A DNA stretch of 64,000 nt from an uncultured Alphaproteobacteria bacterium (GTDB lineage Bacteria > Pseudomonadota > Alphaproteobacteria > HIMB59): contig CABYRL010000006.1 in assembly GCA_902521465.1 (NCBI GenBank), positions 1 to 64,000 on the forward strand, given 5' to 3'. The position numbers were made by a program, and so were the translations under genes. Every line of letters starts with the position of its first letter. The first letter of the stretch is position 1. Shown piece by piece: positions 1 to 64,000 of this stretch. The notes below the pieces were generated by a model that worked only from the letters and a program-made list of their open reading frames with translations, made no database searches and had not been told where the DNA came from.

Positions 1-69
1 AGTGATTTTTTTTGGAAAAATTACGTCTATTATGTTATATCAACAATCAAAAACAATAAATGTTATTTT

Positions 70-1383
70 ATGAGAGAAGGAAAGGTAAAAAAGCTAAATA
101 ATAATTTTTTTTTTTTTGTAAAACCTTTAATTAGTAAACAATTAATTTTAAAATTATCAATAATTAAAATATTAAATTTCTTAAATGATTTTTTAATTAC
201 TATATTTAGTATTTTATTTATTAAAAAAAAAATAGTACCAAAAAAAACAGATATTATTATTCACCCTAATAGTAATTATAAAATCGTAAATAATTCTTTA
301 TCTTTTAGGTATATAAAAAATCAAAAACTATTCTCAACTAACAAAAAATTTTATGTATTAAGTCTATCAAGAAATAATTCTGATAAAGTAATAAACATAT
401 TTCAATTTATCAAAAATTATTATTCTTTAAAGAATATTGAAAATCTTATAATTTTAGAGTCTTACTCTTCAATAATTAAATTATTTAAGTGCTATTTCCA
501 AAAATTAAATAAGGATTTAATTTATTCAAATCTTAATTTAAAAATTTTTGGATATGATTTAGGTAAAAATTTATTTTTTAAATCTTTTATTACTGAATTT
601 AAATATAAAAATACTCACATTAGTTCAAATTTAATAATTTATCCTTTTTTTGAATTTATTTTTGGTAGAATTGTTTCTGAAGTTTTTAATTCTAAAAAAT
701 TTCAAACAATATCTTTTCAACATGGCACTCTTGGTTTATTCCATAAATGGAGATTCTATAATTCAATCAATTTAATATCAAATAGTGATACCGAATTACT
801 GCCATATAAAATAATCTTTGAGGGTAGTAATACATTTAATTGGTACAAATTAATAAATATAAAAAAGAAAATACTTAGACCAAATAGATCTCTATTAAAA
901 ATTAGTAAATATAAAGAAAATAGCTCAACTTTGATGTTAATGCTTGATATGCATGATTGGGAGAATTTACTAGACAATTCTATAAACTTTTTAGAATACC
1001 AACAATATAAATTAATAATTAGGCCCCATCCATCAAGAGTACATGAAGTCAGAAATTACTTAGGTAAAAATTTTAATACTAATATAGTTATTGATTCAGA
1101 AATGAATTTAACTAAATCAATTAAATTATATAAACCTGTATTATTTCTTATTGGCCAAAGTGGAGTTGCTGCTGAATTGATACTTAACAAACTTAATGTT
1201 GCCCTAATTCTTAATTCTAATTTACAAAATTATTCACCTGTTCTTTTTTTTCAAAATATAAAAAAGTTTTATTTTAACAAGAATATTAATAGGGATTTAA
1301 ATAAATTTATCAAAGTTACAAATTTCAAAAGTTATTCAAATAAATTGCATGCAGAAGTAAAAAAAATAATAAATATAAATTGA
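70..1383 (+). CDS. Surface-polysaccharide glycosyltransferase-like protein, possibly 5'-partial
   Basis: A GT-B-like surface carbohydrate protein of at least 437 aa. The C-terminal half carries a QHGTLG motif (about residue 218) and a IIRPHPSR motif (about residue 320), the pairing seen in capsule polysaccharide and polyglycerol-phosphate-type transferases. The exact sugar cannot be told. The frame is open all the way to base 1 (23 more codons) and there is no Shine-Dalgarno before the ATG at 70, so the true start may lie outside the window. The gene contains a T13 tract near its 5' end. It opens the polysaccharide operon, and its stop overlaps the TTG start of the next gene (TTGA). Codon use is extremely AT-rich (strings of Lys, Asn, Ile, Phe), as in hypervariable surface islands of marine bacteria. 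Confidence 0.7.
   Translation: MREGKVKKLNNNFFFFVKPLISKQLILKLSIIKILNFLNDFLITIFSILFIKKKIVPKKTDIIIHPNSNYKIVNNSLSFRYIKNQKLFSTNKKFYVLSLSRNNSDKVINIFQFIKNYYSLKNIENLIILESYSSIIKLFKCYFQKLNKDLIYSNLNLKIFGYDLGKNLFFKSFITEFKYKNTHISSNLIIYPFFEFIFGRIVSEVFNSKKFQTISFQHGTLGLFHKWRFYNSINLISNSDTELLPYKIIFEGSNTFNWYKLINIKKKILRPNRSLLKISKYKENSSTLMLMLDMHDWENLLDNSINFLEYQQYKLIIRPHPSRVHEVRNYLGKNFNTNIVIDSEMNLTKSIKLYKPVLFLIGQSGVAAELILNKLNVALILNSNLQNYSPVLFFQNIKKFYFNKNINRDLNKFIKVTNFKSYSNKLHAEVKKIININ
105..117. repeat. Poly-T tract (T13) inside a glycosyltransferase gene
   Basis: Thirteen consecutive T bases encode Phe-Phe-Phe-Phe in the 5' part of the first gene. Slippage by one base would shift the frame, so this is a possible phase-variable tract. 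Other polysaccharide genes here have A11 (1928-1938), A12 (2625-2636) and T10 runs, but a housekeeping gene (glmM, 59816-59827) has A12 too, so composition alone may explain it. Confidence 0.6.
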
Positions 1384-2450
1384 TTATAATCTTAATACAT
1401 AATTTAAAATCTGGTGGTGCACAAAAGGTTGCTATAAATACCTTTAAGGCCCTACAAGAAAAAAAAATTAAAACTAAACTGATAGTAATGAACCCTATTG
1501 GAGAACTTATAAATGAATTAGATATGAAAAAATCAAATGTTCATTTTTTTAAAACTAAAAAATCAAGATATTTTATTTTTAAATTAGCTTTTTTCCTTAA
1601 AAAAAATAGTAAATACATTGTCTTTTCAATGATCAGAGAAATGAACCTAGTTTTAGGTATTTGTAAATTTTTCAGACTAATAGACAATAAAATCACTGGA
1701 AGGGAGGCTAATCCAATTAATAATTGGAGTAATTTAAATATATTTTTAAGACCAATTTATAGAATTCTTTTACGATTATCCTATAATTCTTTTAATTGTC
1801 TAATTTTTAATTCTAATTTTACAAAAGATAGCATCTTAAATTTTATAAATATAAAAAAAAGTGTTATAAAAAAAGTAATCGGTAATCCTATAATATTTAA
1901 GAATTACAAATATGTAAAAAAAATTCCAAAAAAAAAAATAATATTAACTACTATTGGAAGATTAGAAAAACAAAAAAACCACTCTTATATTATTGATGCT
2001 TTTAACCTAGCATTAAAAAATAATAATAATTTATATTTACAACTAATAGGAAATGGCTCATTTAAAAATAAACTTAAAAATCAAATTAAAAATTTAAATT
2101 TAGAGAAAAAAGTCAAAATTATACCTTATACCGATAACGTCTATAAAATATTAAAAAATACTGATTTATTCATCATGGCCTCATTATGGGAGGGATTTGG
2201 CAATGTGATAGTGGAGGCATTGTACATGAATTGCAGAATTTTATCTTTGAAATCACCGGGAGGTATCAATGAAATTTTAGAAAATGGGAAGTTTGGTAAA
2301 ATATTACCTATTCATTCCTCAAGAGAAACATATGCTGATCACATAAATAAAGAAATTGAGAGTAAATCTAAATTAAACACAAGAAATAAAGCTTTAGAAT
2401 ATGATTATTTAAAAATAACAGATCAATATATAGAGCACATGATATTATGA
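1380..2450 (+). CDS. GT4-family glycosyltransferase
   Basis: A 356-aa GT-B retaining glycosyltransferase of the group 1/GT4 type, which adds a sugar from a nucleotide donor to a growing lipid-linked glycan at the inner face of the membrane. The N-terminus has the donor-loop signature NLKSGGAQKVA (residues 8-18); the C-terminal Rossmann domain has TIGRLEKQKNH (about 191) and the acidic motif SLWEGFGNVIVEAL (about 269-282). The start is a TTG overlapping the previous stop codon, which points to translational coupling. Donor and acceptor cannot be predicted from sequence. It lies in a run of eight same-strand polysaccharide genes. Confidence 0.85.
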   Translation: MIIILIHNLKSGGAQKVAINTFKALQEKKIKTKLIVMNPIGELINELDMKKSNVHFFKTKKSRYFIFKLAFFLKKNSKYIVFSMIREMNLVLGICKFFRLIDNKITGREANPINNWSNLNIFLRPIYRILLRLSYNSFNCLIFNSNFTKDSILNFINIKKSVIKKVIGNPIIFKNYKYVKKIPKKKIILTTIGRLEKQKNHSYIIDAFNLALKNNNNLYLQLIGNGSFKNKLKNQIKNLNLEKKVKIIPYTDNVYKILKNTDLFIMASLWEGFGNVIVEALYMNCRILSLKSPGGINEILENGKFGKILPIHSSRETYADHINKEIESKSKLNTRNKALEYDYLKITDQYIEHMIL

Positions 2451-2481
2451 TTTTTTAAAATTAATAAATGATATAATCACA

Positions 2482-3567
2482 ATGTCAAAAAAGATAATAC
2501 ATATAATTACTGGGTTAAAAAGTGGCGGTGCAGAAAAAAATCTTTTTAATCTAGTAACAAAAGACAATTCTTTTGAACATATTGTTATCTCATTAACTAA
2601 ATATGGTTTTTATGAAGACGTTTTAAAAAAAAAAAATATAGAAACTCATACATTAAATTTTAAGTCTCCTATATTAATTATACCAAATATTTTTTTTTTA
2701 ATGTGTATATTGATAATAAAAAAACCAAGAGTCGTCCAGACTTGGATGTTCCATGCTGATATTATTGGTGTTGTTTTTGGAAAAATACTTTTTAAAAAAG
2801 TAATTTGGAATATCAGACACTCTGATTTTGAAAATATAGTATTCAAACATAGTTTATTATTGAAAATTCATAGAGCTCTGTCGTTCATGCCTAATAAAAT
2901 TATTTGTTGTGCAGATTCAATAAAAAAAATATGTATTGAAAGAGGTTATAACGAAAGAAAAATTCATACAATTTTCAATGGTGTAGATACATATGAAATT
3001 AAGGACTTAAAAAATTCAAAAAATAATAAAGGTAAAATTACAATCGGTTTTGTCGGAAGATGGTCTCATCAAAAAAACTTTTTATTTCTTTTTAAATTGA
3101 TCCATTATATTAAAAACAGTAAAAAAATAAATAACATAAGATTTTTATTAATAGGTGAAAATTTAAGCTATCAAAATAAACATTTAGTGAAACTTATTGA
3201 TAAATTCAATGTTTCTTCTCAAATAAAAATTCTTAAAAAAACAAGTAACATGGAAAGATTTTATTCCAAATGTGATTTTACATTTAGTTGTAGCTTCTAT
3301 GGCGAGGGTTTCCCCAATGTTCTTTTAGAGTCCCTTGCTTGCAATAAACCGTGCTTTGCATTCGACTCAGGTGATGCAAAATTAATAGTAAATAAATATG
3401 GGCAAATCTATAAATCTAGAAATTATAAAATAGTATCAAATTTATTAATCAATTTTATAGAGGATTTAAATAGATATCGTAATTTAAATTCTCGAAAATA
3501 TATAATTAATAACTTTAGCGTTCAAAATATGCTAAATAATTATAATTTATTTTGGAATGAACAATAA
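2482..3567 (+). CDS. GT4-family glycosyltransferase
   Basis: A 361-aa GT4-type glycosyltransferase. It shows the N-terminal GLKSGGAEKNLFNL loop (residues 11-24), a central IRHSDF segment typical of this subgroup, IFNGVD before the C-terminal domain, FVGRWSHQKNF (about 190) and the nucleotide-sugar motif SFYGEGFPNVLLESLA (about 271). It starts with ATG 31 bases after the previous gene and overlaps the following glycosyltransferase by 11 bases. It has the same domain layout as the preceding gene but is clearly different in sequence, so the two probably make different linkages of one repeat unit. Confidence 0.85.
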   Translation: MSKKIIHIITGLKSGGAEKNLFNLVTKDNSFEHIVISLTKYGFYEDVLKKKNIETHTLNFKSPILIIPNIFFLMCILIIKKPRVVQTWMFHADIIGVVFGKILFKKVIWNIRHSDFENIVFKHSLLLKIHRALSFMPNKIICCADSIKKICIERGYNERKIHTIFNGVDTYEIKDLKNSKNNKGKITIGFVGRWSHQKNFLFLFKLIHYIKNSKKINNIRFLLIGENLSYQNKHLVKLIDKFNVSSQIKILKKTSNMERFYSKCDFTFSCSFYGEGFPNVLLESLACNKPCFAFDSGDAKLIVNKYGQIYKSRNYKIVSNLLINFIEDLNRYRNLNSRKYIINNFSVQNMLNNYNLFWNEQ

Positions 3568-4678
3568 AGAAATAGTATATATAATAAATGATCTTGATTA
3601 TTTATTTAATCACAGATTTAGCTTAATAAAATATCTAGTAAAAAAAAATATTAAGTTGAAAATTTATTCTAACCAAAATAAATCAAAAAAAATAAGTAAT
3701 ATCTCAAAATATGTAAAACTAAAAAAATATTTTATAGCTAAAAACTTTAATATCATTTATGACACTTTTACTTTTATTAATATTTTTTTTGTTATTCTAA
3801 GTAATATAAATAAAAAATTACATCTTTTCACTATGAAGCCTATTGTTTTTGGTTTGTTGTGCTGTTTAATAATAAGAAAGAAAAATATTTTTGTTTCTAT
3901 TTCAGGACTTGGAAATTTATTTTCTAAGAATAATTTTAATCTTCAAAGGTCAATTGTCTCTTATGTCCTTAAAATTTCACTTAAACATTTAAACGTTCAT
4001 TTTTTTTTTCAGCAAAATCAAGATTACAGATTTTTTAATAAGTATTTTTTCTCTGAGAGAACTACTTATTCCATAGTAAATGGCACAGGCATAGATCTTA
4101 TAAAATTTAATTATGTAAAAATTAAAAATAACAACACATTATTGTTTGCATCAAGGTTACTGAAGGACAAAGGAATAGAAATATTAATTAATGCTTGCAA
4201 GATTTTAACTGAACAAAGTGTAAAATTTAACGCTATCATAGTTGGTAAATACATAGAAAACGACCCAAGATATTTATCTTCTGAATTATTTCAACAAATT
4301 TCCTTTGAAAATGACTTCAATTGCTCATACGCAGGTAATGTTTCAAATATTAGTGACTATATTAAATCTGCAGACATTGTAATTCTTCCTACTATTTATA
4401 ATGAAGGTATACCAAGAATTTTAATTGAGTCAGCTGCTATAGGAAGACCAATAATTACATCTAATAAATATGGCTGTAAAATGATTGTAAAGCACAATTT
4501 TAATGGAATTGTATTAGATAAAGTAAATTCAAATGAACTTGCGAATATGATTAAAAAGATACTAAATGATAAAGAATTGAAATCTTATTTTTCTATAAAT
4601 TCAAGAAAAATTGCTGAAAAAAATTTCGATGAAAAAAAAGTTTTTCATCATCATGAAAAAGAATACAAAATTTGTTAA
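3557..4678 (+). CDS. GT4-family glycosyltransferase, PglA/WcaL-like
   Basis: A 373-aa group 1 glycosyltransferase. The N-terminal domain has the HLFTMKPIVFG and SISGLGNLF segments (about residues 90-117) found in enzymes that extend undecaprenyl-diphosphate-linked amino sugars. The C-terminal domain has LFASRLLKDKGIE (about 196) and TIYNEGIPRILIESAA (about 278), the donor-binding EX7E region. Overlaps on both sides (11 bases upstream, 7 downstream) tie it to the same transcript. It may act early in assembly of the repeat unit, but no initiating phosphoglycosyltransferase (WecA, WcaJ or PglC type) is visible in this window. Confidence 0.85.
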   Translation: MNNKEIVYIINDLDYLFNHRFSLIKYLVKKNIKLKIYSNQNKSKKISNISKYVKLKKYFIAKNFNIIYDTFTFINIFFVILSNINKKLHLFTMKPIVFGLLCCLIIRKKNIFVSISGLGNLFSKNNFNLQRSIVSYVLKISLKHLNVHFFFQQNQDYRFFNKYFFSERTTYSIVNGTGIDLIKFNYVKIKNNNTLLFASRLLKDKGIEILINACKILTEQSVKFNAIIVGKYIENDPRYLSSELFQQISFENDFNCSYAGNVSNISDYIKSADIVILPTIYNEGIPRILIESAAIGRPIITSNKYGCKMIVKHNFNGIVLDKVNSNELANMIKKILNDKELKSYFSINSRKIAEKNFDEKKVFHHHEKEYKIC

Positions 4679-5739
4679 TTTACTATTTTTTTTTTATACT
4701 TTTATCTTTTGCTTGCATATTTCAAACAAAGCTAAGTATTGACGGCAAACAATCAATATTTTATGCAATATATATTTTTATCATTTTTTTTGTAGGCTTT
4801 AGGCATAATGTTGGTGCTGATTGGCATACTTACAATTATTATTACGATAATTGCTCTAATCCTTTTACAGTTCTAAATTTTTCGATTAACTCAATTAAAT
4901 CATTTATTATTTCTGAACCAATTTATCATTCAATTAATTTTTTAGTTTGCAAATTTAATTTAGGAGTACATTTAGTAAATTTTATTTCTGCTATATTTGC
5001 AATAACACCAATATTTTATATTGCTTCTAAGCAAAAAGATAAATTTTTAATACCAGTACTATCGTTTTCATATTTTATTGTGGTAATTTGTATGGGGTAT
5101 ACAAGACAATCTATAGCAATAGGTTTTGTTTTATTGGCAATTTACTTTTGGACAAATAAAAATTTTTATAAATATTTACTTTTCTCAATATTAGCTTTTT
5201 TATCTCATAAATCTGCAATATTAATTTTTGGACTTATTTTATTATACACAGCCAATTACTATATTTTGTTTTTTTGTTTCATAATATCAATAGTAACCTT
5301 TTCATTTTTTAATCAGTTAATTTTTTCAAAATTTATTACATATTATGGTCAGATGTATTCTAGTGGAACTTTAATTAGACTATTTATTAATATTATACCC
5401 TATCTTGTCGTAGTTCAGTTTATGCAAAAATTATTTAAGCCTAGAGAAATATTTATCATAAATACTTTTGGTATAGTAAATATTGTTGGAGTAATTTTAT
5501 TATTATTTTATCCATTATTATCAACCATAATTGATAGGTTAAGTCTTTACACTATCTACTCACAATTTTTTATTCTATCAAATTTAACTTTTATGAATAA
5601 AAAAAAAGAATATAAGATAATCAAAATATTAATTATTTTGATCTATTTTGTGTATTTATCTACTTGGCTTTTGTTTTCTGATAATGCAGGGTCATGGATA
5701 CCTTATAACAATCTAATTAATAATTTTGAGAATATATAA
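4672..5739 (+). CDS. EpsG-family polysaccharide polymerase (Wzy-like)
   Basis: A 355-aa polytopic membrane protein with about ten hydrophobic segments. Near the N-terminus it has FFVGFRHNVGADWHTYNYYY (about residues 39-58), the sequence characteristic of the EpsG family, which is thought to polymerise exopolysaccharide or O-antigen repeat units at the periplasmic face. The start is a TTG overlapping the stop of the preceding glycosyltransferase, and it is followed directly by the chain-length protein, which is what one expects of a polymerase and its length regulator. No Wzx flippase is present in the window, so this half-operon probably continues to the left. Confidence 0.8.
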   Translation: MLIYYFFFILLSFACIFQTKLSIDGKQSIFYAIYIFIIFFVGFRHNVGADWHTYNYYYDNCSNPFTVLNFSINSIKSFIISEPIYHSINFLVCKFNLGVHLVNFISAIFAITPIFYIASKQKDKFLIPVLSFSYFIVVICMGYTRQSIAIGFVLLAIYFWTNKNFYKYLLFSILAFLSHKSAILIFGLILLYTANYYILFFCFIISIVTFSFFNQLIFSKFITYYGQMYSSGTLIRLFINIIPYLVVVQFMQKLFKPREIFIINTFGIVNIVGVILLLFYPLLSTIIDRLSLYTIYSQFFILSNLTFMNKKKEYKIIKILIILIYFVYLSTWLLFSDNAGSWIPYNNLINNFENI

Positions 5740-6627
5740 ATGAAAAGATATCTAAATTATTATAAATTTTTTTTTATTCTTCTTTTTTTATCATTTACAT
5801 TTATTTGTTCAGTTTTTTTATTGCTACCTCAAAAAACACAAGTTCAATCAGAAATACCTTTAAAAGATATAATTATAGATGAATTAAATGACTTGAAGTA
5901 TTTTCCATTTAATGGTGAAGATCTTATTTTTGATCATAGAACTGAAATAACAGTTCCTAAATTACAAACAGATTTATTATTAATTGAGTTAAAAAATATA
6001 AAAACTATCAATGATATTCTTAAAGATGAGAACAATAATAGCAAAAGTGAATTATTTATAGATACTATGGCAAATTCATTTTTTGTAGAGGATGAAATTC
6101 TATATTTTAAATTTACCTTATTCGTAGATACAGATATTAATTTAATAAATTTTGCATATTCTAACTTGCTTACAGCAGGTATAAAAAATTTAAAAAAAGC
6201 ATTATTAAACAGAGCTAAAATCATAGATAGATCAAATAATGAAGCAAAACTTGCAATTGAAAGTTTGAATAGTCAAATAAATATATTAGATAAACAGCTA
6301 AAAAAACTAGATGTGCTTAGAGAAAATAATAGAATTTCAGAAAATTTTTATTACGAGAATTATTTCGATATAGATAATGATATAAATTTTTATAATCAAA
6401 AAATTTTAGCTTTAGAAAATAGGCTATTACTTAATTATAAAACTATATCTGATAATAGTTTCCATATACAAGATCACTCTTTTAACCCAGAGAATTATCC
6501 AACATTATCAACTTATTCTTTTGAAAAAAAACCTACTGTTCTTTTTTACACATCTTTATTTTCTATTTTGATTTCAATATTATTAATTTTATTATATGAC
6601 TTGATAAAAAGAGATTTTAAATCATAA
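5740..6627 (+). CDS. Wzz-like polysaccharide co-polymerase (chain-length determinant)
   Basis: A 295-aa protein with one transmembrane helix at the N-terminus (about residues 10-29), a large periplasmic part with predicted coiled coil (about 170-245, rich in Glu, Lys, Asn and Leu) and a second helix at the C-terminus (about 268-287) ending in a basic tail. This two-helix plan is that of polysaccharide co-polymerases that set glycan length. The primary sequence is divergent, so the family call rests on topology and on the polymerase gene immediately upstream (start codon directly after its stop). There is no cytoplasmic tyrosine-kinase domain. Confidence 0.65.
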   Translation: MKRYLNYYKFFFILLFLSFTFICSVFLLLPQKTQVQSEIPLKDIIIDELNDLKYFPFNGEDLIFDHRTEITVPKLQTDLLLIELKNIKTINDILKDENNNSKSELFIDTMANSFFVEDEILYFKFTLFVDTDINLINFAYSNLLTAGIKNLKKALLNRAKIIDRSNNEAKLAIESLNSQINILDKQLKKLDVLRENNRISENFYYENYFDIDNDINFYNQKILALENRLLLNYKTISDNSFHIQDHSFNPENYPTLSTYSFEKKPTVLFYTSLFSILISILLILLYDLIKRDFKS

Positions 6628-6633
6628 ATAATT

Positions 6634-7650
6634 ATGAAAATACTTATTACCGGTTCAGCAGGTTTTATAGGTTTTCATTTAACAAAATCCCTAATTAGCT
6701 CCAAAAATACCATTATAGCACTAGATAATCTTAATAATTATTATTCAGTTAAACTTAAGAAAGACAGACTAAAACAAATAGGTTTTAACAAAAAAATTTC
6801 CAAAAATAAACTATTAAAGTCTTCAATTTCTCAAAATTTATATTTTATAAAATGTGATTTAAAAAACGATATAACTTATAAAATTTTAAAAAAGTTTAAA
6901 TTCAATATTATTATTCATTTAGCAGCCCAAGCAGGAGTACAATATTCAATTAAAAATCCTTATTCATATGTAGATAATAATATTATCGCCACAATTAAAT
7001 TATTTGATTTTGCAAAAACAGTGCAATGTAAAAAAATTATATATGCATCAACCTCATCAGTTTATGGATCTAATAAGAATACCCCATTTAACGAAAGTGA
7101 TAAAACTGCATCACCAATTAGCACTTATGCCTCCTCGAAGTTAATGTGTGAAAATTTGTCAAATGTATATAATCATTTGTACAATATTAAATTTGTAGGA
7201 CTGAGATTTTTTACAGTTTATGGACCTTGGGGGAGGCCAGATATGGCTATTTATAAATTCATAGATCAATATTTTAAAAATAAAACAATTACTGTTTATG
7301 AAAAAGGAAATATGATTAGAGACTTTACATACATAGACGACATTGTTAATGGAATAAATTCAACCTTACTTAATTTTGATAAAATACAAAAACACGAAAA
7401 AAATCCTATAATTAATCTTGGATGTAATAACCCTATTCTACTTAGTAAAATCACAAATTTTTTAACAAAAGATTTAAAATTAAAATTAAAAATTAAATAT
7501 AAAAAAAAGCTTAAAGGAGATGTCGACTCTACATTGGCAGATATATCACTAGCCAGCAAATATTTAAACTTTCATCCTAAAACTAAATATCAACAGGGTA
7601 TAAAAAACTTATATGAGTGGTATATCAAATATTACAAAATCAAAATTTAA
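6634..7650 (+). CDS. NAD-dependent epimerase, UDP-glucuronate 4-epimerase (CapI/LspL) type
   Basis: A 338-aa extended short-chain dehydrogenase. It has the Rossmann motif GSAGFIG (residues 7-13), LDNLNNYY after the second strand, HLAAQAGVQYS (about 95-105), the catalytic STSSVYG segment and YASSK (Y165, K169), then FTVYGPWGRPDMA, which is typical of UDP-glucuronate 4-epimerases (UDP-GlcA to UDP-GalA). The ugd gene at 13983 could supply UDP-GlcA. The substrate assignment is by family resemblance. The gene overlaps the next dehydrogenase by 38 bases, which implies translational coupling. Confidence 0.85.
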   Translation: MKILITGSAGFIGFHLTKSLISSKNTIIALDNLNNYYSVKLKKDRLKQIGFNKKISKNKLLKSSISQNLYFIKCDLKNDITYKILKKFKFNIIIHLAAQAGVQYSIKNPYSYVDNNIIATIKLFDFAKTVQCKKIIYASTSSVYGSNKNTPFNESDKTASPISTYASSKLMCENLSNVYNHLYNIKFVGLRFFTVYGPWGRPDMAIYKFIDQYFKNKTITVYEKGNMIRDFTYIDDIVNGINSTLLNFDKIQKHEKNPIINLGCNNPILLSKITNFLTKDLKLKLKIKYKKKLKGDVDSTLADISLASKYLNFHPKTKYQQGIKNLYEWYIKYYKIKI

Positions 7651-8878
7651 AATAGCTATAATTGGTCTTGGCTATGTTGGCTTACCTTTATTACACTTAA
7701 GCTCAAAACATTTCAATGTAGTAGGTTATGATAAAGACACTTATAGAGTGAATTCATTAAATAATTTATATGATCAAAATAAACAAATTAAGATTAAAGA
7801 TCTAAAAGATTTAAAAAATAAAAAAATAATTTCTTCCAATGAAAACATTATAAGAAATTGTAATATTTATATAATTACCGTACCCACTCCAATTGACTCT
7901 AGAAATCAACCAGATTTAAAGTTAGTAAAAAATGCTCTCAAAACAATTTTAAAATTCTTAAAAGATGGTGATCTAATTATACTTGAGTCTACTGTATATC
8001 CTGGAGCAACATTAGAATTATCAAAAAAAATTATTGAGAAAAATAGTCATTTTAAAATTAATAAAAATTATTATCTTGGATATTCACCGGAACGAATAAA
8101 TCCGGGTGATAATAAAAATAATCTTAACAATGTAACAAAAGTAATTTCAGCTTCTAATAAAAAATCACTAAAAATTGTTAAAAGTTTCTATTCAAAATTT
8201 ATAAAAAATCTTTACGTTGCTGAGAGTATTGAAATTGCAGAGTCTTCTAAGATAATAGAAAATATTCAGAGAGACGTTAATATAGCATTAATAAATGAGC
8301 TAACATTATTATTTAAAAAAATGGATTTACCTATGAAAAAAATATTAGACGCATCAAAAACCAAGTGGAATTTTTTAAATTTTCAGCCGGGTTTAGTTGG
8401 CGGTCATTGTATAGGTATTGATCCATACTATCTTGCATATCAAGCAAAGAGAATAGGGGCAAAAAGTAATTTAATTCTTGCTGGCAGAAAAATTAATAAT
8501 TTGATGATAAATAAAGTTTATTTGGATATTTCAAATTGTATAAATAAAATAAAGTTAACAAATAAAGCTAATATTTTATTTTTAGGGCTAACTTTTAAAG
8601 AAAACTGTCCTGACTTTAGAAACTCTAAAAATATTGCTTTATTTGAATTATTAAAAAAAAAATATAAAAATATTTTTGCTCATGATCCATATGTAGATCA
8701 AAACTTAAAAATAAAATACAAGAATAACTTAACATATAGATTAGATAATTTTAAAAAATATGACTTTATTATTCTTGCAGTAAAACATAATCAGTATAAA
8801 AATTTACAAAAGAAATTTGGTCAAACTAGTGTTTACGATATGAAATATTTTTATAAGAATTCAACTTTTTATTTATAA
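7613..8878 (+). CDS. UDP-HexNAc 6-dehydrogenase (WbpA/TviB-like)
   Basis: A 421-aa nucleotide-sugar dehydrogenase of the UDP-glucose/GDP-mannose dehydrogenase superfamily. It has GLGYVGLP (about residues 17-24), ESTVYPGAT (about 124), YSPERINPGD (about 157), the active-site GGHCIGIDPYYL with catalytic Cys (about 263), and GLTFKENCPDFRNSK in the UDP-binding C-terminal domain. SPERINPGD and the GIDPYYL extension point to the UDP-GlcNAc/GalNAc subgroup rather than UDP-Glc. The start lies 38 bases inside the epimerase gene with no later in-frame ATG before the Rossmann fold. Product: probably a UDP-HexNAcA precursor for the polymer made by this operon. Confidence 0.85.
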   Translation: MSGISNITKSKFKIAIIGLGYVGLPLLHLSSKHFNVVGYDKDTYRVNSLNNLYDQNKQIKIKDLKDLKNKKIISSNENIIRNCNIYIITVPTPIDSRNQPDLKLVKNALKTILKFLKDGDLIILESTVYPGATLELSKKIIEKNSHFKINKNYYLGYSPERINPGDNKNNLNNVTKVISASNKKSLKIVKSFYSKFIKNLYVAESIEIAESSKIIENIQRDVNIALINELTLLFKKMDLPMKKILDASKTKWNFLNFQPGLVGGHCIGIDPYYLAYQAKRIGAKSNLILAGRKINNLMINKVYLDISNCINKIKLTNKANILFLGLTFKENCPDFRNSKNIALFELLKKKYKNIFAHDPYVDQNLKIKYKNNLTYRLDNFKKYDFIILAVKHNQYKNLQKKFGQTSVYDMKYFYKNSTFYL

Positions 8879-8882
8879 TATA

Positions 8883-9761
8883 ATGAGAAATTTAATTGAT
8901 ATAAAAAATCTAAATCAAGATGCTATTTTAGAGATCATTGAATTATCTAAATCTTTAGAAATAAAAAATTCAGATGTACTTAAAAACAAAAATTTAGGTT
9001 TAATTTTTGAAAAAAGTTCTACAAGAACAAGACTTTCTTTTCAAGTTGCTATAAATAATCTATCTGGAAATTTTATAGACATTAAATACGATGAGTTAAA
9101 TTTATCTAGAATAGAGTCTATAGAGGATACTTTTAAAATGTTTAATTTGTATCTTGACTCAATTATATTACGAACCTCAGATCACAACAAATTTAAAACT
9201 CTTTCTGATAACTTTGATAAACCAATAATAAATGCTTTGTCAAATAAATCACATCCATGTCAGGCTATATCTGATCTTTATACATTATTTGAACATTTCG
9301 ATAGAAAGGAAAATATTGAAATCTCATGGTTTGGAGATTGTAATAATGTTTTATTTAGTTTAATAGAAATTATAAATCTATTCCCAAAAATCAAATTAAA
9401 TGTGTTTACAAATGAGTCTATTTATCAAGAATTCTCTAATTATATTATCAATTCAAATAATATAGAATTTTTTTTTGAAATTAACACATCTATTGTTAGT
9501 TCATCTGATTGCATAATGACAGATGTCTTTAACTCAATGAATGACACTAATGACAAAGAAACGGCCTTAAAAAAATTTCAAGTTAATGAAAGCTTAATGT
9601 CTCAAACAAAAGAAAAATGTATTTTTATGCACTGTCTACCAGCTAAAATAGGTTCAGAAGTTAGTGATTATGTAATTAATAGCGAAAAATCTATAATTTT
9701 AAATCAAGCAAAAAATAGATTGGTGTCTCAAAAAGGTATCTTACATTGGTTAAATATCTAA
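8883..9761 (+). CDS. argF: Ornithine carbamoyltransferase
   Basis: Makes citrulline from ornithine and carbamoyl phosphate in arginine synthesis. It shows the carbamoyl-phosphate site SSTRTR (residues 45-50), HPCQ (124-127) and the ornithine-site HCLP (250-253). The usual DxWxSMG loop appears as DVFNSM (213-218), with Phe for Trp. At 292 aa it is slightly shorter than the common 300-310. It lies only 4 bases after the polysaccharide operon, so a conserved biosynthetic gene marks the right border of the variable region. In many alphaproteobacteria argF follows argD; argD is not in this window. Confidence 0.93.
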   Translation: MRNLIDIKNLNQDAILEIIELSKSLEIKNSDVLKNKNLGLIFEKSSTRTRLSFQVAINNLSGNFIDIKYDELNLSRIESIEDTFKMFNLYLDSIILRTSDHNKFKTLSDNFDKPIINALSNKSHPCQAISDLYTLFEHFDRKENIEISWFGDCNNVLFSLIEIINLFPKIKLNVFTNESIYQEFSNYIINSNNIEFFFEINTSIVSSSDCIMTDVFNSMNDTNDKETALKKFQVNESLMSQTKEKCIFMHCLPAKIGSEVSDYVINSEKSIILNQAKNRLVSQKGILHWLNI

Positions 9762-10231
9762 TTTTTTTATTTTTGTTAATTTTTTTAGGTTGCGAAATAA
9801 ATAGTCAGCAATTGGTGAAACCTGAAAAATTTGTAAATGAAAAATTAATTTTCAATTCTGTTAGTAAAAATTTAAATTTTGATAATTCAGATGAAGGATC
9901 AGAAGTTGATATTATGAAGGAAATAACTAAATATTGGTTTGATAACAAAGTAAAAACAAATGGGTTTAGTGGATCTCTTGATGTTAACGTAAAAAAAATT
10001 GATATTACTAAACTTAAAGAAAATGAACTTTTTAAAATTACAATTAATTTAATTATTGAATTTAAAGAAGTATCTCAAGACCTAAATAAAGAAAAAATTT
10101 ATAAAGTTAATGTCTCAGAGTTTGGTCAAATTAAAGGTAGTTTCTCAATAAATGACCAGGAAGCTCTTACCTTAAATACTATGCACAGAGTTTTGAATAG
10201 TGTGAGTAATAAAATACTAGAACTTAATTAA
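9746..10231 (+). CDS. Putative lipoprotein of unknown function
   Basis: A 161-aa protein with a lipoprotein signal: short basic start, hydrophobic core and lipobox LIFLGC (Cys about residue 16). The mature part is mixed alpha/beta with many Lys, Asn and Glu, and I do not recognise a family. It overlaps the end of argF by 16 bases and ends convergently on trkH, sharing 4 bases. It is probably cotranscribed with argF and anchored to a periplasmic-facing membrane leaflet. Confidence 0.6.
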   Translation: MVKYLIFLFLLIFLGCEINSQQLVKPEKFVNEKLIFNSVSKNLNFDNSDEGSEVDIMKEITKYWFDNKVKTNGFSGSLDVNVKKIDITKLKENELFKITINLIIEFKEVSQDLNKEKIYKVNVSEFGQIKGSFSINDQEALTLNTMHRVLNSVSNKILELN

Positions 10232-11676
10232 TTTTTCCAAAATGATGGTAAAAATAACACTAAAATAGTCAACATTTCAAGTCTACCTAAAAACATTGTA
10301 AATATAAGAACAATTTTAGAGTATTCATTTAATTGACTGTAATTTCCATCTGGACCAATGATTTCTCCAAGACCAGGCCCAACATTAGATATTGCTGATG
10401 CAGCCGCAGAAAAACATGTTAAAAAATCAAGTCCACTGAAAGATAAAAGTAAAGCTGAAGTTGCAAAAGTAAGTATATAAATGAAAAAAAAGCTCATAAC
10501 TGACTCATAAGTAGACTCTTCAATTCTTTTTCCATTAAATTGACTTGCAATTACTGAATGTGGTTGAAGCATTTTTTTAAAATGAATAGACAAAAATTTA
10601 AATAAAATTAGGAATCTAAAAATTTTTAGACCACCGGTTGTAGAACCAGCACATCCTCCAATAAACATTAGAATTAAAAATAAAACTGATGCATAATTTC
10701 CCCAATTTTCAAAATTATCACTTATAAATCCAGTTCCTGAAATTATAGATATAGTATTAAAAGATATATTAATTAATTTATCTATAAAAGATCCTTTAAG
10801 ATATCCTTGCGCAAAAAAATAAACCAAAACTATCGATACAAATAAAATTATTAAAAATATTTTAACTTGGTGATCTTTAAAACTAATAAAAATATTTTTA
10901 ATATTTGTTTGGGCTAAAACTAAAAATGGAAAACTTCCTAAAATCATAAAAATTATAGCAACTAAAAGTATATTTCGACTTTCAAAATAAGCAAAAGATT
11001 CGTTATGAGTTGAAAATCCTCCTGTTGAAATAGTACTGAAACTATGAGCAATAGCATCGAAAATAGTCATCCCATTAATGTAAAATAGTGCAAATAAGAT
11101 CATGGTTAGAATTAAATATATCAAAACTATTTTTGAAATTACTGACGATATTTTTGGCATGAATTTATCGTAAGGATCATCCCCTTCTAAATGAAATAGT
11201 TGCATACCTCCAATTTTTAAGAAAGGAAGTATAAATAAGGCAATTACAACTATCCCAATTCCCCCTAACCATTGAAGTAAAGCCCTCCATATCAATATAC
11301 CTTTTGGAAGTTCATCTAAGTTATTTAAAATAGTTGAGCCAGTGGTTGTTATCCCACTCATTGACTCAAATAAAGCATCTACAACACTTAACTTAGTTTC
11401 AGTATATATAAATGGCACAGCGCATAATATTGAAAGAAGAAACCAGCTCAGAACAGTAATAATGAATGCTTCCTTGGTAGAAATTTTTAACTCTATATTT
11501 TTGTTAGTGATTACTAGTGAGCCTCCAACTATTAAATTAAGTATAATTGGGACTGTATAAGACTGCCAAGACTCCGTTTGATATATTAACTCCACAATTA
11601 AAGGCAGGAATAACAGAAAACCAACCGTGCATATGACAGTTCCACTTACCAATGCTATGGGTTTAAGATTAAGCAT
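10228..11676 (-). CDS. trkH: Trk-type potassium uptake channel subunit
   Basis: A 482-aa membrane protein with about ten to twelve helices and the four pore-loop repeats of the TrkH/KtrB fold. The selectivity-filter glycines can be seen in GITTTGST, STISTGGFS, ISGTGF and ISNVGPGLG, in that order. It takes up K+ together with a cytoplasmic TrkA regulatory ring; no trkA is in the window. It is followed upstream on the same strand by apaG and fhs at short distance, so the three may share a transcript. Confidence 0.92.
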   Translation of the reverse strand: MLNLKPIALVSGTVICTVGFLLFLPLIVELIYQTESWQSYTVPIILNLIVGGSLVITNKNIELKISTKEAFIITVLSWFLLSILCAVPFIYTETKLSVVDALFESMSGITTTGSTILNNLDELPKGILIWRALLQWLGGIGIVVIALFILPFLKIGGMQLFHLEGDDPYDKFMPKISSVISKIVLIYLILTMILFALFYINGMTIFDAIAHSFSTISTGGFSTHNESFAYFESRNILLVAIIFMILGSFPFLVLAQTNIKNIFISFKDHQVKIFLIILFVSIVLVYFFAQGYLKGSFIDKLINISFNTISIISGTGFISDNFENWGNYASVLFLILMFIGGCAGSTTGGLKIFRFLILFKFLSIHFKKMLQPHSVIASQFNGKRIEESTYESVMSFFFIYILTFATSALLLSFSGLDFLTCFSAAASAISNVGPGLGEIIGPDGNYSQLNEYSKIVLIFTMFLGRLEMLTILVLFLPSFWKN

Positions 11677-11688
11677 AATTACGTTTTT

Positions 11689-12099
11689 TTAATGAACGTT
11701 TTTTTTATTATAGGGGCTATCCAACGAAAACGTAGGTATATCTATTTTTAGTTTCTCACCATTATCTTGAGAGACTAAATAGAAACCTTGCATAATACCA
11801 TTATTCGTTTTTAACGGAGTTCCACTTGTATACTCAAATGACTCACCAGGTTCTATTGTGGGAAATTCTCCCACAACACCCTCACCTTGAACGTTTATAA
11901 CTTTACCGTTTGCATCAATTATTAACCAATTTCTATGATTTAATTTAATAGAGGAGTTTCCAGAATTTTTGATATTAACTTGGTAAGCCCAAACGAAATG
12001 ACTTTCTTGAGGGGATGATTGATCGTCTAAAAAGTAGGGAGTTACAGTTACCGTAACACCATTAGTAGTTTTAGAGTACATAGGAATAATATACCCCAT
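11689..12099 (-). CDS. apaG: ApaG (DUF525) domain protein
   Basis: A 136-aa beta-sandwich protein matching the ApaG family: VTVTPYFLDDQSSP near the N-terminus, FVWAYQVNIKN, the invariant RNWLIIDANG (about residues 57-66), VVGEFPTIEPGESFEYTSG and GIMQGFYLV. ApaG proteins have been linked to divalent-cation tolerance and to F-box-like partners; the bacterial function is still poorly defined. The Met at residue 7 is an alternative start that fits the family's N-terminus better. It lies between trkH and fhs with gaps of 12 and 30 bases. Confidence 0.88.
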   Translation of the reverse strand: MGYIIPMYSKTTNGVTVTVTPYFLDDQSSPQESHFVWAYQVNIKNSGNSSIKLNHRNWLIIDANGKVINVQGEGVVGEFPTIEPGESFEYTSGTPLKTNNGIMQGFYLVSQDNGEKLKIDIPTFSLDSPYNKKNVH

Positions 12100-12129
12100 A
12101 AATGAGGTATAGAGAATTAAATTGATATA

Positions 12130-13800
12130 CTAAAAAAGTCCTTGAATTAATCCTTTTTCATCTAACATTATTGAATTAGCACTAGGTACTTTAGGTAGAC
12201 CTGGCATTGTCATAATTTGACCTGTTACAACAACTATAAATCCTGCTCCAGCAGACAATCTTACTTCTCTGACTGGAACAGTGAAACCATTTGGAGCACC
12301 TCTTAAAGATGGATTTGTAGAAAAACTATATTGTGTTTTAGCAATACAAATAGGAAGTTTTCCATAGCCACTCTCTTCAAAACCCTTAAGTTGATCACTT
12401 ACAGATTTATCAATCACAATATCATCGGCTCTGTATATTTTTTTTGCTACTGAACGAATCTTTTCCTCTAAAGATACATTGTCCTCGTACATAAATTTGA
12501 ATTTAGATAGATCGCTTGACTCACAAATTTTAACAACTTCGTCAGCCAACTCTAAAGTGCCATCACCACCTTTTGCCCAATGCGAACATAAAATTGCCTT
12601 AACTCCCAATTTTTCACAACCATCGGATATAACCTTACTCTCAGCTTTAGTATCAAGTGTGAAGCTATTAATTGCTACAATAGTTTGGAGACCAAATGAT
12701 TGAATATTTTCAATATGACGTTGTAAATTCTCAAAACCTTTTTCAACTGCAGAAACATTTTCATTGTTAAGGTCTGCTTTTTCAACACCACCATGAGATT
12801 TCAATGCTCTTACAGTAGCAACAATAACGACCACACTTGGCGTTAACCCTGCCTTACGACATTTAATATCTAAAAATTTCTCTGCTCCTAAGTCTGCACC
12901 AAAGCCGGCTTCAGTTACAACATAATCTGCAAGTTTTAAGCCAGTTTTTGTTGCTATAACTGTATTGCAACCATGAGCAATATTAGCAAATGGACCACCG
13001 TGAATAATTGCAGGATTATTTTCAAGTGTTTGAACTAAGTTGGGCATTAAAGCATTTTTTAATAATACTGTCATTGGTCCATCAGCTTTTACATCTCTTG
13101 CATAAATAGGTGATTTATCTCTTTTATACGCAATTATAATATCACCAATTCTTTTTTGGAGATCATTAATATCATTAGCTAAACAAAAAATAGCCATTAT
13201 CTCACTAGCAACTGTAATATCGAACTTATCCTCCCTTGGAAATCCATTTGATACACCACCAAGATTGACATTTACTTTTCTTAAAGACCTATCACCTAAA
13301 TCAACTACTCGACCCCATGTAATTCTTCGTTGATCTATTTGTAATTCATTCCCCCAATAAATATGATTATCTATTAAAGAAGATAATAAGTTGTGAGCAG
13401 CTGTGATTGCATGAAAGTCACCAGTGAAGTGAAGATTAATTTCCTCCATCGGTACAACCTGAGCGTATCCACCTCCAGCAGCGCCGCCCTTCATACCAAA
13501 ACATGGACCAAGACTGGGTTCTCTAAGGCAAACGATAGATTTCTTTCCAATTTTATTAAGGCCATCATTTAAGCCAACTGACGTAGTTGTTTTGCCTTCA
13601 CCTGCAGGGGTTGGATTAATTGCGGTTACTAATATTAATTTTCCATCAGGATTAGATTTGCTTTTCTCAATAAAATCAAAATTTATTTTAGCTGCATCAT
13701 GACCATAGGGAATTAGATTTTCCTCAGGAATATTTATTTTGGCAGCAACATCTCTTATGTGAATTTTTTTAGCAGCTCTTGCAATTTCTATATCTGACAT
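12130..13800 (-). CDS. fhs: Formate-tetrahydrofolate ligase
   Basis: ATP-dependent ligation of formate to tetrahydrofolate, giving 10-formyl-THF for purine, fMet and C1 metabolism. The P-loop [17 protein letters not shown] is at about residues 63-80, and [19 protein letters not shown] and GGVEKADL follow as in the whole family. The frame can be opened 15 codons further, but the family N-terminus ([12 protein letters not shown]) fits the ATG at 13798-13800, giving 556 aa, the normal length. The proposed upstream start would also cover the inverted repeat at 13828-13844. Retention of fhs suits marine bacteria that oxidise methyl groups; see also the DUF3445 gene at 21934. Confidence 0.94.
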
Positions 13801-13827
13801 CTGGCTATGGATCCTTTCCCGAAAAAC

Positions 13828-13844
13828 TGGTATACAATATACCA
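13828..13844. promoter_or_regulatory. Inverted repeat upstream of fhs, candidate GntR/FCD-type operator
   Basis: TGGTATA-CAA-TATACCA is a perfect 7-bp inverted repeat with a 3-base spacer, 28-44 bases before the fhs ATG. Its form (GGTATA half-sites) resembles operators of FadR/NanR-type GntR regulators. No GntR gene is in the window, so the regulator is unknown. A second, looser AT-rich inverted repeat lies at 13862-13887 (TAAGTTTTTT / AAAAAACTTA). Confidence 0.4.
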
Positions 13845-13961
13845 ATAACTTCTTAAATCTGTAAGTTTTTTAAGTTAAAAAAACTTAAAATTCTCCTTTA
13901 TTTTTTAGCCTATATGTCGCATTAATAACGTAATCCCAATAAAAAAGTCATTGTTCAATAA

Positions 13962-13967
13962 TATAAT
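13962..13967 (+). promoter_or_regulatory. Candidate -10 element of ugd
   Basis: A perfect TATAAT ends 15 bases before the ugd ATG, in the 182-base divergent region between fhs and ugd. No convincing -35 lies 16-18 bases upstream, so this is tentative; transcription from it would leave a leader of about 9 bases. Confidence 0.3.
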
Positions 13968-13982
13968 TGTAATAGTTTAAAT

Positions 13983-15152
13983 ATGTTGAAAATATTAGTA
14001 ATAGGGCTTGGTTATGTTGGCACTGCAAATGCTGTGCTTTTATCAAAGCATAATGAAGTTACTTGCTTCGATTTAGATCCGACAAAATCAAATAACCTTA
14101 TGCATGGTATTTCTCCAATAGAGGATAAAGAAGTATCAGAATATTTATCTTCAAAAACATTAAATTTAAAATCAGCAGAGAGCTTTCCTACTGAAATTGA
14201 TGATTTTGATTTTGCAATCATAGCCACACCAACAAATTATGACATTGAAACAAATAGATTTAATACTTCTTCTATAGAACAATCACTAATAAGTATCCGA
14301 AATTCTAAATCAAACCCAACTGTAATTATTCGATCTACAATTCCAGTTGGCTATGTGAATAAAGTGCAAGAGAAATTCTCTGATCTTGAAATTATTTTTG
14401 TACCTGAATTTTTAAGAGAGGGAAGAGCTTTAAAGGATAGTCTTTATCCCTCAAGAATTGTGATAGGATCCCATTCTGAAAAAGGAAAAGAGTTTGCAAA
14501 ATTATTAAAAGATGCATCTCTAGATAAAAATATTCAAACAGTCTTTACAAATTCAAAGGAAGCTGAATCTTCAAAATTATTTTCTAATGCTTACTTAGCC
14601 ATGAGAGTTACATTTTTTAATGAATTAGACTCTTTTGCAATGTCTAGAAATTTAAATACAAAAGAGATTATTAAATCAGTAAGTCTAGATCCTAGGATAG
14701 GAGATTTTTATAATAATCCCTCATTTGGATACGGGGGATATTGTTTACCTAAAGATACAAAACAATTATTAACAAATTTTGATAAAGTTCCTCAAAAAAT
14801 TATGGAGGCAATCATAGAGTCAAATTCTATGCGAAAAGATTTCATTGGATTAGAGATTGCAAAATTAAAACCTAAAACAGTTGGTGTTTATAAACTTATT
14901 ATGAAAGAGGGATCAGACAATATAAGAGAGTCAAGTATGCAAGGAATTATGAAAAGAGTTAAAGCAAAAGGTATAAAGGTGATAGTTTATGAACCTTTAA
15001 TCAAAGAAGAACATTTTTTCAATTCAGAGGTTTATCAAGATTTAGAATTATTCAAAAAAGATGCTGATTTAATTCTTTGTAATAGAAGTCATTCAGAGCT
15101 AAGTGATGTAAAAGACAAGATTTTTACCAGAGACATATTTAATCAAGATTAA
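13983..15152 (+). CDS. ugd: UDP-glucose 6-dehydrogenase
   Basis: A 389-aa UDP-glucose dehydrogenase that oxidises UDP-glucose to UDP-glucuronate with NAD+. It has the Rossmann motif GLGYVG (residues 8-13), ATPTNYD (about 81), RSTIPVGY (about 119), FVPEFLREGRA (about 140), and the active-site FGYGGYCLPKDTKQL with catalytic Cys (about 250-264). It differs clearly from the TviB-like enzyme at 7613, which belongs to the HexNAc subgroup. It could feed the UDP-glucuronate epimerase at 6634. It stands alone, divergent from fhs and 125 bases before aapJ. Confidence 0.92.
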   Translation: MLKILVIGLGYVGTANAVLLSKHNEVTCFDLDPTKSNNLMHGISPIEDKEVSEYLSSKTLNLKSAESFPTEIDDFDFAIIATPTNYDIETNRFNTSSIEQSLISIRNSKSNPTVIIRSTIPVGYVNKVQEKFSDLEIIFVPEFLREGRALKDSLYPSRIVIGSHSEKGKEFAKLLKDASLDKNIQTVFTNSKEAESSKLFSNAYLAMRVTFFNELDSFAMSRNLNTKEIIKSVSLDPRIGDFYNNPSFGYGGYCLPKDTKQLLTNFDKVPQKIMEAIIESNSMRKDFIGLEIAKLKPKTVGVYKLIMKEGSDNIRESSMQGIMKRVKAKGIKVIVYEPLIKEEHFFNSEVYQDLELFKKDADLILCNRSHSELSDVKDKIFTRDIFNQD

Positions 15153-15240
15153 GACAAAGACTAGAGTTTAGAATAAATTTATTTCAAAAACACCGGAAAT
15201 TCATAGTATTTTTATATTTTAGTTTCGCATCAGATAGGTC

Positions 15241-15270
15241 TATACTGCCGAGGCTTATATATATAAGGAG
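15241..15270 (+). promoter_or_regulatory. Candidate aapJ -10 element (15241-15246) and strong RBS (15264-15270)
   Basis: TATACT at 15241-15246 is a good -10; the -35 is weak (TTTAGT region, 15218-15223). A near-perfect Shine-Dalgarno AAGGAGG sits 6 bases before the aapJ ATG. Such a strong RBS is rare in this window, where most genes show none, and fits an abundantly made binding protein. Confidence 0.45.
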
Positions 15271-15276
15271 GAAACG

Positions 15277-16320
15277 ATGACAAAAATTAAATCGTTGTTT
15301 ATATCTCTTGTTTTAACTCTAGGTGTTTCTACAGCAATAGCTGGAAGTCACGGAAGCACACTTGATATTGTTAAAGAAAGAGGAAAACTAATGTGTGGTT
15401 CCAACACTGGTCTTGCTGGTTTTGGTAACCCAAATGACGCTGGTGTGTGGGAAGGTATTGACGTTGACGTATGTCGTGCTGTTGCAGCTGCTGTTTTCGG
15501 AGATGCTAATGCAGTAGAATTCGTTCCAACCACATCAAAAGTACGTTTCACTGTTCTTCAATCTGGTGAAATCGATATGCTTTCTAGAAACACAACATGG
15601 ACTCTGCAAAGAGATGTTGAGCTTGGTTTAGAATTTGTTGGTGTTAACTATTATGATGGACAAGGTTTTATGGTTAGAAAAGATCTTGGCGTTTCAAGTG
15701 CAACTGAATTAGACGGTGCATCTGTTTGTATTCAGGTTGGTACAACAACTGAAATGAACTTAGCTGATTATTTCAAAGCTAACGACATGTCTTATGAGCC
15801 AATTCCTGTTGAAACAAATTCTGAAGCTGATGCTGCTTACTTAGCTGGTAGATGTGATATCTATACCACTGACGCATCTGGTTTGTATGCAAGTAGAGCT
15901 GGATATCCAGACCCTTCTGCTCATATGGTATTACCAGAAATTATTTCTAAAGAGCCTCTTGGCCCTTCAGTAAGACACGGTGATAGTGAATGGGCTGACA
16001 TCGTAAGATGGTCACTGAATGCTATGATTATCGCAGAAGAAAAAGGCATTACTTCAGATAATGTTGATGAAATGAAAAACTCAAAAGATCCAGAAACTTT
16101 AAGATTACTTGGTGTTTCAAAAGTAGGAGATACTGGTGCTGGTTATGGAGCTTGGTTAGGCTTAGATGATGATTGGGCTTACAATATCATCAAACAAGTT
16201 GGTAACTACTCAGAGAGTTTTGAAAAGCATATTGGTGTAAACACACCTATTAATATAGCCAGAGGTTTAAACGCTCTCTATAAAGATGGTGGTATTCTTT
16301 ACGCACCTCCATTTAGATAA
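15277..16320 (+). CDS. aapJ: General L-amino-acid-binding periplasmic protein
   Basis: A 347-aa solute-binding protein of the Aap/Bzt general amino-acid ABC transporter. It has a Sec signal peptide (residues 1 to about 22, cleavage after AIA) and the family sequence DIVKERGKLMCG, the WEGIDVDVCRAVAAAVFG segment, and FTVLQSGEIDMLSRNTTWTLQRD. The C-terminus AYNIIKQVGNYSESFEKH is diagnostic of AapJ. Base composition is less AT-biased than its neighbours, suggesting high expression. It is the first gene of aapJQMP and is separated from the permeases by a stable stem-loop, which would favour excess binding protein. Confidence 0.95.
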   Translation: MTKIKSLFISLVLTLGVSTAIAGSHGSTLDIVKERGKLMCGSNTGLAGFGNPNDAGVWEGIDVDVCRAVAAAVFGDANAVEFVPTTSKVRFTVLQSGEIDMLSRNTTWTLQRDVELGLEFVGVNYYDGQGFMVRKDLGVSSATELDGASVCIQVGTTTEMNLADYFKANDMSYEPIPVETNSEADAAYLAGRCDIYTTDASGLYASRAGYPDPSAHMVLPEIISKEPLGPSVRHGDSEWADIVRWSLNAMIIAEEKGITSDNVDEMKNSKDPETLRLLGVSKVGDTGAGYGAWLGLDDDWAYNIIKQVGNYSESFEKHIGVNTPINIARGLNALYKDGGILYAPPFR

Positions 16321-16329
16321 AATCTATTT

Positions 16330-16361
16330 TTTTCGGGCTATTTAAAATAATAGCCCGAAAA
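16330..16361 (+). promoter_or_regulatory. Stem-loop between aapJ and aapQ
   Basis: A 13-bp stem (arms 16330-16342 and 16349-16361, core CGGGCTA/TAGCCCG) with a 6-base loop. No U-tract follows on the plus strand, so rather than a full terminator it is likely a 3'-end barrier or partial attenuator that raises binding-protein mRNA over permease mRNA, as is common in ABC operons. Confidence 0.7.
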
Positions 16362-16386
16362 TTTCAAAGAATAATAAATTAAAAAT

Positions 16387-17556
16387 ATGTCTAATAGTTT
16401 TTTAAGAAAACTAATTTTTGATGAAAAAATTAGATCATTAGTTGTTCAAACTCTCATAATCGGCATATTCGCTTTAATTATTTATCTTATTACGCAACAA
16501 ACTGCTTATAATTTAGAAAAAAGAGGTATCGGAACCGGTTTTGGTTTTTTAAATATGTCAGCTGGATACGATATTAGTATTAGGCTTATTCCTTATACAA
16601 GTGAAAGTACTCACTTTAGGGCCTATTTAGTTGGTTTAATAAATACTCTTATGATCTCAATATGTGGATGTTTTCTTGCCACTATACTTGGTTTTCTTGT
16701 TGGCATAATCAGACTTTCAAGCAACTGGTTATTTAGAAATATTGCTTACGTATATGTAGAGTTTACAAGAAATGTACCGGTGCTTTTACAAATTATATTA
16801 TATTACACAATTCTACTTTACCTTCCCAAGATTAAACAGGCTTTAGTGCTTTTTGATACTTTTTATATTACTAATAGAGGCATATACTCCCCATCTCCAA
16901 TTTTTAAAGATGGATTTTCAATAGTTGCATGGAGTTTTGTTATTGCAATAATATTCACAATTTTTCTAAAAAAATATTTTAAGAAAAAACAAGAGCAGAC
17001 AGGAAAGCAATATCCAATATTTTATGTTAACTCTGCATTAATAATTTTTACACCAATAATTTTTTACTATATCATGGGTATGCCATTAGATTTTGATCAT
17101 CCTATTTTAAAAGGTTTTAACTTCAAAGGAGGTATGGTTGTTAGACCTGAATTCATGGGAATGCTATTAGGTCTTTCAATTTATACTGCAGCATTCATTT
17201 CTGAAACAGTTAGATCTGGTATAATGGCTGTTTCTAAAGGGCAAAGAGAAGCGTCACAAGCTTTAGGTTTAAAAAACAACTTAGTTTTAAGATTGATTGT
17301 CATACCTCAGGCTTTACGAGTGATTATTCCACCTTTGACCTCACAATATTTAAATCTTACTAAGAACTCATCTTTAGGAATTGCAATTGGTTATGCAGAT
17401 TTAGTTCATGGTTTTGGTGGTATATCTCTAAATCAAACCGGTAAAGCGATTGAAATTATGTCAATGGTGATGATCACATATTTAACTATAAGCTTAACAA
17501 TTTCGTTATTTATGAATATTTATAATAAAGCTGTTCAATTTAAAGGTAACGCATGA
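16387..17556 (+). CDS. aapQ: General L-amino-acid ABC transporter permease AapQ
   Basis: A 389-aa His/Glu/Gln-type permease, one half of the heterodimeric channel for AapJ. It has an N-terminal helix (about 18-38), the characteristic NLEKRGIGTGFGFL segment, and several helices. Near the C-terminus is the ABC-contacting EAA-type loop, here GQREASQALGLKNNLVLRLIVIPQA with REASQALGL at about residue 282. It overlaps aapM by 4 bases (ATGA). The start ATG has only a weak RBS. Confidence 0.92.
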   Translation: MSNSFLRKLIFDEKIRSLVVQTLIIGIFALIIYLITQQTAYNLEKRGIGTGFGFLNMSAGYDISIRLIPYTSESTHFRAYLVGLINTLMISICGCFLATILGFLVGIIRLSSNWLFRNIAYVYVEFTRNVPVLLQIILYYTILLYLPKIKQALVLFDTFYITNRGIYSPSPIFKDGFSIVAWSFVIAIIFTIFLKKYFKKKQEQTGKQYPIFYVNSALIIFTPIIFYYIMGMPLDFDHPILKGFNFKGGMVVRPEFMGMLLGLSIYTAAFISETVRSGIMAVSKGQREASQALGLKNNLVLRLIVIPQALRVIIPPLTSQYLNLTKNSSLGIAIGYADLVHGFGGISLNQTGKAIEIMSMVMITYLTISLTISLFMNIYNKAVQFKGNA

Positions 17557-18659
17557 GTAGTTCTATTTCATTTACACATAATAAATACTACTCATGGTGT
17601 AGAAATAATCTTTTCTCATCATGGATTAACGGAATAATTACAATACTTTCTATTTATTTCATCTATGAAGTGTCTTCTTTCTTTTTAAATTGGACAATAT
17701 TCGAGGCTGATTTTGTTAATAATTTTAGAGGTGAAAAAATAACAGACAGGACTTTCTGTTCAAAAAATATTGAACCTGGCCAACATGGGGCTTGCTGGGC
17801 AATTATTATAGTAAGATTTCATCAGTTTATTTATGGATTTTACCCTGTTGAGGAAGCTTGGAGAGTTAATTTAGTTTATGGCTTATTACCTTTTGCCTTA
17901 GTTGGAATATTTTTTGATAATTTACCTTTCAGAAAGTATTTTATTTATTTTACTTTTTTATTTCCATTCATTGGGTATTTCCTTTTATATGGTGGGGCTG
18001 GTTTAGATGTTGTTGGAACTAGTAAATGGGGAGGACTTCTTGTTACTTTATTTTTAGGAGTAACGGGCATTCTATTAGCATTTCCCTTAAGCATTATTTT
18101 GGCTTTAGGTCGAAGATCTAAAATGCCAGTAATAAAAACTATTTGTATAATTTTTATTGAATTTATTAGGGGTGTTCCTTTAATTACATTGCTATTTACA
18201 GCTAATGTAATGTTACCTCTCTTTTTACCAGAAGGTGTCCGTCCTGATAATTTATTGAGGGCTTTGGTTGCTGTTACCTTATTTCAATCCGCATACATGG
18301 CAGAGGCAATAAGAGGAGGATTACAAGCCATACCCAAAGGACAATTAGAAGCTGCTCAATCTCTAGGATTGACATATTGGCAAAGCACTAGAAAAATTAT
18401 TCTTCCTCAAGCTTTAAAAATTTCAATTCCACCTATAGTTAATACATGCATAGGTCTTTTTAAAGATACTTCACTTGTTTTAATTATTGGTTTATTTGAT
18501 TTACTTGGTGTGGGAAGAGCGGCAGTTGCAGACATTGATTGGGCAAAATTACATTACGAGGTTTATGTTTTTATTTCTCTAGTTTTCTTTATATTCTGCT
18601 TTGGCATGTCGAGGTATAGTTTATATTTAGAAAAGAAATTGAAGACGGATAATAGTTAA
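17553..18659 (+). CDS. aapM: General L-amino-acid ABC transporter permease AapM
   Basis: A 368-aa permease partner of AapQ. After an N-terminal helix it has a periplasmic loop with [20 protein letters not shown]-like sequence, as in AapM/BztC proteins, then helices and the ABC-coupling loop [16 protein letters not shown] (about residues 267-282). It is coupled to aapQ by an ATGA overlap and to aapP by a one-base gap. Confidence 0.92.
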
Positions 18660-18660
18660 A

Positions 18661-19401
18661 ATGACAGAGCAAGTAATCCAGCTAGAAAAAGTCAATAAGT
18701 GGTATGATGACTTTCACGTTCTCAAAGATATTGATTTATCTGTTGATAAAGGTCAAAAAATTGTGATTTGTGGTCCCAGTGGCTCCGGTAAATCAACTAT
18801 GATCCGTTGTATTAATCGTCTTGAAGCACATCAAGAAGGTAAAATTGTAGTTCATGGAACTGAGCTTACTAATGACCTCAAAAATATTGATTTAATTAGA
18901 AAGAACGTTGGAATGGTTTTTCAACAGTTTAATCTTTTTCCTCACTTATCAGTTTTGGATAATATTTCTTTGGCTCCAATTTGGGTTAAAAAAATGCCTA
19001 AAAAAGAAGCTGAAGAAATCGCCATGTCATACTTGGAAAAGGTAAAAATTCCTGAACAAGCTGAAAAGTTTCCTGGGCAATTATCAGGTGGTCAGCAACA
19101 GCGTGTGGCTATTGCGAGATCTCTCGCGATGAACCCAGATATCATGTTATTTGATGAGCCTACCTCGGCTCTTGATCCTGAAATGATTAAAGAGGTTTTG
19201 GATGTGATGATACAATTAGCTGAAGAGGGTATGACTATGTTAGTTGTTACTCATGAGATGGGATTTGCAAAAACTGTTGCTGATCAAATGATTTTTATGG
19301 ATGAGGGAAGAATTGTTGAACAAGCATCCCCAGATGAATTCTTTAATAACCCAAAAAGTGATCGAACTAAACTTTTCTTAAGTCAAATTCTTAATCATTA
19401 A
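18661..19401 (+). CDS. aapP: General L-amino-acid ABC transporter ATPase AapP
   Basis: A 246-aa ABC ATPase that powers the AapJQM importer. Walker [10 protein letters not shown] at residues 38-46, Q-loop [10 protein letters not shown] (about 86-95), signature LSGGQQQR (141-148), Walker [13 protein letters not shown] (161-172) and H-loop VTHEMGF (about 198). It closely matches the polar amino-acid ATPases. It ends 11 bases before the LysE-type exporter gene. Confidence 0.95.
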
Positions 19402-19412
19402 AAAAGTATAAG

Positions 19413-20039
19413 ATGAATGAAGTTGTAATGGCTTTATTATCCGGATGGATAATATTTTATTTTGCTGTGTTTTTGCCAGGACCTAATACTTTTTTTGTGG
19501 CATCCGTTGGAATTAGTGGACAGAAAAAACAAATTTGGGGTGCTGCAGTTGGTACTGCTATTGGTTCTTTTACTTGGTGCTTACTTGCTACAACAGGTAT
19601 TTCTTTTCTAATTTCAAATTTAATGGGTTGGGGTTTTATTGTTTTAAAGATCTTAGCTAGTCTTTATATGATTTATTTAGCATATCAAATTGGCAGCCAA
19701 TACTTTAGCTCTGAAAATCAACTCATAAAACTATCCAATGAAAGAAATTTTTTAAACAGCATGAAGAAAGCAATAATTGTTGCTTATACCAATCCCAAAG
19801 CTTTCGCATTTTGGTCTGCTCTAGCAACTTTACAATTCAGTGAAAACCTAAATTTTAGTATCGCTCTAATTTTTGCATCAGGTAGTTTTTTTATTTCAGC
19901 AATGAATTATTCAATTATCGGCCACTTTTTTGGTATAAAAAAGTTTTCAAATTACTTCAATAGACCTAAAAATATTGTCAATTTAATATTTGCTGGACTT
20001 TTTATATTTGTAGCTATTGAAATTTGGGTGTTAGGCTAG
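19413..20039 (+). CDS. LysE/RhtB-family amino-acid exporter
   Basis: A 208-aa membrane protein with about six helices. It has the family motif LPGPNTFF (residues 21-28) and YTNPKAFAFW (about 125-134), typical of RhtB/LysE exporters. It lies 11 bases after aapP and ends at the shared terminator, so importer and exporter are probably cotranscribed; the exporter could act as an overflow valve for amino acids taken up by Aap. The substrate is unknown. Confidence 0.85.
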   Translation: MNEVVMALLSGWIIFYFAVFLPGPNTFFVASVGISGQKKQIWGAAVGTAIGSFTWCLLATTGISFLISNLMGWGFIVLKILASLYMIYLAYQIGSQYFSSENQLIKLSNERNFLNSMKKAIIVAYTNPKAFAFWSALATLQFSENLNFSIALIFASGSFFISAMNYSIIGHFFGIKKFSNYFNRPKNIVNLIFAGLFIFVAIEIWVLG

Positions 20040-20041
20040 GC

Positions 20042-20065
20042 AAAAAGCCCTAGATAGGGCTTTTT
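20042..20065. terminator. Bidirectional rho-independent terminator
   Basis: AAAAAGCCCT-AGAT-AGGGCTTTTT: a perfect 10-bp stem with a 4-base loop, A-tract on the left and T-tract on the right, so it works in both directions. It closes the aapJQMP-lysE operon (plus) and the small-protein pair (minus); the stop codon of the DUF3563 gene overlaps its right edge. Confidence 0.9.
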
Positions 20066-20228
20066 AAAATTTTCTAATAAATCTTCTATCTATCTCTTTT
20101 TGTCTTCTTTCAAGATCAATCATGTCGATAGCTTGAGATAAATATACCTCTTCTTTGTAAGACTTTGATTTTTGGTCATTTTTTCCATTAATAATTATTT
20201 TTCTAATAGATTTAAATAGATTGCTCAT
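20064..20228 (-). CDS. DUF3563-family small protein
   Basis: A 54-aa protein. The C-terminal half reads VYLSQAIDMIDLERR then QKEIDRRF, which matches the DUF3563 consensus (YLAeAvDlaDLErRmReLdr). The family is widespread in proteobacteria but without known function. The start ATG overlaps the stop of the upstream tiny gene by one base (TAATG), so the two are translationally coupled, and the stop lies in the bidirectional terminator. Confidence 0.75.
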   Translation of the reverse strand: MSNLFKSIRKIIINGKNDQKSKSYKEEVYLSQAIDMIDLERRQKEIDRRFIRKF

Positions 20229-20407
20229 TAGGCAGCCTCTTTTAAGCTATTTGGAAATGACTGATTTCTTTGATACTCGGAGTAAGCCCATTGCCAATCT
20301 GTGCCATACTCAACCTTACAAAAATTTATAATACTGTCTTCTTTTTTACTAAAAAGAGATAACCAGAACTTTAAAGATCTTTCTGTAAATCCAAAAATTT
20401 TATTCAT
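20228..20407 (-). CDS. Hypothetical 59-aa protein
   Basis: A small frame MNKIFGFTERSLKFW... ending NSLKEAA, not recognised as a named family. It has a good Shine-Dalgarno (AAAGGAAAT, about 10 bases before the ATG), an aromatic-rich centre (YGTDWQWAYSEYQRN) and a directly coupled DUF3563 gene downstream. The RBS, the TAATG coupling and the shared terminator support that it is a real gene. It may be a small stress or adaptor protein; no function is assigned. Confidence 0.65.
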   Translation of the reverse strand: MNKIFGFTERSLKFWLSLFSKKEDSIINFCKVEYGTDWQWAYSEYQRNQSFPNSLKEAA

Positions 20408-20567
20408 AATTTTATTTCCTTTCTTATGTATATATAGTTTTAAAAAGAAGTTTTACTTTTGCTAAATATAGACAGCTGATGTCTATTTATGAGACTTCAA
20501 ACAAATTCATTAAATATTTTTAATTTGTATGTAGTCTAAGTAACAAAAAAAATGATAAATTTATGAC
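20408..20567. promoter_or_regulatory. Divergent control region with inverted repeat ATAGACA-N5-TGTCTAT
   Basis: 160 non-coding bases between the small-protein pair (minus) and the dipeptidase (plus). At 20468-20486 there is a perfect 7-bp inverted repeat ATAGACA-GCTGA-TGTCTAT, about 60 bases upstream of the small-protein start, a plausible site for a dimeric regulator. No clear sigma-70 promoter can be fixed by eye. Confidence 0.4.
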
Positions 20568-21644
20568 ATGGATTATAAAATTTTTGATGGCCATAATGAT
20601 GTATTATTTAGACTATTTTTAAAGAACAAACCTGACTCCTATCTTGATTTTATCGATGGAGATAATGAGGGACATTTAGATCTTCCTCGAATGAACCAAG
20701 CTAATTTTAAAGGAGGCTTATGCGCCATATATGTTCCTACCCCAGAACAAGATATCTCTGATTCTGATAAGTTGGTCAACTATAAAGATATGGAGAAAGA
20801 TGAGTATTTATTACCACTTCCAAGACCTGTAGACGTAAATGATGCATTACCAGTTGTTTTAAATCAATTGTCTATCCTTTCAAAAATTGAAAGAAACTCA
20901 AAAAATAAAGTTAAGATTTGTTTATCTGGCAATGATTTGGAAACCTCGTTTAAACATGATGATCAATTATCTGTAGTAATGCATATAGAGGGCGCAGAAT
21001 GTATAGATAAAAATTTTTATAATCTCGAAACTTTATTTCGAGCTGGTCTTAGATCAATTGGGCCAGTTTGGTCAAGACCTACTATTTTTGCAGAGGGCGT
21101 TCCCTTTGCTTTTCCAACTTCACCAGATATTGGAGATGGTTTAACTGAAATAGGAATAGAACTTATAAAAAATTGTAATTCACTAAATATGTTAATTGAC
21201 ACCTCTCATTTAAATGAAAAAGGCTTTTGGGATATAGCAAAATATTCAAATTCGCCCCTAGTAGCCACGCATAGCAATGCTCATCAGATTTGCCCACACT
21301 CTAGAAACCTTACAAATAAGCAATTAGATGCAATCAAAGAAACTCAAGGGATGGTTGGAGTTAACTTTGCCCCAGCTTTTTTGAGGAAAGATGGAAAAAT
21401 GGTTTCTGATACAGATTTACAAATAATAGTTGATCATTTTAAGTACCTTATTGACTATTTGGGAGATGATAAAGTTGGATTTGGCTCAGATTTTGACGGT
21501 GCAATGATGCCAAAAGATCTAAATAGTGTTCTAGGTATGCACAAATTAATCGATCTATTAATTTCACAGGGTTTTAATGAAAACTTAATGATTAAAATTT
21601 CACATTTAAATTGGATTAATCTTTTAAAAAGAGTTCTAAATTAA
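20568..21644 (+). CDS. Membrane dipeptidase (peptidase family M19)
   Basis: A 358-aa binuclear zinc dipeptidase of the renal dipeptidase family. Metal-ligand motifs are visible: DGHNDVL (residues 6-12, HxD), HIEGAE with bridging Glu (about 138-143), DTSHLNE (about 211), ATHSNAH (about 233-239) and GSDFDGA (about 306-312). It hydrolyses dipeptides, including D-amino-acid ones in characterised members. There is no signal peptide, so it is probably cytoplasmic. It stands alone, but the neighbouring amino-acid importer and two exporters suggest a role in peptide and amino-acid use. Confidence 0.9.
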   Translation: MDYKIFDGHNDVLFRLFLKNKPDSYLDFIDGDNEGHLDLPRMNQANFKGGLCAIYVPTPEQDISDSDKLVNYKDMEKDEYLLPLPRPVDVNDALPVVLNQLSILSKIERNSKNKVKICLSGNDLETSFKHDDQLSVVMHIEGAECIDKNFYNLETLFRAGLRSIGPVWSRPTIFAEGVPFAFPTSPDIGDGLTEIGIELIKNCNSLNMLIDTSHLNEKGFWDIAKYSNSPLVATHSNAHQICPHSRNLTNKQLDAIKETQGMVGVNFAPAFLRKDGKMVSDTDLQIIVDHFKYLIDYLGDDKVGFGSDFDGAMMPKDLNSVLGMHKLIDLLISQGFNENLMIKISHLNWINLLKRVLN

Positions 21645-21686
21645 TAAATATTCAATCAAGTGAAACTTTAGTATCAAAAAAATTCT

Positions 21687-21694
21687 GATATAAT
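21687..21694 (+). promoter_or_regulatory. Extended -10 (TGATATAAT region) just before the 61-aa gene
   Basis: TG at 21686-21687 followed by A and TATAAT (21689-21694) is a textbook extended -10. It ends 6 bases before the ATG at 21701, so a start site at the usual distance would fall on the A of the ATG: a leaderless mRNA is likely. Confidence 0.5.
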
Positions 21695-21700
21695 CTTTTT

Positions 21701-21886
21701 ATGGGTCTTCATTTTGACTATAAATCAAAAGCTGGTGAAAGAGCTATGGAGAAAGAGCGTAAGCGCCAAGAAAAACTTGCCGCTAAAAAGGCAAAAAGAG
21801 AAGCAAAAAGAGAAGCAGAAGAGTTAGCCGAATTAGAGCGCCTTACAGATCCAAATGCTCCAGCTGAGGGAAATCAGGAACAGTAG
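21701..21886 (+). CDS. Small highly charged protein of unknown function
   Basis: A 61-aa protein starting MGLHFDYKSKAGERAME and consisting of a Lys/Arg/Glu/Ala-rich helix (about residues 10-47), with a short acidic tail. I do not recognise the family; the composition is that of nucleic-acid-binding or coiled-coil adaptor proteins. A strong extended -10 immediately upstream and GC-richer codons (gagcgtaagcgc) argue that it is expressed. It ends convergently on the DUF3445 gene. Confidence 0.65.
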   Translation: MGLHFDYKSKAGERAMEKERKRQEKLAAKKAKREAKREAEELAELERLTDPNAPAEGNQEQ

Positions 21887-21945
21887 TCTGATTACCTTCA
21901 AATATATTAATTTTTTCGATCGCTAGTATCGACTCAGACTCTTTT
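21885..21945 (+). terminator. Weak candidate terminator after the 61-aa gene
   Basis: AGTCTGA (21885-21891) pairs with TCAGACT (21934-21940), enclosing a smaller TCGAT/ATCGA hairpin (21916-21920 / 21928-21932) and followed by CTTTTT. The loop is long, so efficiency is doubtful. Confidence 0.3.
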
Positions 21946-22647
21946 TATCTTATAAATTTTTTGATCCTCTGTCATAGATCTGACTTGCCTTTTATACCAT
22001 TCCTTAAAATCATTTGATGTGTCATCATAAAACATCACTTTCTTTCGAATTAAGAAAATACCAATATCACTCTCTGGAATTCCAATAAAAGTCTGTCTTT
22101 CTGTGTGCATCACTTTTACACTTTCTTGCAAAGGTTCGTGCTCACATAAATAATAACCATAATGCTCTCCCCAAACATATCTTATAATAGGAGTTGTTGC
22201 TTCAACCATCATCTGAACATATTTATCCTCATTTTTTAAAAAATTTTCCATACCTGGTACAGGTTGATGGATTTGAGCAAAACTAAGACCAATTTTTTCT
22301 TTAGGCACCCAAACAGAGGGAAATGAAACATGTAAAGCTATAAGTTTGTTACATCTGTGAAAAATGGCTATATCCTCTTGAAGATTATAACCAAGTTCTA
22401 CAAAGTTATTAAAGTTATAGTTTTTAGATGGGTATTCTTTTTTTAATATAGAATTTAACTTTTCGCATACAGCTATATCAATTTCTTTTGTAAAATAATC
22501 ATCAATAAAAATATTTTCTTTACATTTTTGTTTCAAACTTAAATATCTTTCTTCATGCTCATCATATTCAATAATTGGAAGGTCTTTTATTTTTTTTATT
22601 CCAGGAGCTACAGAGTAAATAGGTCCATATGGTTCCCAGTCGATCAT
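21934..22647 (-). CDS. DUF3445 protein, heme-dependent oxidative N-demethylase-like
   Basis: A 237-aa protein of the DUF3445/HODM family. It shows the conserved block SFPSVWVPKEKIGLSF (about residues 108-123), IHQPVPGMENF (about 126-136) and HTERQTFIGIPES (about 179-191). Characterised relatives are heme proteins that oxidatively demethylate secondary amines, and a DUF3445 subunit occurs in bacterial dimethylamine monooxygenase. Here the partner reductase genes of that system are not seen. It overlaps the upstream TauE/SafE permease by 4 bases, so the two form an operon. A role in methylated-amine use, with fhs handling the C1 unit, is an inference. Confidence 0.75.
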   Translation of the reverse strand: MIDWEPYGPIYSVAPGIKKIKDLPIIEYDEHEERYLSLKQKCKENIFIDDYFTKEIDIAVCEKLNSILKKEYPSKNYNFNNFVELGYNLQEDIAIFHRCNKLIALHVSFPSVWVPKEKIGLSFAQIHQPVPGMENFLKNEDKYVQMMVEATTPIIRYVWGEHYGYYLCEHEPLQESVKVMHTERQTFIGIPESDIGIFLIRKKVMFYDDTSNDFKEWYKRQVRSMTEDQKIYKIKRV

Positions 22648-23357
22648 TTTGTAAATAAAATCAATACTCCTATCAAAGTGATAGCAATAATAATAAGTTT
22701 TTTAAATAGGATTTCAGGTATTTGTTTATGTATAAAATAACCCAGCCAAACACTTAACATAACTAAAAGAGCTATTGGATAGTATATTTTCACTATCTCT
22801 AAATAGCTTCCTCCCAAAAACATAAAAAATATTGCTCTCAAAGAGTTTATAATAAAAAAATATCCAGCCATAGTTGATCGCAACTCTTGTTTTGAGGAGA
22901 AATAATCTTTATACCCCATTAATACAAATGGTCCTCCAATAGTATAGATTCCTTGAATAAATCCACCTAGAATTACAAAAAAATTTTTCAAGAATTGAGG
23001 AAACCTGATATCAGGAAAGAATAAGTTGAAACATCCATAAATAATTAAAATTATTGCAAATATTTTTATTAAAATATCTGATGCAAAATAACTGATAAAA
23101 TATGTTCCAATTAATGCACCAGGAATTGTATAAATTAAAATTTTGATCAGATGATTTAAAGAGACATATTTGTATGATTGAATTAAAACAGCTAAACCGG
23201 AGGATAGCCCAACAATCATTGCAAGCTTTAACAAAGAATTAAAGTCAAAGAAAAATCCACTAATTCCAAGAAAGATTATCGTACCACCAAAACCAAAAAT
23301 ACTTTCAATGGCGTATGCAAAACAAGCTATTAATGCAATTATTGAAAAATTTGGCAT
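22644..23357 (-). CDS. TauE/SafE-family membrane transporter
   Basis: A 237-aa polytopic protein with about seven to eight helices. It begins with a SIFGFGGTIIFLGISGFFF repeat-type segment (about residues 18-36), has GALIGTYF (about 79) and a second copy of the family repeat, GGFIQGIYTIGGPFVLMGY (about 131-149). Family members export sulfite, sulfoacetate or other small organic anions. Coupling to the DUF3445 gene by an ATGA-type overlap suggests that it handles a substrate or product of that enzyme. Confidence 0.82.
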   Translation of the reverse strand: MPNFSIIALIACFAYAIESIFGFGGTIIFLGISGFFFDFNSLLKLAMIVGLSSGLAVLIQSYKYVSLNHLIKILIYTIPGALIGTYFISYFASDILIKIFAIILIIYGCFNLFFPDIRFPQFLKNFFVILGGFIQGIYTIGGPFVLMGYKDYFSSKQELRSTMAGYFFIINSLRAIFFMFLGGSYLEIVKIYYPIALLVMLSVWLGYFIHKQIPEILFKKLIIIAITLIGVLILFTK

Positions 23358-23403
23358 TTAATTCTATTTAACAATTTAGAATGTTTTATGTTAAAAGTAA
23401 TCT

Positions 23404-23985
23404 ATGTATTTAAAAGTAATATTTTCTTTTATTGTAATATTATTTCTTAAAACGAATTTATTGTTTGCACTTTCTCAGGATATTTCTTTAACAATCATGG
23501 TTCGTTCTACATTGGGAACAGAATATATTCTAGCTAAAAGTATTTGCAAAGTATTGGACAGGGAACTTGAAATATCTCATATTTATGGTGGTTCTAACAC
23601 TTTAGAATGTAATACACGCCTTGATGATAGCGTTGATGAAATAATTAAAAAAATTGAACAAAATCAATTTCAATATGCAATTATTAAAAAATCAGATTTA
23701 CTCAATCGTCCCTCTAATTTATCACTTCGTTCAATTTTAAATTTCCCCGCAGATAATGATTATGTTTTTATTTCAAACCAGAATGTAGATCCTAATGTGA
23801 TTAAGGATATAAACTTTGGAATTATGAGTCATTTGCTTGAGTTTCGCTATCTTCATAAATCTTTTTTTGAATTTTCGGAAAATAATTTAATTGTTAAAGA
23901 AAAAATACCGTTACACTTAGGGACTTTAAAATTTAGTGATGAGTGGAGTAGTGGTAAAAGAAGAAGGTTTACAGAGGTAGACTAA
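23404..23985 (+). CDS. TAXI-like periplasmic substrate-binding protein (short, orphan)
   Basis: A 193-aa protein with a signal peptide (1 to about 22). The mature N-terminus ISLTIMVRSTLGTEYILAKS aligns in pattern with TRAP-TAXI receptors (GTGGTYYPLG...), followed by IYGGSNTLECNTRL and FQYAIIKKSDLL, the usual T-x-GS-NL and D-x-AI-x-x-SD positions. TAXI receptors have about 300-330 residues, so the second lobe is cut short here. No TRAP permease gene is near. It could be a sensor or periplasmic accessory protein. Family call by eye. Confidence 0.5.
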   Translation: MYLKVIFSFIVILFLKTNLLFALSQDISLTIMVRSTLGTEYILAKSICKVLDRELEISHIYGGSNTLECNTRLDDSVDEIIKKIEQNQFQYAIIKKSDLLNRPSNLSLRSILNFPADNDYVFISNQNVDPNVIKDINFGIMSHLLEFRYLHKSFFEFSENNLIVKEKIPLHLGTLKFSDEWSSGKRRRFTEVD

Positions 23986-24058
23986 TTTTTACAAAACCAT
24001 CAGTTACGACAAAAATAAATATTAAAGCAAAAAATACTCCACCAACAAAAACTTTCAT
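23969..24058 (-). CDS. Possible 29-aa single-helix membrane peptide
   Basis: ATG at 24056-24058 opens a 29-codon frame, MKVFVGGVFFALIFIF..., with one hydrophobic helix and a short tail, overlapping the end of the TAXI-like gene in antisense. There is no clear Shine-Dalgarno; a TTGCAC box lies upstream. Tiny membrane peptides of this form are common in streamlined marine bacteria, but chance cannot be excluded. Confidence 0.3.
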   Translation of the reverse strand: MKVFVGGVFFALIFIFVVTDGFVKISLPL

Positions 24059-24116
24059 CACACAAACTTACTAAATAGATTTTAGGTGTAAAGTATATAA
24101 ACTGTGCAAAATTGTC

Positions 24117-24728
24117 ATGAACGAGTTTATTTTTGGTTTTTCAACAGGTTTAAGTTTAATACTTGCTATAGGTGCTCAAAATTTATTTGTTATAGAGCAA
24201 GGTATAAAAAAAAATAATATTTTTTTGGTAACTTCAATATGTATAGTTGGTGATTTCTTATTGATTTTTTTTGGAATTTTCACATTTCACTTTATTAAAA
24301 ATTTCATCAACGATTTGATCAATTTATTATTATCTATAGGGCTTGTCCTTTTTCTTTTAAATTTTATATGGTCAAAAATAAAAACATTTAAACATGATAT
24401 TGTATTTTCACAAACACATACACAAACGTCAAAGTTAAAAATAGCCCTCCAGACACTTGCCTTTACTTTTTTAAACCCACACGTTTACTCAGACACTGTT
24501 TTTATTTTAGGAAATTTATCAAAAAATTTTCTAACTATTTCTGACAAGATTTTATTTGGATTGGGTGCAAGTCTAGCGTCATTTATTTTTTTTTATTTTT
24601 TAGGCTATGGCGCTCAATCACTTAGATTATATTTTTTGAACAAACAAGTTTGGAAATTAGTTAATATAATAATAATTCTTTATTTACTTATAATTACCTT
24701 ATCTATTATTTTCTTGGAAATAATTTGA
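24117..24728 (+). CDS. LysE/ArgO-family amino-acid exporter
   Basis: A 203-aa membrane protein with about six helices. It has AIGAQNLFVIEQGI (residues 17-30) and TFLNPHVYSDTVFILG (about 119-134), the two hallmarks of the LysE/ArgO branch that exports arginine or lysine. This is a second amino-acid exporter in the window and a different branch from the RhtB-like one at 19413. No ArgP/LysG regulator is adjacent. Hairpins lie just downstream of the stop. Confidence 0.85.
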   Translation: MNEFIFGFSTGLSLILAIGAQNLFVIEQGIKKNNIFLVTSICIVGDFLLIFFGIFTFHFIKNFINDLINLLLSIGLVLFLLNFIWSKIKTFKHDIVFSQTHTQTSKLKIALQTLAFTFLNPHVYSDTVFILGNLSKNFLTISDKILFGLGASLASFIFFYFLGYGAQSLRLYFLNKQVWKLVNIIIILYLLIITLSIIFLEII

Positions 24729-24773
24729 TTATTAATTTTTTATTTATGAATTATTTTATCAGCTGTTTGTAAT

Positions 24774-24810
24774 TTGCATAGTTGTTATGCAATCATAACA
24801 CGAGTTTTTT
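24774..24810 (+). terminator. Two overlapping alternative hairpins followed by T6
   Basis: TTGCATA-GTTGT-TATGCAA (24774-24792) and TGTTATG-CAAT-CATAACA (24783-24800) share bases and cannot form together. The second ends 4 bases before T6 (24805-24810), which fits an intrinsic terminator for the exporter gene. The pair could also be a terminator/antiterminator switch, or the 19-bp palindrome could be a DNA operator. Confidence 0.5.
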
Positions 24811-24836
24811 AAAATATTATATGTATAAATTTATTA

Positions 24837-24918
24837 GGAGCAGTTTTTAAAAGTTTCAATTAACTCCGTGTTGACATAGATACTTAGTTATTCCCTCCTA
24901 GTTATAACAAACTGCTCC
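24837..24918 (+). ncRNA. Structured element closed by a 10-bp stem, candidate small RNA or 5' leader
   Basis: GGAGCAGTTT (24837-24846) pairs perfectly with AAACTGCTCC (24909-24918), enclosing 62 bases that contain TTGACA, a TCCCTCC run and two copies of TAGTTAT. The element ends 9 bases before the DUF2721 start, so it could be the leader of that mRNA. It is not a tRNA: no T-arm pairs next to the closing stem. I cannot match it to a known riboswitch. Confidence 0.35.
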
Positions 24919-24927
24919 ATTAATAGT

Positions 24928-25341
24928 ATGCCAAGCCTCACAACACTTTATCCTGCACTTTTGTTTCCAGCTATACCTTTAATGATGATATCGTTTGGTA
25001 ATAGATATACTTCTCTTGCTTCATTAATCAGAAAGATCCATGACGCAATAATTACAAATAGACCAACTAGCAATGTGGTTCAACATCACTTAGATCAAAT
25101 TAAAGTACTTACAACCCGTTTAACATTAGTAAGGTCAGTTCAAACCCTCTCTGGGATCAGCTTTTTGCTGAATTTAATATCTATTTTTTTTAGCTATATC
25201 AAGATTTATGACTTAGCCTTAAACTTTTTTGGTTTAGGAATATTGATATTTTCAATAGCTATAATGTTATTTATCTATGAGATACAATTATCTACAAAAG
25301 CTCTTAGTAAGCATTTGGAAGACCTGAGAGACTTTAGTTAA
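24928..25341 (+). CDS. DUF2721-family membrane protein
   Basis: A 137-aa protein with three hydrophobic segments (about residues 7-21, 74-92 and 99-119). It has the DUF2721 signatures PALLFPAIPLMMISFGNR and YTSLASLIRKIHD near the N-terminus and a basic helix between the first two membrane segments. Function is unknown. It is preceded by the 82-base structured element and ends convergently, sharing 4 bases with the MATE gene. Confidence 0.75.
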   Translation: MPSLTTLYPALLFPAIPLMMISFGNRYTSLASLIRKIHDAIITNRPTSNVVQHHLDQIKVLTTRLTLVRSVQTLSGISFLLNLISIFFSYIKIYDLALNFFGLGILIFSIAIMLFIYEIQLSTKALSKHLEDLRDFS

Positions 25342-26684
25342 TTTATTAAGATACTAGATTCTTTTTTAAATAAATATTTCATATGAAAAAAAACAAACAC
25401 TGAGCCTAGTAAATTTGTAAAAAATATAGCCCACCAAATACCAATTAGGCCTTTTTCAAGTGTCTCAGAAAATAAATATATTACAAATGGGGGAAGAAAT
25501 ACCAATCTAATAAAAGTGTAGAACACATTTACAGAAGGTTTTCTTAAACCAGAAAGTACAGAATCACACCTATCAATAACTTGATATATAAAAGCCAAAA
25601 AAGCTACCATAAACAAGTAACTTCCAGCAATAATTATCACTTCACTGTCTCTTGAAAAAAAACTAGCAATCCTTTCACCCGCAAATATAAGCACTAATGC
25701 TCCAAAAATCATCATTGTCATAGATAACCTTAATGAAATTAAAAAAGCTTCATAAATTCTATCAAAATTCTTCGAACCAAAATTTTGTCCTACCATACTT
25801 AATAAAGCACTACTAAATCCTATGGCAGGTAATAAAATAATTTGCTCAATTCTTAAAGCTATACCATAAGCTGCACTAGCTGAGGCACCATAACTTGTAA
25901 CAAACTTTTGCATTATGAAGAAACCAACTGCAATCATGAACATATTCATACTAGAGGGTATAGATTGTCTTAGAATTCTTAATACGAATTTAGTTTCTAA
26001 CCAAATATATTTGTAATTGAAATACTTAAACAAAGGACTGCGAATAGCATAATAGCTTAAAAAGAAAAAATGAAATAGTTGAGATATGACTGTTGCAAGA
26101 GCTATGCCGAGAGTTCCCAATGCAGGAAAAGGACCATAACCTAAAGATAAGAAAGGACTAAATATTAAATTAATAAAAAAGCTTATTATTAATGCATTTC
26201 TATTTTTTTTTGTATCTCCTTGTGCATATAAAAGAGAATTAACAACAAAAGAAACAATAAAAATTGGAGCACCAATTGAGAGTACTTTTATGTATCTTAG
26301 ACCATTATTAAGAAAAATACCTTCTGCCCCAAAATATAAAAATACAGGTCTAGATAATAGAAACGTTGTTAGCCCTATGACTATTGAAACCAATAAAGTG
26401 ATAACTAAAGCTTGAGTATGTATCTTAATTGCCTCATTAAATTTTTTTTTGCCAATAGCTATTGAAACAAGAGCTGTGGTGCCTTGTCCAAAACCTACAG
26501 CGAAGGCTAATAAAATAAAATACAAGGGGTAAGATATTGATAAGCCTGCAATAGCCTCTGTGCTTATGAGACCTGCATAAAAAGTATCTACTACATTGTA
26601 CAGAGTATAAAACAAAAGACCTGTTCCTGCTGGAACAGCCATACCGATTAATTGTTTTTTTATATCCCCTTGGGTAAGATCCAT
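25338..26684 (-). CDS. MATE-family efflux transporter
   Basis: A 448-aa protein with twelve hydrophobic helices in two similar halves. It begins TQGDIKKQLIGMAVPAGTGLLFYTLYNVVDTFY, the form of DinF/NorM-like MATE pumps; the second half has LLRQSIP-like sequence and GFSSALLSMVGQNFGSKNFDR. It exports organic cations or metabolites with Na+ or H+. It lies 4 bases downstream of hemJ, so it is the last gene of the heme operon; a link with porphyrin or drug export is possible but not shown. Confidence 0.9.
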   Translation of the reverse strand: MDLTQGDIKKQLIGMAVPAGTGLLFYTLYNVVDTFYAGLISTEAIAGLSISYPLYFILLAFAVGFGQGTTALVSIAIGKKKFNEAIKIHTQALVITLLVSIVIGLTTFLLSRPVFLYFGAEGIFLNNGLRYIKVLSIGAPIFIVSFVVNSLLYAQGDTKKNRNALIISFFINLIFSPFLSLGYGPFPALGTLGIALATVISQLFHFFFLSYYAIRSPLFKYFNYKYIWLETKFVLRILRQSIPSSMNMFMIAVGFFIMQKFVTSYGASASAAYGIALRIEQIILLPAIGFSSALLSMVGQNFGSKNFDRIYEAFLISLRLSMTMMIFGALVLIFAGERIASFFSRDSEVIIIAGSYLFMVAFLAFIYQVIDRCDSVLSGLRKPSVNVFYTFIRLVFLPPFVIYLFSETLEKGLIGIWWAIFFTNLLGSVFVFFHMKYLFKKESSILIN

Positions 26685-26688
26685 AAAA

Positions 26689-27105
26689 TTAAAAAGGTCT
26701 TACAACTACAAGTATTACAATTAAAATTAGAAGAACAGTAGGCACTTCATTGATTATTCTTAGATATTTTGAGGTATAGTCTCTAAAATTACTCTCTAGA
26801 CTTTTTCTTATTTTACTTAAATACATATGAAATGCAGAGAGAATAACAATTAATATAATTTTCAAAAAAAGCCATAATTCAAAACCTACATAATGGATAA
26901 GGGCTAAACCAAATACCCAAGTCAATATCATTGCTGGGTTCATTATAATTTTTAGCAATTTGTATTCCATTTTTTGAAATACACTATTCATTTCAGGATT
27001 GGTTATGTTTTCTACATGATAAACAAAAAGTCTTGGTAAATAAAATAACCCAGCGAACCATGATACAAAAGATATGATATGTAAAATTTTTAATAACTCA
27101 TACAT
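26689..27105 (-). CDS. hemJ: Protoporphyrinogen IX oxidase HemJ
   Basis: A 138-aa protein with four helices. It has KILHIISFVSWFAGLFYLPRLFVYH (His about residue 9, and RLFVYH at about 25-30), MNPAMILTWVFGLAL and FLKIILIVILSAFHMYL, which match HemJ, the heme-binding membrane oxidase that makes protoporphyrin IX in most alphaproteobacteria. It lies between hemF and the MATE gene in the minus-strand heme operon, exactly where its step falls between HemF and HemH. Confidence 0.9.
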   Translation of the reverse strand: MYELLKILHIISFVSWFAGLFYLPRLFVYHVENITNPEMNSVFQKMEYKLLKIIMNPAMILTWVFGLALIHYVGFELWLFLKIILIVILSAFHMYLSKIRKSLESNFRDYTSKYLRIINEVPTVLLILIVILVVVRPF

Positions 27106-27109
27106 TTTG

Positions 27110-27931
27110 TTACCATTTAGCCTCTGGAGGCATTGACATTAATATAGCATCAATATTACCACCAGTTTTTAATCCAAATAATGTCCCTCTATCATAAAGC
27201 AAATTAAATTCCACGTAACGAGATCTTTTTTTTGAGAGAGCATCTAAGTCATCTTGATTAAAGTTAAAATCTTTTTTTCTTTTTGAGTTTTCAATTACAA
27301 AATTAACAAAGAATTGGCCAACATCTTTTATGAATGATAAATCCTTATCAAAGTCTGTATTGATGTAATCAAAAAAAATCCCTCCTATACCTCTACTTTC
27401 TTTTCGATGCTCTAAATAAAAGTATTCATCACATTGTTTTTTAAATTTTTCATAATAAGTTGAATTATGTTGATCACATGTTCGTTGGAGACCCTGATGA
27501 AAATTATCTTTTTCTAATTTTTCAGGTATTGCAGGGGTTAAATCACAACCACCACCAAACCATTGTTTTCCTTTTGTGGTTATGTACCTAGTGTTAAAAT
27601 GAGCTGCAGCAATTTTCGGGTTTTTCATGTGAGCTACGACTGAGATACCACTGGCCCAAAAGCTCGGATCCTCTTCGGTTCCCGGCATTGATTTTTTAAA
27701 TTCTTCACTAAAATTACCATGCACTGTTGAAATATTTACTCCTACTTTTTCAAATATTTCTCCTTTTAGTAAGGACATCAAACCTCCACCACCACCAGGT
27801 CTTTGCCACTCTTTTTCTATAAATTCAGACCCATCAAGCTTTTGTATTGATCCAACCATTTGATTTCGAAGTTCTCGAAACCACTTTTCTGCTTTAGTTT
27901 GTTGATTTTTTATTTGATCACTCATACCCAC
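27110..27931 (-). CDS. hemF: Oxygen-dependent coproporphyrinogen III oxidase
   Basis: A 273-aa aerobic oxidase that decarboxylates coproporphyrinogen III to protoporphyrinogen IX. Family landmarks include WQRPGGGGGLMSLLKGEIFEK, STVHGNF, FNTRYI, WFGGGCDLTP, HRKESRGIGGIFFDY and RYVEFNLLYDRGTLFGLKTGG. It overlaps hemH by 10 bases; a Met at residue 3 is an alternative start. Only the O2-dependent enzyme is seen, with no hemN in the window, which fits an aerobic lifestyle. Confidence 0.95.
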   Translation of the reverse strand: MGMSDQIKNQQTKAEKWFRELRNQMVGSIQKLDGSEFIEKEWQRPGGGGGLMSLLKGEIFEKVGVNISTVHGNFSEEFKKSMPGTEEDPSFWASGISVVAHMKNPKIAAAHFNTRYITTKGKQWFGGGCDLTPAIPEKLEKDNFHQGLQRTCDQHNSTYYEKFKKQCDEYFYLEHRKESRGIGGIFFDYINTDFDKDLSFIKDVGQFFVNFVIENSKRKKDFNFNQDDLDALSKKRSRYVEFNLLYDRGTLFGLKTGGNIDAILMSMPPEAKW

Positions 27932-28944
27932 CCATGTAGTTCGTTTTCTATCAACGAAGTGAGTAGGAGTATATGATCTTCCCGATCATTTAGACAAGGA
28001 ATATATCCAAATTCCTTTCCACCATTTTCCATGAATATTTCTCTATTTTCCTCGTTAAGTTCTTCTATTGTCTCGAGACAATCTGAGGAAAAAGCAGGAC
28101 TTATAACATGAATGTGGTCTGTACCATTTTTTGCTAAGCTCTCTATAGTTTTATCTGTGTAAGGTTGAAGCCATTCAGCTGGTCCAAATCTAGATTGAAA
28201 TGTGGTCATATAACTTTCCTCAGATAAGCCCATGGTCTCTGCCACCAACCTAGTAGTTTTTCTGCAAAAACAATGATACGGATCCCCTTTATCTAAATAT
28301 TTTTTTGGAACACCATGATAGCTAAATATGATTTTTTTTGGTTTTGAATTTTTAGTCCAAAATTCTTCAATGCTATTTTTTAGAGCTTTAATATAAAGTT
28401 CATTTTCGTAATATCCTCCAATAAAACGAAGAGATGGTACCCAACGCCAACTTTTTAATTCTTCTGCAACAGCATCAAACGTTGAGCCCGTTGTAGCCGC
28501 ACAATATTGAGGGTATAAAGGTAAAATAATAATACGATCACAATTTTGATTTCTAAGATTATTTAAACCCTTAGAGATGCTAGGGTTCCCATAACGCATT
28601 CCAATATCAAATACGATATTTTGATATTTCTTATTAATAAATTCTTTTATTTTCGATAATTGGTTTTTTGTATGGAATAGAAGAGGTGAACCTTCCTCTG
28701 TCCAAACAGATTTGTAATTTTTAGCTGACTTTGCTGGTCGAGTATTTAAAACTATTCCATTAAGAATAGGCCACCAAATAGCTTTTGGTGTTTCTATGAC
28801 ACGTTCATCTGATAGAAATTGCTTTAGATAAGTCTTTAAAGACGACTTAGTTGGTTCATCTGGTGTTCCTAAATTTGTGATCAAAATACCAGTCTTAAGA
28901 CCAGAGCCATGAACGTAGAGTTTATTACCTTTAAATGAAGCCAT
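27922..28944 (-). CDS. hemH: Ferrochelatase
   Basis: A 340-aa ferrochelatase that inserts Fe2+ into protoporphyrin IX. Motifs: ILITNLGTPDEP (about residues 20-31), FLSDERVIE, LPLYPQY (about 141), FSYHGVPKKY with the metal-site His (about 208), FQSRFGPAEWLQPYT (about 250-264) and ISPAFSSDCLETIEE (about 286-300). It is 18 bases downstream of hemE and overlaps hemF. It is probably peripheral to the membrane, near HemJ. Confidence 0.95.
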   Translation of the reverse strand: MASFKGNKLYVHGSGLKTGILITNLGTPDEPTKSSLKTYLKQFLSDERVIETPKAIWWPILNGIVLNTRPAKSAKNYKSVWTEEGSPLLFHTKNQLSKIKEFINKKYQNIVFDIGMRYGNPSISKGLNNLRNQNCDRIIILPLYPQYCAATTGSTFDAVAEELKSWRWVPSLRFIGGYYENELYIKALKNSIEEFWTKNSKPKKIIFSYHGVPKKYLDKGDPYHCFCRKTTRLVAETMGLSEESYMTTFQSRFGPAEWLQPYTDKTIESLAKNGTDHIHVISPAFSSDCLETIEELNEENREIFMENGGKEFGYIPCLNDREDHILLLTSLIENELHGWV

Positions 28945-28962
28945 TGAAAAACATTACGATTC

Positions 28963-29979
28963 TTATGATAACTTAGTTCTTATCTTTTCTATGAATAAAT
29001 GAACATTAGCCTCAGGAGTAGTTTTTTTTACACCGTGATCGAGGCTAGCAATCCACCCAGATCTATGAGATGGCTCACTCTGTAAGCATTTCTCAATATA
29101 TTTATCAATATAATCAGAAAAGGATTTAGTGTCCTCCATAGCTAACAAATCATTTGAAAAATTCCCCTGTAAAGATAAATGTGTCTTTGGTAATTCAGTG
29201 AAAACCTCCAAATTAGTTCCAAAAACTGTAAGTTTTAAATTTTTTAAATTTTGTAATTTATTAAATTTAGTTTGAGAAATTTCTTTAGTGAAATATCCAA
29301 TCTTATTTGGATAACAATTTGAAATTTTAACTAAAAAAGGAATAACGAATTCATCAAAATCTTTATCATTTAGTTTATTAGCTTCAGTATCAAATATCAT
29401 TAACAAATCAATGTCATTTTGTAACTGAATTTGTATATTTTTTTGTATTAACATTTCTAAAACGGGCAGAGTTTGTTGAAATAGTGTTTGTGATACAGGA
29501 TTATTCCTCGTTGCAAAATGGTATAAGGTTACAGGTCCACCAGTAAATCCAATTAAGGATTTATCATTTGATAGTTCATTTCTAATGTGTTTGAGAGATA
29601 TATTTTGAAAATCTATAAAACTTTCAAATTCATCAATATTAAATTCGGATATCATTTTTGAACTTAAATTTTTTTCAAACATTGGTCCAGGATTAAACTT
29701 TAAACTCATACCTAAATAATCTAAAGGAAAAAGAATATCACTAAACAATATTGCAGCATCAAAATCGAATTCAAAAATAGGTCCAAGTGTTACCTCACAA
29801 GCAAGCTCAGGCTCTTTACATAATTGTTCAAAAGAATATTTTTCTTTTAATTTTCTGTAATGCTGATGATATCGACCAGCTTGTCTCATAAACCAAATTG
29901 GAGGAATTTTTTGTTCAACTTTATTTAAGGCATTAAAAAAATTCTTGTTATAAGTATTTTGCAATATCTCTAGCTCCAT
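28963..29979 (-). CDS. hemE: Uroporphyrinogen III decarboxylase
   Basis: A 338-aa cytoplasmic TIM-barrel enzyme that removes four carboxyl groups from uroporphyrinogen III. It has the signature PPIWFMRQAGRYHQHYR (about residues 26-42), FSDILFPLDYLGM (about 79-91), GFTGGPVTLYHF (about 144) and SLDHGVKKTTPEANV near the C-terminus. Its start lies 32 bases inside the end of hemB, an unusually long overlap for this operon; no better start is available before the signature. Confidence 0.94.
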   Translation of the reverse strand: MELEILQNTYNKNFFNALNKVEQKIPPIWFMRQAGRYHQHYRKLKEKYSFEQLCKEPELACEVTLGPIFEFDFDAAILFSDILFPLDYLGMSLKFNPGPMFEKNLSSKMISEFNIDEFESFIDFQNISLKHIRNELSNDKSLIGFTGGPVTLYHFATRNNPVSQTLFQQTLPVLEMLIQKNIQIQLQNDIDLLMIFDTEANKLNDKDFDEFVIPFLVKISNCYPNKIGYFTKEISQTKFNKLQNLKNLKLTVFGTNLEVFTELPKTHLSLQGNFSNDLLAMEDTKSFSDYIDKYIEKCLQSEPSHRSGWIASLDHGVKKTTPEANVHLFIEKIRTKLS

Positions 29980-30871
29980 AAGTAATAATAAAATCTGCTT
30001 GAGCTCTTTTGAGTACCGTTAAAGACTCTAGGAGCAAATCTACATAATTGCCAAATTTAGCTTTACTGAGCATTTGTAAACTAGCATATTCACCACTTAC
30101 TTGGTACGCACCAGTGGGAAGCAGTGTCTCATATTTTATATCTCTTATTAAATCTATTGAAGTCATTCCAGGCTTAACCATTAAATAATTTGCACCTTGA
30201 GCTGCATTACTAATTGAGCTTTTAATCGCCTTTACTTTGTCTTCAACAGGTAATTGATATGATGATCTATCAAATCCCTGTGGTGATGATTTTGCAACAT
30301 TTCTAAATGGGCCGTAGAAGTGACTTTTAAATTTTGTTGAATAACTCATTATTTGAGAATTTGAAAAACCATTTTGAACAAATATTTTTCTCAAATATTT
30401 AGTCGTATTTTTCATCATGTCACTTGGTGCAATTATATCAGCTCCCGCCTCAAGATATGTATTAGCCGCTAATCCTAAAGAGTAATGTGTCTTATTAAGA
30501 TCAATTGATTTTTTATGAGTAACTCCACAATGCCCATCCACAGTTATAGAGCATAAGCATGTATCTATAAGTAGAACTATATCTTTTCCAAAATAATTTT
30601 TAATTTTTCTTATAACTTCATAGTGAAAGCTAAAGTCCTCCGGATGTTTTTGTTTTTTATTTGGAACGATAAAAAGAAGAAAATTATTAATACCTTTTTT
30701 TAAATCCTTTTCAATTGCCTTAATTATAGATGAAGATGACCAACTCTTATTATCACCTAATCCTTTAATTTCCTTTGAATTTTTTACTTTTTGATCCACA
30801 AATAAAGGTTGAATTAAAATTTTCTTTTTAAGAGATTTTGACTGATCAATAGGGAAATAATTTTTAATCAT
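29948..30871 (-). CDS. hemB: Delta-aminolevulinic acid dehydratase (porphobilinogen synthase)
   Basis: A 307-aa enzyme that condenses two ALA molecules to porphobilinogen. Two catalytic lysines are evident in SYSTKFKSHFYGPFR (about residues 176-190) and YLMVKPGM (about 229-236). A metal-type site is seen in DTCLCSITVDGHCGV (about 108-122), which retains Cys at zinc positions where many alphaproteobacteria have Asp. It is about 20 residues shorter than usual at the N-terminus. It overlaps hemC by 4 bases and hemE by 32. Confidence 0.93.
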   Translation of the reverse strand: MIKNYFPIDQSKSLKKKILIQPLFVDQKVKNSKEIKGLGDNKSWSSSSIIKAIEKDLKKGINNFLLFIVPNKKQKHPEDFSFHYEVIRKIKNYFGKDIVLLIDTCLCSITVDGHCGVTHKKSIDLNKTHYSLGLAANTYLEAGADIIAPSDMMKNTTKYLRKIFVQNGFSNSQIMSYSTKFKSHFYGPFRNVAKSSPQGFDRSSYQLPVEDKVKAIKSSISNAAQGANYLMVKPGMTSIDLIRDIKYETLLPTGAYQVSGEYASLQMLSKAKFGNYVDLLLESLTVLKRAQADFIITYGARDIAKYL

Positions 30872-32346
30872 TTAAGTTCAAAATTTTTAAAATCATCATA
30901 AGTAAGATATACATTTAATTGATTTTTAGGAATAAATTTAGAAATATGAAGATACGTTTGACCAGGTCCACACGAATTACGCTTATTTAGTATTTCTGGT
31001 CTTAGTTGTATAGCTAATTTAAATGCAGAGAAGCTCATCCAATAAAAACTCTCCGCTACAAACAAATTATCAATCGTATTGTCATTAATCAAAGGGACTA
31101 AACTATAGTGTGATATAACAGGGAATTTTTTATTTAGCATATTTCCTTCATATGTAAGTTTATAAGTAGGTTTTTGATTATCTTTATAAAAATATTCAGT
31201 TTCTCGATAATTTTCACCAAAACTATCGAGGGAAGAATTTACAAGAATGCCCATTTTACTTATTTTTTTCCAAGAACTAACGCCGGAAGTTATAAGATTT
31301 GATACACTTTTTAAAGATTTAAACTCTTTAAATTCTGATCTTGTGGCCAAAACATTTTTATTTTTTACTGTTTTATTAAATTCATGCAAATTTCTCTGAA
31401 ACATTTGATATTTTGATAAGCTTGAGGGAAATATATTTTTAACTTTTTTAACTTTTTTATTATTTAGATATTTTTTTTCTTTAAAATATTTTTTTGTTTG
31501 ATTATCTTTCCCTTGTGCAAATAAGATTTTTTCATTTAGAATATTTTCAATAGTTACACCTACATCTAAATTGCAACCACCTCCCCATTTGTATAAATAT
31601 TTTCTCTCTCTTTGACAATCATCTAACGAAGGTAAATGATTAATTTTTTTCAATATTTTTTCTATTTTTTGATCATCTCTCCTATATTCCAAAGCAATAC
31701 ATCCTTGAGCTGCCGCACTAGGAAATTCAGAAATTGGTAAAATTATTTTCTCAAACTTTTTAAATTTTAATTTAAAATTTCTATAATCTATTTTATTAAT
31801 TTTTTCTCCATATTTAAAAATTCTATCTATAGCAGCTTTAGCCATAAATACCCCATCCTCTTCTGAGGAATTTAATATTTTTTCCAGCCTTGATGGTACG
31901 TTTCCCCTAATGTCGAATGGCTTCAATTCTTCAAAGGGTAAAAACTCTCTTAATTTTTTTAAATAATATTTTCTTCTAGGAGAGGATGTCCCTATAACTA
32001 ATTTTTTTTTATTTAATGAAGTCTTTTTAATAAGAATAACATCTCTTGGATCATCTCTTTTGAGACAAATAAAAGAGGTCTTATATAGATTTTTAACAGG
32101 AAGATCTTTGAATGAATGAACTACCACATCTGCATCTTTTAAAATTAATTTTTTTGAGAGAGAATTTGTAAATATTCCAAATCCATTTTGTTCCCAAGCT
32201 TTAGCTGACATGTCCGTGTCACCAACGCTTGATGAATAATGTGTATCAATTATATTTTTTTGTATTTTATTTATTTCTATTTCCGCAATGTGAGTCTGAA
32301 TTTTAGCGAGAAAACTTTTTCTTGATAACAAAACAATCTTTTTCAT
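30868..32346 (-). CDS. hemC: Hydroxymethylbilane synthase with C-terminal extension (possible HemC-HemD fusion)
   Basis: Residues 1 to about 300 are a complete porphobilinogen deaminase: DADVVVHSFKDLP (about 71), GTSSPRRKYYL (about 119), FDIRGNVPSRL (about 144), PSAAAQGCIALE (about 209) and the dipyrromethane-cofactor Cys in WGGGCNLDVG (C258). A ~160-residue C-terminal domain follows (about 331-492), with ITSGVSSWKKISKMGILV, NSSLDSFGEN, FYWMSFSAF and SCGPGQTY. It is not a textbook HemD, but HemD is the only missing step in the cluster, so a divergent uroporphyrinogen III synthase is the best guess. I take the Met before KKIVLLSRKS as start; the frame is open 12 codons further. Confidence 0.88.
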   Translation of the reverse strand: MKKIVLLSRKSFLAKIQTHIAEIEINKIQKNIIDTHYSSSVGDTDMSAKAWEQNGFGIFTNSLSKKLILKDADVVVHSFKDLPVKNLYKTSFICLKRDDPRDVILIKKTSLNKKKLVIGTSSPRRKYYLKKLREFLPFEELKPFDIRGNVPSRLEKILNSSEEDGVFMAKAAIDRIFKYGEKINKIDYRNFKLKFKKFEKIILPISEFPSAAAQGCIALEYRRDDQKIEKILKKINHLPSLDDCQRERKYLYKWGGGCNLDVGVTIENILNEKILFAQGKDNQTKKYFKEKKYLNNKKVKKVKNIFPSSLSKYQMFQRNLHEFNKTVKNKNVLATRSEFKEFKSLKSVSNLITSGVSSWKKISKMGILVNSSLDSFGENYRETEYFYKDNQKPTYKLTYEGNMLNKKFPVISHYSLVPLINDNTIDNLFVAESFYWMSFSAFKLAIQLRPEILNKRNSCGPGQTYLHISKFIPKNQLNVYLTYDDFKNFELK

Positions 32347-32463
32347 AACCATTGATGACATTAAGAAATAACAAATAATCAACGCTAATACAATTTAAGC
32401 GAGACTTATTGGTCAATATGTACTTATTTCAAAATATGTTATAGCTAAATAACGTTTGAAATT

Positions 32464-33141
32464 ATGACACAAAAAGCAGTTTTAATTGTCGGAGCAGGAT
32501 CAGGTTTAAGTGCTTCTTTGGCTAGAGCATTTAAATCAAAGGGGATGAAAATCGTACTTGCTGCTAGAAACATAGACAAACTTGACAGTTTAAAAAAAGA
32601 GATCGACGCTTTAGTTTTTAAGTGTGACTCAACGGAAAATAACAGTGTTCAAAATTTATTTTTGCAGACTGACTCAATTATAGGCACTCCAGAAATTGTT
32701 ATCTATAATCCATCTCTTAGAATTGTAAAACCTTTTATTGAATACGATCCTGATGAAATGCTTCAATCAATTAAAGTAAATAGTTATGGGGCTTTTCTAG
32801 TAGCACATGAATCAGTAAAAAGAATGTTAAAAATAGGAAAAGGTAATATTTTTTTCACTGGATCATCTGCAAGTGTAAAGGGTTTTGCCAAATCTGCGTC
32901 CTTTGCTATGGGAAAGTTTGGTTTGAGAGGCTTAGCACAATCTTTGGCAAGAGAGTTGCACCCACAAAATATTCATATAGGTCATTTCGTTATAGATGGA
33001 GGAATTGGCAAAGAACCAGTTGGAAATTATCAAATGATACACCCTGATGAAATTGCAAAACAATACCTAAATTTTTATTTACAGGATAAAAAAGCTTGGT
33101 CATGGGAAATTGAAATTAGAACAAACACTGAAAAATTTTAG
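32464..33141 (+). CDS. SDR-family oxidoreductase with Phe at the catalytic Tyr position
   Basis: A 225-aa short-chain dehydrogenase. It has the NAD(P) motif VGAGSGLSASLAR (residues 9-21), an AARN segment after the second strand suggesting NADP, and FFTGSSASVKGFA with the catalytic Ser. The usual YxxxK appears as FAMGK (about 148-152): Tyr replaced by Phe, Lys kept. This substitution occurs in a recognisable proteobacterial SDR subfamily (KFGLRGLAQSLAREL and HFVIDGGI are typical). The substrate is unknown. It is 9 bases upstream of the luciferase-like gene, so the two form an operon. Confidence 0.85.
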   Translation: MTQKAVLIVGAGSGLSASLARAFKSKGMKIVLAARNIDKLDSLKKEIDALVFKCDSTENNSVQNLFLQTDSIIGTPEIVIYNPSLRIVKPFIEYDPDEMLQSIKVNSYGAFLVAHESVKRMLKIGKGNIFFTGSSASVKGFAKSASFAMGKFGLRGLAQSLARELHPQNIHIGHFVIDGGIGKEPVGNYQMIHPDEIAKQYLNFYLQDKKAWSWEIEIRTNTEKF

Positions 33142-33150
33142 AGGAACACC

Positions 33151-34170
33151 TTGGAAATAGGTATAGACAGTTTTGCAGATAAAAGAGAGGGCTCAGATAG
33201 TGTTAAAGCCATTAATAATGTTATTGATAGAATTATTTTTGCAGATGAAGTTGGATTAAATTCATTTGGAATAGGAGAGCATCATAGAAAAGAATTTTTA
33301 GACTCAGCCCCATTTATGATATTATCTGCAGCTGCAGCACAAACAAAAAATATTAAGTTAATAAGTGCTGTAACTGTTTTAAGTGCAGCAGATCCTGTTC
33401 GTGTATTTCAAAACTTGTCTACTCTTGATCTGATATCCGGAGGTAGAGCAGAAATGGTAGCTGGAAGAGGATCATTTTCTGAAGCCTTTCCATTGTTTGG
33501 TTTGGATTTCAAAGATTATGATGAATTGTTTATTGAAAAACTCGGTTTACTTTTGAAAATTAGAGAAAATGAATTTGTTAGTTGGTCTGGTAAATTTAGA
33601 CCTTCGATAAATAATTTACCTATTTATCCAAGGCCTATTCAAAACCCTGTCCCAATTTGGTTAGGTGTTGGTGGCACACCTCAATCCTTTGCTAGAGCAG
33701 GTTCAATGGGCTTACCTCTAATGATTGCCATTATTGGAGGCAATACTCATCGCTTTAGGCCTTTGGTAGATATTTATCGACAGGCGGGTAAAGAAGCAGG
33801 ACACCCGCCAGAAAAACTCTCTGTAGGACTTCATTCACTGGGATATGTCGCAAATAGTATGGATGAAGCAATAGATTTGTATTATGAGGGTTATCATAAA
33901 ATGTTTACAAAAATTGGAAAAGAAAGAGGTTGGGGTCCTGTGACGAGAGACCAATTTGACAATCAAATTAGTCCATTAGGAGCTATAGTTTTAGGCGATC
34001 CTGATCAGGTCGCTGAAAAGATTATCAGACATAGTCAAGCCCTTGGAGGTATTGATAGATTCCAATTTCAAATGGATATAGCCGATATTACCCATGAAAA
34101 TTTAATCAAATCTATTGAACTGATTGGCAAAGAAGTAATTCCTAGGATAAATAGGACAAAAAGCCCCTAA
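33151..34170 (+). CDS. LLM-class flavin-dependent oxidoreductase
   Basis: A 339-aa TIM-barrel flavin monooxygenase-like protein of the bacterial luciferase superfamily. It has GIGEHHRKEFLDSAPF (about residues 40-55), SAVTVLSAADPVRVFQNLSTLDLISGGRAEMVAGRGSF-type FMN site sequence (about 76-108), and VPIWLGVGGTPQSFARA (about 168-184). It begins with TTG, supported by GAGGA 5 bases upstream. Its substrate cannot be inferred; the paired SDR suggests a two-step oxidation. The stop codon lies in a mismatched hairpin (34160-34181), which may slow transcription before hemA. Confidence 0.85.
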   Translation: MEIGIDSFADKREGSDSVKAINNVIDRIIFADEVGLNSFGIGEHHRKEFLDSAPFMILSAAAAQTKNIKLISAVTVLSAADPVRVFQNLSTLDLISGGRAEMVAGRGSFSEAFPLFGLDFKDYDELFIEKLGLLLKIRENEFVSWSGKFRPSINNLPIYPRPIQNPVPIWLGVGGTPQSFARAGSMGLPLMIAIIGGNTHRFRPLVDIYRQAGKEAGHPPEKLSVGLHSLGYVANSMDEAIDLYYEGYHKMFTKIGKERGWGPVTRDQFDNQISPLGAIVLGDPDQVAEKIIRHSQALGGIDRFQFQMDIADITHENLIKSIELIGKEVIPRINRTKSP

Positions 34171-34233
34171 TTAGAGGCTTTATGCGTCTTTATTGCAGTA
34201 TCTTTTAGATTAGTAAAAAATAAATTAATATTT

Positions 34234-35502
34234 GTGAAAAATCACAATTGGAAATCTAACTATTTAAGCACCCTTCAATCTGAAATTGATAAAATTAAGG
34301 ATGAAGGCCACTACAGAGTATTTAACAACATAGAAAGAAAAGCCGGACAGTATCCCAAAGCTACAAGACATAGCAATGGTCAAACCGAAGAGATTGATGT
34401 CTGGTGTTCAAATGATTACTTAGGCATGAGCCAGAACAAAGAAGTTATTTCCGCAATGCAATCAGCTGCTGAAAAGTTAGGAGCAGGAAGCGGAGGAACA
34501 AGGAATATATCAGGTACTACTAATTTCCATATTCAACTCGAAAAAGAAATCGCACTCTTACATAAAAAAGAAAGAGCTCTAGCATTTAATTCTGGATATA
34601 GTGCTAATGAGTCTGCACTAAAGTCTATCATATCTGCTTTTGATAATTGTTTAGTTTTAAGTGATGAACTAAATCACGCATCACTTATAGAGGGAATTCG
34701 TACAAGTAAAAAAGAAAAAGCTATTTATCGTCATAACGATGTAAAACACCTAAAGGACATTCTAAAGGGAGTAGATTTTTCTCGACCAAAAATTATCGTC
34801 TTGGAGTCTGTCTATTCAATGGAAGCTGATTTTGCGCCACTAGAAGACATTATTCAGGTTGCTCAGGATAATGGAGCATTAATATACTTAGATGAAGTTC
34901 ATGCTGTAGGTTTATACGGTCCCAATGCAGCAGGTGTAGCAGATCAAAAAGGATTATCTGAGCATATTGATATTATCAATGGAACATTGGCAAAAGCATT
35001 TGGTCTAGCTGGAGGTTACATAGCCTCGACTGAGACAATAATTGATTTTGTAAGAAGTTTTTCAAAAGGATTTATTTTCACAACATCCATGTGCCCAGCA
35101 GTAGCTGCTGGAAGTCTAGAGAGCATTAGACAAGTAAAGAAAAACAATGAAATTCGATCTTCATTCTTTGAGAATGTAGATTTTGTTAAAAAAGAACTAC
35201 GAACCGCAGGTATTCCTTTTTTAGACTCAGGCTCACATATAATCCCAGTATTAATTGGAGATAGCAAATTATGTAAAGAGATTAGTGATTTTCTTTTAAA
35301 TGAGCACCAAGTTTATGTTCAGCCTATTAATTATCCAACAGTCCCAAAAGGAACTGAGAGAATAAGAATAACTCCCACTCCATGTCATGACCCAGAGTCT
35401 ACTGAAAAATTTGTAGAAGCTTTGAAAGATGCTTGGTTTAAGTTTATGCCTCAGTTAGTTAAATTTGAAAATCAATTTACTAATAAAATCAAAGTAATTT
35501 AA
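34234..35502 (+). CDS. hemA: 5-aminolevulinate synthase (Shemin pathway)
   Basis: A 422-aa PLP enzyme that condenses glycine and succinyl-CoA to ALA, the first heme precursor in alphaproteobacteria. It has WCSNDYLGMSQN (about residues 57-68), AGSGGTRNISGTTNFH (about 84-99), DEVHAVGLYG and the PLP-Lys in GTLAKAFGLAGGY (about 251-263). It starts with GTG. It is the only heme gene on the plus strand, about 1.9 kb from the start of the hemC operon and facing away from it. No hemL or glutamyl-tRNA reductase is present in the window. Confidence 0.95.
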   Translation: MKNHNWKSNYLSTLQSEIDKIKDEGHYRVFNNIERKAGQYPKATRHSNGQTEEIDVWCSNDYLGMSQNKEVISAMQSAAEKLGAGSGGTRNISGTTNFHIQLEKEIALLHKKERALAFNSGYSANESALKSIISAFDNCLVLSDELNHASLIEGIRTSKKEKAIYRHNDVKHLKDILKGVDFSRPKIIVLESVYSMEADFAPLEDIIQVAQDNGALIYLDEVHAVGLYGPNAAGVADQKGLSEHIDIINGTLAKAFGLAGGYIASTETIIDFVRSFSKGFIFTTSMCPAVAAGSLESIRQVKKNNEIRSSFFENVDFVKKELRTAGIPFLDSGSHIIPVLIGDSKLCKEISDFLLNEHQVYVQPINYPTVPKGTERIRITPTPCHDPESTEKFVEALKDAWFKFMPQLVKFENQFTNKIKVI

Positions 35503-35546
35503 ACGCCTTATTTGATCAATCTTTACATTTGTTATAAAACATACTA

Positions 35547-36410
35547 ATGAGAGTCATTGCGTTTTATAGTTTCTTTAACGTATCCAATCCCAGATTATTA
35601 AAAGAGAGGTTAAATTTACACTTTCTTTTAAAACAAATAAAAGGTTCGATTATTGTTAGTCAGGAAGGTTTAAATGGTACAATAGCAGTCTCTTCAAAAT
35701 TAGAAAAAAAAATTATCGACTATTTAATGTCTTTAGGAGTCACTAAAGAAAATATAAAAATATCAGACTTTAATGGCCAAAGAATTTTTAACGAGTTTAA
35801 AATTAAACTTAAAAAGGAAATAGTTACATCTGATTTTGGATTAAAAATTTCAGACATTAAAAAATCTAAGTTTATTGAACCAAGTGATTGGGATAAATTT
35901 GCCAATGATAAAAATGTAGAAATTCTTGATACAAGAAATGATTATGAATTTAAAATTGGTCATTATAAAAATGCTATCAACCCTAAAATTGAAACATTTA
36001 AAGATTTCAAAAATTATATAAAGAATAACAAAGAAAAATTTCAGAATAAAAAAGTTGGTATTTATTGTACAGGTGGTATTAGATGTGAAAAAGCAGGACC
36101 TTTAATGGAAAAATATGGTATTGAGACATATCAACTTAAAGGAGGAATATTAAAATATTTTGAAACCACATCTGCTGACTCATGGAAGGGTGAGTGCTTT
36201 GTTTTTGACTACAGAGTATCTTTGAACAAGCAACTTTCTAAAGGTACGAGTAAGCTTTGTTACGGGTGTAACATGCCTTTAACTCCAAGAGAGAGAAAAT
36301 CTCCTAAATATGAAGAGGGATATTCATGTTCCATCTGTTTTGATAATATGACAGAAAAAAAGAGACGTTCTCTCAAAGATAAGCGAGAACATTGGAAAAA
36401 AGTTCTTTAA
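35547..36410 (+). CDS. trhO: tRNA uridine-34 hydroxylase, rhodanese-like (TrhO/YceA)
   Basis: A 287-aa protein of the TrhO (UPF0176) family, which hydroxylates U34 in some tRNAs using O2. It has an N-terminal acylphosphatase-like part (SQEGLNGTIA, about residues 38-47), a rhodanese domain with LDTRNDYEFKIGHYKNA (about 130-146) and active-site YCTGGIRCEKA (about 172-182), then a C-terminal CYGCNMPLT...CSIC cysteine pair that may bind metal. It stands between hemA and rpmG with short gaps. Confidence 0.9.
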   Translation: MRVIAFYSFFNVSNPRLLKERLNLHFLLKQIKGSIIVSQEGLNGTIAVSSKLEKKIIDYLMSLGVTKENIKISDFNGQRIFNEFKIKLKKEIVTSDFGLKISDIKKSKFIEPSDWDKFANDKNVEILDTRNDYEFKIGHYKNAINPKIETFKDFKNYIKNNKEKFQNKKVGIYCTGGIRCEKAGPLMEKYGIETYQLKGGILKYFETTSADSWKGECFVFDYRVSLNKQLSKGTSKLCYGCNMPLTPRERKSPKYEEGYSCSICFDNMTEKKRRSLKDKREHWKKVL

Positions 36411-36428
36411 TTTTATTAAATATCAATG

Positions 36429-36456
36429 TTGACCAAATTCAAAATTAGTTTAGTTT
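36429..36456 (+). promoter_or_regulatory. Candidate rpmG promoter
   Basis: TTGACC (36429-36434), 16-base spacer, TAGTTT (36451-36456). The -10 ends 6 bases before the rpmG ATG, so the transcript would be leaderless, as predicted for the genes at 21701 and 57170. Tentative. Confidence 0.35.
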
Positions 36457-36462
36457 ACGCCA

Positions 36463-36657
36463 ATGGCTAAAAAGTCTACATACCAACTTAAACAGTTAAT
36501 ACCTGAAGAAAAACCTGAAACTGGCACAAAATATATTGTACGTAAACCCACTAAAGGATTGAAAGTTTCTGACAAACTTCGCCAGAGAAAGTATGACCCT
36601 GTTTTGAAACAGCATGTTTGGTTTGTAGAAAAGAAAATGCCTCCTCATAGTAAATAA
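36463..36657 (+). CDS. rpmG: Ribosomal protein bL33
   Basis: A 64-aa protein. The N-terminus MAKKSTYQLKQL and the C-terminal block KLRQRKYDPVLKQHVWFVEKK match bL33 (KLelkKYDPvvrkHvlykEaK), a protein of the large subunit near the E site. It is slightly longer than the usual 50-56 aa, with an insertion after position 12. It lacks the CxxC pairs of the zinc-binding form. The photolyase frame follows in the same reading frame right after its stop codon. Confidence 0.85.
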   Translation: MAKKSTYQLKQLIPEEKPETGTKYIVRKPTKGLKVSDKLRQRKYDPVLKQHVWFVEKKMPPHSK

Positions 36658-36672
36658 TTTTGTTATTATTTT

Positions 36673-38082
36673 ATCATCGAAAATAGAACTTTATATTGGC
36701 TGAGAAGAGACTTTAGGATTACTGATAATCCTTGTCTGGAATTTATATCAAAACAAAAATCCCCAGCATTACTTGTTTATATTTATGATGACATTGAAAA
36801 GAAAGCCACTGGAGATGCTGGTCAATGGTGGTTAAATAAAACTCTTCATTTGCATTCCAAGAATTTAGAACAAAAATTTAATGTAAAGCTTATTATAACT
36901 GATGGTGAAGCGAAAAAAAATCTCTCACACCTAATTGAAAAATACAAAATTTCATCATTAATTTGGAATAGGCTCTACTCAGATCAATCTATTAAAAGAG
37001 ACACTGAGATAAAGATTTTTTTTAAAAATAAAAATATTCATGTTGAAACTTTTAATTCACACTTACTTAATGAGCCTTGGGAAGTACAAAATAACTCTGG
37101 TCAGTTCTTTAAAGTTTTTACTCCTTATTGGAAAACTGCTTTTAAAGTTTATTTGAACAAGAAATTTTCTTACCAAAAAAATACATCAATCAAATCTTTT
37201 AAACACAATGAAAAAACTAAAATCAATTTTTTATCTGATAGAAGTTGGTATGAGAAGTTTAATAATTATTGGAGTCCAGGAGAGGATGCAGCTTTGAAAA
37301 AAATTGAGACTTACATTTCCTATCATATAGATAAATATGATGTAAATAGAAATAGACCTGATTTTGATCAAACATCAAGAATATCTCCACACTTAAGATT
37401 TGGAGAGATATCCCCGCGGGTAATAATTGAAAAAATCCAAAATTCAAAAAAATCTAATAATGCTGTAAATACTTATTTATCAGAAATTGGCTGGCGAGAA
37501 TTTTCTTATTCATTGTTGTATTATTCTGAAGATTTATCAACTAAACCGATTAACCCTAAATTTAAAAAATTTCCATGGAGAAGTAGCAAAAAAGATTTTG
37601 CTCTTTGGACTGAGGGTAAAACAGGCATACCTCTTGTAGACGCTGCAATGAGTCAAATTTATGAGGAGGGATGGATGCATAATAGGCTTAGAATGGTTGT
37701 TGGAAGTTTTCTTGTGAAAAATTTATTATTAAACTGGACATTAGGTGAGCGGTATTTTCAAAAAAGTTTACTAGATTATGATGAAGCAAGTAATGCAGCT
37801 GGATGGCAGTGGATAGCAGGCTGTGGCGCAGATGCTTCCCCATATTTTCGTGTATTTAATCCTGTGCTTCAGTCAGAAAAGTTCGATCCACAGGCTCAAT
37901 TTATCTTGAAGTATATTCCACAATTAAAAATATTTAATTCATCAAAAACAGTATTTGAGCCATATTTAGATAAAAAATTATTAGATAGTTTAGTCAAAGA
38001 AAAAAAATATGTTAATCCAATAGTTGATTTGAAAGAGTCTCGCAACAGAGCACTTGATGCTTATCAACAAATGAAATCATAA
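36673..38082 (+). CDS. phr: Deoxyribodipyrimidine photolyase, start codon not canonical
   Basis: Light-driven repair of pyrimidine dimers by FADH-. The C-terminal FAD domain is clear: WTEGKTGIPLVDAAMSQ, GWMHNRLRMVVGSFLVKNLL, NAAGWQWIAGCGADASPYFR and FNPVLQSEKFDP. The N-terminal antenna domain is also intact in the same frame from about 36685: TLYWLRRDFRITDNPCLEF, then LLVYIYDD and GQWWLNKTLHLHS. No ATG, GTG or TTG exists between the rpmG stop (36655-36657) and this motif; the in-frame ATC codons at 36673 and 36676 are the only near-start codons. A start at the TTG at 36850 would delete about 58 conserved residues. With the upstream part the length is about 470 aa, normal for the family. Confidence 0.85.
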   Translation: MIENRTLYWLRRDFRITDNPCLEFISKQKSPALLVYIYDDIEKKATGDAGQWWLNKTLHLHSKNLEQKFNVKLIITDGEAKKNLSHLIEKYKISSLIWNRLYSDQSIKRDTEIKIFFKNKNIHVETFNSHLLNEPWEVQNNSGQFFKVFTPYWKTAFKVYLNKKFSYQKNTSIKSFKHNEKTKINFLSDRSWYEKFNNYWSPGEDAALKKIETYISYHIDKYDVNRNRPDFDQTSRISPHLRFGEISPRVIIEKIQNSKKSNNAVNTYLSEIGWREFSYSLLYYSEDLSTKPINPKFKKFPWRSSKKDFALWTEGKTGIPLVDAAMSQIYEEGWMHNRLRMVVGSFLVKNLLLNWTLGERYFQKSLLDYDEASNAAGWQWIAGCGADASPYFRVFNPVLQSEKFDPQAQFILKYIPQLKIFNSSKTVFEPYLDKKLLDSLVKEKKYVNPIVDLKESRNRALDAYQQMKS

Positions 38083-38083
38083 T

Positions 38084-39349
38084 TTGAAAAAAAGCGTAGC
38101 TATAATTGGATCTGGTATAGCGGGATTATCTACAGCATATTTTTCACAAGAATATTTTGATGTAACACTATTTGAGAAAAATGATTATTTAGGTGGGCAT
38201 GCAAATACAAGAGAAATCAAAGATAGTAAAGGTAATACTATACCAATAGATACAGGTTTTATTGTCTATAATGAACTGACCTACCCAAATTTAACAAAAT
38301 TTTTTGATCTTCTCAAAGTCGAAACTGTTAATAGCAATATGTCCTTTAGTTTTCTTAATGAGGAAAACAAATTCGAGTACGGGGGAGGAAGTTTAAGTGC
38401 ATTATTTGCAGATCGTAAAAATTTTTTTAATTTAAAATTCTACAAAATGTTAAAAGACATCATTATTTTTTATAAAGTTTATCAAAAAAAAAATATTACA
38501 TCAGATATTTCAATCAGAGATTTTCTTAAAACAAAAAATTACTCTGATGAATTTATTAATTTCCATCTTGTTCCTTTAATTTCAAGTATTTGGTCAACTC
38601 CCGATCAAGACTCTCTTAATCAGCCATTAAAAAGTATTATTAATTTTTTTCAAAATCACAAATTGTTTAATTTCACGGATAGACCACAATGGAAAACAAT
38701 AAGAAATGGTTCTAAGCAATATATCAATTTATTAATTAAATCTGCAAAATTTAAAATCAAAAAGTCATGTAGAATTCAAAAAATTTCAAGAAATGACAAG
38801 ATTGAAATTTTCTTTGAAGGAAAAAAATCTGTTTTCGACATTATTATATTTGCATGTCCTCCCAACCATTTTTTTCCTCTTTTAGATAAAATATATCAGA
38901 AAGAGCATGAGGTTTTAAATGAATTTGATTTTCAAAAAAATTTAGCACAATTACATCAAAATGACTCTCTTATGCCAACTCATTTAAAAGCTTGGTCAAG
39001 TTGGAATTTTCATACGAATTTAAATAATAAATGTACTTTAAGTTATTGGATGAATAAATTGCAACCACTAGAAACTAATGACAATTTCTTTGTCTCTCTA
39101 AATCAGGATCAAAATCAGAATCACTATCAAACAATTTACGAACATCCAATATTCTCACCTAAAACTCTCAATGCTCAAAAAAATATTTCACAAATTCAAG
39201 GCTATGAGAATTCTTATTATGTTGGTAGTTACCTTGGCTATGGTTTTCATGAAGACGGTATTCAATCTGCTATAAAAGTTTGTAAAAGGTTAAATATAGA
39301 TTTAAAGGAGTTTAAAAATGCGGATACATCAAGAGTGCAATGGAATTAA
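38084..39349 (+). CDS. FAD-dependent amine-oxidase-like protein of the photolyase/CFA cluster
   Basis: A 421-aa flavoprotein. It has the dinucleotide motif GSGIAG (residues 9-14), FEKNDYLGGHANT (about 34-46) and DTGFIVYNELTYPNL (about 61-75), then SIWSTP and a C-terminal VGSYLGYGFHEDGIQSA FAD-contact segment. This subfamily is found next to cyclopropane-synthase-like methyltransferases and DUF1365 in proteobacteria, and relatives take part in furan fatty-acid formation. It begins with TTG one base after the photolyase stop and overlaps the next gene by 10 bases. Confidence 0.85.
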   Translation: MKKSVAIIGSGIAGLSTAYFSQEYFDVTLFEKNDYLGGHANTREIKDSKGNTIPIDTGFIVYNELTYPNLTKFFDLLKVETVNSNMSFSFLNEENKFEYGGGSLSALFADRKNFFNLKFYKMLKDIIIFYKVYQKKNITSDISIRDFLKTKNYSDEFINFHLVPLISSIWSTPDQDSLNQPLKSIINFFQNHKLFNFTDRPQWKTIRNGSKQYINLLIKSAKFKIKKSCRIQKISRNDKIEIFFEGKKSVFDIIIFACPPNHFFPLLDKIYQKEHEVLNEFDFQKNLAQLHQNDSLMPTHLKAWSSWNFHTNLNNKCTLSYWMNKLQPLETNDNFFVSLNQDQNQNHYQTIYEHPIFSPKTLNAQKNISQIQGYENSYYVGSYLGYGFHEDGIQSAIKVCKRLNIDLKEFKNADTSRVQWN

Positions 39350-40092
39350 TTTCTTCTCATTGTTTCGGAATAGGTAAAATAATTCATAAAAGAACAAGGG
39401 ATACTGACAATTTTTTTCAATATAATGCACCTTACATAAGTATAAATCTAAGTAACACAATAAACATCCATCCGTTTATATCTCTAAATAGATTTAACTT
39501 TTTTTCAATTTTTTATAAACAGCACGGATTTAGAAATAAAAAAAAGAGTTTATATGATTTTGCAAAAAATGTTGCTGAAAAACACAATATTCATTTTAAT
39601 AGTATTCAATTTATATGTATCCCATCAATTGTTGGTTATTCTTTTAACCCTATTAGCTTTTATTTATATCTTGATAGTAAAAATAAAGTTAAGTCGATCA
39701 TATATGAAGTGAAAAATACATTTGGAGACCAAGTTCATTATTTAACTTTGAACAAGTTTAACGATAAAGAGTTTAAAAAAAATATGTATGTATCACCATT
39801 TATTGAAATGGACTGCACTTATAAAATTTCTTCAAAAAATAAAAGAAAAGACCATTTTTTTTGTAATATTAATCAATTTAACCTTAAAAAGGAGCAAATA
39901 TTTTATGCCTCTATAGATTTAAATTTAAAAGAAATAACTTTCTATAATTTTATTTTGTTTTTAATTTTAAATATTTTTGGGAGTGTAAAAACAATCACTC
40001 TTATTCACTATCAGGCAATCAAGCTTTTTTTAAAAAAAAGTAAATTCTTTAAATATTCCAATAGAATAAAAGATAATCTATACTTAGATTAA
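39340..40092 (+). CDS. DUF1365 protein
   Basis: A 250-aa protein with the DUF1365 features: an N-terminal HKRTRDTDNFFQY-like segment, then YSFNPISFYLY (about residues 107-117), EVKNTFGDQVHYL (about 128-140) and MYVSPFIEMDCTYKI (about 155-169). Biochemical function is unknown, but the family almost always neighbours the flavin oxidoreductase and the CFA-type methyltransferase, as here. Overlap with the upstream gene implies coupled translation. Confidence 0.85.
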   Translation: MELISSHCFGIGKIIHKRTRDTDNFFQYNAPYISINLSNTINIHPFISLNRFNFFSIFYKQHGFRNKKKSLYDFAKNVAEKHNIHFNSIQFICIPSIVGYSFNPISFYLYLDSKNKVKSIIYEVKNTFGDQVHYLTLNKFNDKEFKKNMYVSPFIEMDCTYKISSKNKRKDHFFCNINQFNLKKEQIFYASIDLNLKEITFYNFILFLILNIFGSVKTITLIHYQAIKLFLKKSKFFKYSNRIKDNLYLD

Positions 40093-40110
40093 TTAAATTT
40101 AGGTAAAATC

Positions 40111-41280
40111 TTGTTTATTGATAGATATATAAAAAAAGTTTGTTCTAAAATCAGATATGGATCTTTGACCTTAAATGTTAAGGGTAAATCTTATGAGTTT
40201 TACGGTGAATTAGAGGGTCCTTCAGTGCATTTAACAATTAGTAGTATCTCTATGATATGGGATTTGTATTTTCGTGGTTCAGTCGGGCTTGGTGAAGCTT
40301 ATATAAAAAAGAAATTTGAAGCAGACGATTTAAGTAAATTCTTAGAATTTGGCGCACTAAATGAAAGAGCTTTTGGTAACGAAATGAGTGGATCTAAGTT
40401 TTACAGATTTTTATCAAAAAAATATATGAATAAAACTAAAAATTCATTATTTCAGAGTAAAAAAAATATTCATGCTCACTATGATCTTGGTAACGACTTC
40501 TATTTGGAGTGGCTGGATGATACTTTAACTTATTCCTCAGGTTTTTTTAAAACAGGCTTGGAAACGTTATCTGAGGCACAAAAAAATAAATTTGAAAGTC
40601 TTATTGAGGGTAATGAGCCTAGACCAGGCGATCATGTTTTAGAAATTGGGTCTGGATGGGGAAGTTTTGCTTTTTATTTAATTTCAAAATTCCCTGATAT
40701 CAAAATCGATACTTTAACTATCTCAAAAGAGCAATACGAATTTGTAAAAACAAAAATTAGAGAACATCATTTAGAAAATAAGCTAAATGTCATATATAAA
40801 GATTACAGAGAGCATCAAGGAGAATATTCCAGAATCTACTCCATTGAAATGTTTGAAGCTGTTGGAATACAATATTGGCAAACTTATTTTGAAAAAATTA
40901 AAGACTTGTTAAAACCATCGGGGGTCTTTTCAATGCAAACTATTGTAATCTTTGATGATTTCTTTGAGAGGTATACTCGAAAAATTGATTTTATTCAAAA
41001 ATATATATTTCCTGGTGGAATGTTACCATCAGTAAAAGCTTTAGAAAAAATAGCTAACCAAAAAAAATTCGACTTCCAAATTAAAAATCAAATGGCTGAT
41101 AGTTATTATCAAACACTTGAGATGTGGAGAAAAAATTTTAACAATAAATGGGATATAATAAAAAATTTAGGTTACTCTGAAGATTTCAAAAGAATGTGGA
41201 ATTTTTACTTATCATATTGTTCAGGAGGTTTTAAGGCAAAAACTATTGATGTATATCAAATAGATTTTATCAATAAGTAA
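40111..41280 (+). CDS. Cyclopropane-fatty-acid-synthase-like SAM methyltransferase
   Basis: A 389-aa SAM-dependent enzyme that acts on phospholipid unsaturated acyl chains. Motifs: HAHYDLGNDFYLEWLDDTLTYSSGFF (His-Tyr-Asp from about residue 127), SAM motif I LEIGSGWGSFAFY (about 177-189), LTISKEQYEF (about 202) and SIEMFEAVG (about 242-250), where the bicarbonate-site Glu lies. It is either a cyclopropane synthase or the C-methylating enzyme of furan fatty-acid synthesis; context with the oxidoreductase and DUF1365 favours the latter. It starts with TTG. Confidence 0.88.
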   Translation: MFIDRYIKKVCSKIRYGSLTLNVKGKSYEFYGELEGPSVHLTISSISMIWDLYFRGSVGLGEAYIKKKFEADDLSKFLEFGALNERAFGNEMSGSKFYRFLSKKYMNKTKNSLFQSKKNIHAHYDLGNDFYLEWLDDTLTYSSGFFKTGLETLSEAQKNKFESLIEGNEPRPGDHVLEIGSGWGSFAFYLISKFPDIKIDTLTISKEQYEFVKTKIREHHLENKLNVIYKDYREHQGEYSRIYSIEMFEAVGIQYWQTYFEKIKDLLKPSGVFSMQTIVIFDDFFERYTRKIDFIQKYIFPGGMLPSVKALEKIANQKKFDFQIKNQMADSYYQTLEMWRKNFNNKWDIIKNLGYSEDFKRMWNFYLSYCSGGFKAKTIDVYQIDFINK

Positions 41281-41331
41281 ATTAAATCTGTTAAAGATCT
41301 ACTTTCATCAATGAGCGTATTGATTGTGTGT

Positions 41332-41856
41332 ATGAGAAATGTATTAATAGCGAGTATTTTATTAATATTTGTCAGTGGGTGCAATAACATGAAACTTGAA
41401 GACTTTGCCAACAAAAAACCAATATTTAAAATAGAAGAGTATTTTTTAGGAAAAACAACAGCTAGTGGTCTTTTTATTGATAGACTTGGAAAGGTAAGGC
41501 GACAATTTACTGTTGAAATGGAAGGTATTCAACAGGAAGATAATTTTATTCTCAATGAGACCTTCCTTTATGATGATGGAGAGGAAGAATTCAGAAGATG
41601 GGAAATAAAAAAAACTGGTGAAAATACTTACGAAGGAATTTCTGATGATATTATAGGTGTAGCTTTAGGTGAAAGTTCTGGTAATGCTTTAAATTGGCAT
41701 TACACATTAAAACTCAAGTATGGTGATGGAATAATGAATGTTAAATTTGACGATTGGATGATTATGCAAGATGAAAAAAATGTATTCAACAAAGCTACTA
41801 TGAAAAAATTTGGTATAAGATTAGGAGATGTTTATTTATTCTTCACTAAGCAGTAG
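41332..41856 (+). CDS. DUF3833 lipoprotein
   Basis: A protein of about 174 aa with a lipoprotein signal (MRNVLIASILLIFVSGC, lipobox VSGC) and the DUF3833 pattern: YFLGKTTASGLFIDRLGKV, FTVEMEG, RRWEIKKTGENTYEGISDDI, GNALNWHYTL, DDWMIMQDEKNVFNKATMKKFG. A start 7 codons upstream (41311) is possible, but the Met at 41332 gives a better signal peptide. DUF3833 genes accompany CFA/DUF1365 clusters; the protein is probably on the periplasmic side. It ends convergently on trcR with an 11-base overlap. Confidence 0.85.
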   Translation: MRNVLIASILLIFVSGCNNMKLEDFANKKPIFKIEEYFLGKTTASGLFIDRLGKVRRQFTVEMEGIQQEDNFILNETFLYDDGEEEFRRWEIKKTGENTYEGISDDIIGVALGESSGNALNWHYTLKLKYGDGIMNVKFDDWMIMQDEKNVFNKATMKKFGIRLGDVYLFFTKQ

Positions 41857-42430
41857 TAGACTGTAATTTTTCTGCCTTTTCTTTTGCTTTTCTCTCGCGT
41901 TCTGCTTTTCGCTGACCTTTTTCAACTAATACTTCGAGCTCTTCATAAGTACATAAACCAAGATCAGTGGGGTTTCTAAATTCTGTAATTGGTTGAGATT
42001 GATTACCAGCCCTTATATTAGCAACAGTAGGCTTAGTAGAACTTGTAAGTTTAGCTATTTGTGTATCTGTTAGTATTTGTCCATACTCACGAATTAGCCA
42101 TGCTATAGCCTTAGGCCTTTCTTGTCTTACTGATAACGGTAAGTATTTTTTTGTTTTAACACTCGATTGAATGGACTCAGATTTTTTATTTTGCAATTGA
42201 AGCTCAAGTGAATGATCACCCTCACAACGTTTAATCTCATCCATAGTTAATTGACCACTGGCTATAGGGTTTAATCCTTGCATACGATAAGCGTCCTCAC
42301 CATCTGCAATACTTTGAACTTCTAGCTCATGTAATTGACAGAATTGAGATATTTGGGAAAAACTTAAAGCAGTATTGTCTACCAACCATACGGCCGTAGC
42401 TAAGGGCATTAAAGGTTTATTGTCAGACAT
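41846..42430 (-). CDS. trcR: Cell-cycle transcriptional regulator TrcR (DUF1013)
   Basis: A 194-aa protein. It has the highly conserved N-terminus LMPLATAVWLVDNTALSF (about residues 6-23), FCQLHELEV, IADGED and GQLTMDEIKRCE, then a helix-turn-helix-like C-terminal part (LTDTQIAKLTSSTKPTVANIR, about 119-139) and a basic tail. This is the DUF1013/TrcR family, an alphaproteobacterial regulator tied to the CtrA-era cell-cycle network. It is downstream of rpmE on the minus strand. Confidence 0.88.
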   Translation of the reverse strand: MSDNKPLMPLATAVWLVDNTALSFSQISQFCQLHELEVQSIADGEDAYRMQGLNPIASGQLTMDEIKRCEGDHSLELQLQNKKSESIQSSVKTKKYLPLSVRQERPKAIAWLIREYGQILTDTQIAKLTSSTKPTVANIRAGNQSQPITEFRNPTDLGLCTYEELEVLVEKGQRKAERERKAKEKAEKLQSTTA

Positions 42431-42445
42431 GGTCTTTTTAAAATA

Positions 42446-42667
42446 TTAAATATTAAATGACTTATATTTATTTTTAAAACGTGCAACTCTTCCACCTGAG
42501 TCAACCATTTTTCCAGATCCTTGATTCCAAGCTGGATGAGATAATGGGTCAATTTCAAGCTTCATAGTATCGCCAGCTTTACCCCAAGTAGATCTAGTCT
42601 TATATGTTGATCCGTCAGTACGTTCTACAGTAATTTCATGGTAATCAGGGTGTATTTTTTGTTTCAT
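42446..42667 (-). CDS. rpmE: Ribosomal protein bL31
   Basis: A 73-aa large-subunit protein. It begins [19 protein letters not shown] and has [22 protein letters not shown]-type C-terminal sequence as in alphaproteobacterial bL31. The Cys residues of the zinc-binding form are absent. It lies between the suhB-like gene and trcR. Confidence 0.93.
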
Positions 42668-42713
42668 GGTTATGAGAAAATAGAGATCAAAGGTTAAAAA
42701 ATCAAGTAAATAT

Positions 42714-43508
42714 TTATAGGCTTTTCAGCAATTCGCCGCTAATGGCTGCACTAGAGGCAATTAAACTCTCATCATTTAAGGGATCAAAAACATTACCTTT
42801 TTCATTTAGGCATATCCCACCAGCCTCATTTACTAAAATAACACCTGCTACGATATCCCAAAGATTTAATCTTAATGACCAAAATCCATCAAATTTTCCT
42901 GATGCCACATTCGCTAAATCAAGAGCTGAAGAACCAAGTATTCTGACACTTGTTTTCCTTTGAAGCGATCCTATTTGAGCAATTCCTTTTTCAAGAATAT
43001 CTTCATGCTTGATTTGCACACCAGATGTAAACATACATCCATCTAACTTATCTCTTTGGGAAACCCTGAGCCTTTGGTTGTTAATCCAAGATCCAGAACC
43101 CTTGTGAGCCCAAAATAATTCATTCAAAATTGGGTTATATGTAACACCAGCAATAATCTCTCCTTTTTGCATCAATCCAATGGTTACTGCAAAGTAACCA
43201 TTTCCATGTATGAAATTTTTTGTTCCGTCAAGTGGGTCTGAGATAAACACAGGAGTATCACCTTTAAGCTTATCTAAATCTTCAGCACTAAAAGTCTCCT
43301 CGTCAATTTGAAGAAAATCAGGTCTATCTTTTCCCAAAGTATAACTAATAGTTTCAGATGCTCTAATATCTGCAGAGGATACAAAATCATTTTTATCTTT
43401 TTTAGAAATTTGAAGTTTCTCAAGTTCTCCAAAATCTCTAATTAAAGATTTAGCAGCATTCCTACATGCCTTTTCCATAACAACAATTACTGGTGGGACA
43501 ATAGCCAT
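42714..43508 (-). CDS. suhB: Inositol-monophosphatase family protein
   Basis: A 264-aa Mg2+-dependent phosphatase. It has the metal-binding DPLDGTKNF (about residues 91-99), an acidic IDEETF upstream (about 73-78) in place of the usual GEE, and [15 protein letters not shown] (about 217-231). In alphaproteobacteria this gene follows efp and is usually named suhB-like; the physiological substrate may be inositol phosphates, NADP or a 3'-phosphoadenosine derivative. It is 8 bases downstream of efp. Confidence 0.85.
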
Positions 43509-43516
43509 AGAAAAAA

Positions 43517-44083
43517 TTATTTTGCTTTTTCTATGTAAGTTAATTCAGACGTGTTTATTCTAATTTTGTCACCAGTTTCAATATGAGGTGGAACGGTAAC
43601 TCTTACACCGTTAGTTAACAATGCTGGTTTATATGATGAAGATGCTGTTTGTCCTTTAACAACTGCCTCTGTTTCGGCTATTTGTACAGTAAGACTTTCA
43701 GGAGGATTAACATTCATTGGTTTTTCATCATAAAACTCAATAGAGACTCCCATCCCATCTTCAAGAAATTTTGCTGTATTTTCATTTACTTGGCTAATAT
43801 TCATAACTATTTGCTCATAGGTTTGGGTATTCATAAAAGTAAAATCATCTCCACTACGAAATAAAAATTGATGATCTATCTCTTCAGCACGAATTTTTTC
43901 AATAGACTCTGAACTTCTAAATCTCTCATTTAATTTTGACTGGTTTGAAATATTTTTCAACTCAGCTTGAATATATGCCCCACCTTTTCCAGGTTGTGTA
44001 TGGGATAATTTAGCGACTTTCCAAATCGAATTATTATGTTGAATTATATTTCCTATCTTTAAGTCGTTAGCATTAATTTTCAT
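43517..44083 (-). CDS. efp: Elongation factor P
   Basis: A 188-aa translation factor that rescues ribosomes stalled at polyproline. It has the KOW-like N-terminus with PGKGGAYIQAELKN; the tip Lys (about residue 33) is the position modified by EpmA in other bacteria. It has EQIVMNISQVNENTAKFLEDGM in the middle and IETGDKIRINTSELTYIEK at the C-terminus. The start overlaps the end of the aldolase gene by 4 bases. No epmA or epmB is in the window. Confidence 0.94.
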   Translation of the reverse strand: MKINANDLKIGNIIQHNNSIWKVAKLSHTQPGKGGAYIQAELKNISNQSKLNERFRSSESIEKIRAEEIDHQFLFRSGDDFTFMNTQTYEQIVMNISQVNENTAKFLEDGMGVSIEFYDEKPMNVNPPESLTVQIAETEAVVKGQTASSSYKPALLTNGVRVTVPPHIETGDKIRINTSELTYIEKAK

Positions 44084-44997
44084 TTAGATTTATAAATTTG
44101 AATCATTCGCTCTAATAGAGCCAAGGCATCTACTCTAGATCTTTGAAAACAATTTCTTCCAATAATTGAGCCGTTTCCATCTCCCTGGTGAATTGCAAGC
44201 ACCTCATCCATTAATGCTTGATCATCTTTTGCATCTCCACCCGAAAATACTACTAAGCGTTTTCCATCAAATGCAACTTTTTTGATATGAGCCACACGAT
44301 CCTTTAAAGTGCTTATAGGTATACTATTATCTTCAAATGCTTTTTTAGTTGGGTCTTCTTCTAAAAAATCACTGGGAAGTTTTACTTTAATAATATTTGC
44401 CCCTAATAGAGCAGACATGTGTGCTGCATATGAAATTATGTTCATTGCTGTTTCACCTTTTTTGCTAATTTTTGAACCTCTCGCATAAGCCCATAAAACA
44501 ACAGCAAGTCCTTTTTCTTTAGCCTCGAAACTAAGTCTTTTAAATTCTTCCATTAATTCAAAATTATGATCAGAACCAGGATAAATCGTAAAACCTATTG
44601 CAGCACATCCTAATTTTAATGCATCATTTACACTCCCAGTCACAGCTTGATCAAGAGATGTTGCAAGAGTATTAGAGCTATTAATTTTTAATATAGTTGG
44701 AATTTGACCATTATAATTACCAGAACTTGTTTGAAGTAAACCAAGAGGAGCAGCATAAGCAGATAAACCAGCATCTATTGCAAGTTGGTGATGATAATTT
44801 GGATCGTACGCCTGGGAATTTACAGCGAAGCTTCTATCAGGCCCGTGTTCAAAACCCTGATCGACAGGTAAAATTATCATTCTTCCAGTTCCGCCTAACT
44901 TTCCATGTCCCAAAATTTTCATAAGATTTGATCTCACACCGATATTCTCGTGTGTGTAGTTTGATATAATTTTTCTTGTTGTCTTTGTAACTTTCAT
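44080..44997 (-). CDS. fbaB: Class I (DhnA-type) fructose-bisphosphate aldolase
   Basis: A 305-aa Schiff-base aldolase of the archaeal/DhnA type. It has LPVDQGFEHGP (about residues 42-52), GFTIYPGS (about 134-141), NIIKVKLPSDF with the Schiff-base Lys (about 198-208), and FSGGDAKDDQ (about 241-250). It interconverts fructose-1,6-bisphosphate and triose phosphates. It is 8 bases downstream of gap; the pgk gene that usually lies between these two in alphaproteobacteria is missing here. Confidence 0.92.
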   Translation of the reverse strand: MKVTKTTRKIISNYTHENIGVRSNLMKILGHGKLGGTGRMIILPVDQGFEHGPDRSFAVNSQAYDPNYHHQLAIDAGLSAYAAPLGLLQTSSGNYNGQIPTILKINSSNTLATSLDQAVTGSVNDALKLGCAAIGFTIYPGSDHNFELMEEFKRLSFEAKEKGLAVVLWAYARGSKISKKGETAMNIISYAAHMSALLGANIIKVKLPSDFLEEDPTKKAFEDNSIPISTLKDRVAHIKKVAFDGKRLVVFSGGDAKDDQALMDEVLAIHQGDGNGSIIGRNCFQRSRVDALALLERMIQIYKSK

Positions 44998-45005
44998 AAT
45001 TGCTC

Positions 45006-46022
45006 TTATAAATTACACACTTGAGCAGTTGTCTCAAGCATTCTATTTGAAAATCCCCACTCGTTATCATACCAAGTCAACACTCTACCAAAATTATCTG
45101 ATACCGTTGTTGTTTCACTTAGATCTAAAATAGAGCTCCTAGCGTCATGATTATAATCACTTGATACCTTAGGGTCTGTATCTACCCCTAAAATACCTTT
45201 AAGTGAGCTATTTGCATATTCTTGAAATTTATTATTTAAATTTTCAGTGGTTATATTTTTTTTTGTATTAAATTTAAAATCTACCAGAGATACATTAGGA
45301 GTTGGAACTCTTATCGCAGTACCGTCTAATTTTCCCATTAAATGAGGCAGAACGAGGCCAACAGCTTTTGCTGCACCTGTACTTGTAGGTATGATGTTAT
45401 TTGCTGCTGCTCTTGCTCTTCTGAGATCTTTATGAAATGTGTCTACAGTATTTTGATCTCCTGTATAAGAGTGAATAGTTGTCATGTATCCACTTTCAAT
45501 TCCAAACTCTTGATCTATAACAAAAGCTACAGGCGCAAGACAATTAGTTGTGCAAGAGGCATTAGATATTACTTGATGATCTATATTTATATTTTTGTTA
45601 TTAACTCCCTGGACAACTGTTATGTCTGCACCAGAACATGGAGCAGAAACTATAACTTTGCTTGCACCACTTTCTATATGAGATATTGCCTTTTCTTTTG
45701 ATGCAAAAATACCCGTGCACTCTAAAATAATGTCGACTTTCTTATCTTTCCATTTCAAATCATAAGGGTTTCTTTCAGATGTAACAGTTACTGTATTTTC
45801 ACCTATTATGAATTGCTCATTGGAGATTTTATTTATCTCCTTATTGAAAGTCCCGTGAATACTATCATATTTAAGTAAGTGAATATTTGAGTCAATATCT
45901 GCTAAGTCGTTTATATAACTTATTTCAAATTGATCACTAAAATCATTTAATCTCTCCAAAAATGCGCGATAAACTAGCCTGCCTATTCTACCAAAACCAT
46001 TAATCGCTACTTTTTTTTTCAT
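45006..46022 (-). CDS. gap: Glyceraldehyde-3-phosphate dehydrogenase
   Basis: A 338-aa dehydrogenase. It has the NAD motif INGFGRIGRLVYRA (residues 7-20), the catalytic NASCTTNCLAP (about 153-163), HSYTGDQ and DNEWGFSNRM near the C-terminus. The start overlaps the stop of tkt (ATGA). It operates in glycolysis or gluconeogenesis together with the aldolase and transketolase of this operon. Confidence 0.95.
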   Translation of the reverse strand: MKKKVAINGFGRIGRLVYRAFLERLNDFSDQFEISYINDLADIDSNIHLLKYDSIHGTFNKEINKISNEQFIIGENTVTVTSERNPYDLKWKDKKVDIILECTGIFASKEKAISHIESGASKVIVSAPCSGADITVVQGVNNKNINIDHQVISNASCTTNCLAPVAFVIDQEFGIESGYMTTIHSYTGDQNTVDTFHKDLRRARAAANNIIPTSTGAAKAVGLVLPHLMGKLDGTAIRVPTPNVSLVDFKFNTKKNITTENLNNKFQEYANSSLKGILGVDTDPKVSSDYNHDARSSILDLSETTTVSDNFGRVLTWYDNEWGFSNRMLETTAQVCNL

Positions 46023-47950
46023 TTTGTTTTAATCTTTCTTAATATTTTACTAGATACAGTTTCTGTTGTTAAACCAAATTTTTTAAAAACTTCTTTTCCA
46101 GGTGCACTAGCACCAAAATTATCTAATCCAAATATATTTTCATATTTTGTGTACTTATTCCAATACATTGTCGACCCAGCTTCGATTACAAAAGTTTCAT
46201 TAGATTTTGATTTTAATAAATTATTTTTAAAAGTTTTTGACTGCTTTTCAAAAATAGATGTTGAAGGCATTGAAATGACTTTTGCAATAATACCATCACC
46301 TCTAATTTTTATAGCAACGTTGATAGCTAAAGACACTTCTGATCCAGTAGCTATAATAGTAATATCATTATTAATTTTTGGACCATATATAACGTAAGCA
46401 CCTCTAAATTTTTTTGAGTCTAATTTTTTATTTGAAATTTGTGGCAAATTTTGTCTTGAAAGACAGATAAATGAAGGTGCATCATTAATTTTCAAAGCCT
46501 CTCTCCAACATACTATTGTTTCTTTAAGATCACAGGGTCTAAAAACATAACTATTTGGTATGAGTCTTAACATATTAATTTGTTCAATAGGTTGATGAGT
46601 AGGTCCATCTTCACCTAGTCCAATAGAGTCGTGTGTGAAAACTTGTATAGGATTAATTTTCATTAGTGCAGCTAAACGAAGACTTGGCTTCATGTAATCA
46701 GCAAAGCTCAAAAAAGTTCCTGAATATGTTTTGTAAATTTTGGTAGCAGCAATACCATTCATTATAGCAGCCATACCATGCTCTCTTACACCATAATGGA
46801 TATATTGTCCCGCTATGTTCATGCTATCCATTACGGACATTTCTTTACCTTTGGTATTATTGGAGCCAGTTAAGTCCGCAGAGCCTCCAAGTATCGGATG
46901 ATCTTTTTTGAAATAATGTAATATTGCTTCAGAGGATTTTCTAGTAGCCTGATCAGAATTAAAATTTTTTAAATCTATCTCTATTTTATTAAATAGCTTA
47001 TCTATATCTCTATTTGATAAATTTGTGTGAGATATTGATTTAGTTTTTTTGTATATTCGTAAATTTTTGGTTGATGAATTCCTCCAAATTTTTAAAAGTT
47101 TATCTGGAATTTGAAAAGATTTTTCATTCCAAGATAATTTACTTCTAGTTAATTTCACTTCCTCTGAACCTAAGGGTGAGCCATGTGATGATGCTTTTGC
47201 AGATTTATTTGGAGAACCAAATCCAATAGTAGTTTTAAAATTTAGTAAACAAGGTACTTTTGATACTTGTGCTTTTTTTAAAAGTTTATAAATATTTTTA
47301 TGATCATGACCTTTCCCGCTATGTACCTCCCAATTTACTGATTTAAATCTAAGGTTTGTGTTATCACTAAAAGCTAAATCTGTGGATCCATCTATACTAA
47401 TTTTGTTGTTATCGTATATTAGTATCAAATTATTAAGTTTTAAGTGTCCAGCTAAACTTACTGCCTCTTGGCTAATTCCCTCCATTAGACAGCCATCACC
47501 ACAAAAAACATATACTTTTGGGGCTTTAGACAATTTTTTCTCTTTTGAAAGCTTTTTAAGCGCTATGGCCATTCCTACCGCATTCGAGATTCCTTGTCCA
47601 AGAGGACCAGTCGTTATTTCTATACCAGCATCTGGTTCATATTCAGGATGTCCAGCCGTAATGTAGCCCAATTGTCTGAAATTTTTAATTTGCGAAATTG
47701 TCATTTTTTTATAACCGGTGAGGTATAAAAGTGAGTAAAGCAACATCGAACCATGCCCATTAGATAAAACGAATCGATCTCTGAGTAACCAGTTTGGATC
47801 CTTGGGATTATGAACAAGAAAATCATGAAAGAGCACTGTGGCAATGTCAGCCATTCCCATCGGCATACCAGGATGACCAGATTTTGCTTTTTCTACCGCA
47901 TCGATTGATAAAAATCTAATACAGTTTGCTAATTTAGTATAATTTTTCAA
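46019..47950 (-). CDS. tkt: Transketolase
   Basis: A 643-aa thiamine-diphosphate enzyme of the pentose-phosphate pathway. It has SGHPGMPMGMADIATVLF (about residues 24-41), GPLGQGISNAVGMAIA (about 115-130), the ThDP/Mg motif GDGCLMEGISQEA (about 155-167) through DNNKIS, and HDSIGLGEDGPTHQPIEQ in the pyrimidine-binding domain. It heads the tkt-gap-fbaB-efp-suhB-rpmE-trcR minus-strand run and is divergent from the zapA operon, with only 35 bases between the start codons. Confidence 0.94.
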   Translation of the reverse strand: MKNYTKLANCIRFLSIDAVEKAKSGHPGMPMGMADIATVLFHDFLVHNPKDPNWLLRDRFVLSNGHGSMLLYSLLYLTGYKKMTISQIKNFRQLGYITAGHPEYEPDAGIEITTGPLGQGISNAVGMAIALKKLSKEKKLSKAPKVYVFCGDGCLMEGISQEAVSLAGHLKLNNLILIYDNNKISIDGSTDLAFSDNTNLRFKSVNWEVHSGKGHDHKNIYKLLKKAQVSKVPCLLNFKTTIGFGSPNKSAKASSHGSPLGSEEVKLTRSKLSWNEKSFQIPDKLLKIWRNSSTKNLRIYKKTKSISHTNLSNRDIDKLFNKIEIDLKNFNSDQATRKSSEAILHYFKKDHPILGGSADLTGSNNTKGKEMSVMDSMNIAGQYIHYGVREHGMAAIMNGIAATKIYKTYSGTFLSFADYMKPSLRLAALMKINPIQVFTHDSIGLGEDGPTHQPIEQINMLRLIPNSYVFRPCDLKETIVCWREALKINDAPSFICLSRQNLPQISNKKLDSKKFRGAYVIYGPKINNDITIIATGSEVSLAINVAIKIRGDGIIAKVISMPSTSIFEKQSKTFKNNLLKSKSNETFVIEAGSTMYWNKYTKYENIFGLDNFGASAPGKEVFKKFGLTTETVSSKILRKIKTK

Positions 47951-47985
47951 TGGAATAACTTTTCTTAATAACTAATAATTAATGT

Positions 47986-48246
47986 ATGAACGAATTTCAA
48001 CAACAAATACTTCAAAAAATCGAGCAAATTGCATCAAAACTTCAGAATTATAAAACTAATAATCAAGAACTAATAAATGAGAAACAAGAATTAAAAGCCA
48101 AGATAGAATATTTACAAAGAAGAGAGGTAGAATTATTAAGCGAATTAGAAAATAACAAACTTGAGTTATCTGAAAAATCTCAACTTATTGATCAAGCAAC
48201 GAATAAAATTGAGGAATTATTGGGTTCAATAGATATAGATGGCTAA
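47986..48246 (+). CDS. DUF4164-like coiled-coil protein
   Basis: An 86-aa protein that is almost entirely coiled coil, rich in Glu, Gln, Lys and Leu with heptad spacing from about residue 3 to 80. A small coiled-coil gene of the DUF4164 kind precedes zapA in many alphaproteobacteria, which is the main reason for the call. It may partner ZapA in the way ZapB does in gamma-proteobacteria. It overlaps zapA by 8 bases. Confidence 0.65.
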   Translation: MNEFQQQILQKIEQIASKLQNYKTNNQELINEKQELKAKIEYLQRREVELLSELENNKLELSEKSQLIDQATNKIEELLGSIDIDG

Positions 48247-48571
48247 TTTAACTCTAACAATTGGAGGAAGACCACTAAAAATACAATGCTCCGATGATAA
48301 TGTTGAAACAGTAAAAGAGATTGCTTCCTCAATTAGTAAACTTATAGAATATGAGAAGAGAGAGAATGTACCTTTTTTAACATCGACACTTATTGCCTAT
48401 CTTAAATCCATGGAAGATGTTTTAAAAAAAGAAAAAATATTGCAAGACTCATTGAACAAGAAATTATTTTATGAGAGTCGTATTCAAGAATTACAAAATG
48501 AAAATAATCATTTAAAATCTGACATTGAGCAAATTTTCAAAAAACTAAATGATAATATAATCATTGAATAA
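48239..48571 (+). CDS. zapA: Cell-division protein ZapA
   Basis: A 110-aa FtsZ-ring-associated protein. The N-terminal domain LTLTIGGRPLKIQCSDDNVE (residues 4-23) and VKEIASSISKLIEYEKR are typical; the C-terminal half is a coiled coil that forms the antiparallel dimer. It overlaps the coiled-coil gene and the 5-FCL gene by 8 bases each. No 6S RNA space exists between zapA and the 5-FCL gene, unlike many proteobacteria. Confidence 0.85.
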   Translation: MANLTLTIGGRPLKIQCSDDNVETVKEIASSISKLIEYEKRENVPFLTSTLIAYLKSMEDVLKKEKILQDSLNKKLFYESRIQELQNENNHLKSDIEQIFKKLNDNIIIE

Positions 48572-49127
48572 AAAACAAATTCGAAAACATCACTTGGACC
48601 TAAGAGTGCAACTAAGCACTTCGGATTTAAATATTTTTTCTAATAAAATAAATTCAAAAATATTAGATTTAATTGAAAAAATTAATCCAAATAGTTCTGT
48701 TGGCTTATTTTATCCATATAAAAATGAGGTTGATGTATTAAAAATTTCTAATGATTTAATAAATAAAAATATAAAATGTTTACTTCCAAAAGTAATATCA
48801 AAAGGATCTTCTTTAAAGTACTGTGAATACAACCCTCATAGTCCAAATTTAGAAAAAGGTTTTGGCGGTATCATGGAACCCAAGGGTGAAAAGACATTAG
48901 ATCCTGATATAATTATAGCATCATGCTCTGCATTTAATGAACAAGGTTTTAGAGTAGGCTATGGAGGTGGTTTTTTTGATAGAACTATTGAAGAATTGAG
49001 AAAAAAAGGAAATTTAAAAACTATTTTAGCAGCTTTTGAAATTCAAAAAACCAAGTACAATTTTCAGGAGAGTTTTGACCAAAAAGTAGATTATATTTGT
49101 TCAGAACAAAAAATCTATTCTTTATGA
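48564..49127 (+). CDS. fthC: 5-formyltetrahydrofolate cyclo-ligase
   Basis: A 187-aa enzyme (YgfA type) that converts 5-formyl-THF to 5,10-methenyl-THF with ATP. It has KKQIRKHHLDLR (residues 3-14), VGLFYPYKNEVD (about 46-57), LPKV and the signature RVGYGGGFFDRTIEELR (about 130-146). It starts with TTG (ttgaataaaaaa) overlapping the end of zapA; its TGA overlaps the next ATG. Confidence 0.9.
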   Translation: MNKKQIRKHHLDLRVQLSTSDLNIFSNKINSKILDLIEKINPNSSVGLFYPYKNEVDVLKISNDLINKNIKCLLPKVISKGSSLKYCEYNPHSPNLEKGFGGIMEPKGEKTLDPDIIIASCSAFNEQGFRVGYGGGFFDRTIEELRKKGNLKTILAAFEIQKTKYNFQESFDQKVDYICSEQKIYSL

Positions 49128-49939
49128 ATTTTTTGGTTATAGGAGATGTTGTTGGAAGATCAGGTAGAACAGCTCTTAAAGAAAATTTAAAAAAAATTCA
49201 AGATCAATTTAAAATTAGCTTTACAATAATTAATGCTGAAAATTCTGCTGGTGGTTATGGACTTACAGGAAAAATATACGAAGAGCTTATAAGTTGGGGC
49301 GCTGATGCTATTACCCTAGGAAACCATGCTTGGAAACAAAGAGAAATAATAGAATATATGGATAAAAACCCAAATCACAATATTATCAGGCCTTTAAATT
49401 TTGAAGTCGGTTCTCCTGGTAGAGGGTTTAAAATTTTTACTCATGAAAATGGTAAAAGAATTTTGGTAAGCCAAGTTCATGGTCAAACATTTATTGATCT
49501 TCCCTTAAGTAATCCTTTTAATTCTATTGACACTCAACTTTTATCTATAATTAATGATCATGAAATAGATTACTCATTTTTAGAGGTGCATGCTGAGGTA
49601 ACATCTGAAAAAAATGGTATAGCACAAAATTATGATGGAAAATTTACAGCTATTTATGGAACTCATGTTCATATTCCAACCTTAGACGCTAGGGTATTAG
49701 AAAAGGGTACTTGTTTTCAAACTGATATTGGCATGACAGGAGATTATAATTCTGTTATTGGTATGAAAAAAGAGAGTGCAATTAAAAGAATGAGAACTGG
49801 GTCAAACTCACATAGGTTGGAACCCGCTGAGGGATTGGCAACTATTTCTGGAGCAGTCATTACTACAAATGAGGGGGAAAAAAATTCAATTCAATCTATT
49901 CAAATAGGTGGCGTTTTGGATAGTAATTTATTATCTTAG
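49124..49939 (+). CDS. ymdB: YmdB-family metallophosphoesterase (TIGR00282)
   Basis: A 271-aa dinuclear metal phosphoesterase, shown in other bacteria to hydrolyse 2',3'- or 3',5'-cyclic nucleotides. It has LVIGDVVGRSGR (residues 4-15), NAENSAGGYGLT (about 37-48), TLGNHAWKQRE (about 63-73), FLEVHAEVTSEKNG (about 148-161) and YGTHVHIPTLDARVL (about 175-189). The frame is open 9 codons further, but the ATG at 49124, overlapping the upstream TGA, matches the family start. Confidence 0.9.
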   Translation: MNFLVIGDVVGRSGRTALKENLKKIQDQFKISFTIINAENSAGGYGLTGKIYEELISWGADAITLGNHAWKQREIIEYMDKNPNHNIIRPLNFEVGSPGRGFKIFTHENGKRILVSQVHGQTFIDLPLSNPFNSIDTQLLSIINDHEIDYSFLEVHAEVTSEKNGIAQNYDGKFTAIYGTHVHIPTLDARVLEKGTCFQTDIGMTGDYNSVIGMKKESAIKRMRTGSNSHRLEPAEGLATISGAVITTNEGEKNSIQSIQIGGVLDSNLLS

Positions 49940-49942
49940 CTC

Positions 49943-50683
49943 ATGGCTGGACATTCAAAATTTAAAAATATTCAATATCGCAAAGGTGCTCAAGATAAAA
50001 AAAGAGCAAAACAATTTGCAAAAATTGGAAGAGAAATTCAAATAGCTGTGAAAATAGGAGGAACTGACCCAGAGTCTAATCCAAGATTGAGACTTGCAAT
50101 GACAAATGCTCGAAGTGTAAATATGCCTAAGGATAATGTAGAAAGAGCTATTAATAAAAATATTACCGATGCTTCTGACTATTCACAAGTTCGCTACGAG
50201 GGTTATGGTCCATTTGGAACAGCTTTTATAGTTGAGGCGTTAACAGATAATAAAAATAGAACAGCTTCTGAAATTAGATCTATTTTTTCTAAGAATGGAG
50301 GAAATTTGGGAGAGACAGGAAGTGTAAGCTTTAATTTTAATAAAGTAGGAGAAATACAACTCAAAAATGAGATAGATGATAGCGCACTTGAGGATTTGCT
50401 TGACCATGGTTTAGAAGATTACAATACAGATGAAGGCTTAACATATCTTTATTCCTCTTTTGAAGACTTAGCATCTTTTGAGAAAATATTAGTAGATAAA
50501 AAATTTGATATTGAATGCGCAAATGTCATATGGAAGCCAAATTTAAGCGTAAAAATTGAAAAAAAGGAAGAGCTTGAAAAACTTATTAGATTAAATGAAG
50601 AGTTAGAAGATAACGATGATGTTCAAAATTGTTTTTCAAATCTTGATTTTGACAGTGAACTATTAGAGGTTAGTAATGCCTGA
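49943..50683 (+). CDS. yebC: YebC/PmpR-family protein (TACO1 type)
   Basis: A 246-aa protein with the conserved MAGHSKFKNIQYRKGAQDKKRAKQF-type start, KIGREIQIAVKIGG (about 27-40), NVERAINK and RYEGYGPFGTAFIVEALTDNKNRT. YebC proteins act as translation factors for difficult motifs and/or as transcription regulators. It sits at the head of the segment that in other alphaproteobacteria continues with ruvC-ruvA-ruvB and tolQ. It overlaps the small nuclease-like gene by 8 bases. Confidence 0.93.
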   Translation: MAGHSKFKNIQYRKGAQDKKRAKQFAKIGREIQIAVKIGGTDPESNPRLRLAMTNARSVNMPKDNVERAINKNITDASDYSQVRYEGYGPFGTAFIVEALTDNKNRTASEIRSIFSKNGGNLGETGSVSFNFNKVGEIQLKNEIDDSALEDLLDHGLEDYNTDEGLTYLYSSFEDLASFEKILVDKKFDIECANVIWKPNLSVKIEKKEELEKLIRLNEELEDNDDVQNCFSNLDFDSELLEVSNA

Positions 50684-51002
50684 TAAAGCTTGGAAAAACA
50701 GGGAAAGACTTGTTGCGAAGTTTTTTGGAGGTATGAGAAATGCCCTCAGTGGGATCAATTCAAAAGTTACTCATTCTGATGTAATTCACGATAATTTATT
50801 TATTGAGTGTAAATTAAGAGCTAAACATACTGCCATTAAATTATGGGATGATACAAAATCTTTAGCTGATAAAGAAAAAAAGACTCCAGTTATTGCATTA
50901 TGTGAAAAAAATAGACCTGGTTTTTGGATAATGGTACATTCAGATGATTTTGAGTATGTCTCTAAAGAGCTAAAGAATAAAAAGATAATTGATGAAGAAT
51001 AA
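50676..51002 (+). CDS. Small putative PD-(D/E)XK nuclease in the ruvCAB position
   Basis: A 108-aa protein. The arrangement E10, D35 and E44-x-K46 (in SDVIHDNLFIECKLR), followed by PVIALCEKNRPGFWIMV, matches the core of PD-(D/E)XK nucleases, especially short resolvase-like proteins often carried by phages. It overlaps yebC by 8 bases and is 3 bases before tolQ, exactly where ruvC, ruvA and ruvB normally lie. A Holliday-junction or branched-DNA function is an inference from fold motif and position. There is no sign of transfer in base composition. Confidence 0.65.
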   Translation: MPDKAWKNRERLVAKFFGGMRNALSGINSKVTHSDVIHDNLFIECKLRAKHTAIKLWDDTKSLADKEKKTPVIALCEKNRPGFWIMVHSDDFEYVSKELKNKKIIDEE

Positions 51003-51005
51003 TTA

Positions 51006-51704
51006 ATGGAAGAGGTAGTCAACTTAGCATCCCTTGAAGGTTCAGTAGATTTCTCAATGATGGGAATGTTTCTAAAGTCTGATTTGGTTGTAAAATTTGT
51101 AATTATATTATTAGTGATTTTTTCAATTCAATCTTGGAAGACAATTATTCAGAAAATTTTACTAATTAATAAACTCAAGAAAATATCAAAAAAATTTGAA
51201 AACCACTTTTGGTCAGGAGTGTCTTTGGATGAACTGTACCAGCAAATTGACAATTTTGATCAGGAGAGTTTTTCAAATATTTTCAGAAATATAATGAATG
51301 AATATGAAAAATCTCGAATACAAAAAAATAAAGTAGACTCAGCTTTCATTCAAAGACTTTACACCTCTCTTGATTTAAGTATTGCTGTTGAAGACACAAA
51401 TTTAAATAAAGGACTGTCCTTTTTGGCTTCTTCTGGATCTGTAGCACCTTTTATAGGGTTATTTGGTACAGTTTGGGGAATTATGAATAGTTTTCAAGCA
51501 ATTGCTATTGCTCAAAATACTAATCTCGCTGTGGTAGCACCTGGTATTGCAGAAGCTTTATTCGTAACTGCTTTGGGTCTTTTTGTTGCTATTCCTTCAA
51601 CTGCTTACTACAACCACATAACTTCAAAAATTGATAACTATTTGTCAGAAGCTGAGAGTTTTGGTAAAGACTTGGTTAATATAATTTCACGCCAAGTTAA
51701 ATAG
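51006..51704 (+). CDS. tolQ: Tol-Pal system protein TolQ
   Basis: A 232-aa inner-membrane proton-channel subunit with three helices (about residues 28-46, 128-150 and 170-190). It has the MotA/TolQ/ExbB signature APFIGLFGTVWGIMNSFQAIA (about 137-157) and VAPGIAEALFVTALGLFVAIPS (about 165-186). With TolR it energises TolA for outer-membrane constriction at division. It is the first gene of tolQRAB-pal-cpoB. Confidence 0.95.
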   Translation: MEEVVNLASLEGSVDFSMMGMFLKSDLVVKFVIILLVIFSIQSWKTIIQKILLINKLKKISKKFENHFWSGVSLDELYQQIDNFDQESFSNIFRNIMNEYEKSRIQKNKVDSAFIQRLYTSLDLSIAVEDTNLNKGLSFLASSGSVAPFIGLFGTVWGIMNSFQAIAIAQNTNLAVVAPGIAEALFVTALGLFVAIPSTAYYNHITSKIDNYLSEAESFGKDLVNIISRQVK

Positions 51705-51708
51705 ATAC

Positions 51709-52104
51709 ATGAGAAAAAAACACAGACCTGTTTCAAATATAAATGTTACGCCAATGGTTGATGTCATGTTGGTATTACTTATTGTATTCATGGTCACCGC
51801 TCCTCTCCTAACTGTGGGTGTTCCCATAAATTTACCAAAAGTTGAGGCTAATTCTTTAGATGCACAAAAGGAACCTCTAGAAATCTCAATTAATGAAAAT
51901 AATGATATTTACTTAGGTGAAGAACTAATACCTTTTGAAGAGTTAGTGTTAAAAGTCAAAACTATAGCTGGCTCCAATACTGACATAAGAATTTTTTTAA
52001 GAGCTGATACCTCAATTAACTACGGTGAGGTGATGAAAGTTCTTGGTGCTTTGAATACATCTGGTTTTTTAAAAATTGCTCTTGTAACGAAAAAACCTAG
52101 TTAA
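51709..52104 (+). CDS. tolR: Tol-Pal system protein TolR
   Basis: A 131-aa ExbD/TolR protein with a basic N-terminus, one helix carrying the essential Asp in INVTPMVDVMLVLLIVFMVTAPLL (Asp about residue 18), and a periplasmic domain ending in LGALNTSGFLKIALVTK. It is 4 bases after tolQ and its stop abuts the tolA TTG. Confidence 0.94.
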   Translation: MRKKHRPVSNINVTPMVDVMLVLLIVFMVTAPLLTVGVPINLPKVEANSLDAQKEPLEISINENNDIYLGEELIPFEELVLKVKTIAGSNTDIRIFLRADTSINYGEVMKVLGALNTSGFLKIALVTKKPS

Positions 52105-53109
52105 TTGTCTGCTATTACACTATTTAATCCCCTCAGACATTTAATCTTGTTGATTGAAAATTTCAGCTATAAAAAAAGTGATTTTTATTTTCAAATATTC
52201 TCTTTTCTATTACATCTTTTAATTTTGATACCGATGATAAATTTTACTTTTGAAAAAAAAATCAGTGATATTCCAATGATTTTGCCTGTCGAAATGTTCA
52301 TTATTGAAGAAGAGACAGCCGCACCTGAGTTTGTTGAGGAGATAAATGAAATTGTTCCAACATTCCAAGAAGAGACTCCGAAGCAAAATGAAACTGAAGC
52401 TATTGAACCAGATTTAAAAGAAATAACATCACAAGAGCTAACTGATCCAATAAATCAGGATACTAATGAAGAAGTGTTAATTGATAACTCCGCAGACAAA
52501 ACAAACGAATTTATAATCGATGAGAAAGTAAAACCCGAAATTAAAAAACCAAAAGAGGAGACACCTCCACCGATTGAAAATGATTTTGAGATAAAATTAA
52601 AACAAAAACCTGAACCTAAAGAGATACCTGAACCCAAAAAGGATATTGAGATAGTTCTTAAGAAAAAGCCAGTAAAGAAAACTTTCAACGTTAGTACTGT
52701 TCTGAAAGATCTAGAAAATCAAGATAAAGAATTTAAAAAAGAGCAGGAAGCATCTGAAGTTAAACAAGAGGAAGTTTTTACAGAAAAAGTTGGACCAACG
52801 ATGACTATTTCAGAGATTGATCTATTAAGGCAACAATTACATGGCTGTTTAAATCTTAATGTTGGTGTCGCCAATTTAAAAGAAATAAAGCCTGTCATTT
52901 ACATCGAAGTTAACCCTGATCGAACTGTAAAAAGTTCTAAAGTTGTTAATAGAGAAAAATTAAACGATCCATCATTTAGAACAGCTGCTGAAGCTGCAAT
53001 GAGAGCGGTAAATAATCCAGATTGTAGCCCTCTTTTATTACCTGTAGATAAATATGAACAATGGAAAGAGATTAACTTTACTTTTGATTTCAGCTGGATG
53101 TTTGATTAA
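52105..53109 (+). CDS. tolA: Tol-Pal system protein TolA
   Basis: A 334-aa protein with one N-terminal transmembrane helix (about residues 31-48), a long Glu/Pro/Lys-rich periplasmic linker (about 60-230) and a C-terminal TolA/TonB-C domain: LRQQLHGCLNLNVGV (about 236-250), FRTAAEAAMRAVNNPDCSPLLLP with a conserved Cys pair, and NFTFDFSWMF at the end. It begins with TTG directly after the tolR stop; no closer ATG precedes the membrane helix. It spans the periplasm from TolQR to TolB and Pal. Confidence 0.9.
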   Translation: MSAITLFNPLRHLILLIENFSYKKSDFYFQIFSFLLHLLILIPMINFTFEKKISDIPMILPVEMFIIEEETAAPEFVEEINEIVPTFQEETPKQNETEAIEPDLKEITSQELTDPINQDTNEEVLIDNSADKTNEFIIDEKVKPEIKKPKEETPPPIENDFEIKLKQKPEPKEIPEPKKDIEIVLKKKPVKKTFNVSTVLKDLENQDKEFKKEQEASEVKQEEVFTEKVGPTMTISEIDLLRQQLHGCLNLNVGVANLKEIKPVIYIEVNPDRTVKSSKVVNREKLNDPSFRTAAEAAMRAVNNPDCSPLLLPVDKYEQWKEINFTFDFSWMFD

Positions 53110-53153
53110 TAAAAATTTAATATATAAATTCCAAAATTGATTAAAAATTTTTT

Positions 53154-54473
53154 ATGATTAGAAAGATTCTAGTATTTTTGTTTTTTTCACTAAATGCAAA
53201 CGCTGCTCTTGAAGTAACTATTGCTCAAGGAAAAGTTGAACCTACTCCTATAGCTATAACCCAAATTTTTGGAGCAGACTCAGATACAGCTAGATACGGG
53301 AACACTCTTAGACAGATAATTTCTAACAATCTCACAAATTCTGGCCTTTTTTATACAGTTAATGAGGATCTATATATTCAATCTGACAATTTAGTTGAAA
53401 AAGTTCCACGGTTTGAGGACTGGAAGCTTGTCAAAGCCCAGTTCTTACTAAGTGCAGATGTTAGTAAAACGGATAAAGGTATTAGACTGCGAATGAGGCT
53501 TTATGATGTCTTTAATGCAAAAGAGATAGAAAAATTACAATTAACAATACCTGATGAAAATTTAATAAGAAGAGTAGGTCATACAGTAAGCGATATTGTT
53601 TACGAGAGGATTACTGGTGAAACAGGATACTTTGATACAAGAATTGTTTATGTTTCTGAAATTGGCCCTCTAGACCAAAGAGTAAAAAGATTAGCAATCA
53701 TGGACCAAGATGGACATTTAGATAGTCATCAATTTTTAACAGATGGAAAAAATTTGGTGTTAACTCCGCGCTTTGCACCTAATAAACAATTAATAACGTA
53801 TATGGAATATAAAAATAATCTTCCAAGAGTTTATATTTACAATCTTAAAACAGGTGAAAGAGAGATTGTTGGAGATTTTCCTGGAATGACTTTTGCACCA
53901 AGATTTTCACCAGATAGCCAAAGTGTAGTAATGTCTTTTTCAGACCCTAACAATGCAGCAAATTCAGAAATATATTTAATGGATTTAAACACCCGATCAC
54001 GCTCAAGATTAACAAATGACTCTGGAATTGATACATCACCCTCTTTTTCTCCTGATGGAGAAAAAATTGTTTTTAATTCTGATCGTGGTGGGAGTCCTCA
54101 GTTATTCATTATGGATAAGAATGGAGATAACATTAAAAGAATTTCAAAAGGTAAAGGCGTGTATGGAAACCCAGTTTGGTCTCCAAGAGGTGATTTGATA
54201 GCATTTACCAAGTTGACACAGGGCAATTTTCATATAGGCGTTATGGATATAAATGGAAACAACGAAAGAGTGATTGTTAGGGATTTTGCATTAGAGTCTC
54301 CTGCTTGGTCCCCAAATGGTAGATATTTAATATTTCATAGACAAAAAAGGTCAAATCTTGATGGCACTGGTGGGGAAGTTACAATACATTTTATCGATAT
54401 TACTGGCTACAATGAGAGGGTCATCCCGACTCCAAGGGACGGAAGCGACCCTGCTTGGTCACCTTTATTATGA
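53154..54473 (+). CDS. tolB: Tol-Pal system protein TolB
   Basis: A 439-aa periplasmic protein with a signal peptide (1 to about 17, ending NANA), an N-terminal domain (FEDWKLVKAQFLLSADVSK) and a six-bladed beta-propeller with repeated TPRFAPN, PRFSPDSQSV, PSFSPDGEKIVFNSDRGGSPQ, PVWSPRGDLIAF, PAWSPNGRYLIF and PAWSPLL units from about residue 200. It docks to Pal and OmpA-like proteins. It lies 44 bases after tolA. Confidence 0.95.
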   Translation: MIRKILVFLFFSLNANAALEVTIAQGKVEPTPIAITQIFGADSDTARYGNTLRQIISNNLTNSGLFYTVNEDLYIQSDNLVEKVPRFEDWKLVKAQFLLSADVSKTDKGIRLRMRLYDVFNAKEIEKLQLTIPDENLIRRVGHTVSDIVYERITGETGYFDTRIVYVSEIGPLDQRVKRLAIMDQDGHLDSHQFLTDGKNLVLTPRFAPNKQLITYMEYKNNLPRVYIYNLKTGEREIVGDFPGMTFAPRFSPDSQSVVMSFSDPNNAANSEIYLMDLNTRSRSRLTNDSGIDTSPSFSPDGEKIVFNSDRGGSPQLFIMDKNGDNIKRISKGKGVYGNPVWSPRGDLIAFTKLTQGNFHIGVMDINGNNERVIVRDFALESPAWSPNGRYLIFHRQKRSNLDGTGGEVTIHFIDITGYNERVIPTPRDGSDPAWSPLL

Positions 54474-54593
54474 TAATTCATTAGAAATCAACAAAATTTA
54501 AAAAAAATTAAATAAGAATTGTCTTGATTTCCAAAAAATTCAGTGTTTATTTACCTAAACTATAGTAAGAATATATTTACGCGGAGATTTATA

Positions 54594-55088
54594 ATGTTAA
54601 AAAATTTGTTTATGCTTATTGTTGCGGGTTTTTTCCTTGCTTCATGTGCTGCTACCAATACTGAACAAGGCGGAGACACAGATGCAGCTTCAGCTAGTGC
54701 AAGTTCATCCTCAGGGGGTGAAATTACAGCTGGCACCCAAGAAGATCTGATTGTTAACGTAGGTGACAGAGTCTTCTTTGAATTTGATAGTTCAGAACTC
54801 ACTGTTGATGCACAAGCAACACTTGATGCACAGGCAGCTTGGTTAATGCAATACCCTGACACTAACATAACTGTTGAAGGTCATGCAGATGAAAGAGGTA
54901 CTCGTGAGTACAACTTAGCTTTAGGAGATAAAAGAGCATTTTCTGTTTATTCTTATCTAGCTCAGGCTGGAATTGATACTAATAGAATGGAATATGTAAG
55001 TTGGGGTAAAGAAAGACCTGAAGTAATTGGATCTGATGAAACTGCTTACAGTCAAAATAGACGCGGCGTAACCCTAGTAAGTAATTAA
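54594..55088 (+). CDS. pal: Peptidoglycan-associated lipoprotein Pal
   Basis: A 164-aa outer-membrane lipoprotein: signal MLKNLFMLIVAGFFLASC with lipobox ASC, a Ser/Ala-rich linker and an OmpA-like peptidoglycan-binding domain (VFFEFDSSELT, TVEGHADERGTREYNLALGDKRA, QNRRGVTLV). The frame is open 17 codons upstream, but the ATG at 54594 gives the signal peptide and has a GGAG 8 bases before it. TATAGT at 54561-54566 could be a separate promoter. Confidence 0.95.
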   Translation: MLKNLFMLIVAGFFLASCAATNTEQGGDTDAASASASSSSGGEITAGTQEDLIVNVGDRVFFEFDSSELTVDAQATLDAQAAWLMQYPDTNITVEGHADERGTREYNLALGDKRAFSVYSYLAQAGIDTNRMEYVSWGKERPEVIGSDETAYSQNRRGVTLVSN

Positions 55089-55103
55089 TTAAAATTTCAT
55101 TGA

Positions 55104-55126
55104 GGTGCTCTTTTTAAAAGAGCACC
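55104..55126 (+). promoter_or_regulatory. Stem-loop after pal
   Basis: GGTGCTCTTT-TTA-AAAGAGCACC: perfect 10-bp stem with 3-base loop, 15 bases after the pal stop, no U-tract. Like the one after aapJ, it probably protects the 3' end of an abundant mRNA or partly stops transcription before cpoB. Confidence 0.7.
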
Positions 55127-55136
55127 CAAAACTTCC

Positions 55137-56186
55137 ATGAAAAAAATTAACAAAATTTTGGTTATTTTTTTTCTAGTTCTTTTTAGTAACCAATCTAATT
55201 CTGAAAATCACAATCAAGTATCTGTTGAATTAGACAGAATTAAAAATGACATAATTGATCTTCAAAAGTTTGTTTATAACAACAAGTCATCACTAGGTAA
55301 TAATTCTAACTCAAATGCAAACAATGATTTAGGAGAATTAAAGATATTAATCAATGAGATTTCAAAAAGTATAATTTCATTAGAAAAACAAATTTCAGAT
55401 ATTAAAGATGATGTAAAAAATCTATACTCTTTATACACATTACCTGACTCTGACAAAAAAAAAATTATTAGCGCATCTGATCAATTAAACATTGAAGAAA
55501 GCTCCTCAAATATTGTAGAGAATTCAGAAAATATTGTAGAGAATTCAGAAGATGATCAATTATTAGGTCAAATCAGACTATCTGATCTTGAAGGAGATGA
55601 AATAAAAAATATAGAAATACCAAATGAGGAGTCTGATGAGAATATTTCTTTATCAGGTCTTGAAAAAGAGGAATTAGATGAAATAGAGATAAAATCTATC
55701 TCAGAAGTTAATACCTCAATGCTTAATGATTTAGATAAGCTGATAGAAGAGAGAGAAATAGAGCTTAATAAGCCAATAATTGACGTTGAATTAGAGTTAA
55801 AAAATGCAAAAACAAGCTTTGCAAGTTTTGATAATAAATCTGCTATAGAAAGTTTACTACTGATAATTAATTCAAATACAGATCAAGATGAATATCTAGC
55901 TGAAACTTATTATCTTCTTGGCAGGACTTATTTTATGGAGAATGATATAATGGAAGCTGTAAAATATTTTGGAATAAGACACAGAGATTTCTCATCATTC
56001 TCTAAATTTAAGTCTGAAAATTACTTTTGGCTTGGAAAGTCTCTCTTCAGTATTGGAGATCAAGAAAATGGATGTTTAATTATGGAAGATTTAATTTTTT
56101 CAAATACTTATGTTGAAAGCAAAGAAGTAATTGAGTCTGCTAAATCTCTCCAATCTGAAAAAGATTGTGGTTTAATTATTGACTGA
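55137..56186 (+). CDS. cpoB: CpoB/YbgF-like Tol-Pal-associated periplasmic protein
   Basis: A 349-aa protein with a signal peptide (1 to about 22), an N-terminal coiled coil (about 28-105), an acidic low-complexity middle with a tandem 7-residue repeat, and C-terminal TPR-like helices (AETYYLLGRTYFMENDIMEAVKYF, NYFWLGKSLFSIGD; about 255-345). CpoB couples peptidoglycan synthesis to outer-membrane constriction. The TPR part is short (about two to three repeats), and the acidic middle is longer than usual. It overlaps tilS by 8 bases. Confidence 0.8.
   Translation: MKKINKILVIFFLVLFSNQSNSENHNQVSVELDRIKNDIIDLQKFVYNNKSSLGNNSNSNANNDLGELKILINEISKSIISLEKQISDIKDDVKNLYSLYTLPDSDKKKIISASDQLNIEESSSNIVENSENIVENSEDDQLLGQIRLSDLEGDEIKNIEIPNEESDENISLSGLEKEELDEIEIKSISEVNTSMLNDLDKLIEEREIELNKPIIDVELELKNAKTSFASFDNKSAIESLLLIINSNTDQDEYLAETYYLLGRTYFMENDIMEAVKYFGIRHRDFSSFSKFKSENYFWLGKSLFSIGDQENGCLIMEDLIFSNTYVESKEVIESAKSLQSEKDCGLIID
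55509..55550 (+). repeat. Perfect tandem duplication of 21 bp in cpoB
   Basis: Two identical 21-bp copies (55509-55529 and 55530-55550) encode NIVENSE twice in frame. Identity at the DNA level suggests a recent duplication in the flexible acidic linker. Confidence 0.9.
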
Positions 56187-57132
56187 AGAAGTGTCCCTTT
56201 TACATAGTGTAAAAAATTACCTTCAAAATAATATTAAAGTTAATGACAAAATATTGATTTCAATTTCTTGTGGTTTGGATAGTACAGTCTTATATGATGC
56301 AATAATTAGATCAAAATATTTAAATACAAAAAAAATATATTATTTAATTTTTGATCACCAAATAAGATCTGAAGGGAAATATGAAATTAAACAATTTATT
56401 AAATTTTATAATCTTGCAAATAAAAATCTTCTCATTAAGAAATTGTTTTTAAAGGATAAATCAAAAGGTTTTCAAGAAAAATCAAGATCTAGTAGATATG
56501 ATTTTTTATATAAATATTCAAAAAAAAAAGATATTAAGGATATTTTTTTAGGCCACCACCTCGATGACTTAAATGAAACCTACTTCTTAAGAAAAACCCA
56601 ACAATCTGGTGCAACTGGATTATCTAATATTTTTCTAGATAAATACAAGAGTCTAAAATTACATCGACCATTAAAGAAATACACAAAAGAGCAAATTAAA
56701 AGTTATGCCATAAATAATAGACTTACATGGTTTGAAGATAGAAGTAACTTAGAGTTAAATTACACAAGAAACAAAATAAGAAATTTTTTATATTCAAAAA
56801 AACTCTTCAATCAAATTAATAAAGAGAGATTAAACTTCTTTAAAATATTTCATTTATATCAGTTGCACAAAAATTTTTTCAAAAGAAAAAGAAATAATAT
56901 TTTTGAAATTGACACAGATAAGTTCCACTATTTGAATGAAAATCTTAAATTTTTTGTAGTACAGTCATTTTATTATGAAAATCGTCTTTTACTAAAAAAA
57001 CAAATTAGAGATGAAAACATTAAGAATTTTGTAAAAATACTTAAAACTCACATTATTAGCAATAAAGAAATGTCAGTATTTTCAGGGAAAATTGGTGTCA
57101 TTAATAAAAAAACATGTATAAATCTTACTTAG
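56179..57132 (+). CDS. tilS: tRNA(Ile)-lysidine synthase
   Basis: A 317-aa N-type ATP-pyrophosphatase that changes C34 of the CAU-anticodon tRNA-Ile to lysidine. The PP-loop reads SCGLDS (residues 30-35), whereas the family has SGGxDS; Gly is replaced by Cys. Other landmarks remain: FDHQIR (about 58-63), [14 protein letters not shown] (about 124-137), and the YTRNKIRN segment (about 195). The C-terminal tRNA-binding part is much reduced compared with the 430-aa E. coli enzyme. It starts with TTG, overlapping cpoB. Confidence 0.88.
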
Positions 57133-57157
57133 TACTTTAAACGTAAGTAACACTAAC

Positions 57158-57163
57158 TATATT
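57158..57163 (+). promoter_or_regulatory. Candidate -10 element of ftsH
   Basis: TATATT ends 6 bases before the ftsH ATG in the 37-base gap after tilS; a start at the usual spacing would make a leaderless transcript. The -35 (CTTTAA region, 57135-57140) is weak. Confidence 0.3.
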
Positions 57164-57169
57164 AAACAT

Positions 57170-59098
57170 ATGAAAAATTTTTCAAAAAATATCTTTGTCT
57201 GGATAATAATAAGCCTAATTTTGCTTGGATTATTCAACGTATTTAAAAACTCTCAAAGAGATTACTCCTCAGTTACTTACACATATTCAACATTATTAGA
57301 TAAAGCTCAAAATGGTGAAATTAAATCTGTTGAAATTCAAGGTAATAATATTTTTGGTCAAACTATGGATGGTGTTGACTTTTCAACATACGCCCCTAGG
57401 GACCCTAATTTAATCGAAACTCTTAACGACAATCAGGTAGCTATTAACGCAAAACCTGAACAATCTGGTATGCACCCTCTACTAAGTATATTTGTCTCAT
57501 GGTTTCCAATGCTACTTCTAATTGGTGTTTGGATATTTTTTATGCGTCAAATGCAGTCAGGTAAGGGTGGAGGAGCACTAGGTTTTGGAAGATCAAAAGC
57601 AAAGTTACTCAATGAAAATAAACAAAGAGTTACTTTTAGCGATGTCGCAGGTATTGATGAGGCTAAACAAGAATTAGAAGAGGTTGTTTCTTTTTTAAAA
57701 GACCCTCATAAGTTTCAAAGATTGGGTGCTAAAATACCAAAAGGCGCTCTTTTGGTTGGACCTCCTGGTACTGGAAAAACACTTCTTGCTCGAGCAATAG
57801 CTGGGGAAGCCGGGGTGCCTTTCTTCTCAATTTCTGGATCAGATTTTGTAGAAATGTTTGTAGGTGTTGGTGCTAGTAGAGTTAGAGATATGTTTGAACA
57901 AGGTAAGAAGAACGCACCTTGTATTATATTTATTGATGAAATAGATGCTGTTGGAAGGCACAGAGGTGCTGGATTAGGTGGTGGTAATGACGAGAGAGAA
58001 CAGACTCTCAATCAACTTCTTGTCGAAATGGATGGTTTTGAAGCTAACGAAGGTGTGATTATTGTTGCAGCAACTAACAGACCAGATGTTCTTGACCCAG
58101 CATTATTAAGACCAGGAAGATTTGATAGACAAGTGGTAGTACCTGCCCCTGACATCATTGGAAGAGATAAAATTTTAAAAGTACATACAAGAAAAATTAA
58201 AATGGATAAATCTGTTAAAACTATTGCTATTGCTAGGTCAACTCCCGGTTTCTCTGGAGCTGACTTAGCTAATATTGTCAACGAAGCCGCACTTATAGCA
58301 GCAAGAAAGAATAAGAAAATTGTCACAATGGATGATTTTGAAGATGCAAAAGATAAAGTAATGCTTGGAACACAAAACAAATCAAAGATAATTTCAGATA
58401 GCGAGAAGGAAGTGATAGCTTACCACGAAGCTGGACATGCTTTAGCAAACCTACATTGTAAACACGCCGACCCAATATATAAATCTTCAATAATTCCCAC
58501 AGGTAGGGCTTTAGGTTTTGTTATGAGCGTCCCTGAGCAAGATAAAGTAATTCATCGTAAAGATGAATATTTAGATAAATTAGTGGTTACTGTGGCAGCA
58601 CGTATTGCTGAAGAATTAATATTTGGTCCTGAAAAAATTGGCTCTGGAGCCGCTGGTGATATCCAACAGGTTACAAACTTGGCTAGGGCTATGGTAACAC
58701 AAATGGGCTATAGTGATAAGTTGGGAAGAGTGAGATATACTGGTAACCAGGAGGAAGTATTTTTGGGTCACTCCGTTACACAATCAAAAAATATTTCTGA
58801 GGAAACTGCAAGAATAATTGACCAAGAGGTTATAAGGCTCGTTGAGGATGCAGAGACAAAAGCTAGAAAGTTACTTACGGAAAATATAAAAGATCTTCAT
58901 ACTATTGCTAAAGGACTCTTGGAATATGAAACTCTAACTGGTGAAGAAATTAAAAACTTAATCAAGGGTATTAAACCAAAAAGGGATGACGATTTAACAT
59001 CTGATAATTCTGATGACTCTGATAATCAAAAAGCTACAGTGAATAAAGGCCCTTTACCATCTTTTACAAAAGATCAAGATTTTCCTCTTCCAAATTAA
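57170..59098 (+). CDS. ftsH: ATP-dependent zinc metalloprotease FtsH
   Basis: A 642-aa membrane AAA+ protease. Two helices (about 8-25 and 104-125) flank a periplasmic domain. The AAA module has Walker A GPPGTGKT (197-204), Walker B IIFIDEID (252-259) and the second region of homology [20 protein letters not shown] (301-320). The zinc site HEAGH is at 419-423. It degrades membrane proteins and regulators such as sigma-32 in E. coli; rpoH lies 3.3 kb away here. In many alphaproteobacteria ftsH is followed by folP and glmM; folP is absent. Confidence 0.97.
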
Positions 59099-59125
59099 CG
59101 ATAAGTTCAATATTAAATATCTTTA

Positions 59126-60478
59126 ATGAGGCTATTTGGTACTGATGGGATCAGAGGTGAAGTAGGTAAGTATCCTCTGACACCTGAAAACGTGCTTAAG
59201 CTGGCTAAAGCCTCATCGCTTGTTTTGAGAAAGAAAAATTCAATCTCAAGAGTTGTTATCAATAAAGATACTCGATTATCTGGATATATATTTGAACCAG
59301 CTTTAACATCAGGTTTTTTATCAATGGGAATAGATGTAATTTTAGTAGGACCTTTACCCACACCGGCTCTAACAGTTTTAAGTAAGTCATTAAGAGCAGA
59401 TTTTTCAGTAATGATTACGGCCTCTCATAACCCATACAGAGATAACGGACTAAAATTCTTTTCCAATCAAGGTTTAAAAATTTCTCCAGAGGAGGAAAAT
59501 AAAATTGAGGATTTATTTTTTAACTACGATTTTGATAACTTTAAAATAAAACAATCAAATTATGGTAAGGCTATTAGACTTAAAAATGCATTAGGAAGGT
59601 ACTCTGAAGCACTCAAGCATAGTGCAGATAGGAATCTTAATTATAGTCAGTTAAAAGTAACATTAGATTGTGCAAATGGAGCATCCTATAAGGTAGCGCC
59701 AGAGGTTTTGTTTGAATTAGGTTTAGACTTACACACTATTGGTAATAATCCATCTGGCACCAATATTAATCAAAACTGTGGCTCGTTGTTTCCTCATAAA
59801 GCTTCAGAGTTAGTTAAAAAAAAAAAATGTGATATTGGAATTTGTTTAGATGGAGATGGCGATAGGGTTATTATTATTGATGAAAAAGGTAATGTATTAA
59901 ATGGAGAGGAAATAATTTTTATTTTTGCCAAGTATTATTTATATGAAAAAAAAATTAAAAAAGGCTCTCTGTTAGTTACTAACGAAATAGCAAATCATGG
60001 TCTTGATATAGCCTTAAAAAAATTAGGTCTTAAATTAAAACGAGTAAAAGTTGGTGATAAAAATATTTTAAAGGAAATTATAGATAATAAATATTTTTTT
60101 GGAGGCGAACCATCTGGACATTTTATATTTAAAGATGACATTTTAATAGGAGACGGTATGGCAACAGCCATTAGATTGCTCACTATAATTTTAAAAGAAA
60201 AGAAAAAGTTATCAGAATTGAGAAATGGTATTGGTTTACTCGAAGAATTGAACATAAATCAAAAAATAGATCGTGAAAGATTTTACTTAAATCAAGAGAG
60301 TATTTATAAGAAACTGAACAATTTACTAAAAAATTTAGATATTTATTACAATATTCGTCCTTCAGGAACAGAGCCACTATTAAGAGTAAACTTGCAATAT
60401 CATAAAAGAAATATAAAAGTAATTAATCTTAATAAATTAAAAAAACAAATAATAAAAGTAATTTCAGATGCTTGTTAA
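59126..60478 (+). CDS. glmM: Phosphoglucosamine mutase
   Basis: A 450-aa enzyme interconverting glucosamine-6-P and glucosamine-1-P for UDP-GlcNAc, needed for peptidoglycan and LPS. It has FGTDGIRGEVGKYPLTPE (residues 4-21), the phosphoserine loop TASHNPYRDNGLKFF (about 98-112), metal-binding DGDGDRVI (about 242-249), GGEPSGHFIF (about 328-337) and the phosphate-binding RPSGTEPLLRV (about 412-422). It contains an A12 run. Its end overlaps the hisZ-like gene by 11 bases. Confidence 0.95.
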   Translation: MRLFGTDGIRGEVGKYPLTPENVLKLAKASSLVLRKKNSISRVVINKDTRLSGYIFEPALTSGFLSMGIDVILVGPLPTPALTVLSKSLRADFSVMITASHNPYRDNGLKFFSNQGLKISPEEENKIEDLFFNYDFDNFKIKQSNYGKAIRLKNALGRYSEALKHSADRNLNYSQLKVTLDCANGASYKVAPEVLFELGLDLHTIGNNPSGTNINQNCGSLFPHKASELVKKKKCDIGICLDGDGDRVIIIDEKGNVLNGEEIIFIFAKYYLYEKKIKKGSLLVTNEIANHGLDIALKKLGLKLKRVKVGDKNILKEIIDNKYFFGGEPSGHFIFKDDILIGDGMATAIRLLTIILKEKKKLSELRNGIGLLEELNINQKIDRERFYLNQESIYKKLNNLLKNLDIYYNIRPSGTEPLLRVNLQYHKRNIKVINLNKLKKQIIKVISDAC

Positions 60479-61175
60479 TTCTTTTGACACAAAATACTCA
60501 CTTACAGCAAAAAAATATGAAAGTTTGGATAACTCATTTACTAAAACTGTTAGTTTGAACAAGAAATTTTCAAGAATTTTTACATCTGTAATTGAAGATA
60601 AATATTTAAAGTCATTATCAGATGCAACTCTTCGTTCTGATATTACAGGTCAGGTTATTAATACAATTTTGACTCACGACTCAAAATCTAAACACTTTCT
60701 TTATTACATGGGAGATGTTTTTAAAAAAGATAAAATGAACAGTGATAATATTAAGCAGTTTAGACAACATGGTGTTGAAATTATTAATTTATCTAAAAAT
60801 GACTCATTCAAAGAAGTTTTACAGATCTTAGATAAGTTTCTTAAAAAAATTATTAAAAAAAATTACACTTATGTTTTTACTGATCCAAAAATATCAAAAA
60901 ATAAAAGTTTCCTGTTAGACAGTATTAGTCAAAAAAATAATATTTCTAAATTTGTCAATATTTTTAAAAAAAAAATTGATGCTCCTTTTGAATTAAATTT
61001 AGAAAAAGACTTTTTTTCTCAAGACTATCATCAGGATATTTTTTTTTATGTTTATTCAAATTCCACTAAAAAAATATTAGCCCAAGGTGGTGGCTATAAA
61101 TATAAAAAAAATAAAAAAAAAATTGAGGGTTTTGGTTTCTCATGTAATGTTGATTACATTGTCGAACTAATTTAA
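60468..61175 (+). CDS. hisZ: HisZ-like class II aaRS paralog (short)
   Basis: A 235-aa protein. It has ATLRSDITGQV (about residues 54-64), YYMGDVFKKDK (about 79-89), FRQHGVEIINLSKND (about 99-113) and AQGGGYKYKK near the C-terminus, which match motif 2/3-like parts of HisZ, the regulatory subunit of short-form ATP phosphoribosyltransferase. Usual HisZ has about 370-390 residues; this one lacks roughly 140. It abuts purA (1-base overlap), the conserved alphaproteobacterial neighbour. hisG is not in the window. Confidence 0.75.
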   Translation: MLVNSFDTKYSLTAKKYESLDNSFTKTVSLNKKFSRIFTSVIEDKYLKSLSDATLRSDITGQVINTILTHDSKSKHFLYYMGDVFKKDKMNSDNIKQFRQHGVEIINLSKNDSFKEVLQILDKFLKKIIKKNYTYVFTDPKISKNKSFLLDSISQKNNISKFVNIFKKKIDAPFELNLEKDFFSQDYHQDIFFYVYSNSTKKILAQGGGYKYKKNKKKIEGFGFSCNVDYIVELI

Positions 61176-62428
61176 TGAATACAGCTGTTATAGGACTTCA
61201 ATGGGGCGATGAGGGCAAGGGTAAGATAGTTGATTATCTCTCAGAAGAATTTGATTTGGTTGTAAGATATCAAGGCGGTAATAACGCAGGTCATACTGTT
61301 ATTGTTGATGATATTACTTATAAACTAAACCTTATCCCATCCGGAATAATTCGTGGAAAAGTTTGTTATTTAGGTCAAGGTGTTGTACTTGACCCTAATC
61401 ATTTTTATAACGAGTTTGATCAAATTACTAAAAAGATTGAAAGTCCTAAGATATTTTTATCTTCTAACATATCTCTTATTTTAGATTATCATAAACAAAT
61501 TGATAAAATTAATGAATTAATTTTAAAAAACAAAAAAAAAATTGGAACCACTTCTAAAGGCATTGGACCTGCATACCAAGATAAAGTTGGAAGAAAGAGT
61601 ATCAAACTATATGATTTAAAATCTAAAAATATAATTGTAGAAAAATTAGAAGCAATTAAGAGTTTTTATGACCCTATTCTTGAAAGTTTTGATGAAAGTA
61701 AAATTAATATTGATAAAACAGTCCAAGACTTATTGAGCTTTTATGATTTAGTAAAAGAATTAATTGTTGATAATTCTTTTATAAAAAAAAAATTTAAAAA
61801 TAAAAAAATATTATTTGAAGGTGCTCAAGGGGCACTTCTTGATTTAGATCATGGTTCTTACCCCTTTGTAACTTCATCAAACACCGTTTCATCAAATATT
61901 GTTATTGGTTCAGCAATGCAGGTTGATTATAAAACTGTAGGTATATTTAAAGCTTATGCTACTAGAGTTGGTAATGGGCCATTCCCATCTGAATTATTTG
62001 ATAATGTTGGTGATTATATAGCTGAGAAAGGTGTTGAAATTGGCACAGTCACAAAAAGAAAAAGAAGGTGTGGTTGGCTTGATTTAGTATCATTAAAGTA
62101 TAGCTGTGAAATAAATCGCGTTAATGAACTTTGCATAACTAAAGCTGATGTATTAAATAATCTCTCAGAAATCAAAGTATGCAAAAGCTATAATTCAAAA
62201 AAATATGATGAGGTAAATTTTAGTGATAGTGACGTTTTGGAATCATTGTCTTTAGACAATAATGACTTTGAGTCATTTTCTAGTTGGGGCGAAATTAAAG
62301 ATTTGAGTAGTTTTGAAAACTTACCTGAAAATCTTAAAAAATTTATTTCATATATTGAAGACTACTTAAGTATTCCAATTAAAATTATTTCATTAGGGCC
62401 TGAAAGAAATCAAACAATTATTAGGTAA
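61175..62428 (+). CDS. purA: Adenylosuccinate synthetase
   Basis: A 417-aa GTP-dependent enzyme of AMP synthesis. It has GLQWGDEGKGKIVDYL (residues 7-22) with the P-loop-like GDEGKGK, QGGNNAGHTVIV (about 34-45), GTTSKGIGPAYQDKVGR (about 126-142), FEGAQGALLDLDHGSYPFVTSSNT and GTVTKRKRRCGWLDL. It is a little shorter than the usual 430 aa. Its end overlaps rpoH convergently by 8 bases, with no terminator space. Confidence 0.96.
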   Translation: MNTAVIGLQWGDEGKGKIVDYLSEEFDLVVRYQGGNNAGHTVIVDDITYKLNLIPSGIIRGKVCYLGQGVVLDPNHFYNEFDQITKKIESPKIFLSSNISLILDYHKQIDKINELILKNKKKIGTTSKGIGPAYQDKVGRKSIKLYDLKSKNIIVEKLEAIKSFYDPILESFDESKINIDKTVQDLLSFYDLVKELIVDNSFIKKKFKNKKILFEGAQGALLDLDHGSYPFVTSSNTVSSNIVIGSAMQVDYKTVGIFKAYATRVGNGPFPSELFDNVGDYIAEKGVEIGTVTKRKRRCGWLDLVSLKYSCEINRVNELCITKADVLNNLSEIKVCKSYNSKKYDEVNFSDSDVLESLSLDNNDFESFSSWGEIKDLSSFENLPENLKKFISYIEDYLSIPIKIISLGPERNQTIIR

Positions 62429-63323
62429 TTTTAGATTTAGATAAAAGTTTCTGATCTGTAATAATTTTGATTTCTTCTTGAAGTTTTTTTATTGCTTTAT
62501 TCTCTATTTGCCTAACCCTTTCTCTACTTATTGAATATTTCTGGCTAAGGTCCTCTAATGTTTTAGGCTCTTCATCTAATCGTCTTGCAGTTAAAATTTC
62601 TATTTCTCTTGGTTCAAGTTTTGTGACAGCTTGATTATAAAGTGCTTTTCTTTTTTTTAATTCATCACTTTGTTCAACTTTTGTGACAGTATCAATTGTT
62701 TCATCTTCTACTTGATCAATCCATTCTGAGTCATTTTCATCATTTAAGGGTGTGTTTAAAGAGAAATCTTGATTAAATACTCTTCCTTCCATTTGCTTCA
62801 CCTCTTCTTCAGTTACTCCGAGATCATTAGAAATAGATTTAATCTGATCATTAGTGAGATAACCATCTTCATATTTTTTAATTTGATTTCTAAGTCTTCG
62901 AAGATTAAAAAAAAGTTTTTTTTGGGCTGCGGTAGTTCCTATTTTAACAAGAGACCAACTATGTAAGACATACTCCTGAATAGAAGCTCTAATCCACCAT
63001 ATTGCGTAAGTAGCTAACCTAAAACCTTTTTCAGGATCAAATTTTCTTATTGCTTGAATAAGTCCTAAATTACCCTCAGAAATTAAATCAAATAATGGTA
63101 ATCCATAACCTTTATAGCCCATAGCTATTTTTGCTACTAGTCTTAAATGACTTGTCACAAGTTTTTGAGCGGCTCTTGTATCACCATTTTTAAGCCAATC
63201 TATCGCAAGCCTTTTTTCCTCTTCATCTGTCAAAATAGGAAACTGATTAATTTTTTTTAAATAGGGATAAACGTCATTTTCAGAGGTTATAACAGGTAGT
63301 AAATTTTTATTTTCAATAGTCAT
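62421..63323 (-). CDS. rpoH: RNA polymerase heat-shock sigma factor (sigma-32)
   Basis: A 300-aa sigma-70-family factor. Region 2 has LRLVAKIAMGYKGYGLPLFDLISEGNLGLIQAIRKFDPEKGFRLATYAIWWIRASIQEY-type sequence (about 61-118). The RpoH box is seen as GTTAAQKKLFFNLRRLR (about 129-145), which separates it from RpoD. Region 4 has ERVRQIENKAIKKLQ. It follows rluD on the minus strand with a 4-base overlap, the usual alphaproteobacterial neighbour. Confidence 0.95.
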   Translation of the reverse strand: MTIENKNLLPVITSENDVYPYLKKINQFPILTDEEEKRLAIDWLKNGDTRAAQKLVTSHLRLVAKIAMGYKGYGLPLFDLISEGNLGLIQAIRKFDPEKGFRLATYAIWWIRASIQEYVLHSWSLVKIGTTAAQKKLFFNLRRLRNQIKKYEDGYLTNDQIKSISNDLGVTEEEVKQMEGRVFNQDFSLNTPLNDENDSEWIDQVEDETIDTVTKVEQSDELKKRKALYNQAVTKLEPREIEILTARRLDEEPKTLEDLSQKYSISRERVRQIENKAIKKLQEEIKIITDQKLLSKSKIT

Positions 63324-64000
63324 TGCAAATTTGCTTTTAAATCTCTCATGTCATCAGGTAAATCACAAGTTATTTTAATATGTTTTTCTAAAATTGGATG
63401 ATCAAATTCTATTTCATGGGAGTGTAATGCTTGTCGTGGAAATAATAAAATACAATCCTTTTGATTAGTAGCCATATTTGTTAATCGAAATTTTTCCTCT
63501 TTGTTTAACTTATAATCTTTATCACCAACAATTGGTAGTCCCAAACTCAAAAGATGCACTCTAATTTGATGAGTTCTACCAGTTATAATTTCACAATTTA
63601 GAAGACTAATTGAGCCGTAAAAAGTTTTTACATTAGAAACTTTTGTGATCGCTTGCTTTCCAAGATTATCAGATACATTAAATTTTGTCCTTTGAATTTT
63701 ATTCCTAGATATATTTTTATTGATTTCAACTTGCTTTTGATTAAGTACACCATATGTGAAAGCTAGATAATTTTTTTTAATATTTCTTTTTTTAAACATT
63801 TCCTTAAATTTTTTTTTTGAATTATGATTTTTAGTAATAACTATGATACCACTTGTATCTTTATCAAGACGATGAACAATCCCCTCCTTTAAATACTCGT
63901 TATCATCTATTGTAAATTGGTCTTTAAGACTTTCCTGCAGGTTAGGGCTATTATCTAATCCATTTTTTTTATGTGTTAAGAGCCCAGAGGGTTTATTTAA
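63320..64000 (-). CDS. rluD: Pseudouridine synthase RluD, 5' end outside the window
   Basis: At least 226 codons are visible. Beyond the Met at 63797-63799 the frame stays open to base 64000 and includes LNKPSGLLTH near the edge and the catalytic EGIVHRLDKDTSGIIVITKN with the essential Asp. Downstream are CEIITGRTHQIRVHLLSLG, PIVGDKDY and RQALHSHEIEFDHP, the RluA-family motifs 2 and 3. So the gene is not the 159-aa frame that starts at the internal Met. It modifies U1911/1915/1917 of 23S rRNA. The N-terminal S4-like domain lies outside the window. Confidence 0.93.
   Translation of the reverse strand, partial: LNKPSGLLTHKKNGLDNSPNLQESLKDQFTIDDNEYLKEGIVHRLDKDTSGIIVITKNHNSKKKFKEMFKKRNIKKNYLAFTYGVLNQKQVEINKNISRNKIQRTKFNVSDNLGKQAITKVSNVKTFYGSISLLNCEIITGRTHQIRVHLLSLGLPIVGDKDYKLNKEEKFRLTNMATNQKDCILLFPRQALHSHEIEFDHPILEKHIKITCDLPDDMRDLKANLQ

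Follow-up and report, generated by a model that had tools for sequence, protein, structure and literature searches.

The window analysed here is a 64,000-nucleotide stretch (contig CABYRL010000006.1, positions 1 to 64,000) of an uncultured alphaproteobacterial genome that comprises 17 contigs and 1,341,546 bases and is 91.8% complete. Three genes on the forward strand define the locus of interest, with a short ORF that begins at an ATG codon lying between two conserved flanks:

49943..50683, + strand: yebC (TACO1/YebC; PF01709 and PF20772), upstream flank of the slot
50676..51002, + strand: 108-aa phage-type PD-(D/E)XK nuclease, predicted Holliday junction resolvase of the phrog_2002 family, candidate catalytic residues E10, D35, E44 and K46 (from the ORF, a PHROG match, invariant residues and hhalign)
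51006..51704, + strand: tolQ (PF01618), downstream flank of the slot

The preliminary description had placed a single 108-aa gene here, overlapping yebC by 8 bases and preceding tolQ by 3, and the coordinates bear this out: yebC ends at 50683 and tolQ starts at 51006. The genes ruvCAB are not present in this slot. The nuclease gene was detected in 89 of 100 related genomes, including all 20 that were at least 90% complete, and comparison with seven relatives from the same genus gave dN values of about 0.009–0.098 against dS values of about 0.34–1.8. Because the gene is carried by 89 of 100 relatives and dN lies far below dS, the ORF is not a chance one; it is a real, constrained gene. Its surroundings are equally stable. 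Across 130 cellular locus records, consisting of 50 whole-genome loci (the window's among them) and 80 genome-contig loci in overlapping sets, yebC adjoins the nuclease in all 130 and tolQ in 129, the window's own locus included. Contig records of the relatives stem mostly from single-cell or metagenome genomes labelled Pelagibacteraceae or uncultured Alphaproteobacteria, and the sole record without an adjacent tolQ lies on a palindromic contig. Contig CACKTS010000014.1 carries two nuclease copies in opposite orientation, each equally far from its contig end; they were rejected as evidence of a second gene, as the layout looks instead like an assembly or amplification palindrome.

Assignment of the protein to a family relied on profile matches and residue patterns. 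Residues 3–102 of 108 matched positions 16–120 of the 130-position PHROG profile phrog_2002, ‘Holliday junction resolvase’ (E = 2e-8), a label that reflects annotation rather than a functional test. The same profile was matched by two phage relatives and by the protein of G120, a genome of another family (E = 2.5e-11 to 3.3e-8), and the two phage relatives scanned additionally matched phrog_244, ‘RusA-like Holliday junction resolvase’ (E = 7.6e-4 and 3.7e-6). The window protein itself gave nothing above the Pfam cut-off and nothing in NCBIfam; specifically, the Pfam scan yielded no match to RuvC (PF02075), archaeal Hjc (PF01870) or PDDEXK_15 (PF24608). Its sole Pfam match, to an IS1595 transposase model (E = 0.17, below cut-off), and the best PDB matches to the single protein, RanBP2 fragments with E values of 0.13 and above, were discarded as noise.

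Residues E10, D35 and E44-x-K46, from which a small PD-(D/E)XK-like nuclease had been proposed, were found at those positions and are invariant in alignments of 17, 22 and 48 relatives. Across the 17-row alignment, which spans two families of the order, the unvarying positions are W6, E10, R21, L24-S25-G26, D35, H38, E44-C45-K46 and R48. The signature in the window reads E10 - S34 D35 - E44 C45 K46; S34 is replaced by Ala in many relatives, so that the conserved part is only E-xD-ExK. The protein thus has the conserved E...D...(D/E)xK residues of the PD-(D/E)XK superfamily. We compared three profiles: A3, with 48 rows of the window protein's family; A4, with 34 rows of a PDDEXK_15-type family; and A5, representing the slot family of the bacterial family f44 introduced below. 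Alignment of A3 to A4 with hhalign gave a probability of 94.8 (E = 5e-8) and placed E10, D35 and E44-x-K46 on corresponding A4 residues. All four A4 members scanned exceeded the PF24608 cut-off, and three of them showed sub-threshold Hjc matches (PF01870). A4 also aligned to A5 (probability 95.6), with A3 reaching a probability of only 17.7 against A5. Residue pattern and A3–A4 alignment agree on the small PD-(D/E)XK-like nuclease, and it is this profile comparison that supports a restriction-endonuclease-like core.

Searches of the PDB contributed little. A3 produced a single match at chance level (E = 0.1), and one protein of the type found in family f160 (below) produced chance matches only. 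The A4 search placed designed proteins, and an uncharacterised one, ahead of Hjc (4tkd, E = 0.29; 1hh1, E = 1.5), which we took for noise with a weak lead in it rather than for evidence; with A5, Hjc_15-6 (7bgs) alone was returned (E = 1.1).

Phage relatives of the slot gene

A scan of viral contigs returned 98 related stretches. The proteins encoded by the best 80 share 61–78% identity with the window protein, and some of them come from contigs of 36–38 kb; a second viral scan recovered largely the same contigs. Among these best 80, a gene for the terminase large subunit starts within 600 bases downstream in 77 and about 680 bases on in two, and the contig ends in the remaining one. Upstream, the gene for the small terminase subunit could be placed within 1.5 kb in all but two of the 57 phage relatives with room to show it (55 of 57). 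Neither yebC nor tolQ was found beside any of the 80 phage copies in the DNA read around them. Annotated phage genomes contained only two distant relatives, at about 41–43% identity, and a plasmid search returned no relatives of the nuclease. One of the two, in Bacteroides phage BS162P1 (L251, 4323-5315, + strand), is a fusion of an HNH-like N-terminal region, recognised by eye, with a C-terminal nuclease domain of the window's family; it is annotated as ‘DNA endonuclease’ with the note ‘I-HmuI’.

The direction of transfer was addressed with a gene tree of 107 columns, a weak tree with one very long outgroup branch. In the best tree, cellular rows fall among phage rows: those of family f2 are placed next to the phages L201 and L208 (98/94 support), those of f1, the window's family, form a branch of their own, and G120 remains unplaced. 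Well-supported branches force two changes for f1 and f2 together. In topology tests, a single clade uniting f1 and f2 was not rejected (p-AU = 0.131), and the same held for a single clade comprising every cellular row (p-AU = 0.096). With cellular rows among phage rows, yet single clades not rejected, transfer from phage to host appears the likelier direction, short of proof. The reverse history, in which the cellular gene is older and phages took it from these bacteria, would turn a phage displacement into a host invention. It would accommodate the grouping of L201 and L208 with the f2 rows and draws on the two unrejected single clades. We nevertheless regard it as unlikely given the interspersed cellular rows and the two forced changes, the nearly constant phage position beside terminase genes, and the identity of the more distant kin found, which are phage families or phage proteins.

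RuvABC absence and the same slot in other lineages

RuvC is present in 361 of 386 genomes in our sample of the class. The order yebC then ruvC, described beforehand as usual, was recovered there: yebC was found in nine of the ten best-scoring RuvC loci and lies directly upstream in eight. RuvC was not found in the window genome or in any of the six sampled members of its order (window genome included), one of which, from the window's genus, is a single contig of 1,410,127 bases. A normal ruvCAB set elsewhere in the genome, named in the preliminary description as the observation that would speak against a replacement, was looked for and not found. In 24 order members, neither RuvA nor a genuine RuvB was detected, and RecG was found in 16 of the 17 tested, one of the 16 below the Pfam cut-off, with no match in the order genome G017.

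The RuvB result depends on how RuvB_N matches are read. These occurred in all 40 genomes of a chosen set that includes the 24 order members, 38 of them over the cut-off, and were rejected as real RuvB in all but five genomes, which matched at E = 5.6e-74 or better and served as the standard. Within the order, matches were weak only, with best E values of 5.7e-8 to 3.2e-4; several passed the Pfam cut-off, and those belonged mostly to ORFs of about 420, 540 or 815 aa. Because the order reaches 5.7e-8 at best against 5.6e-74 or better in the five reference genomes, its matches are not genuine RuvB. The whole RuvABC set is thus missing, not RuvC alone, which goes beyond what was first claimed for this locus, as do the close phage relatives of the gene.

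The nuclease shows the complementary distribution. It is present in all 24 order members of the chosen set. In the class sample, profile A2 detected the family in seven of 386 genomes, the six order members and G120, all of them among the 25 without RuvC; none of the 361 RuvC-bearing genomes carries it. Fisher's test gives p = 2e-9 for this exclusion with relatedness ignored, and the seven genomes probably represent no more than three independent events. All seven have both yebC and tolQ adjacent to the nuclease. G120 shares the order yebC - nuclease - tolQ and is without RuvC, RuvA and genuine RuvB. Phage-resolvase homology, distribution and slot position together argue for what had been suggested, namely that RuvC gave way to a non-homologous small PD-(D/E)XK nuclease.

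For other lineages, we read the gene after yebC in the RuvC-less genomes of the class sample. A phage-type resolvase occupies the slot in 15 of the 25: seven of the window type, four in family f44 and four in family f89. In f44, a protein of 168–170 aa follows yebC in all four genomes with a located yebC (G141, G252, G406 and G471), and both of the two scanned matched PF24608 (E about 2e-21) and phrog_244 (E = 1.3e-13 or better). At two of these loci (L266 and L267, from G141 and G252), a tilS-like and an ftsH-like gene, named by eye, come directly after the slot nuclease. No tolQ match was obtained in the L266 and L267 stretches, so the tol-pal block found behind the nuclease in the window is missing there.

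Family f89 has a RuvC-like protein of 164–165 aa in the slot in four of four genomes (G186, G283, G363 and G432), three of which were located as follows:

L264, 4408-4899, - strand: f89 slot protein, phrog_1770 family, MOC1-like
L265, 2070-2561, + strand: f89 slot protein, phrog_1770 family, MOC1-like
L269, 4931-5425, - strand: f89 slot protein, phrog_1770 family, MOC1-like

The three f89 proteins scanned matched phrog_1770 with E values of 4.9e-37 to 6.3e-36 and none matched PF02075; their family profile, A6, aligned to the chloroplast resolvase MOC1 (6kvn) at E = 9.7e-27. These relatives of MOC1 in bacteria and phages may be relevant to the origin of the plant enzyme. In a sample of the f89 order, the slot protein was present in 71 of 118 genomes. 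Among 20 listed genomes without it, 19 belong to the sister family f160 and one to f89; 27 more are also without it. In f160, a PD-(D/E)XK protein of 123–127 aa lies between yebC and a tolQ homologue in all 13 loci read (L410–L422) of the 19 listed genomes, and four of four scanned matched phrog_244 (E = 1.1e-19 or better) with PF24608 just over the cut-off. On the viral contig L433 (1532-4372), a phage relative of the f160 slot protein is encoded two ORFs after a primase-polymerase-like ORF (by eye), an arrangement resembling the resolvase/prim-pol pair described in roseophage CRP-810 (PMC11288001).

None of the class-sample genomes from f44 and f89 yielded RuvC, and the three tested of each family yielded neither RuvA nor genuine RuvB; RecG was present in five of five f44 and four of four f89 genomes tested. 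The best phage identities were 63% for f44, 58% for f160 and 46% for f89, with values between slot families of 20–38%, several of them over few columns. Each of these three slot families thus has closer kin among phage proteins than among its counterparts in the slot. A joint tree put every one of the three PD-(D/E)XK slot families in a separate clade together with phage proteins (bootstrap 98–100), and a single clade of PD-(D/E)XK slot proteins was rejected (p-AU = 9.4e-13).

The other ten RuvC-less genomes showed no replacement gene in the stretches read and were not counted towards displacement. One (G337, of f44) gave no yebC match. Two f97 genomes, G288 and G368, have no ORF of at least 80 aa directly after yebC in the stretch read, and no significant trace of ruvC or ruvA was detected in G288 or in 1.5 kb of G368. 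The interval of about 2.1 kb that separates yebC from a ybgC-like gene in G288 (L270, 2642-4799) is devoid of ORFs of at least 80 aa; this genome measures 1.5 Mb, and the same genus includes a 5.6-Mb genome with RuvC. Four further genomes (G218, G274, G313 and G462) have same-family relatives with RuvC, and its absence from them may reflect gaps or losses. RuvA and RuvB are kept in the last three (G116, G176 and G285).

Families f89 and f160 are probably SAR11. Taken together, we consider it reasonably probable that the yebC–tolQ interval is a recurrent site at which, on at least four occasions and with four families, a lone phage-type resolvase took the place of RuvABC in small-genome alphaproteobacterial lineages that probably include SAR11. 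The four families counted are the phrog_2002 type of f1, f2 and f23, the long PDDEXK_15 type of f44, the short PDDEXK_15 type of f160 (counted by slot occupancy alone) and the MOC1/RuvC-like type of f89.

Proposed displacement and comparison with known systems

For the window's order, we propose with good confidence that a predicted phage-type Holliday junction resolvase displaced ruvCAB in place in the order's ancestor. The ruvCAB genes between yebC and tolQ would have been lost in that ancestor, and one phage-type gene would have taken over their place. The enzyme would be small, probably dimeric and metal-dependent, and of the kind that tailed marine phages encode next to the terminase. It would bind the four-way junctions to which RecA-dependent recombination and fork reversal give rise and would nick them in two opposing strands, with E10, D35, E44 and K46 arranged around Mg2+. 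Resolution would proceed without RuvA or RuvB, and branch migration, if needed, would fall to RecG. Junction cleavage, dimerisation, RuvAB independence and the phage-to-host direction are features that we infer for this 108-aa enzyme.

A precedent comes from phage bIL67, whose RuvC restored UV resistance to an Escherichia coli ruvABC deletion; the same source describes phage resolvases as typically promiscuous on branched DNA (PMC3864405). Given this rescue and promiscuity, it is feasible for one gene to stand in for RuvABC, while branch migration would remain with RecG. The simplest thought on why small-genome lineages would make the swap is that one short gene serves instead of three.

The promiscuity that makes replacement feasible also suits a different role, in which the protein is a housekeeping nuclease for other branched or damaged DNA, such as stalled forks or flaps, its place in the ruv slot is coincidental and Holliday junctions are handled otherwise or not at all. 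Another enzyme, such as RusA, a MOC1-like RuvC or RuvX/YqgF, could do the junction job in the window genome. A coincidental position fits poorly with the constancy of the slot (129 of 130 cellular locus records), the mutual exclusion of the family and RuvC (0 of 361) and the other resolvase families that other RuvC-less lineages carry in this slot, and we judge a housekeeping role of this kind quite improbable. A prophage remnant or recent insertion with no cellular function, for which one could cite the phage genes among the close relatives, is hardly credible and was rejected on conservation (20 of 20 relatives at least 90% complete carry the gene, which is intact across two families of the order), dN far below dS, a neighbourhood (44000-57000) in which inspection by eye picked out no further ORF as a phage gene, and the operon-like fit by yebC overlap and tolQ abutment.

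In-place displacement by a phage-type resolvase, our preferred reading, would be of interest since RuvABC ranks with the best-conserved recombination systems of bacteria, as RuvC in 361 of 386 class-sample genomes illustrates. A lineage in which RuvABC was not found lets one ask, in a natural setting, whether a small RuvAB-independent nuclease suffices for chromosomal Holliday junctions. The data suggest that phage genes took over a core repair step, and the different phage-type resolvases in the same interval turn one odd gene into what may be a repeatable evolutionary pattern. If true, some of the sea's most abundant bacteria would resolve recombination intermediates with RuvAB-independent phage enzymes. 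High recombination has been reported for marine oligotrophs, and slot replacement may bear on it. The kind of enzyme, a phage-type resolvase, is known; new would be the repeated in-place displacement of ruvCAB by different phage families, of which we found no description in the open full-text literature.

Among known systems, the RuvABC resolvasome shares the chromosomal slot and the presumed task with the window gene and differs in that RuvC, RuvA and genuine RuvB were not found here. RuvC has the RNase-H fold and acts in a complex coupled to the motor formed by RuvAB. The MOC1/PHROG 1770 family likewise fills the slot, in lineage f89, but is RuvC-like and dissimilar to the window protein (hhalign probability 0.1). 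Members of PDDEXK_15 (PF24608; phage putative PDDEXK endonuclease)/PHROG 244 occupy the slot in f44 and f160, and the PDDEXK_15-type profile A4 aligns to A3 with the catalytic residues matched; the window protein itself has no PF24608 match and is 22–32% identical to f44 and f160 slot proteins, with only 23 columns compared in one pair. The Thermus phage Tth15-6 enzyme Hjc_15-6 (PDB 7bgs) is a phage resolvase with a solved structure and demonstrated cleavage of branched DNA, for which the order E-SD-ExK has been proposed (PMC8805305). Hjc_15-6 and archaeal Hjc (PF01870) resemble the window protein as small nucleases with the residue order E - xD - ExK (E10-SD-EVK in Hjc_15-6 against E10-SD-ECK in the window; PMC8805305). 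Neither matches it in sequence, the link running through profile A4, itself weakly Hjc-like. With PHROG 2002 the window protein shares a near full-length match (E = 2e-8), and the best 80 of its 98 phage relatives show 61–78% identity to it. Those phage genes lie beside terminase genes, whereas the window gene is chromosomal and occupies the ruvCAB position of a cellular lineage.
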